From positions 682,001 through 746,000 of the forward strand of contig NZ_CP133189.1 of assembly GCF_030913655.1 (NCBI RefSeq): a stretch of DNA of 64,000 nt. Direction: 5' to 3'. Of the stretch, positions 1-64,000 are shown one piece after another. Numbering within the stretch: the first letter of the stretch is position 1; each line of letters starts with the position of its first letter. The position numbers and the translations under genes are program-made. The stretch comes from Clostridium sp. MB40-C1. Its GTDB lineage: Bacteria > Bacillota > Clostridia > Clostridiales > Clostridiaceae. The notes under the pieces were generated by a model. The model was not told the origin of the DNA, did no database searches, and saw only the letters and a list, made by a program, of their open reading frames with translations.

Positions 1-1
1 T

Positions 2-1117
2 ATTCCTCCATCAATTTTGAAATTTATAAAAGAGAAAAAGATTTTAAAGCCTGATTTTATGAAATGGAAATATAGCAAAATTGCTAAAGATGAAAGGGCT
101 ATCAATAGAAATAAAAGATTACTTAATCAAAAAGAAGTTGAATTATTTGGGAAAACTAAATGTACTGTAAATAAAATAAGTTGGTATATGCAAGGGAAAT
201 TAAAATCAATTGAAATAAGATTTGATGATAGTAATAAGGAAGAATTTAATTATTCTAATTTTATAACTAATAAAGATTTTAATAAACGTGCTAAAGGATA
301 TGTTAAAACTTTAGAAACAATGATTGAACTAAAAAACGAAGAAGATAAAATTGGATATTTACAAAATAAAAATAGTGATGATTTTACGGATAGTGAAGAT
401 AATTCTGAACAATACACAATTTTCTATGAATATGCCAAAAATAGATTAATGGAGATAGTTGCTAATAAAAATTATAAACTTAATAAGGAAAAAATGCTTG
501 ATTATTTAATTTATATTGTAACTAATGAAGATGAATTTAAAAAGTATAACAATAAGAATTTAATTTGGAATACTTGGGGTAAAGAATTAACTAGAAGGTT
601 AAATGACAAGAAACTTATTATTAGAGAGTTAGATGAACAAAAGATTATTAAAAAATCTGAAGAAATAAAAGTAAAGGTTAATAAGAAGAAAAAAACTAAG
701 GAAAAAGTTTATATTAATATATTTAATCCGGAAGCGGCAGAGGGGGATCAGAAAGAAATTGAGATATTTGATACTGAAATAGAGGTTATTAAAACTATAG
801 ATGAGGATAAAAACAGAAGATTAGTTTTAACAATGTTGATATTAGATAAGTTTTGTAAAGCTTATGGAAAAGAATTTAATATAGCTAATAATAAGAAGAG
901 TATTAAAATGTACAATATTTATCACTTATCAGAAATAAACCATAAAAGTATAGAAACCCATTTAAAAGAACTTAAAAATAATGGAATGATAGAGTTTAAA
1001 GAAAAAGAAAATGGTAAGGTTTTAGAGTGTAAGGTTAATATTAATGAAGTAGGAAAACCAGTAAAAATAATAAAGGATGTAAATAATATCAAGAAACTAT
1101 TTAAATTAATATCTTAA
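2..1117 (+). CDS. Phage replication-like winged-helix protein, 5' end cut by window
   Basis: The reading frame is open to the left edge of the window, so the first in-frame start (TTG at 17) need not be real and the gene is probably truncated. The visible 366 or more residues are Lys/Glu/Asn-rich. The last 100 residues look like a winged helix: a helical stretch, then 'HLSEINHKSIETHLKEL' and a short beta hairpin. A DNA-binding, replication-initiator-like role is inferred from this shape and from the place beside phage control genes. No Walker or nuclease motif is visible. An intrinsic terminator follows directly. It could equally be an unknown DNA-binding phage protein. Confidence 0.5.
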   Translation: MPPSILKFIKEKKILKPDFMKWKYSKIAKDERAINRNKRLLNQKEVELFGKTKCTVNKISWYMQGKLKSIEIRFDDSNKEEFNYSNFITNKDFNKRAKGYVKTLETMIELKNEEDKIGYLQNKNSDDFTDSEDNSEQYTIFYEYAKNRLMEIVANKNYKLNKEKMLDYLIYIVTNEDEFKKYNNKNLIWNTWGKELTRRLNDKKLIIRELDEQKIIKKSEEIKVKVNKKKKTKEKVYINIFNPEAAEGDQKEIEIFDTEIEVIKTIDEDKNRRLVLTMLILDKFCKAYGKEFNIANNKKSIKMYNIYHLSEINHKSIETHLKELKNNGMIEFKEKENGKVLECKVNINEVGKPVKIIKDVNNIKKLFKLIS

Positions 1118-1123
1118 CAGATG

Positions 1124-1153
1124 AAGGTAATTCAGAAAAGGATTACCTTTTTT
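1124..1153 (+). terminator. Intrinsic terminator after the replication-like gene
   Basis: The 8-bp arms AAGGTAAT (1124-1131) and ATTACCTT (1142-1149) enclose a 10-nt loop and run into six T residues. It separates the first gene from the control region that follows. Confidence 0.75.
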
Positions 1154-1288
1154 ATAACACCCTACAAAAAATATTAAAAAATATTTATATAAAGTTGAAA
1201 ATATTAAAGAAAATAAAGCAAAAAATGAAGATAAATTTAAAATTGGGAAAAAGACATATAGGAAAGAGGATATTAAATTATTTTTCTT

Positions 1289-1377
1289 ACGGTAATATTT
1301 ATCCTAATTATACCATACTACTAAAATAGTATGGTGTCAATATATTTTTTAAGTAAATTTTATAACGGTAATATTTA
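1289..1377 (+). promoter_or_regulatory. Operator-like region: 13-bp direct repeats around a palindrome
   Basis: ACGGTAATATTTA occurs twice, at 1289-1301 and 1365-1377. Between the copies lies a perfect inverted repeat: ACCATACTA at 1312-1320 and TAGTATGGT at 1327-1335. This sits just upstream of a small HTH gene. A palindrome flanked by direct repeats in front of a phage HTH gene is typical of a repressor-controlled promoter; autoregulation is inferred. No convincing -35/-10 pair could be fixed by eye. The rest of 1154-1416 is AT-rich with no gene. Confidence 0.55.
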
Positions 1378-1416
1378 AAATAAATTAATTTAATAAAGAA
1401 AGGTGGTGGCAACAAA

Positions 1417-1611
1417 ATGTTGCTTGATAAGAATGAAAAAGTAAGAAAGGAATTAGATAAGTATATTAAAAAGTTTGGAGTTAAAAAGGTACATATTGCA
1501 AGACAAGTTGGTTTAACAGGTACAACTATAGGATTATTCTTGAAAGGACAAAGAGAGCTATCCTTTTCAATGTTAGAAGAGATAGAAGATATTATGGAAG
1601 AAAGAATGTAA
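1417..1611 (+). CDS. Small HTH DNA-binding protein (Cro/C1-like)
   Basis: The product is 64 residues, starting at ATG behind AAAGGTGGTGG. Residues 20-50 hold a helix-turn-helix, 'VHIARQVGLTGTTIGLFLKG', of the XRE/Cro type: first helix with an Ala-Arg-Gln core, turn Gly, and a recognition helix ending in the usual 'FLKGQRELS'. It has no oligomerisation domain, so it resembles Cro rather than CI. The repeat-flanked palindrome upstream suggests it acts on its own promoter. Target and regulatory sense are not known from sequence. Confidence 0.75.
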   Translation: MLLDKNEKVRKELDKYIKKFGVKKVHIARQVGLTGTTIGLFLKGQRELSFSMLEEIEDIMEERM

Positions 1612-1709
1612 TAAAATTGCGTTTTTATTCAAAGAAGATTCGACTACTATAATATAGAGGAAATTATATTTTTATGTAGAATATAGAATTTTATAGGAGG
1701 TGATATATA

Positions 1710-2039
1710 ATGGTGAAATATAGAGGTATAGATGTTTTAGCATTTGAGATAATTGCATTAATTTCTAATGGGAATACTGAAACTATAACTAAAGTAGAAG
1801 AAGAATTAGACAACAACAATTTAGTAACATATTTAAGTACAAAATATAAAGAAAATTTTATGGTAGATTTTGTGAACGGAGCATATGATATAGAAGAATT
1901 AAATCAATATTTTGCAGATTTTTCTGGGTATATACAAGGAAATGAATCAAGAAAGTTTGGTATAACTAATGAAAATAATGGATTATTACTAATAGTTGGG
2001 TTAATAATAAATGGATTAACTTTACCTAAAGAAAAATAA
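1710..2039 (+). CDS. Unknown small phage protein, family A copy 1
   Basis: The 109-residue acidic protein starts at ATG behind AGGAGGTGA. It is a paralogue of the protein at 2390-2692. Both share '(V/I)KY(R/Q)G(I/L)DV', a middle Asn-Asn-Leu segment followed by 'YL..KY', a 'YxIxELNxYF' motif and an ending 'NGLLL(I/V)(V/L)...DG' or equivalent. No known domain is recognised and there is no signal peptide. Each copy is followed by its own terminator. The function is unknown; the position suggests an early accessory gene of the element. Confidence 0.6.
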   Translation: MVKYRGIDVLAFEIIALISNGNTETITKVEEELDNNNLVTYLSTKYKENFMVDFVNGAYDIEELNQYFADFSGYIQGNESRKFGITNENNGLLLIVGLIINGLTLPKEK

Positions 2040-2051
2040 AATATTAGAATT

Positions 2052-2078
2052 AGGGCATCTAGTAGGGTGTCTTTTTTT
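2052..2078 (+). terminator. Intrinsic terminator after family A copy 1
   Basis: AGGGCATC (2052-2059) pairs, with G-U wobbles, with GGTGTCTT (2066-2073), and a T-run follows. It closely resembles the terminator at 2707-2731, so gene and terminator look duplicated together. Confidence 0.6.
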
Positions 2079-2116
2079 ATGTTAAAAATAAATTAAAACG
2101 AAAGGTGGGATAAATA

Positions 2117-2362
2117 ATGGCATTATTTATTAATGATGGATTCGATATTACAGAGATAACTAATAAGGAATTAAAGAATGATTTTCTTAAATGTAAGGTT
2201 GGAGATACGTTTACTGAAGATTGGGGAGATAAAATTTATAAATATCAAATAGCTCATATTGCACAAGATGATGATAAAGACACTCATATTATTGCTGAAG
2301 AAATAAATGTACAAAATTGCGTTTTTAATGAGGAACATAAAGGAATATATTATATTTTGTAG
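2117..2362 (+). CDS. Unknown small acidic phage protein
   Basis: The product is 81 residues, starting at ATG behind AAAGGTGGG. It is acidic, with the segments 'KCKVGDTFTEDWGDK' and 'HIAQDDDKDTHIIAEE', and is probably a compact beta-rich fold. No catalytic motif, membrane segment or Cys cluster is visible. It lies between the two family A paralogues, and its stop is only about 25 bases before the second copy. The function is unknown. Confidence 0.5.
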   Translation: MALFINDGFDITEITNKELKNDFLKCKVGDTFTEDWGDKIYKYQIAHIAQDDDKDTHIIAEEINVQNCVFNEEHKGIYYIL

Positions 2363-2389
2363 AAATATATTCTATAGGAGGTGAATGGT

Positions 2390-2692
2390 GTGATAAAATA
2401 CCAAGGTTTAGATGTTTTTATATTTGATTTATTTAGGCTAATTGATGATGGATATAAGGAAACCAAAACTAAGATTTATGAAGAAATAAATAAGAATAAT
2501 TTATTTTCATATTTAATTGACAAATATAATAATAAATTAACAACTAACTATTATACTTACAAAATTGATGAATTAAATGACTATTTCTATAATTGTGTTG
2601 ATATTAATAAAAAAGGAGTCAATAAAGAAGAGAATGGATTATTATTGGTATTAGCATTAATAGTTGATGGTATGCAATTAATAAGGGAATAA
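2390..2692 (+). CDS. Unknown small phage protein, family A copy 2
   Basis: About 100 residues. I chose GTG at 2390 over the upstream in-frame GTG at 2381, because GGAGGTGA (2377-2384) would overlap the earlier codon and is correctly spaced for 2390, giving MIKYQGLDV like copy 1. It shares the N-terminal KYxGxDV, the ELNxYF motif and the hydrophobic C-terminal stretch with the protein at 1710-2039. The two copies are clearly diverged, so the duplication is not recent. The function is unknown. Confidence 0.6.
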   Translation: MIKYQGLDVFIFDLFRLIDDGYKETKTKIYEEINKNNLFSYLIDKYNNKLTTNYYTYKIDELNDYFYNCVDINKKGVNKEENGLLLVLALIVDGMQLIRE

Positions 2693-2706
2693 AATGAAGA
2701 ATAATT

Positions 2707-2731
2707 AGACACTCAGCAGGGTGTCTTTTTT
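2707..2731 (+). terminator. Intrinsic terminator after family A copy 2
   Basis: The arms AGACACT (2707-2713) and GGTGTCT (2720-2726) are followed by five to six T residues. Compare the site at 2052. Confidence 0.7.
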
Positions 2732-2774
2732 AATGCGAAAAATAAAACAAATTTAAAAGGAGAAATGAAAAGTT

Positions 2775-3455
2775 ATGAAAAAAGTAATGAAATTATATTT
2801 AGTTTATAATAATGATGAAGGATACGAATATATTTGTGAGTGTGTTGAATCTGTTGTAATAGCAGAAAATGAAACAAGAGCATTAGAACTTGCAAAAGAA
2901 AAATTAGGTTTTTTACATATGAGAGTAGTTTGCATATGTGAAAATATAAATGAAGAATATTGTTGTGAAACATTAAGTGATTATTTAGATACTGAAATGT
3001 TTGATGATAACGAAGAAGAAGAGAATGACGAGAGTATTCAACTAACTTTGAAAGAAGAAATTAATGAAGAGGATATTAAAAAAATGTCGCAACAATTTGT
3101 GGAAGCAATTAAAGATGCAAATAAAGAGACTGTAAGTAATATAGGTAAACTATGTGAAAGCTTTGAAAAATGGATGAATATTACATTTGATACAGAAATA
3201 AATTTATTAAACAAACTGCGATTAAAGCAACAGCTAGAATATCTAAATAAGAGAAGTAAAAGATTTTTATGGTATGTATATAAAGATGAATTGTTTGAAT
3301 TAGATAAGGAACTAAGAAATACAATCTGCTGGTGTTCTTGTGATACTATTAAAAATTCATGTTTTGATGAAGAAGCTGATAAGTTAATAGTGGAATTTTC
3401 AGATGAGGATAATGAAAGTATTATATTGTGTCCTAATGATGGAGGATATATGTAA
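2775..3455 (+). CDS. Unknown phage protein, acidic, Cys-rich N-terminus
   Basis: The product is 226 residues. The N-terminal 50 residues, 'KLYLVYNNDEGYEY' then 'VVIAENETRALELAKEKLG', resemble the small beta-alpha domain often seen at the start of phage accessory proteins. A very acidic linker follows near residues 75-95, then a helical C-terminal half. Eleven Cys are scattered, including CWCSC. The best-spaced Shine-Dalgarno (AAAAGGAG near 2756-2762) favours an out-of-frame ATG at 2765 that encodes only 14 codons. Either that is a leader peptide, or translation uses ATG 2775 or 2787. The function is unknown. Confidence 0.5.
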   Translation: MKKVMKLYLVYNNDEGYEYICECVESVVIAENETRALELAKEKLGFLHMRVVCICENINEEYCCETLSDYLDTEMFDDNEEEENDESIQLTLKEEINEEDIKKMSQQFVEAIKDANKETVSNIGKLCESFEKWMNITFDTEINLLNKLRLKQQLEYLNKRSKRFLWYVYKDELFELDKELRNTICWCSCDTIKNSCFDEEADKLIVEFSDEDNESIILCPNDGGYM

Positions 3456-3637
3456 TTTAGTAATAAAAAAATAATGAAGATAAATAATTAAAAAACGAAA
3501 GGAAGTGTAGAATGTTAGTTATTTAAATTTGTAAAAGGTCGCTAGAACTTCAGAAATATACTTATATTAAGTATATGGAAGGAGATACATATGTTCATTT
3601 TAAAAGAAACATAGCAATGAAATAACAACAATAGATT

Positions 3638-4057
3638 ATGGAATATAGTTATAAAGGTTATTATAAAAATTATTATGATGAACACAAAGAGCAATACAGG
3701 GGATATATGAAAAAATATTTAAATAAAAATAAAACAGCAATAATTTATAAGATTTTGAGTGAAAAAGATGAGATGATGTACATAGGTTCTACAGATTCAA
3801 AATTTCGTTTAAATTACCACAAAAATGGTTATGGAAAATTAGATAAGTCAAAAGGTGAAAAATTATTATACTCAAAAATAAACGGTATAACTAGAGAGGA
3901 ATTGTATTTTATAGAAAGCTATTTAATAGAAAAATATAACCCTCCTAAAAATTTATCTATTGTAAAAACAGAACAATTTGGAATTAATGAATGTAGAAAA
4001 GTAGAACTAATTAAAATTGCTGATGATCTACAGTTTAATTTTTTTAAATTGAATTAA
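3638..4057 (+). CDS. GIY-YIG endonuclease (homing-type)
   Basis: The product is 139 residues. The GIY-YIG core spans about residues 35-105: Tyr37 in 'IIYKIL', Tyr48-Ile-Gly-Ser-Thr, catalytic Arg57 in 'KFRLN', Glu93 in 'YFIESYLIEKYN', and Asn105. These are the expected catalytic residues. The N-terminus has a Tyr/Lys-rich repeat of the kind found in free-standing phage GIY-YIG nucleases. No good ribosome-binding site precedes the ATG. A strong one lies 45 bases upstream before a seven-codon peptide, behind a hairpin (ATATACTT/AAGTATAT), so translation may be weak or coupled. It lies directly upstream of a structured non-coding stretch. It is probably a selfish nuclease. Confidence 0.8.
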   Translation: MEYSYKGYYKNYYDEHKEQYRGYMKKYLNKNKTAIIYKILSEKDEMMYIGSTDSKFRLNYHKNGYGKLDKSKGEKLLYSKINGITREELYFIESYLIEKYNPPKNLSIVKTEQFGINECRKVELIKIADDLQFNFFKLN

Positions 4058-4139
4058 ATGTATAATATAACAATTATATTATAACAAACTATAAAAATAA
4101 AGTCAATAATAAAATAAAATTTAAAGTAAAAGGGGATTT

Positions 4140-4186
4140 GTGATTATGACAAATTTCCATGCGAACCAAGTTGCGAGAACATATTA
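4140..4186 (+). other. Possible 13-codon micro-ORF (remnant or leader)
   Basis: ATG at 4146 opens MTNFHANQVARTY and stops at TAG. AAAGGGG upstream could serve as a Shine-Dalgarno. A bulged hairpin covers the start. It may be the stump of a gene displaced by the neighbouring endonuclease, or chance. Confidence is low. Confidence 0.2.
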
Positions 4187-4265
4187 GCAAAAGATTGGTA
4201 TAATTTAGATAAAATCATTTAAGAGTAATCTTAGATGTGTTTATATATAAATTTTTCTATAATAA

Positions 4266-4725
4266 AATTCAATTACTCATTGATTGAATTTCTATTGTAT
4301 AACATAATATAAGTTTTGTTGTTTTCTTTCGAGTAGCCAATCTCGACTCTCCTAATAGTACACCTAAAAAAGTACAAAGCAAAAAACAACTAGAGCAATC
4401 CAATTCATAGGTATAAGGATTTTGAGAAAGTTGTCCTGCATCATAGGAGAAACCCTATGGTGTTGCTCCTATGATTATAAAGTTTTAATAGAAGTATATA
4501 TTATACTTCAAAATTTATAAAACAATCTCCTTTTATATAGGGATAACTGAACGGAAGGTTATCCCTGTTTTTTAATATAAAAGAGATTGAAATGTATATT
4601 TCTATTAGAACTTTATATTAGTTCTAAACAATACCGTTAATTTTTCAAAGTTCATTAATTAATAAATGAACGCTACACTTCCAAAAAGGTTGTAAGGATT
4701 AATTTTCTTATAACCTTCTACTATT
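4266..4725 (+). ncRNA. Candidate large structured non-coding RNA in the prophage
   Basis: The stretch 4058-4757 has no gene. From 4266 it is a run of consecutive inverted repeats: 4266-4273/4283-4290; 4318-4325/4383-4390 enclosing TCGAG (4329)/CTCGA (4342); AATCC (4397)/GGATT (4417); a 10-bp stem 4440-4449/4466-4475; 4475-4481/4514-4520 enclosing an 8-bp stem 4491-4498/4502-4509; a long stem near 4523-4537/4577-4590 enclosing the 9-bp stem 4539-4547/4558-4566; then GTTCATT/AATGAAC and an 11-bp stem AAGGTTGTAAG/CTTATAACCTT near 4687-4720. The strand is inferred from neighbours and the T-run at 4568. Size and phage setting recall the ornate ROOL and GOLLD RNAs, but I cannot match a consensus. 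It could instead be several separate hairpins. Confidence 0.45.
4539..4573 (+). terminator. Strong hairpin with T-run inside the structured region
   Basis: The perfect 9-bp arms AGGGATAAC (4539-4547) and GTTATCCCT (4558-4566) are followed by GTTTTTT, as in an intrinsic terminator. An outer stem (about 4523-4537 with 4577-4590) surrounds it and includes sequence after the T-run. It may therefore be a structural helix rather than, or as well as, a terminator. Confidence 0.6.
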
Positions 4726-4757
4726 TTAAAAATATAAATAAAAAAGGAGAATGATTT

Positions 4758-5114
4758 ATGGAAAAAGACAAAGAAAGAACTTATTTTGATGAAGGACAGA
4801 AAAACATTAATAAAAATTTACTTAAAGCATTAACTAAAATAACAAAAGATAATAATAAACATCTAGAAAAAAATTTAAATATAATGTGGAATTTAGGTTA
4901 TCAAGAAGCTTTATTGCTAAAGGACAAAGAACAAGAAGAATTTATGGACAAGTTACAATTTATAGATTTTGACTTTATAATTCAAAAAATAGATTTTATT
5001 AAAAATTTGAATGTAGCACTTCAAAAGGATGATTATAGAGATATTGATGTCAAAACAACAATAATTAAAAAGATTATTGAATTATACAATTATATTTATG
5101 ATGAGATGAAATAA
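4758..5114 (+). CDS. Unknown helical phage protein
   Basis: The product is 118 residues, starting at ATG behind AAAAAGGAG. It is highly charged, Lys/Asp/Asn-rich and almost certainly all-helical. No recognised domain, signal or catalytic motif is present. It stands between the structured non-coding region and the four-paralogue array, and the spacing suggests it is the first gene of that array's transcript. The function is unknown. Confidence 0.5.
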   Translation: MEKDKERTYFDEGQKNINKNLLKALTKITKDNNKHLEKNLNIMWNLGYQEALLLKDKEQEEFMDKLQFIDFDFIIQKIDFIKNLNVALQKDDYRDIDVKTTIIKKIIELYNYIYDEMK

Positions 5115-5152
5115 AAGTTAGTTTTAAATCAAAAAAGAAAGGAATGATATAT

Positions 5153-5488
5153 ATGAAATTTGTCACAGACAATAAAAAAGTTAAGGATATGGAAAATACA
5201 ATTAGTGACATTAACAATGTTAAAAACAATTGTAGTAGGGGTGGATTACAAGATTTTATACATATTGTGAATACATTTAATAATATGTGTAATGATGATG
5301 TCAAGTATTTTTGTAGCAAAAAGGGTTACATATATGATAATGAAAATCATAGAACTTTTGGATACAATGATGTAGTTTCTTATGGAATAGAAGGAGATAA
5401 ATTAATATTATATGTATTAATAAACGAATTAGAGAAAATTGAATATGATAAAACTGGACAATGGAGATATGTGAAAATCAATAAGTAA
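5153..5488 (+). CDS. Tandem paralogue family B, copy 1
   Basis: 111 residues. ATG 5153 is preferred over ATG 5144, because GAAAGGA would abut the earlier codon and all the paralogues begin MKF. The family pattern is an N-terminal helix with 'NI.KIKN.C', then 'LQDFI..VN.FN.M.(N/D)D', then 'Y.C...G.IYI', and 'V.YGIE.DKLILY' before a variable tail. This copy ends 'GQWRYVKINK', like copy 3. No membrane segment or catalytic motif is visible. The four copies lie head to tail, each with nearly the same GAAAGGRTTGRTAT leader. The function is unknown. Confidence 0.6.
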   Translation: MKFVTDNKKVKDMENTISDINNVKNNCSRGGLQDFIHIVNTFNNMCNDDVKYFCSKKGYIYDNENHRTFGYNDVVSYGIEGDKLILYVLINELEKIEYDKTGQWRYVKINK

Positions 5489-5525
5489 AATATTTTAAAT
5501 AATTAGATAAGAAAGGATTGATATT

Positions 5526-5876
5526 ATGAAATTTAGTATAGATAATAAAAAGGCTAAAAATATGGAAGATGTAATTAATAATATTAATAAGATTAAAAAC
5601 AATTGTACTGAAAATGGAAATTTACAGGATTTTATACATACTGTAAATACTTTTAATGATATGGCTAATGATGACATTACTTATATTTGCAATGAAGAAG
5701 GAAACATATACATAGAAAATCCAAGTCATATTGATAGTTGTGGAGGGCAGTTTTTTTACAATAATGTAGTTTCTTATGGAATAGAAGGAGATAAATTAAT
5801 ATTATATCTACTACAATACAACTTGAGAAAAATAGCACTTACAGTAGATGGCAGATACGAATGTTTACATGATTAA
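5526..5876 (+). CDS. Tandem paralogue family B, copy 2
   Basis: The product is 116 residues, with the same architecture as copy 1: 'NNCTENGNLQDFIHTVN', 'FNDMANDD', 'VVSYGIEGDKLILY'. It carries a small insertion after the 'IYIENPS' strand, and its tail runs 'TVDGRYECLHD'. In the middle it matches copy 4 best ('ENGNL', 'MANDDITY', 'IEKP/IENP'), whereas copies 1 and 3 pair with each other. The single conserved Cys near residue 30 and the 'Y.C' Cys are shared by all four. The function is unknown. Confidence 0.6.
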   Translation: MKFSIDNKKAKNMEDVINNINKIKNNCTENGNLQDFIHTVNTFNDMANDDITYICNEEGNIYIENPSHIDSCGGQFFYNNVVSYGIEGDKLILYLLQYNLRKIALTVDGRYECLHD

Positions 5877-5896
5877 AAAAAGAAAGGATTGGTATT

Positions 5897-6250
5897 ATGA
5901 AATTTAGTATAGATAGTCAAGAGGTTAAGAATATAGAAAATACAGTTAATGATATTAACAGCATAAAAAAGGGTTGCAGTATGGGGAGTTTGCAGGACTT
6001 TATAAACACAGTAAACCAATTTAATGATATGTGTGATGATAATATTATTTATTTTTGTAGTAAAAGAGGTCGCATATACATAGATAACATAGATGACAAT
6101 ATTAATAGCTGTAGAGAATATGGTTTTGACGATATAGTTGCCTATGGAATAGAAGAAGATAAGTTAATAGTATATACACTAATAAATGAATGTCATAAAG
6201 TTGAATATAATACAAATGGAAAATGGCGATATGAGAAAATTAATAAGTAA
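5897..6250 (+). CDS. Tandem paralogue family B, copy 3
   Basis: The product is 117 residues. It aligns end to end with copy 1: 'SLQDFINTVNQFNDMCDDN', 'YFCSKRGRIYID', 'VAYGIEEDKLIVYTLINE', ending 'GKWRYEKINK'. It starts only 20 bases after copy 2 stops, with the same leader. An acidic insertion, 'NIDDNINSC', marks the centre. The function is unknown. Confidence 0.6.
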   Translation: MKFSIDSQEVKNIENTVNDINSIKKGCSMGSLQDFINTVNQFNDMCDDNIIYFCSKRGRIYIDNIDDNINSCREYGFDDIVAYGIEEDKLIVYTLINECHKVEYNTNGKWRYEKINK

Positions 6251-6292
6251 AATTTATTATTTTGAACAATTAAAAAAGAAAGGGTTGATATG

Positions 6293-6649
6293 ATGAAATT
6301 TAATAAATATAGTAGAGAGCTCAAAAATATAGAAAATATGTTTAATAGCGTTAATAAAATTAAAAATGATTGTAGCGAAAATGGAAATTTAGAAGATTTT
6401 ATAAATACTATAAATACTTTTAATAATATGGCGAATGATGATATTACTTATTTTTGTAGTAGAGATGGAAGGGTATATATAGAAAAGCCAGGTAGGTTTG
6501 AGTTTGGCAGAGAACAAATTTCTTATAACAATGTTATTGCCTATGGAATAGAAGAAGATAAATTAGTATTATATACTTCTTATAGCAGTTTAGAAAAAAT
6601 GGTATGTACTATTGATGGAGAATATGAATTCCCTAATAAAAGAAAGTGA
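6293..6649 (+). CDS. Tandem paralogue family B, copy 4
   Basis: 118 residues from ATG 6293; an ATG one codon earlier is also possible. It is most like copy 2, with 'CSENGNLEDFINTIN', 'MANDDITYFC', 'VYIEKP' and a tail 'TIDGEYEFPNKRK'. It is the last of the array. The scaffold gene follows at once, and the GAGG that serves as its ribosome-binding site overlaps this stop region, so array and head genes are probably co-transcribed. Confidence 0.6.
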   Translation: MKFNKYSRELKNIENMFNSVNKIKNDCSENGNLEDFINTINTFNNMANDDITYFCSRDGRVYIEKPGRFEFGREQISYNNVIAYGIEEDKLVLYTSYSSLEKMVCTIDGEYEFPNKRK

Positions 6650-6660
6650 GGTTGAATAGT

Positions 6661-7233
6661 ATGGCATGGAAAGAAAATATTTCACAAGAGGAATATAACA
6701 CAGATATAGAAAGTGTTAAAAGTGAAGCGGTAAAAGGTTTATTTACTCAAGAACAATTAGATACTGAAATTGGAAAGACAAAAGAGTTATTTAAGGATTA
6801 TATCTCTAATGAAGATTTTGAAAAGACAAAGAATGATTATGAAACTAAAATATCTGAATTAGGTGGTAAAGAACCAACCGCAGAAGAAAAGAAGATATTA
6901 GAAAAACAAAAGGAATTAGCTGATAAGGAAAAGGAATTACTAGATAAAGAAAATATGTACAACTTATCAGACATGTTAGAGGAAAGAGGATTACCAAAAT
7001 CTTTAGCAGAATATTTAAAGTTTGGTGATAAAGAGGTTAATGAAAAATTAGTTGAAGGATTAACACAAATATTTTCTGATGAAAGATTTAGTAATAGTTT
7101 CAAGGGAGTAGGACACAAGAAAAATGAAGGAATAACTAAAGAACAGTTTAAGAATATGTCTTTAGAAGAGCAATTTAAAATATTTAATACTAATCCAGAA
7201 TTATATAACAAGTTAGTAGTAAGAAAATTATAA
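6661..7233 (+). CDS. Phage capsid scaffold protein (DUF4355/gp6-like)
   Basis: 190 residues. ATG 6661 is chosen over GTG 6646 because GAGGTT at 6648-6653 is the Shine-Dalgarno. The protein is very charged and coiled-coil rich: a long helix near residues 60-95 holds the repeats 'EKKILEKQKELADKEKEL'. A smaller C-terminal domain ends 'EQFKIFNTNPELYNKL', typical of DUF4355-type scaffolds. It lies just before the major capsid gene, the usual place. It would guide procapsid assembly and leave afterwards. A terminator overlaps its stop codon. Confidence 0.75.
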   Translation: MAWKENISQEEYNTDIESVKSEAVKGLFTQEQLDTEIGKTKELFKDYISNEDFEKTKNDYETKISELGGKEPTAEEKKILEKQKELADKEKELLDKENMYNLSDMLEERGLPKSLAEYLKFGDKEVNEKLVEGLTQIFSDERFSNSFKGVGHKKNEGITKEQFKNMSLEEQFKIFNTNPELYNKLVVRKL

Positions 7234-7249
7234 TCTTACTACTTTTTTT
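7215..7249 (+). terminator. Terminator overlapping the scaffold stop codon
   Basis: AGTAGTAAGA (7215-7224) pairs with TCTTACTACT (7234-7243) and is followed by TTTTTT. The left arm is coding sequence. Confidence 0.75.
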
Positions 7250-7303
7250 ATTAATAAAATCAAAAATAAAAAATTTAAAAAATGAAAGCGAGGAATTTTT
7301 ATT

Positions 7304-8152
7304 ATGACTAAAAGAGCAGATTTATTAATACCAGAATTTATTGCACCACAGATAGGGGATAATTTTGAAATAAACTCTACTACGTTACAAATGTGTGATG
7401 TTGATACATCTTTACAAGGAAATGCAGGAGATGAATTGACTATAGCAAAATACGTGTATGGAAATAGTAAGTGCCAAAAATTAAAAGAAGGAGATACAAT
7501 TGATTATAAAAAGTTAGCAATGGGCAGTTCTAAAATTACATTAGAACAGTATGCGAGTGGTTACAGGATATTTGATAGAGCATTACTTGCAACTTTGGGT
7601 GATCCAATTGGTAAAATGGTACAATTCATAGGTGGAGAAATAACTGACACTTTTGATGAAGATGTAATTGCAGTTGCTAAAACAACACCGCTAAAATTTG
7701 AAGTTAATAATCCTTTGTCTATTACAGAAACAGAAATTAATGAAGCTTTAAATCTATATGGAGATAAACAAAACTATACTGATTTTGAAGGGATAGTGAT
7801 ACATCCTAAATTAAAATCATCATTTTTAAATATGGAGAGTTTTACAAAAACTGATTCTACAATGGCTAAAGATGGAAATGGCGTTATCCAAAATGGAGTA
7901 ATAGGTTATTGGGGTGGAATAATACCAGTTATTTTATCTTCTAAGGGTACATACGATTCTGTAAAACAGCAATGCGAAACTTTTATAATTAAAAAGGGTT
8001 CGTTACTAGCTGTTTATAAAAGAACACCTAACTTTGAAAAAGGTAGGGATATGGATAATAAATCTTGGAAAGTTAACGATGACATGATAGGCGGTATTGG
8101 TCTTATCAATGAAGCAGGAATTGTCCATTTAACAAAAGTTTTTAATAAATAA
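7304..8152 (+). CDS. Phage major capsid protein (HK97-like fold)
   Basis: The product is 282 residues, starting at ATG behind AGCGAGGAAT. Its N-terminal arm, 'LLIPEFIAPQIGD', is followed by the pattern of the Clostridium-type major capsid family: 'GDELTIAKYVYGN', an E-loop-like 'EGDTIDYKKLAMGSSKITLEQY', a P-domain helix with 'DTFDEDVIAVA', and an A-domain strand 'GIVIHPKLKSSFLNM'. Length fits a small HK97-fold capsid without a fused protease. The scaffold gene precedes it, and a terminator follows its stop. No separate head protease is visible. Confidence 0.85.
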   Translation: MTKRADLLIPEFIAPQIGDNFEINSTTLQMCDVDTSLQGNAGDELTIAKYVYGNSKCQKLKEGDTIDYKKLAMGSSKITLEQYASGYRIFDRALLATLGDPIGKMVQFIGGEITDTFDEDVIAVAKTTPLKFEVNNPLSITETEINEALNLYGDKQNYTDFEGIVIHPKLKSSFLNMESFTKTDSTMAKDGNGVIQNGVIGYWGGIIPVILSSKGTYDSVKQQCETFIIKKGSLLAVYKRTPNFEKGRDMDNKSWKVNDDMIGGIGLINEAGIVHLTKVFNK

Positions 8153-8160
8153 AATAATTT

Positions 8161-8185
8161 AGACGGGCTTAAATGCTCGTCTTTT
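8161..8185 (+). terminator. Intrinsic terminator after the major capsid gene
   Basis: AGACGGGC (8161-8168) pairs with GCTCGTCT (8175-8182), with one G-U, followed by TTTT. Confidence 0.7.
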
Positions 8186-8214
8186 AATTTAATATTATAA
8201 AAGAAGGTGATTAA

Positions 8215-8466
8215 ATGTTAAGTTGTAATGAAGTGAAAAATCTAATGCTTATGAAAGATATTACACAAACTGAAATATGTGAATATTGTGGAGTAAAAAG
8301 ACCTTATATAAGTATGCTTATAAATGGTAAGCAGCCATTTACAGAAGAAATTTATAATAAAATGATTGAATATATAAATTTAAGTATAAAAGACAAAGAA
8401 AAATTTAGAAATGAATTGAAAGAGAAAAAAGAAAAAGAGAAACAATCAAAGCAAAATAAAAAATAA
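8215..8466 (+). CDS. HTH protein inside the structural module
   Basis: The product is 83 residues, starting at ATG behind AGAAGGTGA. Residues 10-45 form an XRE/Cro helix-turn-helix ('ITQTEICEYCGVKRPYISMLINGK'-type pattern). The C-terminal 25 residues are almost all Lys, Glu and Gln. It sits between the capsid gene and the tail-assembly genes, after a terminator, where a regulator is not normally expected. It may control late-gene expression, or bind nucleic acid or the capsid. Two Cys lie in the HTH. Confidence 0.7.
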   Translation: MLSCNEVKNLMLMKDITQTEICEYCGVKRPYISMLINGKQPFTEEIYNKMIEYINLSIKDKEKFRNELKEKKEKEKQSKQNKK

Positions 8467-8490
8467 ATTTTGAATAAAGGAGTATATAGT

Positions 8491-8751
8491 ATGAAAGTTG
8501 GAAAGTTTGAATTACCATTTAACGTAATTAGAGATGAATTTGAAATAGCACAAGAAGTGATGAAAAAAGTAGTAGTTACAAGAGCAGAAACTTTATATCA
8601 TCGAAACAATGCAATTGAATACATAGCAATATCCAATGATTTTAGAGAAATTGAAGAAATGGAATTAATTCCATTTTATGATGTAATAATTAGTAAAAAT
8701 AATGATAAAATTGATATTAAATTTAAGGAGGTAGTTAATAGTGGAAAATAA
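8491..8751 (+). CDS. Unknown small protein before the tail-chaperone candidate
   Basis: 86 residues. ATG 8491 is chosen over TTG 8470 because AAAGGAG at 8477-8482 lies between them. It has a predicted mix of short strands and one helix ('IRDEFEIAQEVMKKVVV'). It overlaps the next gene by 11 bases, so the two are translationally linked. Position suggests a minor tail or connector protein; no motif proves this. Confidence 0.5.
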   Translation: MKVGKFELPFNVIRDEFEIAQEVMKKVVVTRAETLYHRNNAIEYIAISNDFREIEEMELIPFYDVIISKNNDKIDIKFKEVVNSGK

Positions 8752-9268
8752 TAAAATAAAAATATCTATGTTTAGACCAGTTTTAAAATTAAGATTTATA
8801 GATGGTATATTTAATAGAATATCTGAAACACTAGAAGGAAAGGAAGTTGAGTTCTATAGAATAGGACAAGATGTGATAGATAAAGTTAAAAATATTAAAG
8901 CGGAAAATATGAGCAATGAAGAGTTCCTATATAATATGATTCCTAATATATCAAATATCGAAATGGATATTGATTTAAAAGAATTTTCTAAGATGGTAAA
9001 AGTACCAACAAGTGAATTCGCACAGTTGATCAACAATGTTATGGATATTTTAGTAGATGTTTTAAGAAGTGGACAGGAAATAATTAATTTAGAACAAAAA
9101 ATGAAGGCTATAACAGAAAAACATGGTATTAAGTTACCACAAGAGCCTACTAAGGATGAAAAATTACAGGCATTATATGATGAATTAACAGAATGCAAAG
9201 ATGATAAAGAAAAACGTAAAGAGATATTAAAACAAATTACTTCATTAGAGGTGGAAGATAATGAGTGA
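8741..9268 (+). CDS. Putative tail assembly chaperone
   Basis: The product is 175 residues, starting at GTG behind AAGGAGGT. It is helical, with a charged C-terminal tail ('EPTKDEKLQALYDELTE'). It lies two genes before the tape measure, where siphophages place the tail assembly chaperone (gpG/gpGT type). It overlaps both neighbours slightly. I see no clear slippery sequence for a frameshifted long form. The role is inferred from position and helical character. Confidence 0.45.
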   Translation: MENNKIKISMFRPVLKLRFIDGIFNRISETLEGKEVEFYRIGQDVIDKVKNIKAENMSNEEFLYNMIPNISNIEMDIDLKEFSKMVKVPTSEFAQLINNVMDILVDVLRSGQEIINLEQKMKAITEKHGIKLPQEPTKDEKLQALYDELTECKDDKEKRKEILKQITSLEVEDNE

Positions 9269-9677
9269 TGAATGGGATGAGTTAATAGAATATCTTACAG
9301 AAGAAACTAATCAACTTACTAGAGTAATTACAAAAGAAGCAAATGAATTACTCAAAAAAAATGTTCAAGAAGAGGTCTATGACAATTATTCTCCTAACAT
9401 TTATAAAAGAACTAAAGATTTACAAAAAAGTATTAAAAGTGATAAAGTTGAGGGATTTACGTATTTTGACGATAGTAAATTAGATTATAAATCTAAAGTA
9501 ACGGGTGAAAATGTAAGTATGTATGTTCCTAAATTTTTAAATTATGGACATACAGATTCAACAGGTATAGATAATATGTATCATAATTATACTCCTAGGC
9601 AATTTGTAGAAAAAACAAAAGAAGAACTTGAAGAAAAGTATGGAGAAGGTTGCTGTCAAATAGTTGATAACATTTAA
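9261..9677 (+). CDS. HK97 gp10-like head-tail/tail completion protein
   Basis: The product is 138 residues. It shows the family pattern: N-terminal helices with 'EANELLKKNVQEEV', then 'YKRTKDLQKSI', a 'FLNYGH' segment, and a C-terminal 'NYTPRQFVEKTKEELEEKYG'. HK97 gp10-like proteins join neck and tail. It overlaps the upstream gene by 8 bases. Its last codons form the left arm of a 12-bp terminator stem. It normally sits with connectors, but here the connector candidates are 10 kb away. Confidence 0.7.
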   Translation: MSDEWDELIEYLTEETNQLTRVITKEANELLKKNVQEEVYDNYSPNIYKRTKDLQKSIKSDKVEGFTYFDDSKLDYKSKVTGENVSMYVPKFLNYGHTDSTGIDNMYHNYTPRQFVEKTKEELEEKYGEGCCQIVDNI

Positions 9678-9703
9678 ATATATGTGTTATCAACTATTTT
9701 TTT
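9661..9703 (+). terminator. Terminator overlapping the gp10-like stop codon
   Basis: The perfect 12-bp arms TAGTTGATAACA (9661-9672) and TGTTATCAACTA (9685-9696) are followed by seven T residues. The stop TAA is in the loop. Confidence 0.85.
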
Positions 9704-9755
9704 ATGATAATGATTATCTGTTGATGGTAGATATATTTAAATGAAGGAGGTACAT

Positions 9756-12700
9756 ATGGGAAAAGGTTTTGGGATTCAGACAAAAGCACAATTAGACTTG
9801 AATAGTGTCAATAAGGTCAAAAGAGAATTTAGTAATCTAATTAAAGATTTACAGAATTTAGCGGATAGAAATTTTGTAAATATTAGAGTTAATCAAGCAA
9901 CACAAGAAATGCAGCGGTTTAGTACACAAATGAACAATACTAGAACAAGTATAAGTAATGTAAATGGTGCAATGGGCGGATTAAATAATAGTAGTAGGAC
10001 TTTCGCACAGCAAATGACTCATGTAGTATCGAAAGTTGGACAATGGGCAATAGGAATGACCGCAGTTTATGGAACTATACAAAAGCTAAAAGAGGGATTT
10101 TCTTTTATTTCTAATCTTGATACAAAGCTTACAGACATTGGAATGATAACAGGAAAATCTAAAGAAGAATTAAATGAATATGCAAAAGGCTGGAATCAGT
10201 TAGCATTAAATTTGAAAGTTGTAACAAATGAAGTTGTAGATGCGGAGGAAAAATTTTTAAGAGCAGGGAAAAGTATTGATGAATCCAACAAAATGGTGGA
10301 AACGAATATAAAGTTATCTAGGATTGCGAACGATACAAACGCACAGACAGCAGAATACTTAGTAACTTTAAGCAACGCTTATGCACTCAACGCAGAGGGC
10401 GTGGAAAAATATGCAAACAAGGTAGCATATCTTGATAGTGCCACAGCAACTAATACAAAAAATATAAATAAAACATCTGTTGCAATAGCCCAAACAGCTA
10501 AAGAAACAGGTATGAGTATGGACTTTATGCTAGGAATAGTTTCTACTATACAAGAAAAAAGTAAGTTGCCACCAGAAACGGTTGGTCGTGCTTTACGAAG
10601 TATGCTAATTAATATGCAAAATGTGACAAAAGAAGGCGGAGCAGAATTATCCAAACTCGAAAAAATCTTAAATAGAAAAGGAATTGCATTAAGAAAAAGC
10701 AAAGATGAATGGCGTTCTAGTGAAGCTGTAATAAGAGATTTGATGAAAAATTGGAATAAGTTTGATGATATTACTAAGTCTACAATACAAAGCAAACTAG
10801 CTGGAAAAGTTGGAGCAGAAGCATTTAATATCATCATGAACGACCAAATAAGGGTTATGGAAAATTATAATAATGTTTTAGGTGCAACAAATACATTAAA
10901 TGAAAAATATGAACAACATTTAAATTCTACAGCAGGAGCAGCGGCAGAATTACAAGCAAAATCAGAAAGAATGTGGATGAAATTAATAGATTCTAGTACA
11001 GTAACAAATGGTATAAAATTACTAAGTAAAGTTGTAACTATTGTAGACGAATTAGTTAATCATAACAAACTTTTAGGGGTTGGGCTTATAGCTTTAACAG
11101 CACAATTTATCGGATTAATCAAAGGTGTAAACTTATTTGGCATGGCTCTAACCGCTTTAAAAGGTATAAGTTTAGCAACTTTTACAGCATTAGCAACAAA
11201 TCCTTTGACCTGGGTAGCTGTTGCGATTGGAGGAGTTATAATGCTTACTAACCATCTCGCAAAGCAAAGAGAAGAAGCAGAAAAATTAAAAAAACAAGCA
11301 GAACAGTTAAAAGTTGCTTACAATAATTTAAATGAAGCTTTAACTAAAAATGATGTGAATGGTATAAAGCATAATTCAGAACAATTAAATGAAATGCAAA
11401 AGAAAATACAAAAAATGATAGAGGAAAGAAATAAGTTAAAATCTGAATTAGATAAAAAACTTAAAGAAGACCCTTTTAATAGTGCAAATTATGAGGGGAT
11501 AACTAGAAAAATTGGTGAATTAAATAAAGAAATAAATGAAACAACTAAAGCTTTACAGGATGCAGGGATAACTGTTGACGAACATACAGGGAAAATAAGA
11601 GAATGGGAAAATGCACAACAATTAGTTAATCTACATGATACTATACAGAAAATTTATGATGAAGCAGAAGCAAAAAATAAAAGTTCTAAAGCTACGATTA
11701 ATTTGATTAATAGATATATAGAATTAAATTCTATACAAAAAAAATCTGCGGCACAACAACAAGAAATGAGCAATATTGCTAATCAACTAAAAGGTAAAGT
11801 AGATGGATTATCTATATCTGTAGATAAAAATGGACGAGCAGTAATAACTAATACACGTTTATTAGGAAAGCAAAAAGAAGCGTTGGAATTGGATATACAG
11901 ATGACAAATGCTAATACCAAAGCTAAAGAGAACAATGCTATTAATAGTATGCAATTTGAATATAATAAAACAAAATATACAATAGAGCAAGTTAAACAAA
12001 GATTAAATGCATACAGGGCAGAAGTCGATGCAATGAGTGCTAAAAATGCTAATTTTGATGGAACTTATGTTCCTTCAAATGTCCAAGCAATGTGGGGTTG
12101 GTATGAATCATTAGGTTCTAAAATAGATGCAATAAGAAACAGTTTTTCTGAACCAATATCCCCACCATCAATATCAGATTCCTCATCTTTTATTCCTACA
12201 TCCAGTTCAGATAATAAAAAAAAGAAAAAAGAAAAACAACCTAAAGAACCAACTAAGCATTTCTATGACGGTAAACCATTAGACCTATACGAAGCAAAAT
12301 TAAAAGATATTAACAAACAACTAGAGAATTATGGTCTAATGATGGATAGATTGACTAAATTAACTTCTAAATTACAGGAAGCACAAACTAAGGATGTGTA
12401 CTCTCGTATATTAGATACACAGGCACAAAAGGTTGATACCTTACATAAAAAGCAAGAATTATTAAAAGGTCAGCAAGCAGATTTAATTAAGACTAGAAAT
12501 TCAAACATCATTGACCAACTACAAAAAATGAGTAAAGTTTTAAATGGAAAACATGTTGATGATATCGCTCGAATGACAGAAGTGGATTGGGCAAACTTAT
12601 ATAATTCTATGTACGGTAGACAAATAGATGCAGGATATGATGAAAAAGGAGAAGCATTACAAAAAACATATGAAGAAAATGCACAAAAGTTTAAATCTCT

Positions 12701-14777
12701 TATGGATAATCTTAATAATTACAATAAAGAACTACAAAAGAAAGAACAAGAGATATTAGATAATGAAGTTGATATCACGAATGCAGTTAAAGAGCGTGTA
12801 GAATGGCAAGAAAAACTAAGAGAATTGACTACAAAGGAATTACAAGATAAAACTGGTGATATTCAAGATAAAATTGACTTACTAGAAATTAAAGATAAAT
12901 ATAATTGGCAAGAGAGAATTAAACTTCATAAAGAATTACTAGAGTCTCAAAAAGCAGAACAAAATTTTATTAAAGATGGAATAGAAAAATATAAAGTTCA
13001 ATTAAGTCATCTTAGAGAAAATACGGTTGAATGGAGCTTAATTAAAAATCTCATTGAAGAATATAATGAAAAATTAGATGAAAGTAATAAGATAATAGCT
13101 ACACAAGAAGAAAAGTTAAAAGAAGTAGAGAAAATGCAATTAGAAAATCTTTCTACTATAGAAGATAAAATTGTATCTGCTTTGAAAAAGAAATATGAAG
13201 AAGAAATAAAATTAGCTAAAGAAAAGAAAGCTAAAGAATTATTATTACAAAAGAATTTAACTGAAGAACAATTAAAATTAATTAAAGATGGTAGTAAAAC
13301 TGCATTAGAAATTTTTGAAGAAGAACATAATAAGAAAATTGAGTTATTAAATGATGAATTAAAAGCTTATGAAGAAATCTATAATGCAAAAATTAAAGAA
13401 ATAGATAGAACAGAAGATAAAGATTCTTATGAAAAAGATTTAAATAAAAAGCAACAAGAAAAAGCCAAGTTACAATCACAGTATGATAGTTTATTAATGG
13501 ATTCTTCTTTAGAAGCACAAGGCAAAAGAGAAGATTTATTAGAAGAGATTGCAAAAAAGGAAGAAGAAATCAATGAATTTGTTCACAAACGTGATATAAC
13601 ATTAAGAAAACAAAATCTTCAAGATGAACTAGAAGAAAAGAAAAAAGCTATTCAGAAACAAATAGATGAAGAAAACAAAGCATATAAGAAAGCTAAAGAT
13701 TTATATGACCAAGAAGTAAAGGCTTTAGAGAAATCTAATGAGGAAAAATTAAAAGCTGAAAAATTATATGGTGAAGCTAGAAGACTATTAATGGAAGGTA
13801 ATCTTGATGAATTAAAAATTCTACTTGAAAAATATGGTGAAGATAGTGAAAGAATCTTTGGTTCTATGGGTGACTCCATAAAGAAAAACATTATAGATAA
13901 TCTTAGAATAGCTATAGACTCTATGAAAGAGTTAGCTAATAGTAAACTATTCCCTGATTGGGAAAGCAGACAAACAGATGAAAATGGCAATCAAGTTATG
14001 AGAGACAAACCTGCGGTATCTAAAGATAAACAATGGACTATCAAGATGAATAAAGAAATAGATGAAAAAACATTGAAAGATAAAGTCTATGTGTTGGATG
14101 AAAAGGGCAATAAAGTAGATGTAGATATTTCTTTAGACAATAATGGTAAGAATATTGTTGTTACACCTGTAGGTGAAGGATTTGAAAAAGGACATTATCA
14201 ATTAGTAGTAGAAAAAGGCTTAAAATCTAAAGATGGTAAGGAATTAAAGACTCCGAGTGTAAGACAAGAATTTGATGTAAATGAAAGTGGTGGGAAGAAT
14301 CATTATAATCAAGCAAATAGAGATAAATTAGATGATTTCTATAAAGACCCTGAATATTTGAAATTACAACAAGAATATTTAGATAGCTTAGATAATCCTA
14401 AATTACAAAAACCAGATTCATATTGGAAAGAACGTTCAGAGGAGATAAGACAGAAATATAAAACTAATACACCTCAAATACCACAAGTTCCAATGTCTGC
14501 TTTTAGTGGTGATAATATACCACAGTTTGAACAATATTTATCATCATCATTAAATAAAATCAAAATGCCTACTATTAATATTCCTACAAATTTCAATATA
14601 CCTAAATTCTCTGCGGTTGGAAATACACCAGTAGAGATAAAAATGGATAATTTAATTAACATTGAAGGAAATGCTGATAAGTCAACATTACCAGAAATAA
14701 GACAAGCTGGACAAAATTCATTAGACCAATTAAGACAAGCATTAAATAAACAAGGAGTCAGAGGAGCATTTGCTTAA
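9756..14777 (+). CDS. Tail tape measure protein (TP901 family) with an Ig-like insert
   Basis: 1673 residues. ATG 9756 is chosen over ATG 9741, since GAAGGAGGT lies between them. About residues 95-395 form the TP901 tape-measure core ('DLDTKLTDIGMITGKSKEEL', 'EKFLRAGKSIDESNKMV'). A hydrophobic stretch lies near residues 435-500, followed by long Lys/Glu coiled coil from about 500 to 1390. Residues near 1415-1510 look like an SbsA-type Ig domain ('VSKDKQWTIKMNKEIDEKTL'), unusual for a tape measure. The size implies a long siphovirus tail. No lysozyme or peptidase domain is seen. A terminator overlaps the stop. Confidence 0.9.
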   Translation: MGKGFGIQTKAQLDLNSVNKVKREFSNLIKDLQNLADRNFVNIRVNQATQEMQRFSTQMNNTRTSISNVNGAMGGLNNSSRTFAQQMTHVVSKVGQWAIGMTAVYGTIQKLKEGFSFISNLDTKLTDIGMITGKSKEELNEYAKGWNQLALNLKVVTNEVVDAEEKFLRAGKSIDESNKMVETNIKLSRIANDTNAQTAEYLVTLSNAYALNAEGVEKYANKVAYLDSATATNTKNINKTSVAIAQTAKETGMSMDFMLGIVSTIQEKSKLPPETVGRALRSMLINMQNVTKEGGAELSKLEKILNRKGIALRKSKDEWRSSEAVIRDLMKNWNKFDDITKSTIQSKLAGKVGAEAFNIIMNDQIRVMENYNNVLGATNTLNEKYEQHLNSTAGAAAELQAKSERMWMKLIDSSTVTNGIKLLSKVVTIVDELVNHNKLLGVGLIALTAQFIGLIKGVNLFGMALTALKGISLATFTALATNPLTWVAVAIGGVIMLTNHLAKQREEAEKLKKQAEQLKVAYNNLNEALTKNDVNGIKHNSEQLNEMQKKIQKMIEERNKLKSELDKKLKEDPFNSANYEGITRKIGELNKEINETTKALQDAGITVDEHTGKIREWENAQQLVNLHDTIQKIYDEAEAKNKSSKATINLINRYIELNSIQKKSAAQQQEMSNIANQLKGKVDGLSISVDKNGRAVITNTRLLGKQKEALELDIQMTNANTKAKENNAINSMQFEYNKTKYTIEQVKQRLNAYRAEVDAMSAKNANFDGTYVPSNVQAMWGWYESLGSKIDAIRNSFSEPISPPSISDSSSFIPTSSSDNKKKKKEKQPKEPTKHFYDGKPLDLYEAKLKDINKQLENYGLMMDRLTKLTSKLQEAQTKDVYSRILDTQAQKVDTLHKKQELLKGQQADLIKTRNSNIIDQLQKMSKVLNGKHVDDIARMTEVDWANLYNSMYGRQIDAGYDEKGEALQKTYEENAQKFKSLMDNLNNYNKELQKKEQEILDNEVDITNAVKERVEWQEKLRELTTKELQDKTGDIQDKIDLLEIKDKYNWQERIKLHKELLESQKAEQNFIKDGIEKYKVQLSHLRENTVEWSLIKNLIEEYNEKLDESNKIIATQEEKLKEVEKMQLENLSTIEDKIVSALKKKYEEEIKLAKEKKAKELLLQKNLTEEQLKLIKDGSKTALEIFEEEHNKKIELLNDELKAYEEIYNAKIKEIDRTEDKDSYEKDLNKKQQEKAKLQSQYDSLLMDSSLEAQGKREDLLEEIAKKEEEINEFVHKRDITLRKQNLQDELEEKKKAIQKQIDEENKAYKKAKDLYDQEVKALEKSNEEKLKAEKLYGEARRLLMEGNLDELKILLEKYGEDSERIFGSMGDSIKKNIIDNLRIAIDSMKELANSKLFPDWESRQTDENGNQVMRDKPAVSKDKQWTIKMNKEIDEKTLKDKVYVLDEKGNKVDVDISLDNNGKNIVVTPVGEGFEKGHYQLVVEKGLKSKDGKELKTPSVRQEFDVNESGGKNHYNQANRDKLDDFYKDPEYLKLQQEYLDSLDNPKLQKPDSYWKERSEEIRQKYKTNTPQIPQVPMSAFSGDNIPQFEQYLSSSLNKIKMPTINIPTNFNIPKFSAVGNTPVEIKMDNLINIEGNADKSTLPEIRQAGQNSLDQLRQALNKQGVRGAFA

Positions 14778-14794
14778 ACAATGTTCCTCTTTTT
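14760..14794 (+). terminator. Terminator overlapping the tape-measure stop codon
   Basis: AGAGGAGCAT (14760-14769) pairs with ATGTTCCTCT (14781-14790), with one G-U, followed by TTTTT. Confidence 0.75.
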
Positions 14795-14829
14795 ACTATA
14801 TAAAAGAAGATAAGGAGTGAAAATAATAT

Positions 14830-15252
14830 ATGGGAATTAAAAAAGAAGATAAGGAAATGACACCATTTCAAAAATTAAGAAACATGGTAAGTGAAGATAA
14901 GACTAATTATATACGTTGGTTATGTATGACAGCTACAGAGAAAAAAGACCAAGGCGGGTTTGAAAATTGGAGCAAGAGAATGATACATAATAAATCTATA
15001 GATACAGTGCAAAATTGGGAGCTAGAAGAAAGTTTTCAAAAGGCTTTATTTTATTGGAAAGGGTTATTGCACAATAAAAGAATATGTGAACTGTATGACA
15101 AAATGATTGATGCAGGAATGAAAGGTGATGTGCAAAGTGCTAGGTTTGCAACAGAATTAGGAGAAAGATTATTTAAAAATGATAAGGAAAATAAATTAGA
15201 AATGATTGCCAGTAAATTAAATATAAATGATGAAAGTGAGTATGATAAATAA
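14830..15252 (+). CDS. Putative terminase small subunit
   Basis: The product is 140 residues, starting at ATG behind AAGGAGTGA. It is helical and basic to mixed in charge. It lies directly before terminase large, and its TAA stop overlaps the next ATG by one base. That coupling and place define TerS in most phages. A DNA-binding HTH is not obvious; 'FENWSKRMIHNKSIDTVQNW' could hold one. It would recognise the packaging site and load TerL. Confidence 0.6.
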   Translation: MGIKKEDKEMTPFQKLRNMVSEDKTNYIRWLCMTATEKKDQGGFENWSKRMIHNKSIDTVQNWELEESFQKALFYWKGLLHNKRICELYDKMIDAGMKGDVQSARFATELGERLFKNDKENKLEMIASKLNINDESEYDK

Positions 15253-16835
15253 TGTTAAATATATTTAGAAAAGATAGTGCGGAGTGGAAACTATACAAGG
15301 TAATGAATGATAAAACTTTATGGATTGAAAACTTTGTTAAAATAGCAAATAAAGAGGGAAAGATAGTACCATTTAAATTAAATCCAATGCAAAGAATTAT
15401 TATAAAAGATAGAAAGCATAGAAAAAAAATAATATTAAAGTCTAGACAAGTAGGTATGTCTGTGGTTAGTTGTGCAAAGAGTCTATATTATTGCACAGAG
15501 TCAAATACAGAATGCCTACTTGTTTCTTATTCAATAGATAGTGCTACTGCTATATTTGAGAAATTAAAGCAAATGTATTATTCTTTGCCTGAAGCAATTA
15601 GACCTAAATTAGTAAATAATAATAAGAAAGAATTAAAATTTACAAATGGTTCAAGAATAGTTGTTGCTACAGCAGGTAATAAACAGTTAGCAAGAGGGAT
15701 GACATTAAAATATTGTCATTTAAGTGAATTTGCATTTTGGAAAGATAATGCGAATAAACAGTTACTTGCAATTGAACAAGCTTTAAGACCAGATGGAGAG
15801 ATTGATATTGAAAGTACAGCAAATGGATTAAACTGGTTTAATGAAAAATACTTTAAAGCTAAAAATCATGAGAATTCATATTTTGCATATTTCTTTAATT
15901 ATATACAAGGTGCTTGTATGTTTAAGAGAGAAATGGATGAATCCGTTAAAACATATGTGGCTTTAAATGATACTGAACTTACATATGATATGTTGGAAGA
16001 TGAAGAAAAAGATTTAATTAATTATTATGGGGCAGATTTAAGGATTATAATGTGGCGTAGGTTAAAGATAGCAGATAGTAGTATAGAAGAGTTTAATCAA
16101 GAATTCCCAATAACAGATAATGTAGCATTTGTATCTACAGGTAATGCTATGTTTGATAGCAAACGACTAGCAGAGGTTGAAATGGCTATTATTAAGAATA
16201 AAAATTTAGTAGTGTCCAAAAGTAAAATTAAAAATATAAAAGAATTAAGTAGTTTAATAGGGTACTACAACAAAGAATTTAAAATATATAAATTGCGCGA
16301 AAAAGGAATGAGATATCATATTGGAATAGATGCAGGTGATGGAGTAGGAAAGGATTACACTGTTGTTACTGTATTAGATAAAAATTTTAATGAATGTGCT
16401 ATGTTTAGAAGCAATAAACTCAAACCGTACGCAATGGCTGAAATAATTAATGCTATAGGTAGGTATTATAATAAGGCATTACTTGAAATCGAAAGAGCAA
16501 GTGGTGGAAGAAATATAATTGAAAAATTAGAAACTATTTATAAATACAAAAGAATATCTATGTCATTATTTTATGATGAGTTTAATATTGCTAATTGGAG
16601 AGCGGGTTTTGATACACATAGCAAGAGTAAAGAAATGATAATAAGAACACTAGTTGAGTTCTTCGATACCAATAAGTTATGTGTTAATAGTAGAGAAACA
16701 ATTGAGGAAATGAAAATATTTGTACAGAATGCAAATGGTAGTATGAGAGCAATGGGAGAAGGACATGATGATACTGTTATTAGTTTAGCATTATCATTAA
16801 ATGCAATTATTAATGGTGCATGGGTTAAATGGTAA
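15252..16835 (+). CDS. Phage terminase large subunit (ATPase-nuclease)
   Basis: 527 residues, the usual TerL length. The Walker A-like motif is 'KSRQVGMS' at residues 63-70, with supporting ATPase motifs ('CHLSEFAFWKD' in the Walker B area). The C-terminal RNase H-like nuclease has Asp360 in 'GIDAGDGVGKDYT' and Asp506-Asp507 in 'GHDDTVISLALS'. It packages DNA through the portal using ATP and cuts the concatemer. It is coupled to the small subunit by a TAATG overlap. All key residues are present, so it looks intact. Confidence 0.9.
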   Translation: MLNIFRKDSAEWKLYKVMNDKTLWIENFVKIANKEGKIVPFKLNPMQRIIIKDRKHRKKIILKSRQVGMSVVSCAKSLYYCTESNTECLLVSYSIDSATAIFEKLKQMYYSLPEAIRPKLVNNNKKELKFTNGSRIVVATAGNKQLARGMTLKYCHLSEFAFWKDNANKQLLAIEQALRPDGEIDIESTANGLNWFNEKYFKAKNHENSYFAYFFNYIQGACMFKREMDESVKTYVALNDTELTYDMLEDEEKDLINYYGADLRIIMWRRLKIADSSIEEFNQEFPITDNVAFVSTGNAMFDSKRLAEVEMAIIKNKNLVVSKSKIKNIKELSSLIGYYNKEFKIYKLREKGMRYHIGIDAGDGVGKDYTVVTVLDKNFNECAMFRSNKLKPYAMAEIINAIGRYYNKALLEIERASGGRNIIEKLETIYKYKRISMSLFYDEFNIANWRAGFDTHSKSKEMIIRTLVEFFDTNKLCVNSRETIEEMKIFVQNANGSMRAMGEGHDDTVISLALSLNAIINGAWVKW

Positions 16836-16868
16836 TAAGATTATTTAATAAAATATTGAAGTTTAGAT

Positions 16869-16904
16869 AAGGTAGTGCATTTATATGTGTTACCTTGTTT
16901 TTTT
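16869..16904 (+). terminator. Terminator between terminase and portal genes
   Basis: AAGGTAGTGCAT (16869-16880) pairs with ATGTGTTACCTT (16885-16896), with three G-U pairs, followed by seven T residues. Confidence 0.7.
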
Positions 16905-16924
16905 GAAGGGATGTGGTGTATTAA

Positions 16925-18277
16925 ATGTTTTTTAAACAATCATTAGAGGAATATGTTAGTAAGAAATATAATAATAAATTTACATGGTTTGAAGATGAGG
17001 TCAATGAACAATATAGTAGGATAGCGGATATACAAAATAGAGATATGTATTTAAATCAGCAGATACATAAGATATGTTCTAAAAAAAATTTTGTATGGAA
17101 GAATAAAGAATTCAAAACTAAAAAATTGATACTTGATAATGTGAAAGATGTTATGGGTTTTCAAAGCACATATTTACTAGGGAATAAATTAAGTTTTACA
17201 GGTGATGAAAATAAATTAAAGTATTATAATAAGTTTTATAAAAAAGGTAATTATCATAAATTTGACAAAGATATAGTGGAAAATGGAGTACCTTATGAAC
17301 ATGTTGGAGAATATGTGTACATAGAAGAAAGAAATGGTATGAAGATTAGTAAAAGTTATATGATTGAACCGTGTGACTTTTATCCTGTATATACAGAAAC
17401 TAATGATTATGTTGCAGCTATAGAACATTGGATAGCAAATGGTATCTATTATTATAGAGTATATTATGAAGATAAGGTTGAATACTGGAATAACGAAGGT
17501 GGCGAATTAAGTTATATAGATGAACAAATAAGTATAACAGGTTTGCCGATAGATTATAAATTTCCTAACAATGATTTTAGATCATTACAAAAATTAATGA
17601 ATGAAATAGAATATTATATCAGCAAACTAGGTGATAGTATTCAAACTATTATATTAAATCCCATATTATATAATAATGGTAGACAATTAGATAATGATGA
17701 TGCACAAATGGATAAGGATGCAGTAGGATACTTATTTAATACATTAGGTGGTAAATTGGATTACGCTAATGCTAATATGGATTATAATACTATTAAATTG
17801 TATTTGAATTTTCTAATAGAACAATTTTATACTAAAGCAGGTATACCAAGTATAGTATATGGACAAGTTAATATTGCTAATGTGTCTGAGGTATCATTAA
17901 AACTTTTGTATCAACTTGCAGATGATAAGGCTACAAGAAATGAAATGTTCTTTAGAGAAGGATTAGAGCAACGTTTTGAAAAATGGGATATGATATTAGA
18001 ACAACAAGGAATAACATTAAATGATGAAGATGTTGACGTTGAAATAAATTATAAAAGACCAACTAATGATACTGAATTAATAAATAATTTATATAAACAA
18101 TGGGAGATGGGGGCTATTGATAGAACAACTATAATAGAGAAGTCGCCATTGACTGTTAACGTAAAACAAACTATTGAACGTTTAGAGGAAGAAGAACTAA
18201 AAGATGTAAAAGAGAACAATGAAAATAGTGGTGTAAATGATAATGTAAACGAAAACGATGAGATGAGTTTACAATAG
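16925..18277 (+). CDS. Phage portal protein (SPP1 gp6-like)
   Basis: The product is 450 residues, starting at ATG. The pattern fits the SPP1-type portal: an N-terminal helical wing with 'NQQIHKICSKKN' and 'TYLLGNKLSF', a central region with 'NDFRSLQKLMNEIEYYISKLGDSIQTI', and a tunnel-helix area near 'FYTKAGIPSIVYGQVN' followed by 'ATRNEMFFREGLEQRF'. A charged tail ends the protein. Twelve copies would form the DNA channel at the capsid vertex and dock the terminase. There is no fused head-morphogenesis (MuF) domain and no MuF gene follows. Confidence 0.85.
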   Translation: MFFKQSLEEYVSKKYNNKFTWFEDEVNEQYSRIADIQNRDMYLNQQIHKICSKKNFVWKNKEFKTKKLILDNVKDVMGFQSTYLLGNKLSFTGDENKLKYYNKFYKKGNYHKFDKDIVENGVPYEHVGEYVYIEERNGMKISKSYMIEPCDFYPVYTETNDYVAAIEHWIANGIYYYRVYYEDKVEYWNNEGGELSYIDEQISITGLPIDYKFPNNDFRSLQKLMNEIEYYISKLGDSIQTIILNPILYNNGRQLDNDDAQMDKDAVGYLFNTLGGKLDYANANMDYNTIKLYLNFLIEQFYTKAGIPSIVYGQVNIANVSEVSLKLLYQLADDKATRNEMFFREGLEQRFEKWDMILEQQGITLNDEDVDVEINYKRPTNDTELINNLYKQWEMGAIDRTTIIEKSPLTVNVKQTIERLEEEELKDVKENNENSGVNDNVNENDEMSLQ

Positions 18278-18697
18278 AAAAAGATATAATATGATTGAAT
18301 ATGAGTGAGATATTATAATAGTTATATTAGGAGATAGTTATATGTAATTAGATGTGGGACAAATAGGGTAATAATATTTGAAATGTGGGAACATATTTCA
18401 CCCATGAATATTCTACTGTTACTCTGTTACCCTATATATAACAATATGATATTAAATACTATATACATATCTATAATGAATACACACTAACATAAAACTA
18501 ATCATGATATACGGTATCGCATAACTCATATAAATAATACTTCTTTATTCTGATTGACTGTACGAAAAAATATTATAAGACCAAATAATATCAACGTTTA
18601 TGAAATAAATCCGTACATATAATTAAAATTAACTGTACGAATTCACAATAAAGTATTATAATATAAGTATAGTAAATTAGATAAAGGAGCGTTATGA
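18278..18697 (+). promoter_or_regulatory. Non-coding region before the recombinase: nested palindrome and repeated octamer
   Basis: No gene is visible in 420 bases. A nested dyad has an outer stem ATAGGGTAA (18363-18371)/TTACCCTAT (18427-18435) and an inner stem TGAAATGTG (18379-18387)/CATATTTCA (18392-18400). CTGTACGA occurs at 18558-18565 and 18633-18640, with the partial copy CCGTACAT at 18611. TATAAT at 18657-18662 is a likely -10 box, so the second octamer lies over the -35 position. This suggests repressor control of the recombinase gene; the nested dyad could be a recombination site. Both roles are inferred. Confidence 0.4.
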
Positions 18698-19495
18698 ATG
18701 GTAAATGTTAGGGTTAAAAGAGCAGTAGGTTATGTAAGGGTTAGTAGTGAAGGACAAATAGATAATACATCTATTGGAGAACAAATGGAAAAAATTAAAT
18801 TATATTGTCAATTGCATAACATAGAACTTGTTAAGATATTTACCGATGAAGGAGAAACAGGTTCAAAGGTAGATAAAAGAAAAGGCTATAACGATATGAT
18901 AGGATATATTCAAAACAACAATATAGATGCAATTATAGTAAATAAGATAGATAGAATACATAGAAGCGGTAAGAATTTATTAATAATGGTAGAAGATATA
19001 CTAGAACCTTTAAATATAGCATTTATAAGTATTACGGAACAGTTTGATACATCATCACCACAAGGCAAGTTATTTTTAACTATGTTAGGTGGATTTGCTG
19101 AATTTGAAAGAAGTACAATAAATGCTAGAACTAAAAGTGGTAGAGTTGCAACCGCTAAAAAAGGCAAGTTTGCAGGAGGTAAAGTGCCATTTGGATATGT
19201 TTTAATTGATTCGGAGAAACTCATATTAGAAATAGATAAGAAAAAGGCTGATATAGTTAAAAGTATATTTAAAATGCGTGCAGACAAATACAGTTTACAA
19301 AGAATAGCAAATGAATTAAATAATGAAGATATATTAAAAGATGGTAAGAAGTGGGCGAAAACCTCAATAGACTATATATTAAAGAATAGAGCATATGTTG
19401 GTGAATATGAGTATAATGGTAAGAAAGAAAATAATGGTATAAAATATAGTATTCCCAAGATAATAAGTAAACAATTATGGAATAAAATACACTAG
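18698..19495 (+). CDS. Short serine recombinase/resolvase
   Basis: 265 residues, ATG behind AAAGGAGCG. The N-terminal resolvase domain carries 'YVRVSSEGQ' with catalytic Ser16 and Arg14, then 'DRIHRSGKNL' and 'GGFAEFERSTINARTKSGR'. A 'recombinase' domain follows ('GGKVPFGYVL', 'IVKSIFKMRADKYSLQRIANELN'). It stops soon after this, lacking the zinc ribbon and long coiled coil of large serine integrases. It may be a compact family member or a C-terminally shortened integrase. It sits between portal and neck genes, an odd place for an integrase, so it could belong to a small inserted element. A terminator overlaps the stop. Confidence 0.85.
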   Translation: MVNVRVKRAVGYVRVSSEGQIDNTSIGEQMEKIKLYCQLHNIELVKIFTDEGETGSKVDKRKGYNDMIGYIQNNNIDAIIVNKIDRIHRSGKNLLIMVEDILEPLNIAFISITEQFDTSSPQGKLFLTMLGGFAEFERSTINARTKSGRVATAKKGKFAGGKVPFGYVLIDSEKLILEIDKKKADIVKSIFKMRADKYSLQRIANELNNEDILKDGKKWAKTSIDYILKNRAYVGEYEYNGKKENNGIKYSIPKIISKQLWNKIH

Positions 19496-19529
19496 AAATG
19501 ACTTGAAATGTAGGTCGTTTCTTTTTTTT
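19495..19529 (+). terminator. Terminator at the recombinase stop codon
   Basis: GAAATGACTT (19495-19504) pairs with AGGTCGTTTC (19512-19521), with two G-U, followed by eight T residues. The remaining 190 bases before the next gene are AT-rich with no visible gene. Confidence 0.8.
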
Positions 19530-19719
19530 ACCCCCTTTTTATATTTTTTCTTGTACGTAGACCTCTATTTTTTCCACAGCAAAAATTTAACCTCTCGTAT
19601 ACCCTCTAAGTTCTTGACATACCTACATTTACCCCATGTCACTAAATTGTTTAAATAGCGTAGAGGATTGAATCTTATGCTTTTTTATTTATAAATTTTA
19701 AAAGAAAGAAGGTAATTAA

Positions 19720-20202
19720 TTGAGTAAATTCAAAGAATTAAATCAATATATTTTTGATATAGAAAACTTACTATTAAAAAACCAAAAACTCTGTAAATTA
19801 TTATATTATCCTGATAAAGATGCTTTAGAAAAAGGAGATATAAAAGATACTGATATTCTAATAAATAACAATATATTTCCTTTCAATTATGTACCTCTCG
19901 ATAATGAGCAGAAATGTATAATATCAATCATACTAGACGACTTTCATAATGATGGAAGTGTACATTTAAGAAAAGGGACTATATCTTTTAATATTATATG
20001 TCATAAAGATTTATGGGCAACTGATTTAGGACTAAGACCATTTTTGTTGATGGAAGAAATAGATACAACTTTTAACAAAGTGCATAATAGGCAAGCAGTT
20101 AAGAGTATAGGTGGATTAGTATTTAAAGATGCACACGCCTTATGGAATAGTAACATTTATTCGGGTTATCAATTAATTTATGAATGTGAAAATATAGTTT
20201 AA
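19720..20202 (+). CDS. Putative tail terminator/tail completion protein
   Basis: The product is 160 residues, starting at TTG behind AAAGAAAGAAGG. It has an alpha-beta pattern with a central strand pair 'RKGTISFNIICHKDLW', a 'LGLRPFLLMEEIDTTFN' helix and a final strand 'YSGYQLIYECENI'. This resembles the fold and length of phage tail-terminator proteins, which cap the tail tube at the neck. Assignment rests on pattern and on the neighbouring connector-like genes. Confidence 0.5.
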   Translation: MSKFKELNQYIFDIENLLLKNQKLCKLLYYPDKDALEKGDIKDTDILINNNIFPFNYVPLDNEQKCIISIILDDFHNDGSVHLRKGTISFNIICHKDLWATDLGLRPFLLMEEIDTTFNKVHNRQAVKSIGGLVFKDAHALWNSNIYSGYQLIYECENIV

Positions 20203-20217
20203 AGGGGGCAAGAATTA

Positions 20218-20568
20218 ATGTTTAATGTATTAAAAATGTTAAAACTAGAATTAGGGAATAAAGAATATTTTACAGATGAGGAATTTACAGGGATTTTAAT
20301 ATTACATAAATTAAGTGCAACAGATACATATACAAACACAATGAAGAAACAGTTATATGAAGCTGCACTTGATGTATTAGAAAAAGTTATGAATAATTCT
20401 GATTATATGCGTAAACTTGAAACAGAGTTTGGAACACAAGGAGATGCTTATAAAAATCTTGAAAAACAAGTTGATAAAGTAAAAGATAAAATAATACAGC
20501 TAGAAGATGAGGAATTAGGAAGAGAAAATAAATCTGTATTTATGATGTATTATACAAATGAAATTTAA
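20218..20568 (+). CDS. Putative head-tail connector (gp6-like)
   Basis: The product is 116 residues, starting at ATG behind AAAGGGGGC. It is all-helical: 'LGNKEYFTDEEF' then helices ending 'YMRKLETEFGTQGDAYKNLEKQVDKVKDKI'. Gp6-like connectors are short helical proteins that extend the portal. Position between neck candidates supports this. No enzymatic motif is visible. Confidence 0.45.
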   Translation: MFNVLKMLKLELGNKEYFTDEEFTGILILHKLSATDTYTNTMKKQLYEAALDVLEKVMNNSDYMRKLETEFGTQGDAYKNLEKQVDKVKDKIIQLEDEELGRENKSVFMMYYTNEI

Positions 20569-20581
20569 AGAAGGTGATTAA

Positions 20582-21724
20582 ATGCAAAATTCAATTAGTA
20601 AGTTTTTTAATGAATATATAAGAAATTATGGTTGTAGTATAAAAATTAATGGTATAGATAATAGAGGATTTTTTAAAGAAATAGATGATAGAGAAAAAGG
20701 TTATGATAATAAATATTTGTTTACGGAGTTGGGAAAAGTTAGACAAGGAGACATCATTGAATGTTTGGAAAATAATTGGATTGTAATAGATAAAGATAGT
20801 AATATAGGACAAACTTATGACAAATGTGTAATTGCTAGAGCATTACATAACATTAAAATTTATATAAACAACACATTACATGAGTTTCCTGTGATTATTC
20901 AAACACAACAACAAGGTGTTGATGAAGAAAAATATATAAATATTGCTGATGGTAAAATTATGTTAATAACACAAGACAATAGTGTTACAAGAAAAATAGG
21001 TTACGATAAAAGAATTATTAAAATGCAGAATGTTTGGAATGTAACTGGCTTTACAAATGAAAATGAGGGTTTAAGATATATTTACTGTAAAAAAGGACAA
21101 CTTAATCCTTCTTCAGATGATTTAGAAAATGAGATTGCTGACAGATGGTTACATGAAACTAAACATGAATATTCTATTGATATTACGGAAGATAATATAC
21201 AACTTAAAGAAGGAGAAACTAAGCAATTAATAGTCAATGTTACGGATACAGTTAATAATAAAACTATCACTGTAAAAAAACCTACATTAATATATACATC
21301 ATTAGATAATAATATAGTTACTGTTGATGATAAGGGATTAACTAAAGCAATTTCAGAGGGAGGCACAACTATTAAAGTTGCTTTTGAAAATATAGAAAAA
21401 ATTATAAATGTAAAAGTAATAGAGGGTAGTAAAGTTGAATTAGAGATTAGTGGTGTTGATAAAATGGCTTTGGATAGAACTAAAACTTACAATTCAAATA
21501 TTCCAGTAGTGTGGAGTGTAGAAAATGTACCAATGAGTAATGGAATGGTTGAAAGTATACAATATGCTACTATAACAGAAAACACAGATACAACTTGTAC
21601 TATTAAAGCCACAGATAAATGGATTTTTGCTGATGGAAGAAGTAGATATTTTAATATCATTGCTATAAGTGAGGATAATAGTGATGTAGTAGTAATTAAG
21701 AATGTGAAAATTAGTCCATATTAA
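20582..21724 (+). CDS. Phage structural protein: head-closure-like domain plus Ig-like domain
   Basis: The product is 380 residues, starting at ATG behind GAAGGTGAT. About residues 1-180 look like a neck or head-closure domain: 'KINGIDNRGFFKE', 'LFTELGKVRQGDIIECLENNWIV' (a 'rGDii..g..W.v' beta-barrel signature), then a second barrel-like repeat with 'RIIKMQNVWNVTGFT'. Residues near 195-280 are a bacterial Ig-like (Big_2) domain: 'IQLKEGETKQLIVN', 'TSLDNNIVTVDDKGLTKAIS', 'GTTIKV'. A further Ig-like stretch fills the end. Ig domains on virion proteins usually aid weak surface binding. The exact neck role is inferred. Confidence 0.55.
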   Translation: MQNSISKFFNEYIRNYGCSIKINGIDNRGFFKEIDDREKGYDNKYLFTELGKVRQGDIIECLENNWIVIDKDSNIGQTYDKCVIARALHNIKIYINNTLHEFPVIIQTQQQGVDEEKYINIADGKIMLITQDNSVTRKIGYDKRIIKMQNVWNVTGFTNENEGLRYIYCKKGQLNPSSDDLENEIADRWLHETKHEYSIDITEDNIQLKEGETKQLIVNVTDTVNNKTITVKKPTLIYTSLDNNIVTVDDKGLTKAISEGGTTIKVAFENIEKIINVKVIEGSKVELEISGVDKMALDRTKTYNSNIPVVWSVENVPMSNGMVESIQYATITENTDTTCTIKATDKWIFADGRSRYFNIIAISEDNSDVVVIKNVKISPY

Positions 21725-21855
21725 AAAACAAATATTGAATTTTTAGTATTGAAAAATATAGGTGCATAGTGATATACTTTATATACACATAGTTAATTAA
21801 CTTAATATTTAACTATGATATATATATCTATATTGAAAATATTTTTAATATATAA

Positions 21856-21948
21856 AAGATAGATATATCAACGTTTAAAGGTTTTAAAATAGACGATGTT
21901 CAAGATGTTTACCACAATGCTGAATTCCCAGAAGAATGGGAAGAATAG
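21856..21948 (+). pseudogene. Coding remnant without a start codon
   Basis: A 30-codon stretch in one frame ends 'KIDDVQDVYHNAEFPEEWEE' before TAG. It is bounded upstream by a stop and has no start codon or ribosome-binding site. The composition looks protein-like. A second short frame, MGERFFISKQFVR, follows directly. It is probably the tail end of a lost or frame-broken phage gene. The parent protein is not recognised. Confidence 0.35.
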
Positions 21949-22040
21949 ATGGGTGAAAGGTTTTTTATAAGTAAGCAATTTGTAAGATGATGACATATGT
22001 TACCTGATAAAAACTTTAAAATATTCATATATTTAAATTC

Positions 22041-22082
22041 AACCACTTTTAATATAGATATATATATTGAAAGTGGTTTTTT
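22041..22082 (+). terminator. Strong intrinsic terminator after the remnant
   Basis: AACCACTTT (22041-22049) pairs with AAAGTGGTT (22070-22078). The loop itself folds (AATATA/TATATT), and a T-run follows. Confidence 0.8.
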
Positions 22083-22144
22083 GTTTATAGATTTAATAAA
22101 AGAATTCGATATTACATATAAATAAGTTTGGATATGTTTAATAA

Positions 22145-22219
22145 CTTGTTGATAAGGAAGGCTACACTAAGTTGTTTACATTCTTTAAAAACAGACGCAT
22201 AAATGTTAAATATAATTGA
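22145..22219 (+). pseudogene. Second short coding remnant
   Basis: The frame reads 'LVDKEGYTKLFTFFKNRRIN' and ends at TGA. There is no start and no ribosome-binding site. It looks like a decayed gene fragment. The whole stretch 21725-22508 otherwise holds no gene, apart from the terminator at 22041 and the inverted repeat at 22425. Confidence 0.25.
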
Positions 22220-22424
22220 TAGAAAAGAAAAAAGTTAACAGAATAAGAAGGTGACAAATATAATAATGGTGTTAAATTAATTTAAGATGAAAATATTTTA
22301 GTAAAAGAATTTATATATCTTTTCGATATTGATAAAAACACATTTCAATAATTAAAGTATATTTTTATGTTTGTTTATAAAAACTAAATAAAAATCAATA
22401 TAGGTTATGATGAATTTTATGAAA

Positions 22425-22498
22425 TGAGGAAATTGCATAATTAAAAATTAAAATACGTAATGCAAGTTTTATGCTTATGGAATTATGCAATTTCCTCA
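22425..22498. repeat. 18-bp perfect inverted repeat
   Basis: TGAGGAAATTGCATAATT (22425-22442) is repeated inverted at 22481-22498, enclosing 38 bases. A one-base-shorter single copy, GAGGAATTGCATAATT, lies far away downstream of glyA near 46317. The motif is therefore dispersed in this genome. It could be a small transposable unit, a protein-binding hairpin or an element end. No flanking target duplication is evident. Confidence 0.7.
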
Positions 22499-22523
22499 AA
22501 TGTAAGTAATGGAGGATCATGAA

Positions 22524-23108
22524 ATGGTTAAATTATCATTAGAAAAATATAAAAATAAAATGAAAGAGAAATATAAGGATATATTAAAAGAAATAGATAA
22601 TAAGCTTGTATTAGCAGATTCATGGAGTAGAGGGAAATTGTTATACGAATTATTAGAAAAAACTGATATATGCCCAGAAGAATTAAAATATTATGTATTT
22701 TATAAGTGGTGGGATAGTATAGACTCATATCATTCAGAATTTAATAGAGATAGTATTAAAGAATGGATTAAATTAGCAAATATTGATATACAATCGGAAG
22801 TACAAGAGAAATTAATTATGGATGATGATGGATTTATCAAAGTTTATAGAGGAACGCATGAATTAAATGAAGGTTGGTATGGAATGAGTTGGACCACAGA
22901 TAAAGAAATAGCTAAGAAATTTGCAAATGGATGTGGAGTTAGACTTCAAACTAAAAATCCAACTATATTAACTGGAAGAGTTTCGTATTATAATGTTTTG
23001 GGAATCTTTAATGATAGAAAGGAAAGTGAAGTATTATGTTATCTTGTTAATAAGCAAGATAATATAGAAAGAGTATATAATTTACCCTTATTAAAATTAA
23101 ACTACTAA
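22524..23108 (+). CDS. ADP-ribosyltransferase-like phage protein
   Basis: 194 residues. ATG 22524 is chosen over 22509 because GGAGGA (22511-22516) lies between them. The first 90 residues are helical. The second half shows the R-S-E pattern of ADP-ribosyltransferase folds: 'VYRGT' (Arg109), 'GMSWTTDKEIAKKFA' (Ser122-Trp-Thr-Thr), and 'RKESEVL' with Glu167-Ser-Glu169. No signal peptide is present, so a cytoplasmic target is likely. It is the last gene of the phage region. It may be a morphogenesis, host-takeover or anti-defence enzyme, or a toxin. Enzymatic activity is inferred from motif order only. Confidence 0.55.
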   Translation: MVKLSLEKYKNKMKEKYKDILKEIDNKLVLADSWSRGKLLYELLEKTDICPEELKYYVFYKWWDSIDSYHSEFNRDSIKEWIKLANIDIQSEVQEKLIMDDDGFIKVYRGTHELNEGWYGMSWTTDKEIAKKFANGCGVRLQTKNPTILTGRVSYYNVLGIFNDRKESEVLCYLVNKQDNIERVYNLPLLKLNY

Positions 23109-23367
23109 AACAAGCTGAAGTATAGGAAAGTTAATTTTTGTATTATGGGTTGTTGATAAATAAAGTTTCAATTAATACAAACAACAAGAGGTTAATGTGG
23201 ATTTGATTCTACTAGAATTTATTAAACAAAGTATTTATAATGACTAAAGGGGAATTTAATGATATTAATCATATTTTTTAAAATAGGTCTAAAGAAAAAT
23301 GATTATAAAGTGAATAAATAAATAAATACTTGACCATAATATCAACAAAGGACAAAGGAGTGATATT
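23109..23367. other. Prophage-chromosome junction zone
   Basis: No gene is visible. Phage-type genes end at 23108 and host-type genes begin at 23368, so the right attachment site should lie here or slightly upstream. No tRNA or obvious core duplication can be defined, because the left end is outside the window. CTTGACCATAATATC just before the next gene may be part of its promoter. Confidence 0.35.
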
Positions 23368-24006
23368 ATGGAAAAAAAGAAAATATATACAATAGAAATT
23401 ATTTGTTTGGTATGTTTTACTTTTTTATTAGGATATACTATAGGACTAAATAAAGTTGAAAAAAATATAAATAACAATAGTTACGAGTCAAGTATGGATG
23501 TTAATGGAACCAAAACAGGAAGTGACAAAACTTTAAATAAAGTAGTTTCTGAAAATGCTGAAGTTATTTTTCAGATGCAGTGTGACTCAAATAATGGAAG
23601 TAAATATATAGTAGAAAGAAAAAGAAAAGCTTCCGAGGAAGGTATAGTAGGGAAAAAAGGAAGTGAATTAGAGCAAAAATATAAAGGTGAGGGATATATT
23701 CTTAAAGATATTAATAATGAAACTGTTCAAATGATAAGAAAACCTTTAGTTTATAATCCTAACACATATGTTCTAATGACTGAGAATAACGAGATAGTAA
23801 TAGCTCATGCTAATGAAAAAGGAAGTATATTTGACGATAAGGGCAATATAATAGAAAGACAGGGAACAGGAACTAAATTGCAAAGTTTAAGACCAGAAGA
23901 TATAAAAAACATTATAAAAGGTGATAAATCTATACAGTATAAAAGCAATGTTGAGTTAAATGATAGCATAAAAGATTTTGATATAAAATATGAAATGCCA
24001 GAATAA
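23368..24006 (+). CDS. BofC-like membrane-anchored protein
   Basis: The product is 212 residues, starting at ATG behind AAAGGAGTG. An N-terminal membrane anchor covers residues 7-28 ('IICLVCFTFLLGYTIGL'). An extracytoplasmic part follows, ending in a domain resembling the BofC C-terminal domain: 'YVLMTENNEIVIAHAN', then 'TKLQSLRPEDIKNIIKGD'. In Bacillus, BofC tunes sigma-K checkpoint signalling in the intermembrane space of the forespore. Clostridia carry relatives near ruvA. Identity is moderate and based on pattern and gene neighbourhood. A 13-bp terminator stem overlaps the stop. Confidence 0.5.
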   Translation: MEKKKIYTIEIICLVCFTFLLGYTIGLNKVEKNINNNSYESSMDVNGTKTGSDKTLNKVVSENAEVIFQMQCDSNNGSKYIVERKRKASEEGIVGKKGSELEQKYKGEGYILKDINNETVQMIRKPLVYNPNTYVLMTENNEIVIAHANEKGSIFDDKGNIIERQGTGTKLQSLRPEDIKNIIKGDKSIQYKSNVELNDSIKDFDIKYEMPE

Positions 24007-24024
24007 AGCATTTCATATTTTTTT
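23986..24024 (+). terminator. Terminator overlapping the BofC-like stop codon
   Basis: AAATATGAAATGC (23986-23998) pairs perfectly with GCATTTCATATTT (24008-24020), and further T residues follow. Confidence 0.85.
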
Positions 24025-24262
24025 ATTTTAGCGTACTTATACTGTATATACAGTTCTTAATGATGCTCTATTCTAAAGTTTGTAAGATTAGTTATACTAG
24101 TACTATGAGTAATGCATTCTTGATAATTTTATATTTAAATGGTAAAGTATTATATGATTAAAAAGTAGACTATATTTTAAAAAAGTATTCATTTTCTATA
24201 ATTTGAAATGATATTTTTTTAAACACAGCTTAATAAAAAAGGGAGTTTTGGAGGAAGAAAAC

Positions 24263-24859
24263 TTGTATGAATATATAAAGGGTAAGTATGTTGGTATAAA
24301 AAAAGAATACATAATAATTGAAAATAATAATACTGCTTATAAAATATATACTTCAGGAAGTACTATGTCACAGATGCCAAATAAAAGTCAAGAAGTAAAG
24401 CTTTATATAGAACAAATAGTTAGAGAAGATTTTATTGGATTGTATGGTTTTTTAACGGAAGAAGAGAGGGAAATGTTTAATCTTCTTTTAACGATAAATG
24501 GAGTTGGAGCTAAAGCGGCACTTTCATTACTTTCTATAAGTAGTGTTAATAATTTAAAAGCATCTATAGTTTCTAGTGATTATGGTATGTTAACAAAAGC
24601 TCCAGGTATAGGTAAAAAAATTGCTCAAAGAATAATTTTAGAACTAAAAGATAAGATTGATATTACAAATGAACAACTAGATGAGAAAAATTTAGTAAAT
24701 ATATCAGATTCTATAGAAAAGAATTTGGCAGAGGCACTTCAAGCTCTTATTTCTTTAGGATTTTCAGAAAAAGAGGCAAAAGCTGCTCTTAAACTTGCTA
24801 ATGTAAATGATTCTTTAGAGGATATAATTAAAGGTAGTTTAAAACACTTAATGAATTGA
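24263..24859 (+). CDS. ruvA: Holliday junction branch migration protein RuvA
   Basis: 198 residues. The TTG at 24263 is chosen over TTG 24248, because TGGAGGA (24249-24255) is well spaced for it and the product begins (M)[11 protein letters not shown], as RuvA should. An OB-fold covers residues 1-64, helix-hairpin-helix motifs include '[15 protein letters not shown]' and '[19 protein letters not shown]', and the C-terminal UBA-like domain contacts RuvB ('[20 protein letters not shown]'). A RuvA tetramer holds the four-way junction flat for RuvB. ruvB follows 10 bases after the stop. Confidence 0.96.
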
Positions 24860-24869
24860 GGGGATGTAT

Positions 24870-25868
24870 ATGGAGGATAGATTAGTTTCTGCTTCATATA
24901 AAAATGAAGATATAGACATTGAATATTCTTTGAGACCTCAAAGCCTTAATGAATACATAGGACAGAGAAAAGTAAAAGAAAAATTGAGCATATTTATAGA
25001 AGCTGCAAAGAACAGAGGAGAGTCTTTAGATCATGTTCTTCTTTATGGACCGCCTGGTCTTGGAAAAACTACTTTAGCAAATATAATTGCTAAAGAAATG
25101 GGAGGTAATTTAAAGATAACTTCTGGCCCTGCTATAGAAAGAGCGGGAGATTTAGCGGCAATTCTTACAGGACTCAATGACTTTGATGTATTATTTATTG
25201 ATGAAATTCATAGGTTGAGTAGGGCTGTGGAAGAGATACTATATCCTGCTATGGAGGATAACGCCATAGATATAGTAATAGGAAAAGGAGCAGCGGCAAA
25301 ATCTATAAGATTAGATTTGCCTAAATTCACTTTAATAGGAGCTACAACTAGAATAGGACTTTTAACTTCACCTCTTAGAGATAGGTTTGGAGTATTAAGT
25401 CCTATGGAATTTTATGAGGAAGAGGAGTTAAAAGAGATAGTGATAAGATCTTCTAAAATACTAGGGATTGAAATAAAAGAAGATGCAGCATCAGAAATTT
25501 CAAGAAGATCCAGAGGAACACCTAGAATAGCTAATAGGATTTTAAAAAGAGTTAGAGATTATTGTGAAGTAAAAGGTAATGGTATAATTGATCTTCTTTC
25601 TTCAAAAAAAGCATTAGAATTACTAGAAATAGATAATCAAGGTTTTGATAGAATAGATAATAAAATACTAGAAGCAATAATTGACAACTTTAAAGGAGGG
25701 CCTGTAGGGCTTGAAACCTTAGCATACTTTATAGGTGAAGAATTAGATACAGTACAGGATGTTTATGAGCCATATCTTATTCAGCGAGGATTTATAGTAA
25801 GGATGCCTAGAGGAAGAAGGGCCACTGAAAAAGCTTACAAACATTTGAAAAGAGAAGTAGCAAAGTAA
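24870..25868 (+). CDS. ruvB: Holliday junction helicase RuvB
   Basis: 332 residues from ATG 24870; the earlier ATG 24864 abuts GAGGGG. It has the Walker A '[11 protein letters not shown]', Walker B '[10 protein letters not shown]', sensor 'GATTRIG' and arginine finger region 'SPLRDRFGV', then a winged helix with '[13 protein letters not shown]'. A hexameric AAA+ motor, it drives branch migration with RuvA during recombination repair. Gene order ruvA-ruvB-queA-tgt-yajC is standard in clostridia. Confidence 0.97.
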
Positions 25869-25967
25869 AATATTTGCTTAGAGCAATAGTCAAATTTTAA
25901 GTTTTAAATATTAGTATTTGTTAAAGCACATAAAAATAAAATAATTTACACAAGAGGAGTGGACATA

Positions 25968-26993
25968 TTGAAGGTTAGTGATTTTGACTTTTATTTACCA
26001 GAGGAATTAATTGCACAGCATCCAGCAGAAAAAAGAGATGAGTCAAGGCTCATGATAATTGATAGAAAGACAAATGAAATTGAACATAGAGTATTTAAAA
26101 ATATTGTAGATTATTTAAAAGAAGGAGATTGTCTAGTATTAAATAATACCAGAGTTTTACCAGCAAGATTAATTGGACAAAAAGAAGGCACTGGTGGTAA
26201 AATGGAGTTCTTGCTTCTTAAGAGAATAGATAAAGATAAATGGGAAGTGCTTGTTAAGCCTGGGAAAAGAGCTAAAATAGGAGCAAGATTTGAATTCGGT
26301 CAAGGAGAGCTTAAAGCAGAAGTTAAAGGAGAAGGAGAAGACGGAAGTAGAATTGTTGAATTTGAATATGAAGGAATATTTGAAGAAGTATTAGATAGTC
26401 TAGGGCAAATGCCTCTTCCTCCATATATAACTGAGAAGCTACAAGACAAGGAAAGATATCAAACTGTTTATTCAAAAGAGGTAGGTTCTGCTGCAGCGCC
26501 AACAGCAGGGCTTCATTTTACAGAAGAATTGTTAAATGAAATTAAATTAAAGGGTATTAAAATATGTTTTCTTACTCTTCATGTAGGTCTTGGAACTTTT
26601 AGACCTGTGAAGGTTGATACTATAGAAGAACATCATATGCATTCTGAGTATTACACAATGTCAAAAGAAACAGCTACTATTATAAATGAAACAAAAGAAA
26701 AGGGCGGAAGAGTTATAGCTGTTGGTACTACATCATCAAGAACTTTAGAAACTATAGGAGATGAAAATGGAAGAGTTAGAGAACAGTCGGGATGGACAGA
26801 TATTTTTATATATCCTGGTTATAAATTTAAAATAGTGGATGCACTAATTACAAATTTTCATTTGCCACAATCTACTCTTTTAATGTTGGTAAGTGCTCTT
26901 TCAAGTAAAGAACTTATGATGAATGCTTATAACATTGCTGTAAAAGAAGAATATAGATTTTTTAGTTTTGGAGATGCTATGTTTATAAAATAA
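25968..26993 (+). CDS. queA: S-adenosylmethionine:tRNA ribosyltransferase-isomerase QueA
   Basis: 341 residues. The TTG at 25968 is chosen over GTG 25959, as GAGGAG overlaps the latter and the product begins (M)[18 protein letters not shown], the normal N-terminus. Other family blocks are '[15 protein letters not shown]', 'MPLPPYI', '[16 protein letters not shown]' and '[14 protein letters not shown]'. It transfers ribose from SAM to preQ1 in tRNA, giving epoxyqueuosine. It works with Tgt, encoded next. Confidence 0.96.
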
Positions 26994-27067
26994 AAAATTA
27001 ATATAGTGACTGGTTAGTAATAAATTTATTATGCAATTTTATTTAAAGTTGATTCGGAAGGAGATAA

Positions 27068-28201
<1,134 letters not shown>

Positions 28202-28204
28202 ATA

Positions 28205-28338
28205 AGGTGCTAGGCTAAAGGTACTAGGATTAAAAGATAATGGATAGTGATTAGAGACTAGAGGTTATAAAAGAAGAAAGTTTAGGGTACTTGACAAAAA
28301 GTTTTACGGAAGCTAAAAGCGCCTAGCGCCTAGCACCT
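28205..28338. repeat. 11-bp inverted repeat of the GTGCTAGG type
   Basis: AGGTGCTAGGC (28205-28215) and GCCTAGCACCT (28328-28338) flank the tgt-yajC intergenic region, with partial copies (GTACTAGG, GCGCCTAG) inside. A related hairpin (AAGTGCTA/TAGCACTT) ends the CsoR-family gene near 43560. It looks like a dispersed intergenic motif. Confidence 0.55.
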
Positions 28339-28363
28339 AATTTATAAGAAAGGGGGTGGAATT

Positions 28364-28651
28364 ATGCCACAACAATCAATGATATCTTTAATATTACCTT
28401 TTGTATTATTCATGGGGGTACTATACATATTTATTATATTACCTGACAAAAAGAGAAAGAAACAATACAATACTATGCTAGAAGGACTAAGAGTAAACGA
28501 CGAGGTTATAACAAGAGGTGGTATAATAGGAAAAATCACAAGAATACAAGATGAATTTATTATAATTGAATCAGGTCCAGATAAAGTGAAAGTTAAACTT
28601 TCAAAGAATGGAATAGCCACTACTACAAGTGCATTAAAAGAAGACAAATAA
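28364..28651 (+). CDS. yajC: Preprotein translocase accessory subunit YajC
   Basis: The product is 95 residues, starting at ATG behind AAGGGGGTG. One N-terminal membrane helix covers residues 7-27, then 'LPDKKRKKQYNTMLEGLRVNDEVITRGGIIGKI' marks the family and a beta-rich cytoplasmic end closes the protein. It associates with SecDF-YidC to assist SecYEG secretion. secDF lies 2.2 kb downstream in the same direction. Confidence 0.93.
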   Translation: MPQQSMISLILPFVLFMGVLYIFIILPDKKRKKQYNTMLEGLRVNDEVITRGGIIGKITRIQDEFIIIESGPDKVKVKLSKNGIATTTSALKEDK

Positions 28652-28660
28652 TAATGTACT

Positions 28661-28706
28661 AAAACACCTTCAATTTACATAAATATTACTAGATAGGAGG
28701 TGTTTT
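28661..28706 (+). promoter_or_regulatory. Hairpin whose 3' arm covers the next gene's ribosome-binding site
   Basis: AAAACACCT (28661-28669) is complementary to AGGTGTTTT (28698-28706), which includes most of the AGGAGGTG Shine-Dalgarno of the gene at 28708. The 3' arm plus T-run also resembles a terminator. It could restrict translation or end yajC transcripts. Confidence 0.55.
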
Positions 28707-28707
28707 T

Positions 28708-29076
28708 ATGGGCGATAATAGTAACATAATGCCTATAGGAGAAGGGGTAGTGAGAAGTTTCTTTTTGACACTTGGATTATTATTAATATACGCAGTGATA
28801 ACTTCTTTTATAGATACAAATGCTAAATTTGATTCTGTATATAAAGTTGTAATAACTGCTCTTGGAGTAATGTATGGAACAATGTATGCAGTAAAAAAGA
28901 TAAATAAAAGAGGCTGGTTAGTTGGATTGGTGGTAGCATTAATTTATATGATTATTATTTATCTTGTGTCTGTACTTAACGGAAGAGGTTTTGCACTTAC
29001 AAATTTCAGTATACTTAGAATAGTACTAGCCCTCGGAGTAGGCACGTTATCTGGTATGCTGGGGGTAAATCTTTAA
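28708..29076 (+). CDS. TIGR04086-type integral membrane protein
   Basis: The product is 122 residues with four predicted membrane helices ('VVRSFFLTLGLLLIYAVI', 'VVITALGVMYGTMYA', 'LVGLVVALIYMIIIYLVS', 'ILRIVLALGVGTLSGMLGV'). The length, the four-helix plan and the location between yajC and the SCIFF genes match the TIGR04086 family of Clostridia. The function is unknown; a link to SCIFF export or secretion is only suggested by the neighbours. Confidence 0.75.
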   Translation: MGDNSNIMPIGEGVVRSFFLTLGLLLIYAVITSFIDTNAKFDSVYKVVITALGVMYGTMYAVKKINKRGWLVGLVVALIYMIIIYLVSVLNGRGFALTNFSILRIVLALGVGTLSGMLGVNL

Positions 29077-29148
29077 AATACTTTATTTAATTTTGAATAT
29101 ATGATATAATTTACAGAGTAATTTTATATTGGGAATGGAGGAATTGAG

Positions 29149-29286
29149 ATGAAACACATTAAAACTATAAACAAGCCAAATATAAAGAATAGTTTAAATA
29201 AGCCGGGATGTAAAGAATGTGCTAACTCATGCCAATCTGCATGTAAAACATCTTGCACAGTTGCAAATTTAGCTTGTGAAAAATAA
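29149..29286 (+). CDS. scfA: SCIFF peptide (six cysteines in forty-five residues)
   Basis: 45 residues exactly, ATG behind AATGGAGGAA. The basic N-terminal leader ('MKHIKTINKPNIKNS') precedes a core with Cys at 21, 24, 28, 32, 36 and 43, the spacing of the SCIFF family. The neighbouring radical SAM enzyme installs thioether bridges from Cys to a nearby residue (Thr in studied examples; the core has 'CKTSCTVA'). The mature product's role is not established. TATAAT at 29105-29110 may be its -10 box. A weak terminator or attenuator separates it from scfB. Confidence 0.93.
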   Translation: MKHIKTINKPNIKNSLNKPGCKECANSCQSACKTSCTVANLACEK

Positions 29287-29298
29287 TAGTTAAAGATG

Positions 29299-29323
29299 AG
29301 CAGTAACATTTCGTTACTGCTTT
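29299..29323 (+). terminator. Attenuator-like hairpin between scfA and scfB
   Basis: AGCAGTAAC (29299-29307) pairs with GTTACTGCT (29313-29321), and only a short T-rich tail follows. It probably lets part of the transcription through, so the peptide is made in excess over its maturase. Confidence 0.6.
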
Positions 29324-29348
29324 ATGTTTGTTTGAGGAGGAAATTAAA

Positions 29349-30719
29349 TTGTCATTAATACATAAATTTATTCAAGATGAAGAATATTTTGTTTTAGATG
29401 TAAATACTGGAGCAGTCCATATAATAGATGAAATAGTATATGATTTATTAGATGAGGATAAGTTTAGAAGTAAAGAGGAACTTATTGAAGAATATAAGGA
29501 CAAGCACTCTGTAAAAGAAATTGAAGAAGTATACAATGAAATAGATGAATTAATAAAAGAAGGATACTTATATTCAAAAGATTTATATGAAGATATAGCT
29601 ATTAAAAGTCAAGAAGGAGATAGTTTTATAAAAGCATTGTGCCTAAATATAACTCATGATTGCAATCTAAGGTGTAAATATTGTTTTGCAGACGAAGGAA
29701 AATATCATGGTGCTAGAAAAGTCATGTCTGTAGAGGTGGCTAAAAAAGCTATAGATTATGTTATAGCTCACAGTGGGCCAAGAAAAAATATAGAGGTAGA
29801 TTTATTTGGAGGAGAACCTCTTCTTGCAATGAAAGAAATAAAAGAAATAATAGCTTATGCAAGAGAACAAGAAAAAGTACATAATAAAGTTATAAGATTT
29901 ACTATGACTACTAATGCTACCCTTTTAAACGATGAAAATATGGAATATATGGACAAAGAAATGGGAAATATAGTATTAAGCATTGATGGAAGAAAAGAAG
30001 TAAATGATAATGTTAGAATAAGAGTAGATAATAGTGGAACTTATGAATCAATACTTCCTAAGATATATAAAATGGTAGAGAAAAGAGATAAGTCAAAACA
30101 GTATTATGTAAGAGGTACCTTTACTAGAGAGAATATAGACTTTTTTAAGGATATAAAACATTTAGCAGATTTAGGATTTAAAGAAATTTCTGTTGAACCT
30201 GTTGTACTTCCAGATGAACACTCATTATCTTTAAGAGAAGAAGATCTAGAAACTATATTTGAAAACTATGATATGCTTTATAAAGAAATGTTAGATAGAT
30301 ATAGAAAAGGAAATGAATTTAAATTCTATCACTTTAATATAGATCTTCAAGGTGGTCCCTGTGTTTATAAAAGAATATCTGGTTGCGGTGCAGGGCATGA
30401 ATATATTGCAGTAACTCCTGATGGAGATATATACCCATGTCATCAATTTGTAGGAAATGAAGACTTTAAAATGGGCACTATATATGACAGTGATGATAAA
30501 ATAAAATGGGATATTGCTAAAAAGTTTAAATGTGCACACATATATAATAAACCTACATGTAAAGAATGTTGGGCTAAATTCTATTGTAGTGGAGGTTGTC
30601 AAGCCAACAACTATAATTTTAACAATGATATACATAATCCATATAAAATAGGATGTGAGATGCAAAAGAAAAGAGTAGAATGTGCAATTGCTTTAAAAGC
30701 AAAAAAGATGGAAAAATAA
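29349..30719 (+). CDS. scfB: SCIFF radical SAM maturase (SPASM)
   Basis: 456 residues. The TTG at 29349 is chosen over TTG 29328, since TTTGAGGAGG lies between them. Residues 1-75 form a peptide-recognition (RRE/PqqD-like) domain. The radical SAM cluster is Cys105, Cys109 and Cys112 in 'HDCNLRCKYCFA', with 'FGGEPLLA' following. The SPASM region holds auxiliary cluster Cys in 'GCGAGHEYIAVTPDGDIYPC', 'CKECWAKFYCSGGC' and a final Cys. It makes thioether cross-links in the ScfA peptide, encoded just upstream. Confidence 0.94.
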   Translation: MSLIHKFIQDEEYFVLDVNTGAVHIIDEIVYDLLDEDKFRSKEELIEEYKDKHSVKEIEEVYNEIDELIKEGYLYSKDLYEDIAIKSQEGDSFIKALCLNITHDCNLRCKYCFADEGKYHGARKVMSVEVAKKAIDYVIAHSGPRKNIEVDLFGGEPLLAMKEIKEIIAYAREQEKVHNKVIRFTMTTNATLLNDENMEYMDKEMGNIVLSIDGRKEVNDNVRIRVDNSGTYESILPKIYKMVEKRDKSKQYYVRGTFTRENIDFFKDIKHLADLGFKEISVEPVVLPDEHSLSLREEDLETIFENYDMLYKEMLDRYRKGNEFKFYHFNIDLQGGPCVYKRISGCGAGHEYIAVTPDGDIYPCHQFVGNEDFKMGTIYDSDDKIKWDIAKKFKCAHIYNKPTCKECWAKFYCSGGCQANNYNFNNDIHNPYKIGCEMQKKRVECAIALKAKKMEK

Positions 30720-30810
30720 TTAAAAAATTACCTAATATTGACTACAAAAAGTAAAAGTAATATAATAAGGTATATTTGTGCCTATAAATATGTGACAAAG
30801 GGGGATGAAA

Positions 30811-32964
30811 ATGAGAAACTCAAAAGCTAGTAAATCTAAGAAAACTAAGAGTACAGCTTTGTTTTGTTTACTTCTTATAGTAATAGCTGTATTAGCTTAC
30901 AGTGGTTTTCATGGGTTTAAGAATATAGCTGGTTATAGAATAAAACCATTTAGTGAAACAATAAACAAAGGACTTGATCTTCAAGGTGGTATTTCTGTTT
31001 TAGAAGAAGTTCAAAGTAAAAACTTTGATAATTCTACAATAGAAACAACTATAGAAATGCTTTCTATGAGAGTAAACCCTAATGGGGCTAAAGAAACAAC
31101 TGTAGCAAGAGAAGGAAAGAATAGAATAAGAATCGAAATACCAGGAGAATACGATTCGAAGAAAGTACTTGAAAGTATAGGAAAAACAGGTAAACTAGAA
31201 TTTAAGGGACCAGATAATAAAGTTATTTTAACTGGTAAAGATGTTAAGACTGCTACATCTTATATGGATGAAATGGGTAAGCCTACAATAGGATTAGAAC
31301 TTAATGCAGAAGGAACTAAAAAGTTTGCTGAAGCTACATCAAAGTTTTTAAATCAACCCATAGGAATATATATGGATGGAGAAGAACTTACAAAACCTGT
31401 AGTCCAAAGTGTAATAACTAATGGAAAAGCAACTATTACAGGAAGTAAGTCATTAGAAGAAGCAAAACGCCAATCTAATATAATAAAGTCAGGAGCTCTT
31501 CCAGTTACACTTAAAGCTGCTGAATTAAAAACAGTAGGTGCAACACTGGGACAAAATGCTTTACCTTTAAGCATGAAAGCAGGGGCTATAGGAATAGGAT
31601 TAATCTTATTATTTATGCTATTCTATTATAGAGCACCTGGATTAATGGCAGATATAGCACTAGTATTTTATGTGTTTATTGTACTTGCAACTTTCTCAGC
31701 TGCTAATGTAACACTTACCTTATCAGGAATAGCAGGCTTCTTACTTACAGTAGGTATGGCTGTTGATGCTAATGTACTCATATTTGAAAGAATAAAAGAA
31801 GAGTTAAAGATAGGAAAAAGTATAAGAACTGCTGTAGAAGCAGGGTTTAATAGAGCTCTTTCATCTATACTTGACTCAAATATAACTACTATAATTGCAG
31901 GGGTAGTTTTATATTCTTTAGGTTCAGGTTCAGTTAAGGGATTTGCGTTAACACTTATGATAGGTATAATATTAAGTATATTTACAGCCCTAACAGTTAC
32001 AAAATTATTACTTAAATTAGGCATTGAAATGGGATTAATCAATTCAACTTCTCATTTTGGTGTTAAGAAGAAGGAAACATCAAATAGAGTATTAAGTATT
32101 ATAGAAAAAACAAAAATTTGGTTTAGCTTGTCTTTAATAGTAATTATAATAGGTATCACTCTTTTGGGAGTTAAGGGTTTGAATTATGGTATAGACTTTA
32201 AAGGTGGAACCCTTGCAACTATTGAGATGGGAAAAGGGTTTAACCAAGATATTAAAGAGGAAGTAGATAAAATAGTAAGAAAATATGATTCTAATGCTAC
32301 TACTAACATAGCTAATGAAACTCAACTTGATATAAAAAGTAATACATTAACAAATGAAACTATAAATAAAATGTTTAATGATGTAAAGCAAAAGTATAAA
32401 CTTAAGGATAATGCTTTAGTTTCTCAAAGTAATGTTGGTCCAGCAGTAGGTGAAGAATTGAAAGATAAGGCATTGAAAGCTTTTGCAATAGCAACTATAG
32501 CAATGTTAATATACATAGCTATGAGATTTGAAATTAAGTTTGGAATAGCAGCTATAACAGCCCTATTACATGATATATTGATTACTGTAAGTATATATGC
32601 TATTTTCCGAGTGCCTGTAAATTCTCCTTTTATAGCAGCCATATTAACTATATTAGGTTATTCTATAAATGATACTATAGTTATTTTTGATAGAATAAGA
32701 GAGAATAACAAAAAGATGAGAGGTAAGAACTTAGAAGAATTGGCAAATGTAAGTATAACACAGACAATGACAAGATCTATAAATACTGTATTAACTACAT
32801 TATTTACTATTGTAGCAGTTTATATATTCGTGCCATCTGTAAGAGATTTTGCTTTTCCGCTTATTATAGGTATAGTTTCAGGAGCATATTCTTCAATTTT
32901 TATAGCAAGTCCAATTTGGGTTATGCTTAAGAAAAGGAAATCCAAAAACAAAGCTGCGGCATAA
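30811..32964 (+). CDS. secDF: Fused protein-export membrane protein SecDF
   Basis: 717 residues from ATG 30811; ATG 30805 is also possible. The SecD half has helix 1, 'GLDLQGGISVLEEV', a periplasmic P1 region, and five further helices with 'TVGMAVDANVLIFERIKEEL'. The SecF half begins near residue 430 with 'GLNYGIDFKGGTLATIEM' and repeats the pattern 'LGYSINDTIVIFDRIRENN'. The conserved Asp of both halves supports proton-driven pulling of secreted chains. A single fused gene is the Bacillus-like arrangement; many clostridia have separate secD and secF. Confidence 0.95.
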   Translation: MRNSKASKSKKTKSTALFCLLLIVIAVLAYSGFHGFKNIAGYRIKPFSETINKGLDLQGGISVLEEVQSKNFDNSTIETTIEMLSMRVNPNGAKETTVAREGKNRIRIEIPGEYDSKKVLESIGKTGKLEFKGPDNKVILTGKDVKTATSYMDEMGKPTIGLELNAEGTKKFAEATSKFLNQPIGIYMDGEELTKPVVQSVITNGKATITGSKSLEEAKRQSNIIKSGALPVTLKAAELKTVGATLGQNALPLSMKAGAIGIGLILLFMLFYYRAPGLMADIALVFYVFIVLATFSAANVTLTLSGIAGFLLTVGMAVDANVLIFERIKEELKIGKSIRTAVEAGFNRALSSILDSNITTIIAGVVLYSLGSGSVKGFALTLMIGIILSIFTALTVTKLLLKLGIEMGLINSTSHFGVKKKETSNRVLSIIEKTKIWFSLSLIVIIIGITLLGVKGLNYGIDFKGGTLATIEMGKGFNQDIKEEVDKIVRKYDSNATTNIANETQLDIKSNTLTNETINKMFNDVKQKYKLKDNALVSQSNVGPAVGEELKDKALKAFAIATIAMLIYIAMRFEIKFGIAAITALLHDILITVSIYAIFRVPVNSPFIAAILTILGYSINDTIVIFDRIRENNKKMRGKNLEELANVSITQTMTRSINTVLTTLFTIVAVYIFVPSVRDFAFPLIIGIVSGAYSSIFIASPIWVMLKKRKSKNKAAA

Positions 32965-32977
32965 ATAGATTTCTTAG

Positions 32978-33097
32978 CTTTAGATGGAGTTTTTACTCCA
33001 TCTAAAGGTTTGAAAATCGTTATCTAGGGTCGTGATAGTAATACTCCCATTTTTAAAGAAGGCGGGAGTATTAGAATGACTAGACATCGGATAAGCT
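32978..33097. repeat. Dispersed double-hairpin repeat, copy A
   Basis: Hairpin 1: CTTTAGATGGAGT (32978-32990)/ACTCCATCTAAAG (32995-33007). Hairpin 2: AATACTCCC (33040-33048)/GGGAGTATT (33064-33072), then 'tagacatcggataag'. The same two-hairpin layout recurs at 53031-53260, so this is a repeated intergenic element. It precedes the terminator for secDF. Confidence 0.6.
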
Positions 33098-33137
33098 AAA
33101 AGATCCAGAGTATGAATTCTGGGTCTTTTGTTTTTTA
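33098..33137 (+). terminator. Intrinsic terminator upstream of the recJ-like gene
   Basis: AAAAGATCCAGA (33098-33109) pairs with TCTGGGTCTTTT (33118-33129), with one G-U, followed by a T-run. Confidence 0.8.
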
Positions 33138-33215
33138 TTTGTAAAAAATATTTGTAATAATAGTGATTTTAACTTATAATATTATTTGCTTCCTATAAAC
33201 TTTGGGGGACTATAT

Positions 33216-34076
33216 ATGAAGAAGTATTGTTGTTATGATAATTTTTTAAACTCAATAAATACAAATGATACATATATTTTAAAAGGAATAAAAAGTGCCG
33301 TAGTAAGGATTACTGAAGCAGTTAACAAAAGGGAAAAAATAGTTGTGTACGGTTCCTATGATGTAGATGGAATAACTAGTGTTTCATTGCTTATTTTAAT
33401 TTTAAAATATTTAAATGCAGATGTAGAATATTACATTCCAGATACTTTAGAGGAAAAAGAAATTTTCAATTGTTATGCAATTGAAAATCACATAAGGCTG
33501 TTAGGTGCAAGTTTAATTATTACTGTAGGATGTGGAATTAATTCATTGAGAGAAGTGGAATTGTGTAAAAAATATAATATGGATGTAATAATTACAGATT
33601 ATCATGTGCCCAAAGATAATATACCAAAAACTATAGTTATAAATCCAAAACAAGAAGGGTGTATTTATTCATTCAAAGAACTGAGTGCAGTAGGTATAGC
33701 TTATAAATTAGCTTATTCTGTAGCAAAAGAGTATCAAGTGAAATATATTGAAAAATATCTTGATTTAGTAGCTATAGGTATAATTTCAAGTGGTGTACCT
33801 TTAGTTGATGAAAATAAAAGGATGGTTGAAAAGGGTATTTATTATTTGGCAAATACAAATAACTATGGTATTAAAGCTTTAATGAAAATAAACAATATAA
33901 GTGATATAAATTATTTGTCTCTATTTAAGATTGTACACACTATTATGCCTAAGGTTAATGCAGTGGGAAGAATGGATGATGCAAGGATAATAGTGGAACT
34001 TTTTACTACTTCTGATAAAGAAAGAGCAGAAAGAATTTCGAAGTATATAAAGATGATAAGAAAATATAATTTTTAA
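33216..34076 (+). CDS. Truncated, catalytically degenerate RecJ-like DHH protein
   Basis: 286 residues, ATG 33216 behind GGGGGAC (ATG chosen over the upstream in-frame start). It aligns with the DHH half of RecJ: 'VVYGSYDVDGITSVSLL', 'LIITVGCGINS', 'VIITDYHVP', 'ELSAVGIAYKLAYSVA' and 'NAVGRMDDARIIVELF'. Catalytic positions are lost: the first Asp of GDYDVDG is Ser47, the Asp of TVDCG is Gly105, and DHH is Asp128-Tyr129-His130. The DHHA1 and OB parts are missing (RecJ is usually over 550 residues). It lies where clostridia keep recJ, next to apt. The open frame suggests a non-catalytic role, or slow decay. Confidence 0.75.
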   Translation: MKKYCCYDNFLNSINTNDTYILKGIKSAVVRITEAVNKREKIVVYGSYDVDGITSVSLLILILKYLNADVEYYIPDTLEEKEIFNCYAIENHIRLLGASLIITVGCGINSLREVELCKKYNMDVIITDYHVPKDNIPKTIVINPKQEGCIYSFKELSAVGIAYKLAYSVAKEYQVKYIEKYLDLVAIGIISSGVPLVDENKRMVEKGIYYLANTNNYGIKALMKINNISDINYLSLFKIVHTIMPKVNAVGRMDDARIIVELFTTSDKERAERISKYIKMIRKYNF

Positions 34077-34193
34077 TATAGACTTTGTTTTAAAAGAGTG
34101 CAAACAACATTTTCTAAAACGTCCTTATCAATAATTTCTTAAAACATAGCCTTAATATAATTAAAATTAATAAAATTTGTAGGGGGAATACAA

Positions 34194-34712
34194 GTGGATT
34201 TAAAAGAAAGTATTAGAATAATTGATGGATTTCCTAAAGACGGAATAAGTTTCAAGGATGTTACAACACTATTACAAAATAGTAAAGCTTTCAAGTATTC
34301 AGTAGATAAAGTCGCAGAACACTTAAAGGATAAAAATGTTGATGTTATTGTAGGACCAGAAGCTAGAGGTTTTTTATTTGGTGCACCAGTAGCTTATGCA
34401 GTTGGAGCTGGATTTGTTCCTGTTAGAAAGAAAGGAAAGCTTCCAAGTGATACAGTTGCAGTTGACTATTCTTTAGAATACGGAACAGATACTTTAGAAA
34501 TACACAAAGATGCTATAAAACCAGGACAAAAAGTTGCTATTGTAGATGATTTACTTGCTACAGGTGGAACTATTGAATCTGTTGTTAAACTTATAGAAAA
34601 ACTTGGTGGTGAAGTTGTAAGTGTTGATTTTATTATTGAACTTACTGATTTAAGAGGAAAAGACAAACTAGATGGTTATGATGTAATGTCTTTAGTTCAA
34701 TATGATATATAA
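34194..34712 (+). CDS. apt: Adenine phosphoribosyltransferase
   Basis: The product is 172 residues, starting at GTG behind AGGGGGAATA. Family landmarks are '[18 protein letters not shown]', '[15 protein letters not shown]', 'PVRKKGKLP' and the PRPP-binding loop '[13 protein letters not shown]'. It salvages adenine to AMP using PRPP. It sits between the recJ-like gene and relA and is closed by a strong terminator. Confidence 0.96.
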
Positions 34713-34745
34713 AAAGTACTCCTGATTAAATCAGGAGTACTTTTT
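34711..34745 (+). terminator. Intrinsic terminator after apt
   Basis: The perfect 15-bp arms AAAAAGTACTCCTGA (34711-34725) and TCAGGAGTACTTTTT (34731-34745) enclose a 5-nt loop. It is near-symmetric, so it could act on both strands. Confidence 0.9.
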
Positions 34746-34865
34746 ATGATGATTAATATATTGCAAAATGGATAAAATATTGGTAGACAAGGGAATTATA
34801 TAAAAAAAGGTTTTTATTGCAAATTTCTACATCATATTATATAATATTTATAAAAAAAACAGCGG

Positions 34866-34892
34866 CTGGTTACTAAAACCAGCTTTTGATTT
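34866..34892 (+). terminator. Short hairpin in the relA leader
   Basis: GCTGGTT pairs with AACCAGC and is followed by TTTTGATTTT, about 20 bases before relA. It may be an attenuator. No T-box features are seen. Confidence 0.45.
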
Positions 34893-34907
34893 TAGGAGAG
34901 AAATTGT

Positions 34908-37094
34908 ATGCTGGATGATTTATTAGAAAAAATTGACGTAAATTGTCATAATGTTAATAAAGAGTTTATTATAAAAGCTTATAATTTTGCGAAGAGTGCA
35001 CATGAAGAGCAAAAGCGAATATCTGGTGAACCGTATATAATGCATCCGGTTCAGGTGGCTTGCATATTAGCTGAAATGGGATTAGATGAAAATACTATTG
35101 CGGCAAGTTTGCTTCATGATGTGATTGAAGATACACACTACACTTATGAAGATGTAGAGAAAGAGTTCAATAGTGAAGTTGCTAATTTAGTTGAGGGAGT
35201 AACAAAACTTGGCAAAATAAAGTATAAAACAAAAGAAGAACAACAAGCAGAAAATGTAAGAAAAATGCTTTTTGCTATGACTAAGGATATAAGAGTTATA
35301 TTGATAAAGTTAGCAGATAGGCTTCATAATATGAGAACTCTAAAATATATGTCTGTTGAAAAGCAAAAAGAAAAAGCAAAGGAAACTTTAGATATCTATG
35401 CTCCTTTAGCACATAGATTAGGAATTTCCAAAGTGAAATGGGAACTAGAAGATTTAGCTTTAAGATATATGAATCCTAATCAATACTATGATTTGGTGAA
35501 AAAAGTTGCTGAAAAAAGAGATGAAAGAGAAGAATACATAAATAATATAATCCAGCAGCTAAAAGAAAAATTGGGAAGTACAGGTATAAAGGCAGATATA
35601 GCAGGAAGACCTAAGCATTTTTATAGTATTTATAGAAAGATGGTTGTAAAGAATAAAACTATAGACCAGATTTATGATTTAACTGCTGTTAGAATTATTG
35701 TAGATGATGTAAGAGATTGTTATGCTGCATTAGGAATCGTACATACCATGTATAAACCTATTCCTGGAAGATTTAAAGATTACATAGCAATGCCTAAACC
35801 CAATATGTACCAATCACTACATTCAACGGTTATTGGCCCTCAAGGAAAACCTTTCGAAATACAAATTAGAACTTACGAAATGCATAATACTTCGGAATAT
35901 GGAATTGCAGCTCATTGGAAATATAAAGAAGGAGATTCAGCTAAAGATGGTAAGAATTTCGAAACAAAACTTACTTGGCTTCGTGAAGTTTTAGAATGGC
36001 AAAGAGAAACTACAAATCCTGAAGAATTTATGGAAAATTTTAAAATCGATATGTTTTCAGATGAAGTTTTTGTATTTACACCTAAAGGTGCGGTAATAAA
36101 CCTTCCATATGATTCAACACCTATAGACTTTGCCTATAGAATCCATACAGATGTAGGACATAAATGCGTAGGAGCGAAAGTTAATAGCAAAATAGTTCCG
36201 CTTAATTATCATTTAAAAACTGGAGAAATTGTGGAAGTGCTTACATCTGCAGCATCAAAGGGTCCTAGTAAGGATTGGCTGAATTTTGCAAAGAGTAATC
36301 AAGCTAAGAGTAAAATTAAAGCTTGGTTTAAAAAGGAAAAAAGGCATGATAATATAGAAAGAGGAAAAGAATTAATTGATAAGGAATGTAAGCGTCAAAC
36401 CATAAACTTTACGAAACTTGCTAAAGGAGAGGTTTTGGATTCTTTATTAAAGAAATTCAACTTTAACACTTTAGAAGACTTATATGTTGGATTGAGTATA
36501 GGTTCTGTGACAGCTTCTTCAGTTATAAATAAACTAGTAGCTTATTCAAAGACCGAAGTAGAACAAAGAGAAGATGTTGATTTAGAACAGCTAAAAAAAC
36601 AACTTAGTGAGTCAGCTAAAATAAAGAGAAAAGGCAATTCACCTGGGGTTAAGGTAAAGGGAATTGATAATGTGTTAATTAGATTTGCAAAATGCTGTAA
36701 TCCTGTTCCAGGTGATCCAATTATGGGTTATATAACAAAAGGAAGAGGAGTTTCAGTACATAGAAAAGATTGTGAAAATGCAAAATCTTTAGTTGCAAAT
36801 GATAGTAGCAGGATTATTGAAGTTGATTGGGAAGGTGAAAATTCTAGAAAGTCAGAATATATAACTGCGATAGAAGTAAGAGCAGAAAATAGAGATTGTC
36901 TGTTAGCTGAACTTATGGAATCAATAATAGATACAAAAATAGCTTTATACGCAGTTAATGCTAAAACAGCAAAGTCAGATATATCAATAGTAAATATAAA
37001 GCTTAGAATATCTGATATAGATAAGTTGAAAGAAGTTATGAGAAAGATGAAAAGGCTTAAAGGAGTTATTTCTGTGTATAGAACAAAAAATTAA
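34908..37094 (+). CDS. relA: Bifunctional (p)ppGpp synthetase/hydrolase (RelA/SpoT homologue)
   Basis: 728 residues, ATG behind TTAGGAGAG. Residues 1-200 form the HD hydrolase with '[10 protein letters not shown]' and '[12 protein letters not shown]', both intact. The synthetase has '[20 protein letters not shown]', '[20 protein letters not shown]' and 'EIQIRT'. TGS is near residue 385 ('[14 protein letters not shown]'), then a helical/zinc-finger-like region with '[19 protein letters not shown]' and a C-terminal ACT domain. It makes and destroys the alarmone on starvation. dtd follows at once, the usual arrangement. Confidence 0.96.
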
Positions 37095-37107
37095 TGGGGT
37101 GTTAATA

Positions 37108-37557
37108 TTGAGAACAGTAGTGCAAAGAGTTTCTTCATCCTCTGTAATGGTAAATGGAGAAGTTGTAGGGAAAATAAAAAAGGGATTTAATGTTTTGCTT
37201 GGTGTATCTAAAGATGATACAATGGAAGATGTTAAATATTTAAAAGATAAGATAGTAAACTTGAGAGTATTTGAAGATGAAGATGGAAAATTAAATAAAT
37301 CTTTAAAAGATGTAAATGGGGAAATTTTAGTGGTTTCCCAATTTACTTTATATGGAGATTGTAGAAAAGGAAGAAGACCTAACTTTATGCAGGCTTTAGG
37401 AGGAGAAGAGGCAGAAAAACTTTATCTAGAGTTTGTAAACGCATGTAAAGAGGACATAAAGATAGTAGAGACAGGTATATTTGGAGCTGATATGGCAGTG
37501 GATATACAGAATGATGGGCCTGTAACTTTAATTATAGATAGTAAAAAAGTCTTTTAA
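37108..37557 (+). CDS. dtd: D-aminoacyl-tRNA deacylase
   Basis: 149 residues. The TTG at 37108 is chosen over GTG 37099: GGGG is well spaced and the product starts (M)[12 protein letters not shown] as the family does. The active-site blocks '[15 protein letters not shown]' and the 'NDGPVT' cross-subunit loop are present. It removes D-amino acids from mischarged tRNA. It lies 14 bases after relA, so they share a transcript. Confidence 0.96.
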
Positions 37558-37728
37558 TATAATATTAGATAGTAAAAAATATTTTAATAATAGAGAGGAA
37601 AATAAACAACAGTTTAATTTTAGGGTTTGTTTTAAATTATATTTCATATCATATTATATAAAAACAATTTATCTAATACTAGCAACTTTTAAAACATAGT
37701 CTAATTTTAAAATAGAAAGGGTGGTATT

Positions 37729-38334
37729 ATGAAAATAAAAGTAATTCCATTAGGACTGTATGCTGCTAATTGTTATATACTAATAGATGAAAATACTAAA
37801 GATGCTTCTATAATAGATCCAGGTGGAGATGCTAAGCTTTTGATAAAGGAGATTGAGAAATCAGAAATTAATCCTAAATATGTTCTTTTAACTCATGGAC
37901 ACATGGATCATGTTGGAGCTGTAAATGAGATTAAAGAAGAATACAGTATACCTGTATACATTAATTTAAAAGATAAAAAGATGATTCGTGAAGGGCAAAA
38001 TGTATTTGGAACAATGTGGAGGGAAACTCCTGAAGACAGAGAAATTAATGAAGGAGATATTTTAACATTAGGAAGTTTAGAGATTAAATGTATAGAAACA
38101 GCAGGCCATACTCCAGGTGGAATGTGTTTTGTGGTAGAAAATGTAGTGTTTACAGGAGATACTTTATTTGAAGGTTCAATTGGAAGAACTGATTTTGTTG
38201 GAGGAGATTTTAATACACTAATCAAAAATATAAAAGAAAAGCTAATAGTTCTTCCAGAAGATACTATAGTTTTACCTGGTCATGGACCTAAGAGCAGTAT
38301 TGGATATGAAAAAAGAAATAATCCATTTTTATAA
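37729..38334 (+). CDS. MBL-fold metallo-hydrolase (glyoxalase II-like)
   Basis: The product is 201 residues, starting at ATG behind GAAAGGGTGG. It has the full binuclear metal motif: 'THGHMDHVGA', His in 'ETAGHTPGGMC', Asp in 'FTGDTLFEGSIGRTDF' and the final His in 'VLPGHGPKSSI'. The short C-terminus is YcbL-like rather than a full glyoxalase II. It probably hydrolyses a thioester or similar. It stands between dtd and hemZ; the substrate is not known. Confidence 0.85.
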   Translation: MKIKVIPLGLYAANCYILIDENTKDASIIDPGGDAKLLIKEIEKSEINPKYVLLTHGHMDHVGAVNEIKEEYSIPVYINLKDKKMIREGQNVFGTMWRETPEDREINEGDILTLGSLEIKCIETAGHTPGGMCFVVENVVFTGDTLFEGSIGRTDFVGGDFNTLIKNIKEKLIVLPEDTIVLPGHGPKSSIGYEKRNNPFL

Positions 38335-38513
38335 TAGATTAGGGCTTAAACTAGCATAAAAATTCATCAAGGTTTCATAAGCATTGGACTTAGTGGAAAC
38401 TTATTATTATCTGAGTTAATACTAAATTTTTTAATGTTAAGGGATGGATTTTTAATTGTAAATCACATAGAACTTTAGAATTTACAGTTCTATGGATATA
38501 TGAGGTAATAAAA

Positions 38514-39935
38514 ATGTTAAAAATTAAATTGAATGATTTTAAATATAGATATGATGTATATCATATTTTTAAGCTTTTTTTTGGCTTCGAAAATATTACT
38601 TTTGTGGAAGAAGATTTTAATTATGAAGTAAGGATATTAGATGATAAAGCAGAAATCTATGAGAATAATAAGAGCTATGCTTTTGAGTTCAATAATACTT
38701 TAAAAAAAAGCAATGCTATAAAAGGTGCAATTTTTAAATATCTTAAAAACAAGACAGGTAAGAATCTTCCATGGGGAATTTTAATAGGGATAAGACCTAC
38801 AAAAATTGTTTTAGAAATGATGAAACAAGGAAAAAGCGAAGAAGAAATAATAAAAATTTTTAAAGAAGATTTTTTTGTTAGAGAAGATAAGGCGAAACTT
38901 TGTGTAGATATAGCTAATATAGAGAAAGAAAGAGTAAATAAAGAGCAAAATAATATAAGTATTTATGTAGGGATGCCATTTTGTCCAACGAGGTGCTTAT
39001 ACTGTTCTTTTGCGTCAAATCCTATTAAAAGTTGCATTAAGATCGTAGATGACTATTTAAAAAATTTAAATTATGAGATACATAAAATTAGGGAGTTTAT
39101 AGATAATAAAAACCTAAATATAGAATGTGTATATTTTGGTGGAGGTACTCCTACTTCTGTAAAGGAAGAACAATTCGAACACATTATGCATTCCATATAT
39201 AAGAGTTTTGTGGAAGGAAGAAATGTAAAGGAATTTAATGTGGAGTGCGGAAGACCAGATAGTATTAATGAAAACAAGCTTAAAACTATGAAAAAATATA
39301 AGGTTAACAGAATAAGCATAAATCCCCAAACTATGAATAATGAAACTTTAAAGGGCATAGGAAGAGATCATAGTGCTCAGGATGTAATTGATAAGTTTAA
39401 TATGGCAAGAAAATGTGGTTTTGATAATATAAATATGGATATAATTGTGGGACTGCCTAATGAAGGACTTTCCCATGTTAAAAATACTTGTTATGAAATA
39501 TCGAAGCTTAATCCAGATAGTGTTACTGTTCATGGCATGTCAGTTAAAAGAGCTTCTAGACTTCATGAAAAGATAGTTAATAAAGAAATCGATATAAAAG
39601 AACAAGATGAATTAAATGAAATGTATGAAGAAACAGTTAAACTTGCGCAAAATCTTAATATGAAACCATATTACATGTACAGGCAAAAAAATATGGTGGG
39701 TAATATGGAAAATGTGGGATATACTAGAGCTTCGAAAGAAGGAATATATAATATTGAGATGATTGAAGAAAAACAGACTATTATAGGTATTGGAGCAGAT
39801 GCTGTTACAAAGGTGATTTTTCTAGATGAAAATAGACTAGAAAGATTTCCAAATATAAAAGATGTAAGGGAATACATGCATAGGATAGATGAAAAAATCC
39901 AGAAAAAATTAGAGTTGCTGGAAAAGCTATATTAG
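38514..39935 (+). CDS. hemZ: Oxygen-independent coproporphyrinogen dehydrogenase-like HemZ
   Basis: The product is 473 residues, starting at ATG. The N-terminal 145 residues are the HemZ-specific extension ('GKNLPWGILIGIRPTKIV'). The radical SAM cluster is Cys157, Cys161 and Cys164 in 'MPFCPTRCLYCSF', followed by 'VYFGGGTPTSV' and 'NMDIIVGLPNEG'. The family is placed in anaerobic haem synthesis, though other HemN-like roles exist. A 9-bp hairpin (CATAGAACT/AGTTCTATG) lies in the leader at 38466-38494 and could affect expression. Confidence 0.88.
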   Translation: MLKIKLNDFKYRYDVYHIFKLFFGFENITFVEEDFNYEVRILDDKAEIYENNKSYAFEFNNTLKKSNAIKGAIFKYLKNKTGKNLPWGILIGIRPTKIVLEMMKQGKSEEEIIKIFKEDFFVREDKAKLCVDIANIEKERVNKEQNNISIYVGMPFCPTRCLYCSFASNPIKSCIKIVDDYLKNLNYEIHKIREFIDNKNLNIECVYFGGGTPTSVKEEQFEHIMHSIYKSFVEGRNVKEFNVECGRPDSINENKLKTMKKYKVNRISINPQTMNNETLKGIGRDHSAQDVIDKFNMARKCGFDNINMDIIVGLPNEGLSHVKNTCYEISKLNPDSVTVHGMSVKRASRLHEKIVNKEIDIKEQDELNEMYEETVKLAQNLNMKPYYMYRQKNMVGNMENVGYTRASKEGIYNIEMIEEKQTIIGIGADAVTKVIFLDENRLERFPNIKDVREYMHRIDEKIQKKLELLEKLY

Positions 39936-39984
39936 TAAAGTGCCAATAATTTGGCACTATAATTTTGAAGGAGTGTGATATTTG

Positions 39985-41238
39985 ATGGCAATTCAAGCCC
40001 CAAAGGGAACCAAAGATTTACTTCCTGCGGATTCTTATAAATGGCAATACATAGAAGAAAAATTAAGAAGCATAGCTGCTGTTTATGCTTGTAGAGAAAT
40101 TAGAACTCCAATATTTGAGCATACAGAATTGTTTGAAAGAGGAGTAGGAGAAACTACAGATGTTGTTCAAAAGGAAATGTATACTTTTAAGGATAAGGGA
40201 GATAGAAGTGTAACTTTAAAAGCAGAAGGAACTGCCCCAGCAGCTAGAGCATTTATAGAAAACAGTTTATTTAATGAAGCACAACCAACTAAGATGTATT
40301 ATTTTACTCCGGTTTTTAGATATGAAAATGTTCAAAAAGGAAGGTTGAGACAACATCATCAATTTGGAGTTGAAGTTTTTGGCTCAAAAGAAGCTTCTAT
40401 GGATGCTGAGATTATAAGTCTTGCAATGAAGGCTTTTAAAGAATTTGGAGTACATAATTTAGAATTAAATATAAATAACATAGGGTGTCCAGAGTGTAGG
40501 AGTAAGTATAATGATGCGTTAAAGGCATATTTTAAATCTAGGTATGATGAACTCTGTGATACATGTAAAAGTAGATTTGAAAGAAATCCTATGAGAATAC
40601 TTGATTGTAAAGTCAAGGAATGTAAAAACATAGCTAAAGAAGCACCTATTATTTTAGATTATGTTTGTGATGAGTGCAAAGAGCATTTTGAAAAGTTAAA
40701 GAATTATTTAGATGCTTTAGATATTAAGTATAAAGTTGATCCTTATATCGTAAGAGGTCTTGATTATTATACTAGAACAGTTTTTGAAATAATAAATGAT
40801 AATATAACAGTTTGCGGTGGCGGAAGATACAATGGCTTAATAAGCGAAATTGGTGGAAAAGAAACTCCAGCTGTAGGTTTTGGTATGGGGATAGAAAGAT
40901 TACTTCTTACTTTAGAAGAAAATAATATAGAAATACCTAAACCAAATCATGTAGATCTATATATTGGATCTATGGGAGAAAGAGGAAAGACTGAAAGCTT
41001 AAAAATAGTGAACGCTTTACGGGATATGGGATTGAAATGCGAATGTGATCATATGGATAAATCTGTTAAAGCTCAAATGAAATATGCTAACAAGATACAA
41101 GCAGCATTTACCATTATCTTAGGAGAAAATGAGTTAGATGAAGGAAAAGCTAAACTAAAGAGAATGGAAGATGGAGAGCAGTTTGATGTAAGCTTGAAGG
41201 ATTTAGATACAATAGTTACAATAGTAAATGGAAAATAG
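39985..41238 (+). CDS. hisS: Histidyl-tRNA synthetase
   Basis: 417 residues from ATG 39985 (TTG 39982 possible). Class II motifs: motif 2 '[21 protein letters not shown]', histidine loop '[15 protein letters not shown]', motif 3 '[13 protein letters not shown]', and a C-terminal anticodon-binding domain ending near '[18 protein letters not shown]'. A hairpin AGTGCCA/TGGCACT lies between hemZ and this gene, and aspS follows 15 bases on. hisS-aspS pairing is common in Firmicutes. Confidence 0.97.
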
Positions 41239-41253
41239 TAGAGGAGGATTAAC

Positions 41254-43041
41254 ATGGCAGAATCATTAAATGGACTTAAGAGAACATCCATGTGCGGACT
41301 TTTAAGAGAAGCAAATGTGGGTGAGAAACATGTAGTTATGGGATGGGTTCAAAGAAAAAGAAATCTTGGGGGATTAGTTTTTATAGACCTTAGAGATAGA
41401 GATGGAATTCTTCAAGTTGTATTTGGAGAAGAAATAAATAAAGAAGCTTTTGAAAAAGCAGACTTAGTTAAAAGTGAGTACTGTATAGCTGTAGAAGGTG
41501 AACTTGTAAAAAGACAGTCTCCTAATGAAACTTTACCAACAGGAATTGTTGAGTTAAAAGGACAAAATATAAAGATATTATCAGAATCTGAAACTCCACC
41601 TATATACATAAAAGAAGATTTAGATACTGATGAAATGGTAAGATTAAAATATAGATATTTAGATCTTAGAAGACCAGATATGCAAAAAATATTTAAAATA
41701 AGACATAAAATTGCTAAAGTAGTAAGGGATTTCTTAGATGAAAATGGATTTTTAGAAATAGAAACTCCTATAATGACTAAGAGTACTCCAGAAGGAGCAA
41801 GAGATTATCTTGTTCCAAGTAGAAATTACCCAGGAATGTTTTATGCACTACCTCAATCACCACAATTATTCAAACAATTATTAATGGTATCAGGCTTTGA
41901 TAAGTATTTCCAAATAGCTAAATGTTTTAGAGATGAAGACTTGAGAGCTAATAGACAACCTGAATTTACTCAAATAGACATGGAACTTTCTTTTGTAGAT
42001 ATGGAAGATGTAATTGAGCTAAATGAAAGATTAATAAAAAGAATATTTAAAGAAGTTGGAGATGTAGATGTACAGCTTCCAATACAAAGAATGCCATACA
42101 AAGAAGCTATGGATAAATACGGAAGTGATAAACCAGATTTAAGATTTGGAATGGAAATTAATGATCTTACTGATGTAGTTAAAAATTGTGAATTTAAAGT
42201 ATTCAAAGATGCTATAGAAAATGGTGGAAGCGTTAGAGCAATAAAAGCACCAAACTGTGCAGATATGGGAAGAAAGCAAATTGATAAGCTTGGTGAATTT
42301 GTAAAGACATATAAAGCAAAAGGTCTTGCATGGATAGCATATAAAGCAGATGAAATAAAATCTCCTATATCAAAATTCTTAAGTGAAGAAGAAATGAAAA
42401 CTATTTTAGATAAGATAGATGCAAAACAAGGAGATTTAATTTTAATTGTTGCTGATAAAGACAGTGTTGTACTTCAAACTCTTGGTGCATTAAGACTTGA
42501 AATGGCAAGCAGATTAGAATTATTAAAAGATAATAAAGAATATAAATTTGTTTGGATTACAGATTTCCCACTATTAGCTTATAATGAAGAAGAAGATAGA
42601 TATCAAGCAGAACATCATCCATTTACAATGCCTAAAGATGAAGATATAGAGTATCTTGAAAGTGATCCAGGTAGAGTAAGAGCAAAAGCATATGATATAG
42701 TTTTAAATGGAGAAGAATTAGGTGGAGGAAGTATAAGGATTCACGATACTAAACTTCAAGCGAAAATGTTTGAGGTTCTTGGATTTACTCAAGAAACTGC
42801 TTGGGAGAGATTTGGATTCTTATTAGATGCATTTAAATTTGGACCACCACCACACGGCGGATTAGCTTATGGATTTGATAGAATGACTATGTTCCTTGCT
42901 GGAACAGAAAATATTAAAGATGTTATAGCTTTTCCTAAAAATCAAAATGCTTTCTGTCCTTTAACAGAAGCACCAAATGTGGTTGATGAAAAGCAGTTAG
43001 AAGAACTAGGAATAAAAAAGTCAGCTGTAGATAATAAATAA
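41254..43041 (+). CDS. aspS: Aspartyl-tRNA synthetase
   Basis: The product is 595 residues, starting at ATG behind AGAGGAGGA. The N-terminal OB anticodon domain ('VVMGWVQRKRNLGGLVFIDLRDRDG') is followed by class II motif 1 ('FLEIETPIMTKSTPEGARDYLVPSR'), motif 2 ('KCFRDEDLRANRQPEFTQIDMEL'), the bacterial GAD insert and motif 3 ('GLAYGFDRMTMFLAG'). The length is that of the bacterial type. A 12-bp hairpin lies at 43149-43188 without a T-run. Confidence 0.97.
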   Translation: MAESLNGLKRTSMCGLLREANVGEKHVVMGWVQRKRNLGGLVFIDLRDRDGILQVVFGEEINKEAFEKADLVKSEYCIAVEGELVKRQSPNETLPTGIVELKGQNIKILSESETPPIYIKEDLDTDEMVRLKYRYLDLRRPDMQKIFKIRHKIAKVVRDFLDENGFLEIETPIMTKSTPEGARDYLVPSRNYPGMFYALPQSPQLFKQLLMVSGFDKYFQIAKCFRDEDLRANRQPEFTQIDMELSFVDMEDVIELNERLIKRIFKEVGDVDVQLPIQRMPYKEAMDKYGSDKPDLRFGMEINDLTDVVKNCEFKVFKDAIENGGSVRAIKAPNCADMGRKQIDKLGEFVKTYKAKGLAWIAYKADEIKSPISKFLSEEEMKTILDKIDAKQGDLILIVADKDSVVLQTLGALRLEMASRLELLKDNKEYKFVWITDFPLLAYNEEEDRYQAEHHPFTMPKDEDIEYLESDPGRVRAKAYDIVLNGEELGGGSIRIHDTKLQAKMFEVLGFTQETAWERFGFLLDAFKFGPPPHGGLAYGFDRMTMFLAGTENIKDVIAFPKNQNAFCPLTEAPNVVDEKQLEELGIKKSAVDNK

Positions 43042-43240
43042 TTTTTATAGCTTAATAAATTGTTGAATTTGTGTAATATAAGAAAGTATAAAGTTAAAAA
43101 ACAAAAAACTTAGATATAAAGTATAAATATGAGATTCCTACTTAATTAATGAAATAAGCATACTTAATAAAAATCTTGCTTATTTCATGATTTGGTGGGG
43201 ATTTTTTGATAAAAAAATAAATTGGTGATATACTAAAATA

Positions 43241-43251
43241 ATACCGGGTAT
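43241..43251 (+). promoter_or_regulatory. Candidate operator for the CsoR-family repressor
   Basis: ATACCGGGTAT is an 11-base palindrome located 39 bases before the start codon, within the likely promoter. CsoR/FrmR-type repressors bind G/C-tract palindromes of the TACC-GGTA kind, so autoregulation is plausible. Confidence 0.5.
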
Positions 43252-43289
43252 ACGTATATAATATATTATTTTAATATAGGAGAAAATAT

Positions 43290-43559
43290 ATGGAAAAGAA
43301 AAAAGATAAAAAAAAGAATATACAAGTGAGATTAAGACGTATTGAGGGGCAAATAAAAGGAATAGAAAAAATGATGGACAGTGAAGCGTGTTGTAGGGAC
43401 ATATTAATACAAGTTGCAGCTGTAAGAGCAGCCGTAAACAAAGTTGGAGCTCTTATACTTCAAAATTATGCAGAAAATTGTATGGTACACGATGGAGATG
43501 ATAAAAATATTGAAAAAATAGAAGAGTTGGTATCTACTTTGACTATGTTTATGAAATAG
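43290..43559 (+). CDS. CsoR/FrmR-family metal- or sulfur-sensing repressor
   Basis: The product is 89 residues, starting at ATG behind TAGGAGAAA. The DUF156 fold is clear: 'RLRRIEGQIKGIEKMM', 'CCRDILIQVAAVRAAVNKVG' and 'NYAENCM'. The N-terminal Cys ligand and the last Cys are present, but the residue four before the last Cys, His in copper-type CsoR, is Tyr here. Copper sensing is therefore doubtful; a persulfide (CstR-like) or other thiol sensor fits better. No transporter or sulfur gene lies next door. A 16-bp terminator follows. Confidence 0.8.
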   Translation: MEKKKDKKKNIQVRLRRIEGQIKGIEKMMDSEACCRDILIQVAAVRAAVNKVGALILQNYAENCMVHDGDDKNIEKIEELVSTLTMFMK

Positions 43560-43598
43560 AAATGGCTAAGTGCTAGTATCTAGCACTTAGCCATTTTT
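43560..43598 (+). terminator. Strong terminator between convergent genes
   Basis: The perfect 16-bp stem AAATGGCTAAGTGCTA (43560-43575)/TAGCACTTAGCCATTT (43581-43596) has a 5-nt loop and ends in TTTTT. It serves the CsoR-family gene and probably also stops the leftward exporter transcript, whose last codons it nearly touches. Confidence 0.9.
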
Positions 43599-44036
43599 GA
43601 TCTTTTTTATAGACATTATTACTTTGGTGATTGAAGCTACAAGAATAGTAGCTACAGCTATGGTTACAGCTAGGCTAAGAGTTTCTAAGCCTATACCAAG
43701 GGAAGTATCGATATTTCCCTTAGTGGATTCTAACATAGTATAATACATTCCTGCTCCAGGTACTAAAGGTATAATGGCACAGATTAAGAAAATTGTTACA
43801 GGGGCTTTTAACACTCTGGCTGCTATTTCAGAATATATACTTAAAGCTATTGAACCCAAGAATATGGCGAAGATTTTTGAAATTGAATGCTGAAGAGTAA
43901 ATATATAAACAAACCACCCTATAGCTCCGCCCAAAGAAGTAAAAAATATATTCTTACCTCTTATATTGAATAAGATAGCAAAACATAATGTAGCCATTAA
44001 AGCATATAAAGAATTTAAGAGAAGGTTATTAATCAT
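43587..44036 (-). CDS. ThrE-type exporter, C-terminal half (YjjB-like)
   Basis: 149 residues from ATG 44036, which has GGAGGT correctly spaced; the ORF could extend further upstream without a start signal. Four to five membrane helices are present, including 'LLNSLYALMATLCFAILFN', 'FTSLGGAIGWFVYIFTL' and 'IFLICAIIPLVPGAGMYYTM', the ThrE_2/DUF3815 signature. The start overlaps the stop of the upstream gene as ATGA, so the two halves are made together. They likely form one exporter of threonine, serine or an organic acid. Confidence 0.85.
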   Translation of the reverse strand: MINNLLLNSLYALMATLCFAILFNIRGKNIFFTSLGGAIGWFVYIFTLQHSISKIFAIFLGSIALSIYSEIAARVLKAPVTIFLICAIIPLVPGAGMYYTMLESTKGNIDTSLGIGLETLSLAVTIAVATILVASITKVIMSIKKIKNG

Positions 44037-44809
44037 ATAATTATACCTCCAGATACTAGTGACCATATCTTTATTACTAATCCTGAGCCGACTGCTATTG
44101 CGATAGCTATAAAAAAGGCTTCTACAGCTCTAGATATTCCAGAAACTAAGTCTCCAGATATAGTATCTCTTATAGCGTTAGTAATTAAAAGGCCTGGAAC
44201 TAGAATCATTATAGAACCTATTATTATTTTATCAGCATCATGTCCTATGTTAAGTTTAATACTGAGTATAGCAATAAAAGATGCTATAGCACCACACAAA
44301 GAATTTATAAAAAACTCGTTTATTTGTATCTTATTTAAAAACATAAATACAATTTTTATAATTAAACCTATTACTAAAGAAACAAGGAAATCTTTAATAT
44401 CTCCTCCAAAAAGCAAAGTAAAAAAACCAGCTGCAAAGGAAGCTGCTATAACTAACACTTTGGAACTAAAACCTCTCGTATTACTAATTTGGTTAAGTTT
44501 ATCATTTACTTCATCTAAAGTTAATTTTTGAGGGAGTATGGATCTTGATAAATCATTTACCATAGAAATTTTTTCTAAGTTTACAGTTCTGGTATTTATT
44601 CTTTTTACAACAGAGTAAGTTTCTCCATTTTTGTCTATGATAGAAAGCATAATACCTGTAGGAGTTACGAAACAGTCAGCTTGATTCATATTAAAAGCAT
44701 AGCAAATTCTTCTCATAGTTTCTTCTACTCTGTAAGTTTCGCCACCACTTTGAAGTATTATTTCGCCAGCTTTAACAGCAATGTGAAGTAATTTATAGCT
44801 TCTGTTCAT
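44033..44809 (-). CDS. ThrE-type exporter, N-terminal half (YjjP-like)
   Basis: 258 residues from ATG 44809, chosen because GGAAAGGG precedes it; a TTG 18 bases upstream is the alternative. A cytoplasmic domain with 'GGETYRVEETMRRICYAF' and 'VTPTGIMLSI' (DUF1212) is followed by five hydrophobic helices after residue 120. It is the only leftward operon in the window apart from its partner. Transport of threonine/serine-like substrates is known for ThrE in Corynebacterium; the substrate here is inferred. Confidence 0.85.
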   Translation of the reverse strand: MNRSYKLLHIAVKAGEIILQSGGETYRVEETMRRICYAFNMNQADCFVTPTGIMLSIIDKNGETYSVVKRINTRTVNLEKISMVNDLSRSILPQKLTLDEVNDKLNQISNTRGFSSKVLVIAASFAAGFFTLLFGGDIKDFLVSLVIGLIIKIVFMFLNKIQINEFFINSLCGAIASFIAILSIKLNIGHDADKIIIGSIMILVPGLLITNAIRDTISGDLVSGISRAVEAFFIAIAIAVGSGLVIKIWSLVSGGIII

Positions 44810-44991
44810 GCTGAAAACCCTTTCCAATAAGTAATATTTTTACTAAGTAATATTTAATATATTATAAGGTAATTATAACATAATCAACTTTTAAATATGT
44901 ATTTAATTTTATTTTAGTATATAAGTAAAGGGTTGATAATTTAAAGAAAAAAACTTATAATTTAGTAAACATATTTTAAGGAGGGCTAAAA

Positions 44992-46227
44992 TTGGATTTT
45001 GATAATTTAAAGATTATAGACAAAGAAATTTATGAGGTTATACAAGGTGAAACAGGAAGACAAAATGATAATATAGAACTTATAGCTTCAGAAAATTTCG
45101 TAAGTAAAGCTGTAATTGAAGCAATGGGGTCTCAACTTACAAATAAGTATGCTGAAGGATATCCAGGTAAAAGATATTATGGTGGATGTTATATAGTAGA
45201 TAAGGCTGAAGAGTTGGCTAGAGAAAGAATGAAAAAGCTGTTTAAAGCAGAACATGCAAATGTTCAACCACATTCAGGTTCACAAGCTAATATGGCTGTA
45301 TATTTATCAGTATTAAAGCCAGGAGATACAATATTAGGAATGGATTTGACTCATGGAGGTCATTTAACTCATGGGAGCCCGGTTAATTTTTCAGGACAGT
45401 TATTTAATTTTGTTTCTTATGGGGTAGATAAAGATACTGAAAGAATAGATTATTCTGAGCTTAGGAGAATTGCGATAGAGAATAAACCGAAGATGATAGT
45501 AGCTGGTGCAAGTGCTTATTCAAGGATAATAGATTTTGAAGCTATAAAATCTATTTGTGATGAAGTGGGAGCTTATTTCATGGTGGATATGGCACATATA
45601 GCAGGTTTGATAGCTGTAGGGCTTCATCCGTCACCAGTTCCATATGCGGATTTTGTTACTACTACTACTCATAAAACTTTAAGAGGTCCTAGAGGTGGAG
45701 CTATATTATGTAAAGAAAAATATGCAAAATCAGTGGATAAAGCTATTTTCCCTGGAATACAAGGGGGACCTTTATTACATATCATAGCTGCTAAAGCAGT
45801 TTGCTTTGGTGAGGCATTAAAGGATGACTATAAGGATTATATACACCAAGTTGTAAAGAATGCTAAGGTTCTTGAAGAAGAACTTAAAAAATATAATTTT
45901 AAATTAGTTTCAGGTGGAACAGATAATCATTTAATTTTAGTTGATTTAACTAATAAAGATATTACAGGAAAAGAAGCTGAGGCTATTTTAGACAGTATAG
46001 GGATAACAGTAAACAAAAATACTATTCCTTTTGAAACAAGAAGTCCATTTGTTACAAGTGGTATAAGAATTGGTACTCCTGCTGTTACAACAAGAGGATT
46101 TAAAGAAGATGATATGAAAGAAATAGCTTATCTTATAAACTATGTAATTGAAAATAGAGATAAGGATTTAAGTAAAGCAAAAGAAAAAGTTAATGAAATA
46201 TGTAGTAGATATCCTATTTATAAATAA
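44992..46227 (+). CDS. glyA: Serine hydroxymethyltransferase
   Basis: The product is 411 residues, starting at TTG behind AAGGAGGGC. PLP enzyme signatures: '[13 protein letters not shown]', '[11 protein letters not shown]', '[11 protein letters not shown]', '[12 protein letters not shown]', and the PLP lysine in '[15 protein letters not shown]'. It interconverts serine and glycine with tetrahydrofolate, feeding one-carbon metabolism. It is monocistronic, with a terminator about 150 bases downstream. Confidence 0.97.
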
Positions 46228-50525
<4,298 letters not shown>

Positions 50526-50602
50526 GCTATATTTTTTAATAACAAATAATAATTATTTAAAGTTAATAAGTTTAAATAAAAAATAAATATAATTTTTATT
50601 TT

Positions 50603-50638
50603 TAGGACTTCTAGATTTTTAGAAGTCCTAATTTTTTT
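50603..50638 (+). terminator. Intrinsic terminator after nifJ
   Basis: TAGGACTTCT (50603-50612) pairs with AGAAGTCCTA (50621-50630), followed by seven T residues. Confidence 0.85.
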
Positions 50639-50678
50639 AGTGAACACAATATATAAATAGGGAAGAAAAACAAATATT

Positions 50679-50765
50679 ATGATAGGAAAATCAAATAAAA
50701 CAACTATACAACGCTTAAAAAACAGAGCATTAAATAAAAAACTTACCTTCTATGGCATGAAGTAA
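50679..50765 (+). CDS. Possible basic microprotein
   Basis: ATG 50679 opens a 28-codon frame beginning MIGKSNKTTIQRLKNRALNK. It is rich in Lys and Arg. The ribosome-binding site is poor (GGGAAG about 10 bases upstream). It lies between the nifJ terminator and the Met/Arg microprotein gene. It may be chance. Confidence 0.2.
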   Translation: MIGKSNKTTIQRLKNRALNKKLTFYGMK

Positions 50766-50824
50766 CCAGTTTATATTTAAAAGAAATGTATAAACTAATT
50801 ATTGATGAAGGGAGTGAGTCATCT

Positions 50825-50929
50825 GTGAGAATGAGAAATATGAGAATGAGAATGAAGGTTATGAGACAGATGGACAGAATGGGCAGAGGAATGAGACGAA
50901 TGGCTAGAAATATAAGAAAAAACTTCTAA
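50825..50929 (+). CDS. Met/Arg-rich 34-residue microprotein
   Basis: GTG 50825 opens a 34-residue frame made largely of Met (10, counting the start) and Arg (11), with Met about every three residues, for example 'MRMRNMRMRMKVMRQM'. AAGGGAG lies about ten bases upstream and a strong terminator 7 bases after the stop, so this is a compact self-standing gene. On a helix, Met and Arg would alternate around the surface. It is unlike any family I know. A role in RNA or membrane binding, or in methionine-rich metal or oxidant sensing, would be speculation. Confidence 0.6.
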   Translation: MRMRNMRMRMKVMRQMDRMGRGMRRMARNIRKNF

Positions 50930-50935
50930 ATTCCT

Positions 50936-50971
50936 AAATATATGGGGTTCAAAAACCCTATATATTTTTTT
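50936..50971 (+). terminator. Intrinsic terminator after the Met/Arg microprotein
   Basis: AAATATATGGGGTT (50936-50949) pairs, with one G-U, with AACCCTATATATTT (50954-50967), followed by T residues. Confidence 0.8.
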
Positions 50972-51126
50972 ATTTGAAAAATTTTCATAGAAATACTTTT
51001 ATTATTTAGCATTTAAGGTTACAATAGAAATATTACTATATAATAATTTCTGTTCTATGTAGAATATATAAAGAATAAGATAATAATTTTTATTCTATTT
51101 AGAAAGAATATACCAGGAGGTAAGGT

Positions 51127-51471
51127 ATGGATAAAGAAAAGTTACATGAATGTGGATGTGGATGTGGATGTGAAAGTGAACATGAACATGAACATCACCA
51201 TGATCATGAGTGTGAATGTGGATGTGGAGATCATGAACCATTAGTTGTTGAGTTAGAAGACGAAAATGGTAATGTTGTACCATGTGAAGTAGTAGATGGA
51301 TTTGAATACAATGGTAATGAATATGCTCTTGTACAAAATTCTGAAGATGAATCTGTTTATTTGTTTAAAGTAGTTGGTGAAGGTGAAGAAGGAGAATTAG
51401 TTGTTCCTGAAGATAAAGAGTTTGAAGAAGCTACAGCTTACTATGAATCATTATTAGAAGAAGAAGAATAA
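51127..51471 (+). CDS. DUF1292 protein with a His/Cys-rich N-terminal tail
   Basis: The product is 114 residues, starting at ATG behind CCAGGAGGT. Residues 1-36 form a striking metal-binding-type tail: 'CGCGCGCESEHEHEHHHDHE' followed by 'CECGCGDH'. Residues 37-110 match DUF1292: 'LEDENGNVVPCEVVDGFEYNGNEYALV', 'SVYLFKVV'. Most DUF1292 proteins lack such a tail. Metal storage, delivery or sensing (Ni, Zn, Cu) is inferred from the ligand density only. It is a single gene with its own terminator. Confidence 0.85.
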   Translation: MDKEKLHECGCGCGCESEHEHEHHHDHECECGCGDHEPLVVELEDENGNVVPCEVVDGFEYNGNEYALVQNSEDESVYLFKVVGEGEEGELVVPEDKEFEEATAYYESLLEEEE

Positions 51472-51475
51472 TAAA

Positions 51476-51504
51476 AAAAGTCGTTGCATTTGCATCGGCT
51501 TTTT
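51476..51504 (+). terminator. Intrinsic terminator after the DUF1292 gene
   Basis: AAAAGTCG pairs with CGGCTTTT, with an internal TGCA/TGCA step and trailing T residues. Confidence 0.75.
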
Positions 51505-51534
51505 CCAATGTAAGAAGAGATTAGAGGTGATTTT

Positions 51535-52188
51535 ATGGAGAAATTAGCTATATTTGATGTAGATTACACTTTAACTAAAAGGGAAACTTTTATAGAACTA
51601 TATAAGTTTATGTTAAAAAAAGATGTAAAATTATTATTTCATTTTCCACGGACTTTAAAAATAGCATTTTTTTATTTGTTTAAGATATATGATGCTGGTA
51701 AAGCAAAAGAAGCTTTTGGAAGATTTTTAAATGGAATCCACGAAGAAGATTTAGAAAATATAGTAAAAGAATTTTATGAAAAAAGATTAAGTAAAATCCT
51801 TTATAAGGATGCTATAGATACAATAAAAAAATTAAAAAAAGAAGGATATAAAATTTATTTAATTTCAGCATCACCAGAAATTTATTTAAAAGAATTATAT
51901 AATATAAAAGAAGTAGATAAAATCATAGGAACTAAATTTAGATGTGAAAATGGTGTATATCATAGTATAATAGAAGGAGAAAACTGTAAAGGTGAAGAAA
52001 AGGTAAAGAGATTAAAAGAAGTTTTAAAAAATGAAAATATGGAAGTGGATTTTAAAGAATCATATATGTTTTCTGATTCTTTATCAGATTTACCTTTATT
52101 CAAACTTGTAGGAAAGCCATATCTTATAAATTATAAGGGTAATCCTAATAAAAATAAAGACAATATAGAGATGCTAAAATGGAAATAG
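51535..52188 (+). CDS. HAD-superfamily phosphatase (HAD-IB, SerB-like)
   Basis: The product is 217 residues, starting at ATG behind AGAGGTGAT. Motif I is 'FDVDYTLTKRETF' (DxDxT), motif II 'YLISASPEIYLK', and motif III/IV the Lys in the 'CKGEEKVKRL' region and 'MFSDSLSDLPLF' with its two Asp. The helical cap between motif I and II suits the IB class, which acts on small phosphate esters such as phosphoserine. The substrate is uncertain. The next gene starts 16 bases later. Confidence 0.85.
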   Translation: MEKLAIFDVDYTLTKRETFIELYKFMLKKDVKLLFHFPRTLKIAFFYLFKIYDAGKAKEAFGRFLNGIHEEDLENIVKEFYEKRLSKILYKDAIDTIKKLKKEGYKIYLISASPEIYLKELYNIKEVDKIIGTKFRCENGVYHSIIEGENCKGEEKVKRLKEVLKNENMEVDFKESYMFSDSLSDLPLFKLVGKPYLINYKGNPNKNKDNIEMLKWK

Positions 52189-52203
52189 AAATGGAGGAAT
52201 ATT

Positions 52204-53028
52204 ATGGGGGACTGTTTTAGAGAAAAATTTATTTACAACAATGATGTAAGAGTTTCTAAAGAATTTGATTTATTTAATCCTAATGGAGGTAAATCTTTAT
52301 ATGAAGTTCTAAGAATTGTGGAAGGGGTTCCATTGTTTTTGGAAGATCATCTTGAAAGATTAGAGAATTCTGCAAAAGTTACTTCACTAAAATTGTGGAT
52401 GAAAAAAGATGAAATTAGAGATAAAATTTATGAACTTTGTAAAGTAAACGATATATTTTTGGGAAATATAAAACTTATATTTAATTATCAAGAAGATGAA
52501 AGTAAAAATTTTTTGGCTTATTTTATAAAACACAAGTATCCTTCAAGAGATATGTATGAAGACGGAGTGGCTACAGCTTTATATCATGCAGAAAGAGAAA
52601 ATCCAAATGCAAAGGTTGTAAATTCAAAACTTAGAGAAGATACAAATAATTTTATAAAAGAGAAAAATGTTTATGAAGCTATTTTAGTAGACAATAATGG
52701 TTATATAACTGAAGGAAGTAGATCAACTATTTTTGCTATTAAAGGGGAGAAAGTATATACTTCGCCTATAAAAGATGTACTTCCTGGTATAACTAGAAAG
52801 TATGTTTTGAAAGTGTGTGAACAATCTAAAATAGATGTTATAGAAAAAAGAATACATTATACTAAAATAGATGATATAGATTCATTTTTTATTTGTGGTA
52901 CTTCTCCAAAGGTTCTACCTATACATAAAGTAGATTATACTAAGTGTGATATAGATAATTATATTCTTGAAAAAATAAAGGTAGGTTATGACAATATTAT
53001 AAAGCAATATATAAATTTAAATAAATAG
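52204..53028 (+). CDS. Class IV aminotransferase (PabC/BCAT-like)
   Basis: The product is 274 residues, starting at ATG behind ATGGAGGAATATT. It has the class IV PLP pattern: 'SLYEVLRIVEGVPLFLEDHLERL', the PLP Lys near 'VVNSKLREDTN', 'EAILVDNNGYITEGSRSTIF' and 'VLPGITRKYVLKVCE'. It may make p-aminobenzoate (aminodeoxychorismate lyase), D-amino acids or branched-chain amino acids; the sequence alone does not decide. It is likely co-transcribed with the HAD phosphatase. Confidence 0.85.
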   Translation: MGDCFREKFIYNNDVRVSKEFDLFNPNGGKSLYEVLRIVEGVPLFLEDHLERLENSAKVTSLKLWMKKDEIRDKIYELCKVNDIFLGNIKLIFNYQEDESKNFLAYFIKHKYPSRDMYEDGVATALYHAERENPNAKVVNSKLREDTNNFIKEKNVYEAILVDNNGYITEGSRSTIFAIKGEKVYTSPIKDVLPGITRKYVLKVCEQSKIDVIEKRIHYTKIDDIDSFFICGTSPKVLPIHKVDYTKCDIDNYILEKIKVGYDNIIKQYINLNK

Positions 53029-53030
53029 GA

Positions 53031-53260
53031 TTCTTTACTTTAGATGAAAGTTTTTATTTCATCTAAAGTAAAGAAAATTCTATAAGTGCAACAAATAACA
53101 TCTTCTAATTTAAGAAATTAGAGAATATAATCCTTCAGCTAATATCTAACCATTCTAATACTCCCATCGCACCCTGTGAAAGAGATTCGCACCAAATCGA
53201 AGATTTGGACTCTCTCCTTTTCTTTAAAGTGGGAGTAAAGAATAGTTAGACCTTGGATAA
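53031..53260. repeat. Dispersed double-hairpin repeat, copy B (expanded)
   Basis: Hairpin 1 is a perfect 19-bp stem, 53031-53049/53057-53075, with core CTTTAGATG/CATCTAAAG as in copy A at 32978. Hairpin 2 pairs TACTCCCA (53159-53166) with TGGGAGTA (53230-53237). It extends outward through ATTC/GAAT and TCTAAC/GTTAGA. Inside its loop is an extra hairpin, CCAAATC (53192-53198)/GATTTGG (53202-53208), absent from copy A. The shared end 'gttagac..tggataa' follows. The 53029-53387 gap has no gene. Confidence 0.6.
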
Positions 53261-53387
53261 TGGTTTCACCTAAAGGATAACGAATTCTAAGGAGTAAAAC
53301 TCATAAGAATTTTGTTAATACCTTTCAGATGGAGTAAAGATTCCACATGAAACCAAAAACCCTGTTTTTTATAGAAAGGAAAATATT

Positions 53388-54209
53388 ATGTATGTGATTA
53401 AAAAAATTTTAAATAATAATGTTGTTGTAGCTAAGAAAGCAGCGGATGAAGTAATAATTGTTGGAAAAGGAGTTGGATATGATTTTAAAAAAGATATGTC
53501 CATTCCGGAAGAAAGAATAGAGAATCTTTTTATAAAGGAAAAAGGGGAGAATGGAGACAATTACAGTAAACTTTTTCAAAAAATTAATAATAAAGTAATT
53601 GCTATATCTGAAGAAATAATATCCTATTCTGAAAAGAATTTAAATGTAAAATTAAATGAATCTATACATTTGTCACTTGCAGATCATATAAATTTTGCTA
53701 TTCAAAGAATAAAAGAAGGGATAAAAATAGAAAATCCTTTTTTAAATGAATTAAAAGTGTTATATCCTAAGGAATTTGAATTAGCACAAAAAGCTCTGGA
53801 AATTATAAATAAAGAATTTGACACAAAACTTCCAGAAGATGAGATAGGATTTATATGTCTTCATATAAGAGCAGCTTTAACAAAACAACATGTAGGTAGC
53901 TCTTTAAACTATACAAAAAAGATAAAGGATATAATGGATTTCATATTAAAACTTATAGATAAAAAAATAGATGAAAAATCTTTTGAATATGTCAGAACAT
54001 TAACACATATTAATTTTATGTTAGATAGGCTAAATAATAATAAACCTATAAAAAATGAACTTTTAGAAGGAATAAAAAAAGATTTATACATTGAGTACAA
54101 TATAGCGATAAAGGTAGCGTTAAGAATAGAAACTGTTTTCAATGTAAAAGTTCCAGAAGATGAAATTGGTTACATTGCTTTTCACTTAAGAAGACTTATA
54201 GCTTGTTAA
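53388..54209 (+). CDS. PRD-containing transcription antiterminator (BglG/GlcT/LicT family)
   Basis: The product is 273 residues, starting at ATG behind AGAAAGGAAA. The RNA-binding CAT domain covers residues 1-56 ('YVIKKILNNNVVVAK', 'EVIIVGKGVGYDFKK'), PRD1 about 65-170 ('LADHINFAIQRI', 'LPEDEIGFICLHIRAA') and PRD2 about 175-273 ('LTHINFMLDRL', 'VPEDEIGYIAFHLRR'). PTS enzymes phosphorylate PRD His residues, and the CAT dimer then opens a terminator. No PTS gene is adjacent, so its target is elsewhere or its own leader. Confidence 0.9.
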   Translation: MYVIKKILNNNVVVAKKAADEVIIVGKGVGYDFKKDMSIPEERIENLFIKEKGENGDNYSKLFQKINNKVIAISEEIISYSEKNLNVKLNESIHLSLADHINFAIQRIKEGIKIENPFLNELKVLYPKEFELAQKALEIINKEFDTKLPEDEIGFICLHIRAALTKQHVGSSLNYTKKIKDIMDFILKLIDKKIDEKSFEYVRTLTHINFMLDRLNNNKPIKNELLEGIKKDLYIEYNIAIKVALRIETVFNVKVPEDEIGYIAFHLRRLIAC

Positions 54210-54327
54210 AATTTTCATAAATATATAATCTATAAAGTATGATGTATTAGTAACGATAAATTTATTACTATAGTAAATTCATCGTTGGAATATTTTGTTA
54301 TACCATAAAATGGTAGGGGGTTATTGT

Positions 54328-56352
54328 GTGGCTGAAAAAATTTTCTGTGGTAAAGCCTTAGATGAATGTTTGGAATTAGCTAGCAGTGAATTGAATATTT
54401 CGAAAGAAAATATACAATATGAAATTATAGAGAATAAGCAAAGATTCTTTAAAAGAAAAGTTTCTATAAAAGTTAATATTAATGAAGATAAAATTAATTT
54501 TGATGAAGATGAATTAGATGAAACAGAATTAAATGAGAAAGATATAAAAACTCAAGATTTAGAAAATGAAAATATAAATATTGAAAATAAAAAGGGCGAA
54601 AATGGAAATATAAAGGTTGAAAATGGAAAGATAATAGTTAGAAATCCTAAAGAAGATGGAAGACCAGCTATATTAAGAGTTCCTAAAGGCGATATGAAAG
54701 TTTTAGTAGATGATGTTGAAGTAGATTTTCAAAAAGAAGTCTACGAAGAAAGTAACATAGAAGTTGTTTTTGAGGAAAATATTGCACAAAGAATAATGAA
54801 TATAAGCATATCACCAGATAATATGAAGGTTTTCATAAATATCAGTTATGTGCCTAAAAAAACATATAAACTTAGAGATGCTAAAGAGGGATTTCAATTA
54901 ACTTTAGAAAGCGAAATAGATAAGATAGAAAACCCTCCATTCTATAACCAAGATGAAATTAAACAAGAATTACTGGCAAAGGGTATTAAATTTGGTATAA
55001 TAGAAGAAAACATAGAAAATTGTACTAAAATGGAAAATGTTGAAGAAATTTTAGTGGCAGAAGGCATTTATCCAATAGATGGTGTAAGTGATGAAATTCA
55101 AATAAAATTTAATACACAAGAACAAGTAAGTGATTTGGAAGAAGATAGTACTGGCAGAGTAGATTATAAAAGTATTGGATATGTTAAAGAAGTAAAAAAA
55201 GGAGATATTCTAGCTGTAAACATAAAAGGTGAATCTGGAAAAGATGGATTAGATGTAAAGGGTAAAATAAAAAAACACACAGTGGGTAAAAAACTTTTCC
55301 TTAAAGCGGGAGAGGGATGTGAACTTTTAGATGAAAATACTATAGTGGCATCTATAGAAGGTAAGCCATATGCTAAAGGGAATGTATTTGTTGTACATCA
55401 ACTTCATGAAGTTAATAGTGATGTAGATATAAAAACAGGTAATGTTAAGTTCAATGGTGATATAATGATTCGTGGTAATGTAAAAGAAGGAATGATAGTA
55501 GAAGCTGGACATAATCTGTTTGTAGAAAAAAATGTAGAAAAAGGCAATATATGTGCCAAAGGAGATTTAGAAGTATTAGGAAATGTTATTAATTCTACAG
55601 TATGTTCTGGAGGAGAAGAAATAACAAAAATTAGTAAAATAAATGCTTTGGAAAAATTACACAAGGGATTAGTAACACTTATAGAAACAGTGGAAAATAT
55701 AAGAAAACTTAATCTTATAGAACAAAAAGTTCGTGATGGAGAGCTGATTAAATTGCTCATTGAAAACAAATTTAAATATATTCCTGAAATTTGTTTGAAA
55801 TATCTAAAGCTTGTTGAAAAGGAATCAGTAGAGGATGAAGTAACACTTTCAAAGCTTATGAATCAAAAACTTATAGATTTTGGACCCCTCAATATTAATA
55901 GTTATAGAGAACTTAGTATTTTAGCTGAACTAGTAAATAAAAATGTTAAAAAAATTCGTGATACTTTATCTATGCCTGTTAATATAAAAATAAAGTATTG
56001 TCAAGATTCCAATTTAAGAAGTTCGGGTAGAATAACAATTACAGGGAAGGGAGAATATGTTTCAAATATCAAGGCAAGTGAATCTGTAATATTTGAAGAT
56101 CCTCGTAGTGTAGTGAGAGGTGGTGTAATAAAAGCTAGTAATGAAATAAGATGTAAAGAAGTTGGAAGTGAGGGAGGCGTATCTACTAAACTCATTGTTA
56201 AAGATAAAGGTAATATATGGGTAGATAAAGCCTATCAAAATACATGTTTTATAGTTGGAGGAAAAGAATATGTACTGGATATTGCTAGTAAAGATATTCA
56301 TGCATATTTAGATTCTAAAGGAGAATTGATTGTGGACAAGTTTATTCTATAG
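54328..56352 (+). CDS. DUF342 (FapA-like) protein with Jag-N domain
   Basis: 674 residues. GTG 54328 is chosen because AGGGGG (54315-54320) fits and the product starts (M)AEKIFCGKALDECLELASSELN, a Jag-N-type head; a TTG 33 bases upstream is the alternative. An acidic linker follows, then the long beta-helix DUF342 domain with 'GDILAVNIKGESGKDGLDVKGK' and Gly-rich turns ('NVKFNGDIMIRGNVKEG'). It is common beside clostridial che genes; the exact role is unknown, with polymer- or membrane-associated scaffolding suggested for the family. Confidence 0.88.
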   Translation: MAEKIFCGKALDECLELASSELNISKENIQYEIIENKQRFFKRKVSIKVNINEDKINFDEDELDETELNEKDIKTQDLENENINIENKKGENGNIKVENGKIIVRNPKEDGRPAILRVPKGDMKVLVDDVEVDFQKEVYEESNIEVVFEENIAQRIMNISISPDNMKVFINISYVPKKTYKLRDAKEGFQLTLESEIDKIENPPFYNQDEIKQELLAKGIKFGIIEENIENCTKMENVEEILVAEGIYPIDGVSDEIQIKFNTQEQVSDLEEDSTGRVDYKSIGYVKEVKKGDILAVNIKGESGKDGLDVKGKIKKHTVGKKLFLKAGEGCELLDENTIVASIEGKPYAKGNVFVVHQLHEVNSDVDIKTGNVKFNGDIMIRGNVKEGMIVEAGHNLFVEKNVEKGNICAKGDLEVLGNVINSTVCSGGEEITKISKINALEKLHKGLVTLIETVENIRKLNLIEQKVRDGELIKLLIENKFKYIPEICLKYLKLVEKESVEDEVTLSKLMNQKLIDFGPLNINSYRELSILAELVNKNVKKIRDTLSMPVNIKIKYCQDSNLRSSGRITITGKGEYVSNIKASESVIFEDPRSVVRGGVIKASNEIRCKEVGSEGGVSTKLIVKDKGNIWVDKAYQNTCFIVGGKEYVLDIASKDIHAYLDSKGELIVDKFIL

Positions 56353-56364
56353 GGAGGTATACTT

Positions 56365-56817
56365 ATGAATAATAGTGAAATTAAAGTATTGATTTTTAAA
56401 ATAAATGATCAGTACTATGCTACAGACATAATGGAAGTTGAAAGAATACTTGGATATAGTGAACCTACTAAACTGCCTGACTCACCAGAGTTTGTAGAAG
56501 GAGTAATAAATTATGAAGGTCATATACTTCCGATAATGAGTTTAGTGAAAAAATTTAATATAGACTGTAAAGAATCGGAAGAAGATGCTAAAATTATTGT
56601 TGCAAAGCAAGAAGAAAATAAAATAGGAATAATTGTTGATATAGTATCAGAAGTTAGGGACGTTAAAATGGAAAATATCGAAGAGCCCCCAGAAATCGTA
56701 GCAGGAATATCAAAACGATATATAAAAGGATTAATTAAAACTAATGAACAAATAATAATCTTTTTAAATCTCTCTACTATATTAACGAGAGAAGAAAAAG
56801 AACAAATTTTGAGATAA
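56365..56817 (+). CDS. cheW: Chemotaxis coupling protein CheW (first copy)
   Basis: The product is 150 residues, starting at ATG behind AGGGAGGT 12 bases after the DUF342 gene. CheW-like beta barrels: 'VLIFKINDQYYATDIMEVERIL', 'PEFVEGVINYEGHILPIMSL' and 'IGIIVDIVSEVRDV'. It bridges chemoreceptors and CheA. A second cheW lies at 62328; the two are only moderately alike, suggesting use by different receptor classes. Confidence 0.94.
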   Translation: MNNSEIKVLIFKINDQYYATDIMEVERILGYSEPTKLPDSPEFVEGVINYEGHILPIMSLVKKFNIDCKESEEDAKIIVAKQEENKIGIIVDIVSEVRDVKMENIEEPPEIVAGISKRYIKGLIKTNEQIIIFLNLSTILTREEKEQILR

Positions 56818-56827
56818 GGTGTAGATT

Positions 56828-57316
56828 ATGAACAACGATGAAGTGAGGGTTGGAATTGCAGATTTAAATACTGCGTTACCACCAAAAAAACTTATAACTG
56901 TCGGACTGGGTTCTTGTATAGGAATAGCTCTTTATGATAAACATAAGAAAATAGGCGGGCTTGCTCACATTATGCTTCCAGATAGTGCTCAATTTACTAA
57001 GGTGAATAACCCTATGAAATTTGCGGATCTTGCTATACCTTTATTACTTGAAGAAATGGAGAAAAAAGGAGCAGTCAAGAGAAGTATTGTAGCTAAAATT
57101 GCTGGTGGAGCATCTATGTTTAATTTTTCTGATAAAAGTATGATTATGGATATTGGAAATAGAAATGGTAATTCTGTTAAAAAAGTTTTAAAGGAATTAT
57201 CTATTCCCTTATTAAGTGAATCAATAGGGGGAAATAAAGGAAGAACAATGATATTCAATACTTTAGATGGAATGGTACAAATAAAAACCGTTGGTATGGA
57301 AATTAAAGAAATATAG
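56828..57316 (+). CDS. cheD: Chemoreceptor glutamine deamidase CheD
   Basis: The product is 162 residues, starting at ATG behind ATAAGGTGTAG. It shows 'TVGLGSCIGIALYD' with the catalytic Cys, 'GGLAHIMLP' with the catalytic His, 'VAKIAGGASMF' and 'GGNKGRTMIFNTLDG'. It deamidates receptor Gln residues and is pulled away by CheC, which is encoded downstream. Its end is close to the cheB start. Confidence 0.95.
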   Translation: MNNDEVRVGIADLNTALPPKKLITVGLGSCIGIALYDKHKKIGGLAHIMLPDSAQFTKVNNPMKFADLAIPLLLEEMEKKGAVKRSIVAKIAGGASMFNFSDKSMIMDIGNRNGNSVKKVLKELSIPLLSESIGGNKGRTMIFNTLDGMVQIKTVGMEIKEI

Positions 57317-57332
57317 ATGGAGTGATTTTATT

Positions 57333-58442
57333 TTGGACAAGATTAAGGTTATTGTAGTTGATGATTCAGCATTAATGCGAAAAATTATTTCTGATATTAT
57401 TAATTCTGATAATAGCATGGAAGTAATAGCCACTTGTAGAAATGGTGAAGACTTACTAATAAAATTACAGAAGCAAAAACCAGATGTAATAACTTTAGAC
57501 GTAGAAATGCCAAAAATGGATGGAATAACAACTTTAAAAAATTTAAAATTAAATAAATACAATATACCTATAATAGTTTTAAGCAGCATATCTAAAAGGG
57601 GAACAGATTTAACATTTGAATGTCTAGAGAACGGAGCTTTTGATTTTATACCTAAGCCATCAGGTGCTATATCTTTAGATATAAATAAGATTGAAGAGGC
57701 TCTTAAAAATAAAATAAAGCTTGCTTATAATAAGAATTATGATTTAGATAAAAAATATGATTTAGACAGAAAAATAGAGACAGAAGAACAAAAAAAGGAG
57801 TTTGTAAAGATTAAAGAGGATATAAAAAAAGAAGATATAAAAAAAGAAGTTATTTTTACTTCAAATATTAGAAATAAAAAAATTAATGCTGTAGTTATTG
57901 GGGCATCAACAGGGGGACCAAAGGCGTTATATAAAGTAGTAACAAAATTACCCCAAAATATAGGAGTACCTGTATTTATAGTTCAGCATATGCCAGTTGG
58001 ATTCACTAAAGCTTTTGCTGATAGATTAAATGCAAATAGTGAAATTGAAGTTGTAGAAGCAACTGATGGAGAAAACATTAAAGATAATGTAGTTTATGTG
58101 GCAAGAGGAGGAATTCATATGGAGGTAGGAGGAGATAAAAAGATTCATTTTAATACAGAACCTCCTATTTGGGGAGTTAGACCTGCTGTGGATAAACTAT
58201 TTATATCTGCTTCAAAAATCTATAAAGAAAATTTATTAAGTGTGGTTTTAACAGGAATGGGCAAAGATGGTGCTGAGGGTACAATAGTAGTTAAAGAAAA
58301 TGGTGGAATTACTATTTCAGAAGATAAATCCACATGTACTATTTATGGTATGCCCAAGGCAGCTTATGAAACAGGTAAGGTTGATAAAGTATTTCCTATA
58401 GATGATATTGCAGGAGCTATAATAAAAATTATAAAGGGCTAG
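57333..58442 (+). CDS. cheB: Protein-glutamate methylesterase/response regulator CheB
   Basis: 369 residues. TTG 57333 is chosen over ATG 57291, since GGAGTG at 57319-57324 is well spaced and the earlier start would invade cheD. The receiver domain covers residues 1-120 ('VIVVDDSALMRKII', phospho-Asp in 'ITLDVEMPKMDG', 'VLSSISKRG'). A charged linker with repeated 'YDLD' and 'KKEDIKKE' follows. The methylesterase has 'IGASTGGPKAL', 'QHMPVGFTKAFADRL' and 'LTGMGKDGAEG' carrying Ser, His and Asp of the triad. Confidence 0.96.
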   Translation: MDKIKVIVVDDSALMRKIISDIINSDNSMEVIATCRNGEDLLIKLQKQKPDVITLDVEMPKMDGITTLKNLKLNKYNIPIIVLSSISKRGTDLTFECLENGAFDFIPKPSGAISLDINKIEEALKNKIKLAYNKNYDLDKKYDLDRKIETEEQKKEFVKIKEDIKKEDIKKEVIFTSNIRNKKINAVVIGASTGGPKALYKVVTKLPQNIGVPVFIVQHMPVGFTKAFADRLNANSEIEVVEATDGENIKDNVVYVARGGIHMEVGGDKKIHFNTEPPIWGVRPAVDKLFISASKIYKENLLSVVLTGMGKDGAEGTIVVKENGGITISEDKSTCTIYGMPKAAYETGKVDKVFPIDDIAGAIIKIIKG

Positions 58443-58452
58443 GGGAGAAGGT

Positions 58453-59220
58453 ATGGACTTAGAAAAATTTAAAGAATGGGTTTTGAAAGAATTTAATATA
58501 AATCTATTTGCATATAAATCTAATCAGCTTCATAGAAGAATTTTAAGCTTAATGTCTAGAGTGGGAGTTAATTCAGTAGATGAATATGTTGCATTATTAA
58601 AAAAAGATAAGGAGCAGAGACAAAAGTTTCTTGATTTTATAACGATAAATGTAACAGAGTTTTTTAGAAATCCTGAAATTTTTGAAGAATTAAAAAGTAA
58701 AATAGAAAAAGAATTACTGCCAAGAGAAAAGAACTTGAAAATATGGAGTGCAGCTTGTTCTATAGGGGCAGAACCTTATTCTATTGCTATGATTTTAGAC
58801 AATTTAAAAGAAAAAGGAAGACACAGTATTTTAGCAACTGATTTAGATGAAAGTATTTTACAAAGAGCTAGAAAAGGTGAGTATGTAAAATCTGAGATAA
58901 AAAATATTAGTAATGACCATTTGAAGAAATATTTTACCGAAAATGGTGATAAATATTTGATTGATTCGAGAATAAAAAGTATGGTAAACTTTAAAAAACA
59001 TGATTTAATACTTGATTCTTATGATAAGGGATTTGACTTAATAGTATGTAGAAACGTAGTAATATATTTCAATCAAGAAATTAAAGAAGAGATTTATAAA
59101 AAATTTAGTGCTTCTCTTAAACCTGGAGGATTGCTTTTTGTAGGAGCCACTGAAAGTATATATAATTACAGAGATTATGGCTTTGAAAAAGCGTCTACCT
59201 TTATTTATAGGAAACAATAA
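58453..59220 (+). CDS. cheR: Chemotaxis protein methyltransferase CheR
   Basis: The product is 255 residues, starting at ATG behind AGGGGAGAAGG. The N-terminal helical receptor-binding domain contains 'NQLHRRILSLMSRVG', and the SAM fold has 'VTEFFRNPEIFEEL', 'IWSAACSIGAEPYSIAM', 'ILATDLDESILQRARKGEY' and 'DLIVCRNVVIYF'. It methylates receptor Glu residues, opposing CheB. It is spaced 10-12 bases from its neighbours. Confidence 0.96.
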   Translation: MDLEKFKEWVLKEFNINLFAYKSNQLHRRILSLMSRVGVNSVDEYVALLKKDKEQRQKFLDFITINVTEFFRNPEIFEELKSKIEKELLPREKNLKIWSAACSIGAEPYSIAMILDNLKEKGRHSILATDLDESILQRARKGEYVKSEIKNISNDHLKKYFTENGDKYLIDSRIKSMVNFKKHDLILDSYDKGFDLIVCRNVVIYFNQEIKEEIYKKFSASLKPGGLLFVGATESIYNYRDYGFEKASTFIYRKQ

Positions 59221-59232
59221 GGAGGGAAAAAT

Positions 59233-61302
59233 GTGGATACATCACAATATCTATCAATGTTTCTTGAGGAATCAATGGATAATCTTCAAACTTTAAATGA
59301 ATCTTTATTAGAGTTAGAACAAGAGCCTGATGATATAGATAAATTAAATGAAATCTTCAGGGTAGCTCATACAATAAAAGGTATGGCAGCAACTATGGGA
59401 TACAATAATATGGCTGAATTAACTCATAAAATGGAGGATGTTTTATCTGAATTTAGAGAAGGAAAGCTAAAAGTAACTCAAAATGTTGTAACAGTATTAT
59501 TTAAGTGTCTAGATACGCTTGAACAAATGGTTAATAATATATCAGAGGGTATAGAAGATGATGTTCATATAGATGAAATCATAAGTGGTCTAGAAAAAAT
59601 TGTTAAAGAAGAAGAAGATAACGAAGAAGTAGAAGAGGTAAAAGAAGTAACAGAAAATATTAATGAAACTCATAAAAATGAGTCAGGAGAAACTTCTAAG
59701 GAAAGTTTTATTGAAATGAATGAATATGATATTAATATCATAAGGCAGGCCTTAGAAAAAGGATTTAATCCTTATCAAATTAAAGTTGTACTAGATGAAA
59801 ATACTTTATTAAAATCAGCTAGAGCTTTCTTGATATTTAAGGATTTAGAAGAGTATGGGGAAATAATAAAATGCATACCTTCTGCAGATGATTTAGAAAA
59901 TGAAAACTTTGATTTAGATATAAGTATGATTTATTTAACACATAAAACAGAAGAAGAAATTTACAATGTTTTATCAAATATATCTGAAGTTGAAGAAGTT
60001 ATAATCGATAATGTAAATGTAGAAGAAAAAATGGCGTCTAAAGTTGAGGAAAAATCAGAGGAAAAGCAACAACCAGTTGTACAGAAAAAAGAAGAAAAGA
60101 AAGTTGAGCCTCAAGTTAAAGTTAAACCAAAAGAAGTAGAGAAGAAACCAGAAGAAAGAAGAACTCATAAAAAAGTTCATCAATCTGTAAGAGTAGATCT
60201 TGAAAGATTAGATAAGTTTATGAATATGGTTTCAGAACTTGTAATTCATAGAACTAGATTAGAACAAATTAGTTCTAATTATAAATCTACTGAATTAAAT
60301 GAGACTTTGGAACAGGTTGCTAGAACTACTTCAGATTTGCAAGATTTAGTAATGAAAATAAGAATGTTACCATTAGAAACTGTATTTAATAGATTCCCTA
60401 GAATGGTTAGAGATCTTTCTGTAGAATTAGACAAGGAAATTGACTTTATAGTAAAAGGACAAGATACAGAACTAGATAGAACTGTTATAGATGAAATAGG
60501 AGAACCTTTGATTCATCTTATTAGAAATGCAGCTGACCATGGAGTAGAAAGTAAAGAAGAAAGAATAGCTAAAGGGAAAAATTCAACTGGAACAATAAAG
60601 CTTATTGCTTATCAAGAAGGAACAAAGGCTATTATAAAGGTTGAAGATGATGGTGGTGGAATTCCTGTTGATAAAGTTAGAGCTAAGGCTGAAAAAGTTG
60701 GTATAAGTACTGAAGGAATGAGTGACGCAGATATTAGAAATCTTATTTTCGCACAAGGATTTAGTACAAATGAACAAGTTACGGACATATCAGGAAGAGG
60801 AGTTGGTATGGACGTAGTTAAAACTAAAATTAACTCTTTGGGTGGTACAGTAGATGTTGTAAGTGAGATTGACAAAGGTACTACATTTATTATAACATTA
60901 CCTTTGACACTTCAAATAATACAAGCCTTATTAGTTAAAGTTGGAAATGAAACTATGGCTATATCATTAGGATATATTGATAGGGTTATTGATTATAAAG
61001 AAGAGAATGTTATGAAAACTAATAATAAAGAGGTTATTATCTACAATGAGAATGTAATACCACTAATAAGAGTCTATGAAAAATTAGATATTGAAAAGGT
61101 GGACAATGGTAAGAAGTACATTGTTATAGTAAAAGTTGGAGAAAGAACAGTAGGCCTTTTAGTTGATGGCTTATTGGGTCAACAAGAAACTGTAATAAAA
61201 TCTTTAGGAAAAACTTTAAAAGGACTAAAAGAGTATATTGGTGCTACTATATATGGAGATGGATTAGTAACGTTAATACTTGATGTAGCAGCTTTAATTT
61301 AA
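59233..61302 (+). CDS. cheA: Chemotaxis histidine kinase CheA
   Basis: The product is 689 residues, starting at GTG behind GGAGGG. HPt phospho-His46 lies in 'VAHTIKGMAATMGY'. A P2-like CheY-binding part covers about residues 160-255, followed by a Lys/Glu/Pro linker and a dimerisation domain after 'SVRVDLERLDKFMNMVSELV'. The ATPase has 'HLIRNAADHGVE' (N box), 'VEDDGGGIP' (G1) and 'GRGVGMDVVKTKI' (G2). The C-terminal CheW-like domain ends the protein. It phosphorylates CheY and CheB on receptor signals. All kinase motifs are intact. Confidence 0.97.
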   Translation: MDTSQYLSMFLEESMDNLQTLNESLLELEQEPDDIDKLNEIFRVAHTIKGMAATMGYNNMAELTHKMEDVLSEFREGKLKVTQNVVTVLFKCLDTLEQMVNNISEGIEDDVHIDEIISGLEKIVKEEEDNEEVEEVKEVTENINETHKNESGETSKESFIEMNEYDINIIRQALEKGFNPYQIKVVLDENTLLKSARAFLIFKDLEEYGEIIKCIPSADDLENENFDLDISMIYLTHKTEEEIYNVLSNISEVEEVIIDNVNVEEKMASKVEEKSEEKQQPVVQKKEEKKVEPQVKVKPKEVEKKPEERRTHKKVHQSVRVDLERLDKFMNMVSELVIHRTRLEQISSNYKSTELNETLEQVARTTSDLQDLVMKIRMLPLETVFNRFPRMVRDLSVELDKEIDFIVKGQDTELDRTVIDEIGEPLIHLIRNAADHGVESKEERIAKGKNSTGTIKLIAYQEGTKAIIKVEDDGGGIPVDKVRAKAEKVGISTEGMSDADIRNLIFAQGFSTNEQVTDISGRGVGMDVVKTKINSLGGTVDVVSEIDKGTTFIITLPLTLQIIQALLVKVGNETMAISLGYIDRVIDYKEENVMKTNNKEVIIYNENVIPLIRVYEKLDIEKVDNGKKYIVIVKVGERTVGLLVDGLLGQQETVIKSLGKTLKGLKEYIGATIYGDGLVTLILDVAALI

Positions 61303-61322
61303 TGTGAGGGGAGGGGATTAAC

Positions 61323-61928
61323 ATGATGTATATTGACATGACTCCCATGCAGTTAGATGCATTAAGAGAAGTTGGAAATATTGGTGTAGGTAATGCAGCA
61401 ACAGCCTTATCACAACTTTTAAATAAAAAAGTAGATATGACTGTTCCATCTGTAAATATAGTTCCTTTTGAAGATGTGTTTTCGGATAGTGGAACAGAGC
61501 GAGTTGTTGCTGCAATTCTTGTAAGGGTACTTGGAGATACCCCAGGAAACATTTTATTTATACTTGAAAGAGAAACAGCATTTAGTATGATAAAAGCATT
61601 GACTGGGGAAGAAAGCGAGGAAATATCTGAAATGGGCAGCTCAGTATTATGTGAGATTGGAAATATTATAGCTGCTTCTTACATGAATGCTATTTCAAAG
61701 TTCACAGGGCTTTTTATAACACCATCTGTACCAGCTCTTTGCTATGATATGTTGGGTGCTATATTATCCACAAGTTTTATAGAAGCTGGTCAGTTTGATG
61801 AACAAGTCCTTGACATTGAAACAAGATTTTTAGAAGATGATAATGATAAGGGTATAAGTGGGCATTTTTATTATATTCCAATGCCTGGATCTTTAGAAAG
61901 AATATTGAGTACATTAGGAGTAAATTAA
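61323..61928 (+). CDS. cheC: CheY-P phosphatase CheC
   Basis: The product is 201 residues, starting at ATG behind GGGGAGGGGATTAAC. It has both phosphatase half-sites: 'LREVGNIGVGNAATALSQLL' and 'LCEIGNIIAASYMNAIS', each with Glu and Asn of the E-x3-N signature. It dephosphorylates CheY-P and binds CheD. The FliY protein at the window end carries a related domain, so the cell has two such phosphatases. Confidence 0.95.
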   Translation: MMYIDMTPMQLDALREVGNIGVGNAATALSQLLNKKVDMTVPSVNIVPFEDVFSDSGTERVVAAILVRVLGDTPGNILFILERETAFSMIKALTGEESEEISEMGSSVLCEIGNIIAASYMNAISKFTGLFITPSVPALCYDMLGAILSTSFIEAGQFDEQVLDIETRFLEDDNDKGISGHFYYIPMPGSLERILSTLGVN

Positions 61929-61944
61929 TGGAGGTTATGAAGAC

Positions 61945-62307
61945 ATGGCAAAAGTATTAATTGTTGATGATGCTGCTTTTATGAGAATGATGATAAAGGA
62001 TATTTTAGAAAAAAACGGATTTGATATTGTAGGAGAAGCTAGTAATGGATTAAAGGCTGTAGAGCTTTATAAGGCTGAGAAACCAGACGTAGTAACTATG
62101 GATATAACAATGCCTGATATGGATGGTATTGAGGCTGTTAAGGCTATAAAAGAGTTTGATCCTAGCGCTAAGATAATAATGTGTAGTGCAATGGGACAAC
62201 AAACAATGGTAATGGATGCTATAAAATCCGGAGCTAAAGACTTCATTGTAAAACCATTCCAAGCAGATAGAGTACTTGAGGCTATTAGAAAAGTAATAGG
62301 TCAATAG
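61945..62307 (+). CDS. cheY: Chemotaxis response regulator CheY
   Basis: The product is 120 residues, a single receiver domain: 'VLIVDDAAFMRMMIKDIL' with the acidic pair, phospho-Asp in 'VTMDITMPDMDG', Ser-Ala switch in 'IMCSAMGQQ', and Lys in 'DFIVKPFQADRV'. ATG lies behind ATGGAGGT. Phosphorylated by CheA, it binds FliM and FliY at the flagellar switch, both encoded just downstream. Confidence 0.96.
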   Translation: MAKVLIVDDAAFMRMMIKDILEKNGFDIVGEASNGLKAVELYKAEKPDVVTMDITMPDMDGIEAVKAIKEFDPSAKIIMCSAMGQQTMVMDAIKSGAKDFIVKPFQADRVLEAIRKVIGQ

Positions 62308-62327
62308 CCTAAAAGGGGGAAATGAAA

Positions 62328-62729
62328 ATGCAAGTTGTTATATTTAGACTTGGGGATGAACAGTTTGCAGTTGAAACTGCAAAAGTACAAGGAATAAATG
62401 ATATTATGGAAATAACAAGGGTCCCTAAAGCACCAGCCCATATAAAAGGATTGATTAATTTAAGAGGTAATGTTATTTCCCTCTTAAATATAAATCTTTT
62501 GTTAGGTATACAAAAACTAGATGATGTGGAGCAAAATAATATAATAATTTTAAATATGGAAGACGAACATGTTGGTATTACAGTAGATGAAGTAGATGAA
62601 GTTCTTGAAATCGAAGAGAGTGTATTAGAAAAAGTTGAAGATAATAAGAAACCTTATGTAAAAGGAATTATAAATTTTAAGGATAGAGTAGTTAGTTTAA
62701 TAGATATAGATAAACTACTTATAAATTAG
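62328..62729 (+). CDS. cheW: Chemotaxis coupling protein CheW (second copy)
   Basis: 133 residues from ATG 62328 (ATG 62322 possible; AAGGGGGAA precedes both). CheW blocks: 'VVIFRLGDEQFAVETAKVQGIN', 'PAHIKGLINLRGNVISLLNIN' and 'VGITVDEVDEVLEI'. It is closer to the canonical CheW than the first copy. It couples receptors to CheA. Confidence 0.95.
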   Translation: MQVVIFRLGDEQFAVETAKVQGINDIMEITRVPKAPAHIKGLINLRGNVISLLNINLLLGIQKLDDVEQNNIIILNMEDEHVGITVDEVDEVLEIEESVLEKVEDNKKPYVKGIINFKDRVVSLIDIDKLLIN

Positions 62730-62750
62730 TAAAAGAAATGAGGGACAAAT

Positions 62751-63746
62751 ATGGCAGACGTTTTATCGCAAAGCGAAATAGATGCCCTTTTATCTGCCTT
62801 GAACTCTGGTGAACTAAACCCTGATGAAATTGAAGCGGAAGAGGAAAAACAAAAAGTTAAGCCTTATGATTTTAGGAGCCCTCAGAAGTTTTCTAAAGAT
62901 CATATAAGGACACTAGAGCTCATACATGATAATTTTGCTAGGATAATTTCAAATTATCTGTCAGCCCAATTAAGAACTAACGTTAAAGTAAAGGTAGAAA
63001 CGGTTCAACAGATAACCTATGATGAATTTATTCACTCGGTGCCTAATCCAACTATATTGACTATATTCAAGATGCCTCCTTTAAGTGGGTCCATACTTTT
63101 TGAAAGCAATCCTCAATTTGTATATAAAGTTATTGATATTCTGCTTGGGGGGCCAGGAACTAGCCAATATAAGGATAGGGAGTTTACTGATATAGATAAA
63201 AATATTATAAAACAAGTAAATACGGGATTAATTGCAAATTTAAAACTTGCTTGGGAAGATGTTCTAGAAGTGGAACCTGAAATAGAGGGATTAGAGACAA
63301 ACCCAGCTTTAAATCAGACGTTAGCGCCGACAGAACCAGTAGCTTTGATAACTTTTTCTGTTGAAATGAATGGAAGTAGTACATTTATAAATATTTGTAT
63401 TCCTTATTTGAGTATAGAAAAAGTGCTAGATAAGTTAGTAGTGCAATATTGGTTTAGAGAAAATGATACTTATATATTAGAAGAATCTAAACAAAAATTG
63501 CGTAAGAGAGTAAATGTTATTGATTTAGGAGTAACTGCTCAATTGGGGGTTACTAATATAACAGTAGATCAGTTCTTAGAATTAACGGTTGGAGATATAA
63601 TAACTTTAGATACTACAACTAAGGAAGCTATAAAGCTAAGAGTAGAAGATCAAGATTATATGTATGCTAAGCCTGGTGTTATCGGGAAGTTTAAAGGTGT
63701 ACAGGTATTAGATATTATTGATAAGGATGTGGGAAACTATGAGTAG
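62751..63746 (+). CDS. fliM: Flagellar motor switch protein FliM
   Basis: The product is 331 residues, starting at ATG behind GAGGGACAAA. The CheY-P-binding N-terminal motif is 'LSQSEIDALLSALNSG'. The middle CheC-like domain holds 'LELIHDNFARIISNYLSAQL' and 'DILLGGPG', and the C-terminal SpoA domain 'VIDLGVTAQLGVTNITVDQFL'. It forms the switch ring that sets rotation direction. Its stop overlaps the fliY start by 8 bases. Confidence 0.96.
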   Translation: MADVLSQSEIDALLSALNSGELNPDEIEAEEEKQKVKPYDFRSPQKFSKDHIRTLELIHDNFARIISNYLSAQLRTNVKVKVETVQQITYDEFIHSVPNPTILTIFKMPPLSGSILFESNPQFVYKVIDILLGGPGTSQYKDREFTDIDKNIIKQVNTGLIANLKLAWEDVLEVEPEIEGLETNPALNQTLAPTEPVALITFSVEMNGSSTFINICIPYLSIEKVLDKLVVQYWFRENDTYILEESKQKLRKRVNVIDLGVTAQLGVTNITVDQFLELTVGDIITLDTTTKEAIKLRVEDQDYMYAKPGVIGKFKGVQVLDIIDKDVGNYE

Positions 63747-64000
63747 CGATAACGGATTTCTTTCTCAGGAAGAAATAGATGCATTATTAAATGGGGGAAG
63801 TGATTCTACACCTAGTGATGAAGTTGGAGACGATACACTTGAGGAAAGCAATGTGCAAGAGGATATATCTTCTGTAGAAGAGGAAGAAGGAATTTCTGAT
63901 TTAGAAAGAGATTTATTAGGTGAAATAGGTAACATCTCTATGGGATCAGCTTCTACTGCTCTTTCTACTATAATAAATCAGCAGGTAAATATCACTACTC
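63739..64000 (+). CDS. fliY: Flagellar motor switch phosphatase FliY, cut by window end
   Basis: The first 87 codons are visible from ATG 63739, which overlaps the fliM stop. 'FLSQEEIDALLNGG' is the CheY-P-binding N-terminal motif shared with FliM. An acidic linker follows, then the start of a CheC-type phosphatase domain ('LLGEIGNISMGSASTALSTI') with its Glu and Asn-type site. The rest, including the FliN-like SpoA domain, lies beyond position 64000. Confidence 0.93.
   Translation, partial: MSSDNGFLSQEEIDALLNGGSDSTPSDEVGDDTLEESNVQEDISSVEEEEGISDLERDLLGEIGNISMGSASTALSTIINQQVNITT

Follow-up and report, generated by a model that had tools for sequence, protein, structure and literature searches.

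The interval 4318–4467 on the forward strand of the window (the whole 64 000-nucleotide stretch of Clostridium sp. MB40-C1 DNA analysed here, which is part of a 3.9-Mb contig) is predicted to encode a member of a new family of structured RNAs from clostridial prophages, an assignment that is well supported by comparison of related sequences. That this core, designated module A, is a real conserved RNA is almost certain, and evolution has preserved the family in several viruses that are only distantly related, close to where the structural genes begin. The best reading of its role, which we put forward tentatively and with a mechanism that we infer, is a leader RNA on the late transcript, by which read-through would be controlled.

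The RNA region lies within a prophage, of which a neighbour gene (L069) is presumably yebC. The relevant features of the window are the following.

2–1117, + strand: C-terminal part of a candidate phage RNA polymerase of the YonO family, 1121 aa (phrog_8308 match)
3638–4057, + strand: small GIY-YIG nuclease gene directly 5′ of the RNA (Pfam PF01541)
4280–4308, + strand: promoter-like site TTGATT-17-CATAAT just 5′ of the RNA (consensus scan)
4318–4467, + strand: conserved RNA core (module A), ~150 nt (covariance models R2 and R3, see below, and pair counts)
4475–4757, + strand: module B, a structured leader common to the C. brassicae prophage (88.8% identity over 4475–5152)
4537–4575, + strand: intrinsic-terminator-like hairpin and T run (terminator scan)
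4686–4717, + strand: second terminator-like hairpin, close upstream of the next gene (terminator scan)
4758–5114, + strand: first ORF past the leader, 118 aa, with no convincing family match
6646–7233, + strand: head scaffolding protein (phrog_172, E 9e-11)
7304–8152, + strand: major head protein (phrog_544, E 3.6e-30)

Beyond the scaffold and head genes lie a 1678-aa ORF of tape-measure type and the large terminase. Relatives of the 4758–5114 ORF are present in four of the 206 family genomes, its own genome counted. Four paralogous ORFs of 114–119 aa stand in tandem between the leader and the scaffold gene (5144–6649); the C. brassicae prophage has no equivalent of them. By eye, a fragment of open frame that lacks a start codon was noticed at ~4131–4221, 3′ of the GIY-YIG gene and 5′ of the RNA, possibly the remnant of a gene. 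A preliminary description had placed a structured RNA here, in a prophage and adjoining a GIY-YIG gene; Pfam bears out the nuclease with an E value of 1.2e-4, at 22.7 bits barely above the cut-off of 22.6. Such a Pfam match occurs within 2 kb of the RNA in four of the ten carrier genomes and is thus recurrent, not universal; the GIY-YIG neighbour in G174 scores 22.0, slightly below the cut-off, and an ORF 3′ of the RNA copy in G085 resembles the gene by eye and has no match in Pfam or PHROGs.

The stretch between the GIY-YIG gene and the next ORF (4058–4757) was originally described as gene-free and dense in inverted repeats, and both observations hold: the sole ORF of at least 40 aa is one of 44 aa on the − strand, and the named repeats are present in the sequence. 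As + strand RNA the stretch folds at −172.2 kcal/mol, compared with a mean of −108.8 (s.d. 5.2) for 20 dinucleotide shuffles, none of which folds as well (z −12.1); the excess is weaker on the − strand (z −6.7, again 0/20). In 200-nt windows the + strand excess extends over ~4001–4700 and is absent over the genes on both sides, and the windows 4301–4500 and 4401–4600 fold strongly on the − strand too. Two terminator-like sites are found in 3950–4900 against a shuffle mean of 0.1. Promoter-like sites (nine, shuffle mean 7.4) are not above chance in the same interval, and the one at 4280–4308 is therefore weak. The description of the stretch as one large RNA did not survive the comparison with relatives: it comprises at least two modules, 4318–4467 and 4475–4757, since each has relatives without the other.

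The family was reached through the head protein. In the G016 prophage, found by this route, the stretch 5′ of the scaffold gene aligns with 4304–4430 with a local score of 45, the maximum in 300 shuffles being 39; by itself the score is not decisive, since 40 was reached by unshuffled loci of greater length. Common to both sequences are the P2 loop and blocks further downstream, and six of the 13 pairs in P1 and P2 (helices are listed below) are changed on both sides, with none broken. A covariance model of these two sequences (R2) gave weak but well placed matches in two genomes: in G098 (E 0.06) the match precedes a gene related to the 4758 ORF, and in G101 (E 0.12) it lies directly 5′ of the scaffold gene. 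It was from these sequences that the second domain of module A came to light. An R2-stage match in G112 (E 0.3), which stands before a regulator gene, was set aside.

Model R3, built from four hand-aligned sequences, was searched in the 206 family genomes, of which 35 match at E ≤ 2 and seven strongly (E < 1e-5). Beyond the four seed genomes it recovers copies in G174 (4.4e-14), G166 (6.8e-11) and G085 (2.8e-6; all per-genome E values), as well as a second G098 copy (E 2.8e-6) that was not used in building the model. This second copy (L246, reverse complement of 8249–8366) lies ~0.9 kb past the first and lacks the P2 hairpin and CUCC. Three further genomes, outside the R3 matches at E ≤ 2 in the 206 genomes, were added: G134, where a weak match (E 0.0065 in 235 kb) precedes the scaffold gene; G162, also weak (0.068); and G160, from its similarity to G162. 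Membership of the latter two is a by-eye assignment following the weak G162 match, and they retain only P1, a T-arm-like P2, CUCC and a P4-like hairpin. The family thus totals 11 copies in ten genomes, of which eight copies in seven genomes are strong. Six of the 28 weakly matching genomes were inspected (L230–L234 and L236) and judged to be chance, the least certain being L232, which keeps part of the junction; the family counts leave out the uninspected remainder of the 28.

A set of 291 class genomes, which includes at least 13 from the same family, gave six R3 matches at E ≤ 0.1, namely the window and five at 0.001–0.07; the alignments of three of these five were inspected and judged to be chance, and no convincing new member was found in this set. 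Of two further contigs, L251 carries an RNA copy with the same score as that of G174, and in L252 R3 finds nothing at E 0.1. Searches of phage and plasmid DNA with 4058–4757 returned short matches only, covering at most 14% of the query, which we judge to be chance, as we do the likewise short phage matches of the G101, G174 and G166 copies; the G174 copy matched tRNA T arms. Pattern searches of viral contigs returned, among the matches listed, either unrelated DNA or none, and no relatives of three window proteins were found in viral contigs. In the partial literature library that was searched, no paper was recognised as describing this RNA.

Module A consists of a P1 helix enclosing a hairpin, followed by a junction in which P6 encloses P4 and P5. 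All helices derive from models R2 and R3 and the pair counts.

4318–4325/4383–4390, + strand: P1
4329–4333/4342–4346, + strand: P2
4347–4353, + strand: CUCUCCU, unpaired in the model (motif count)
4358–4361/4372–4375, + strand: P3
4394–4398/4463–4467, + strand: P6
4409–4416, + strand: AGGUAUAA, in the junction (8/11 copies)
4416–4420/4433–4437, + strand: P4
4439–4447/4454–4462, + strand: P5

The two-domain fold P1[P2] + P6[P4,P5] is found, with covariation, in the R3 family, G160 and G162 keeping only P1, P2 and P4 of it. The 10-bp stem at 4440/4466 of the preliminary description does exist in the window, but the pairing that relatives keep there is a different one (P5 and P6). The junction closed by P6 holds UCCAAU, AGGUAUAA, P4 and P5. 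CUCC, which is complementary to Shine–Dalgarno sequences, is present in ten of the 11 copies, and GGTAAGTT occurs just upstream in four. P2 resembles a tRNA T arm in five copies (G174, G101, G166, G160 and G162). Pairing of CUCC with the P4 loop as a pseudoknot was considered and rejected, as it did not rise above shuffled loops.

Covariation in homologues, on which the preliminary description had proposed that the structure be judged, is extensive. In the nine copies aligned by fitting to model R3, 28 of the 34 pairs have both partners changed, and 94.7% of the 263 cells are paired; none of 500 shuffles reaches any of five measures, and slid controls pair at 37–56%. The four hand-aligned sequences give 20 of 34 pairs changed on both sides, with 97.6% of 123 cells paired, figures that lean towards structure because the alignment was fitted to it by hand, with N filler. 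When the helices of all 11 copies are assigned by hand, 297 of 320 pairs are Watson–Crick, 20 are G–U and three are mismatches. The nine-copy alignment contains 19 G–U cells, two A–C and 12 other unpaired cells, and the excess of G–U over A–C points to + strand RNA.

Module B has a separate history. The sole close DNA relative of the region in the 206 family genomes is the prophage of Clostridium brassicae ZC22-4 (G003), which matches 4475–5152 at 88.8% and again from 6638; it has nothing similar to 4058–4474 and no R3 match, which makes module B separable. The inner hairpins of module B show compensated changes by eye between the window and C. brassicae (GGGATAAC/GTTATCCC versus GGGATAGT/ACTATCTC). 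Of the two modules the C. brassicae prophage keeps only B, together with its late genes, and no phrog_8308 match is present anywhere in that genome.

In its 11 assigned copies module A stands before the structural or packaging genes of prophages. On the early side, G016, G160 and G162 have an integrase with few other genes, and the remaining carriers have polymerase genes or genes of a replication type. A large phrog_8308 protein is encoded upstream of the RNA in G101, G098 and G085, and homologues are upstream in G134 and the window, so that a YonO-family polymerase gene lies 0.4–3.2 kb upstream in five of the ten carrier genomes. In one (G174) the phrog_8308 match is only found ~400 kb from the RNA, and in four (G016, G160, G162 and G166) it is absent at E 1e-3. 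At seven further YonO-like loci R3 finds nothing below E 1.

The window polymerase has no name in Pfam, PDB sequences or NCBIfam; PHROGs places it in phrog_8308, a family without an assigned function there (match at G000:C1:679803-682670, E 1.6e-76). Its DFDGD sequence is at residue 638, which is encoded upstream of the window edge. DxDxD is the metal-binding motif of two-barrel RNA polymerases and is invariant in all five aligned homologues. Among 14 control genomes the phrog_8308 model matches only that of Bacillus subtilis, in a protein that we take to be YonO of SPβ. The link between phrog_8308 and the YonO family is drawn from this control, from the motif and from general knowledge of these polymerases.

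A further RNA motif was noticed in relatives, directly 5′ of the ribosome-binding site of the scaffold gene; it is a hairpin with a covarying middle stem, around which GG/AA internal loops are placed in opposite orientation.

L072, 8735–8802: second RNA motif
L073, 7978–8044: second RNA motif
L074, 8321–8386: second RNA motif
L070, L071, L075, L076, L077, L079 and L221: further loci with the second RNA motif

Mostly by eye, it was found in ten of 11 relatives (L070–L079 and G101); it is not in G134, and neither the window nor the C. brassicae prophage yielded it. A simple descriptor gave one extra match, inside the L073 scaffold gene, Rfam had no gathering match in L070–L079, and a model of three close copies (R1) matched strongly only those three in the 206 genomes. 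Several of the relatives L070–L077 and L079 have an integrase that is separated from the structural genes by ~1–3 kb in which convincing ORFs are few or absent; these elements may be satellites or prophages in decay. Long frames did not, on the whole, open up when one stop codon was read as sense.

No Rfam 15 family reaches gathering on the window, and at E values up to 5 only RsaOG (E 1.5) and the ToxT thermometer (E 5), both far below gathering, match in 4050–4780. As far as these searches show, the module A family is thus absent from Rfam 15. The resemblance to ROOL and GOLLD suggested in the preliminary description does not extend to membership: neither these nor HEARO or group I/II introns give a gathering match, and the conserved unit is only ~150 nt. 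ROOL and GOLLD are described, in the accessible part of PMC12286853, as structured non-coding RNAs of phages and prophages with unknown function, many GOLLD members exceeding 800 nt. Module A is likewise structured, non-coding and prophage-encoded, but is much smaller and without an Rfam match.

A closer parallel in position is offered by SPβ. The accessible text of the YonO paper (PMC5467207) states that the late operon of SPβ begins at an unannotated non-coding RNA, and in that text the promoter recognised by YonO is left open. In SPβ (NC_001884; L265 9154–10834) a 1.7-kb gap from yonN to yonK contains DUF3800-VIII (RF03075) above gathering and skipping-rope (RF02924) below it. As with module A, the RNAs of this Firmicutes phage are structured and lie past a YonO-family polymerase gene and ahead of the late genes. 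The differences are the 1.7-kb length of the gap, its other RNA families and the lack of a convincing hit for R3 (best E 0.17 over the 2.5 kb searched); conversely, the skipping-rope and DUF3800 models have no gathering match in the window and no match in L219–L221, L227–L229 or L071.

Module A is probably part of the late transcript. It would form the 5′ part, made once late transcription starts, and in phages with a YonO-type polymerase this transcript would be made by that polymerase. The put RNA of phage HK022, which in lambdoid phages consists of two hairpins and is smaller than module A, is a phage leader RNA that conditions polymerase to pass terminators. By analogy in the proposed mode alone, not by sequence comparison, the folded RNA may act in cis on the transcription complex, which would then pass the terminators that follow (4537–4575 and 4686–4717 in the window); we consider such an action on read-through plausible, at somewhat less than even chances. 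A leader of this kind is favoured by its position, by the SPβ precedent and by the terminators after some copies. Terminator-like hairpins are found within 350 nt 3′ of the RNA in the window, G166, G160 and G162, and by eye in G016; the same scan found none in the first G098 copy, G101, G174, G085 or G134. The reading is weakened by the C. brassicae prophage, in which late genes and module B persist although module A is missing, by the four carriers without phrog_8308, by the distant phrog_8308 match of G174, by the seven YonO-like loci without the RNA and by the SPβ gap, where R3 finds nothing convincing. The joint absence of the RNA and phrog_8308 from C. brassicae counts in favour of the late leader.

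Nearly as likely as a late leader is a discrete trans-acting small RNA, starting at ~4310–4320 and ending at 4575, in which CUCC would pair with Shine–Dalgarno sequences or the domains would bind a protein. The compact fold, the CUCC of ten copies, the promoter-like and terminator-like sites flanking the window RNA, and the two G098 copies with a gene in between all suit such an RNA, as do the sRNA type given by Rfam to both RNAs of the SPβ gap and the operon retained by the C. brassicae sister phage without the RNA. It would, however, have no need for one fixed place, the promoter-like sites are at chance level, and in G174, the first G098 copy, G085 and G134 the next ORF begins ~70–130 nt on with no terminator found.

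It is improbable that module A is instead an attenuator or riboswitch-like cis leader, in which alternative pairings would switch termination. Mutually exclusive strong pairings do exist in the window (P5/P6 versus the 10-bp hairpin at 4440–4475, and the local hairpins of module B versus ~4476–4502 with 4591–4617), and in G160 and G162 P4 is followed by a terminator-like T run, but the 10-bp hairpin was noticed in the window only and no common expression platform was recognised. We give very little weight to a DNA element, in which the inverted repeats would work as double-stranded DNA in a replication origin or at a packaging site; the location between early and packaging genes would be apt for this, whereas the G–U excess and the stronger + strand fold fit RNA. 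A phage tRNA-like RNA recognised by tRNA-handling enzymes is just as remote: the T-arm-like P2 that suggests it is missing from six of the 11 copies, the window's included, ARAGORN finds nothing in 14 loci (the window not among them), and the Rfam searches gave no tRNA, tmRNA or YrlA match at the RNA.

Returning to the late leader, a broader conjecture, which we regard as doubtful, is that in phages with a YonO-type polymerase, or with ancestors that had one, late transcripts would begin with a dedicated folded RNA needed or used by the phage polymerase, with different RNA families in each phage group and module A as the clostridial one. The present analysis adds a structured RNA family that is absent from Rfam 15, with strong covariation and a site before the late phage genes, and the compact size of the family (~150 nt) should ease testing of the questions of the YonO promoter and the RNA at the start site.
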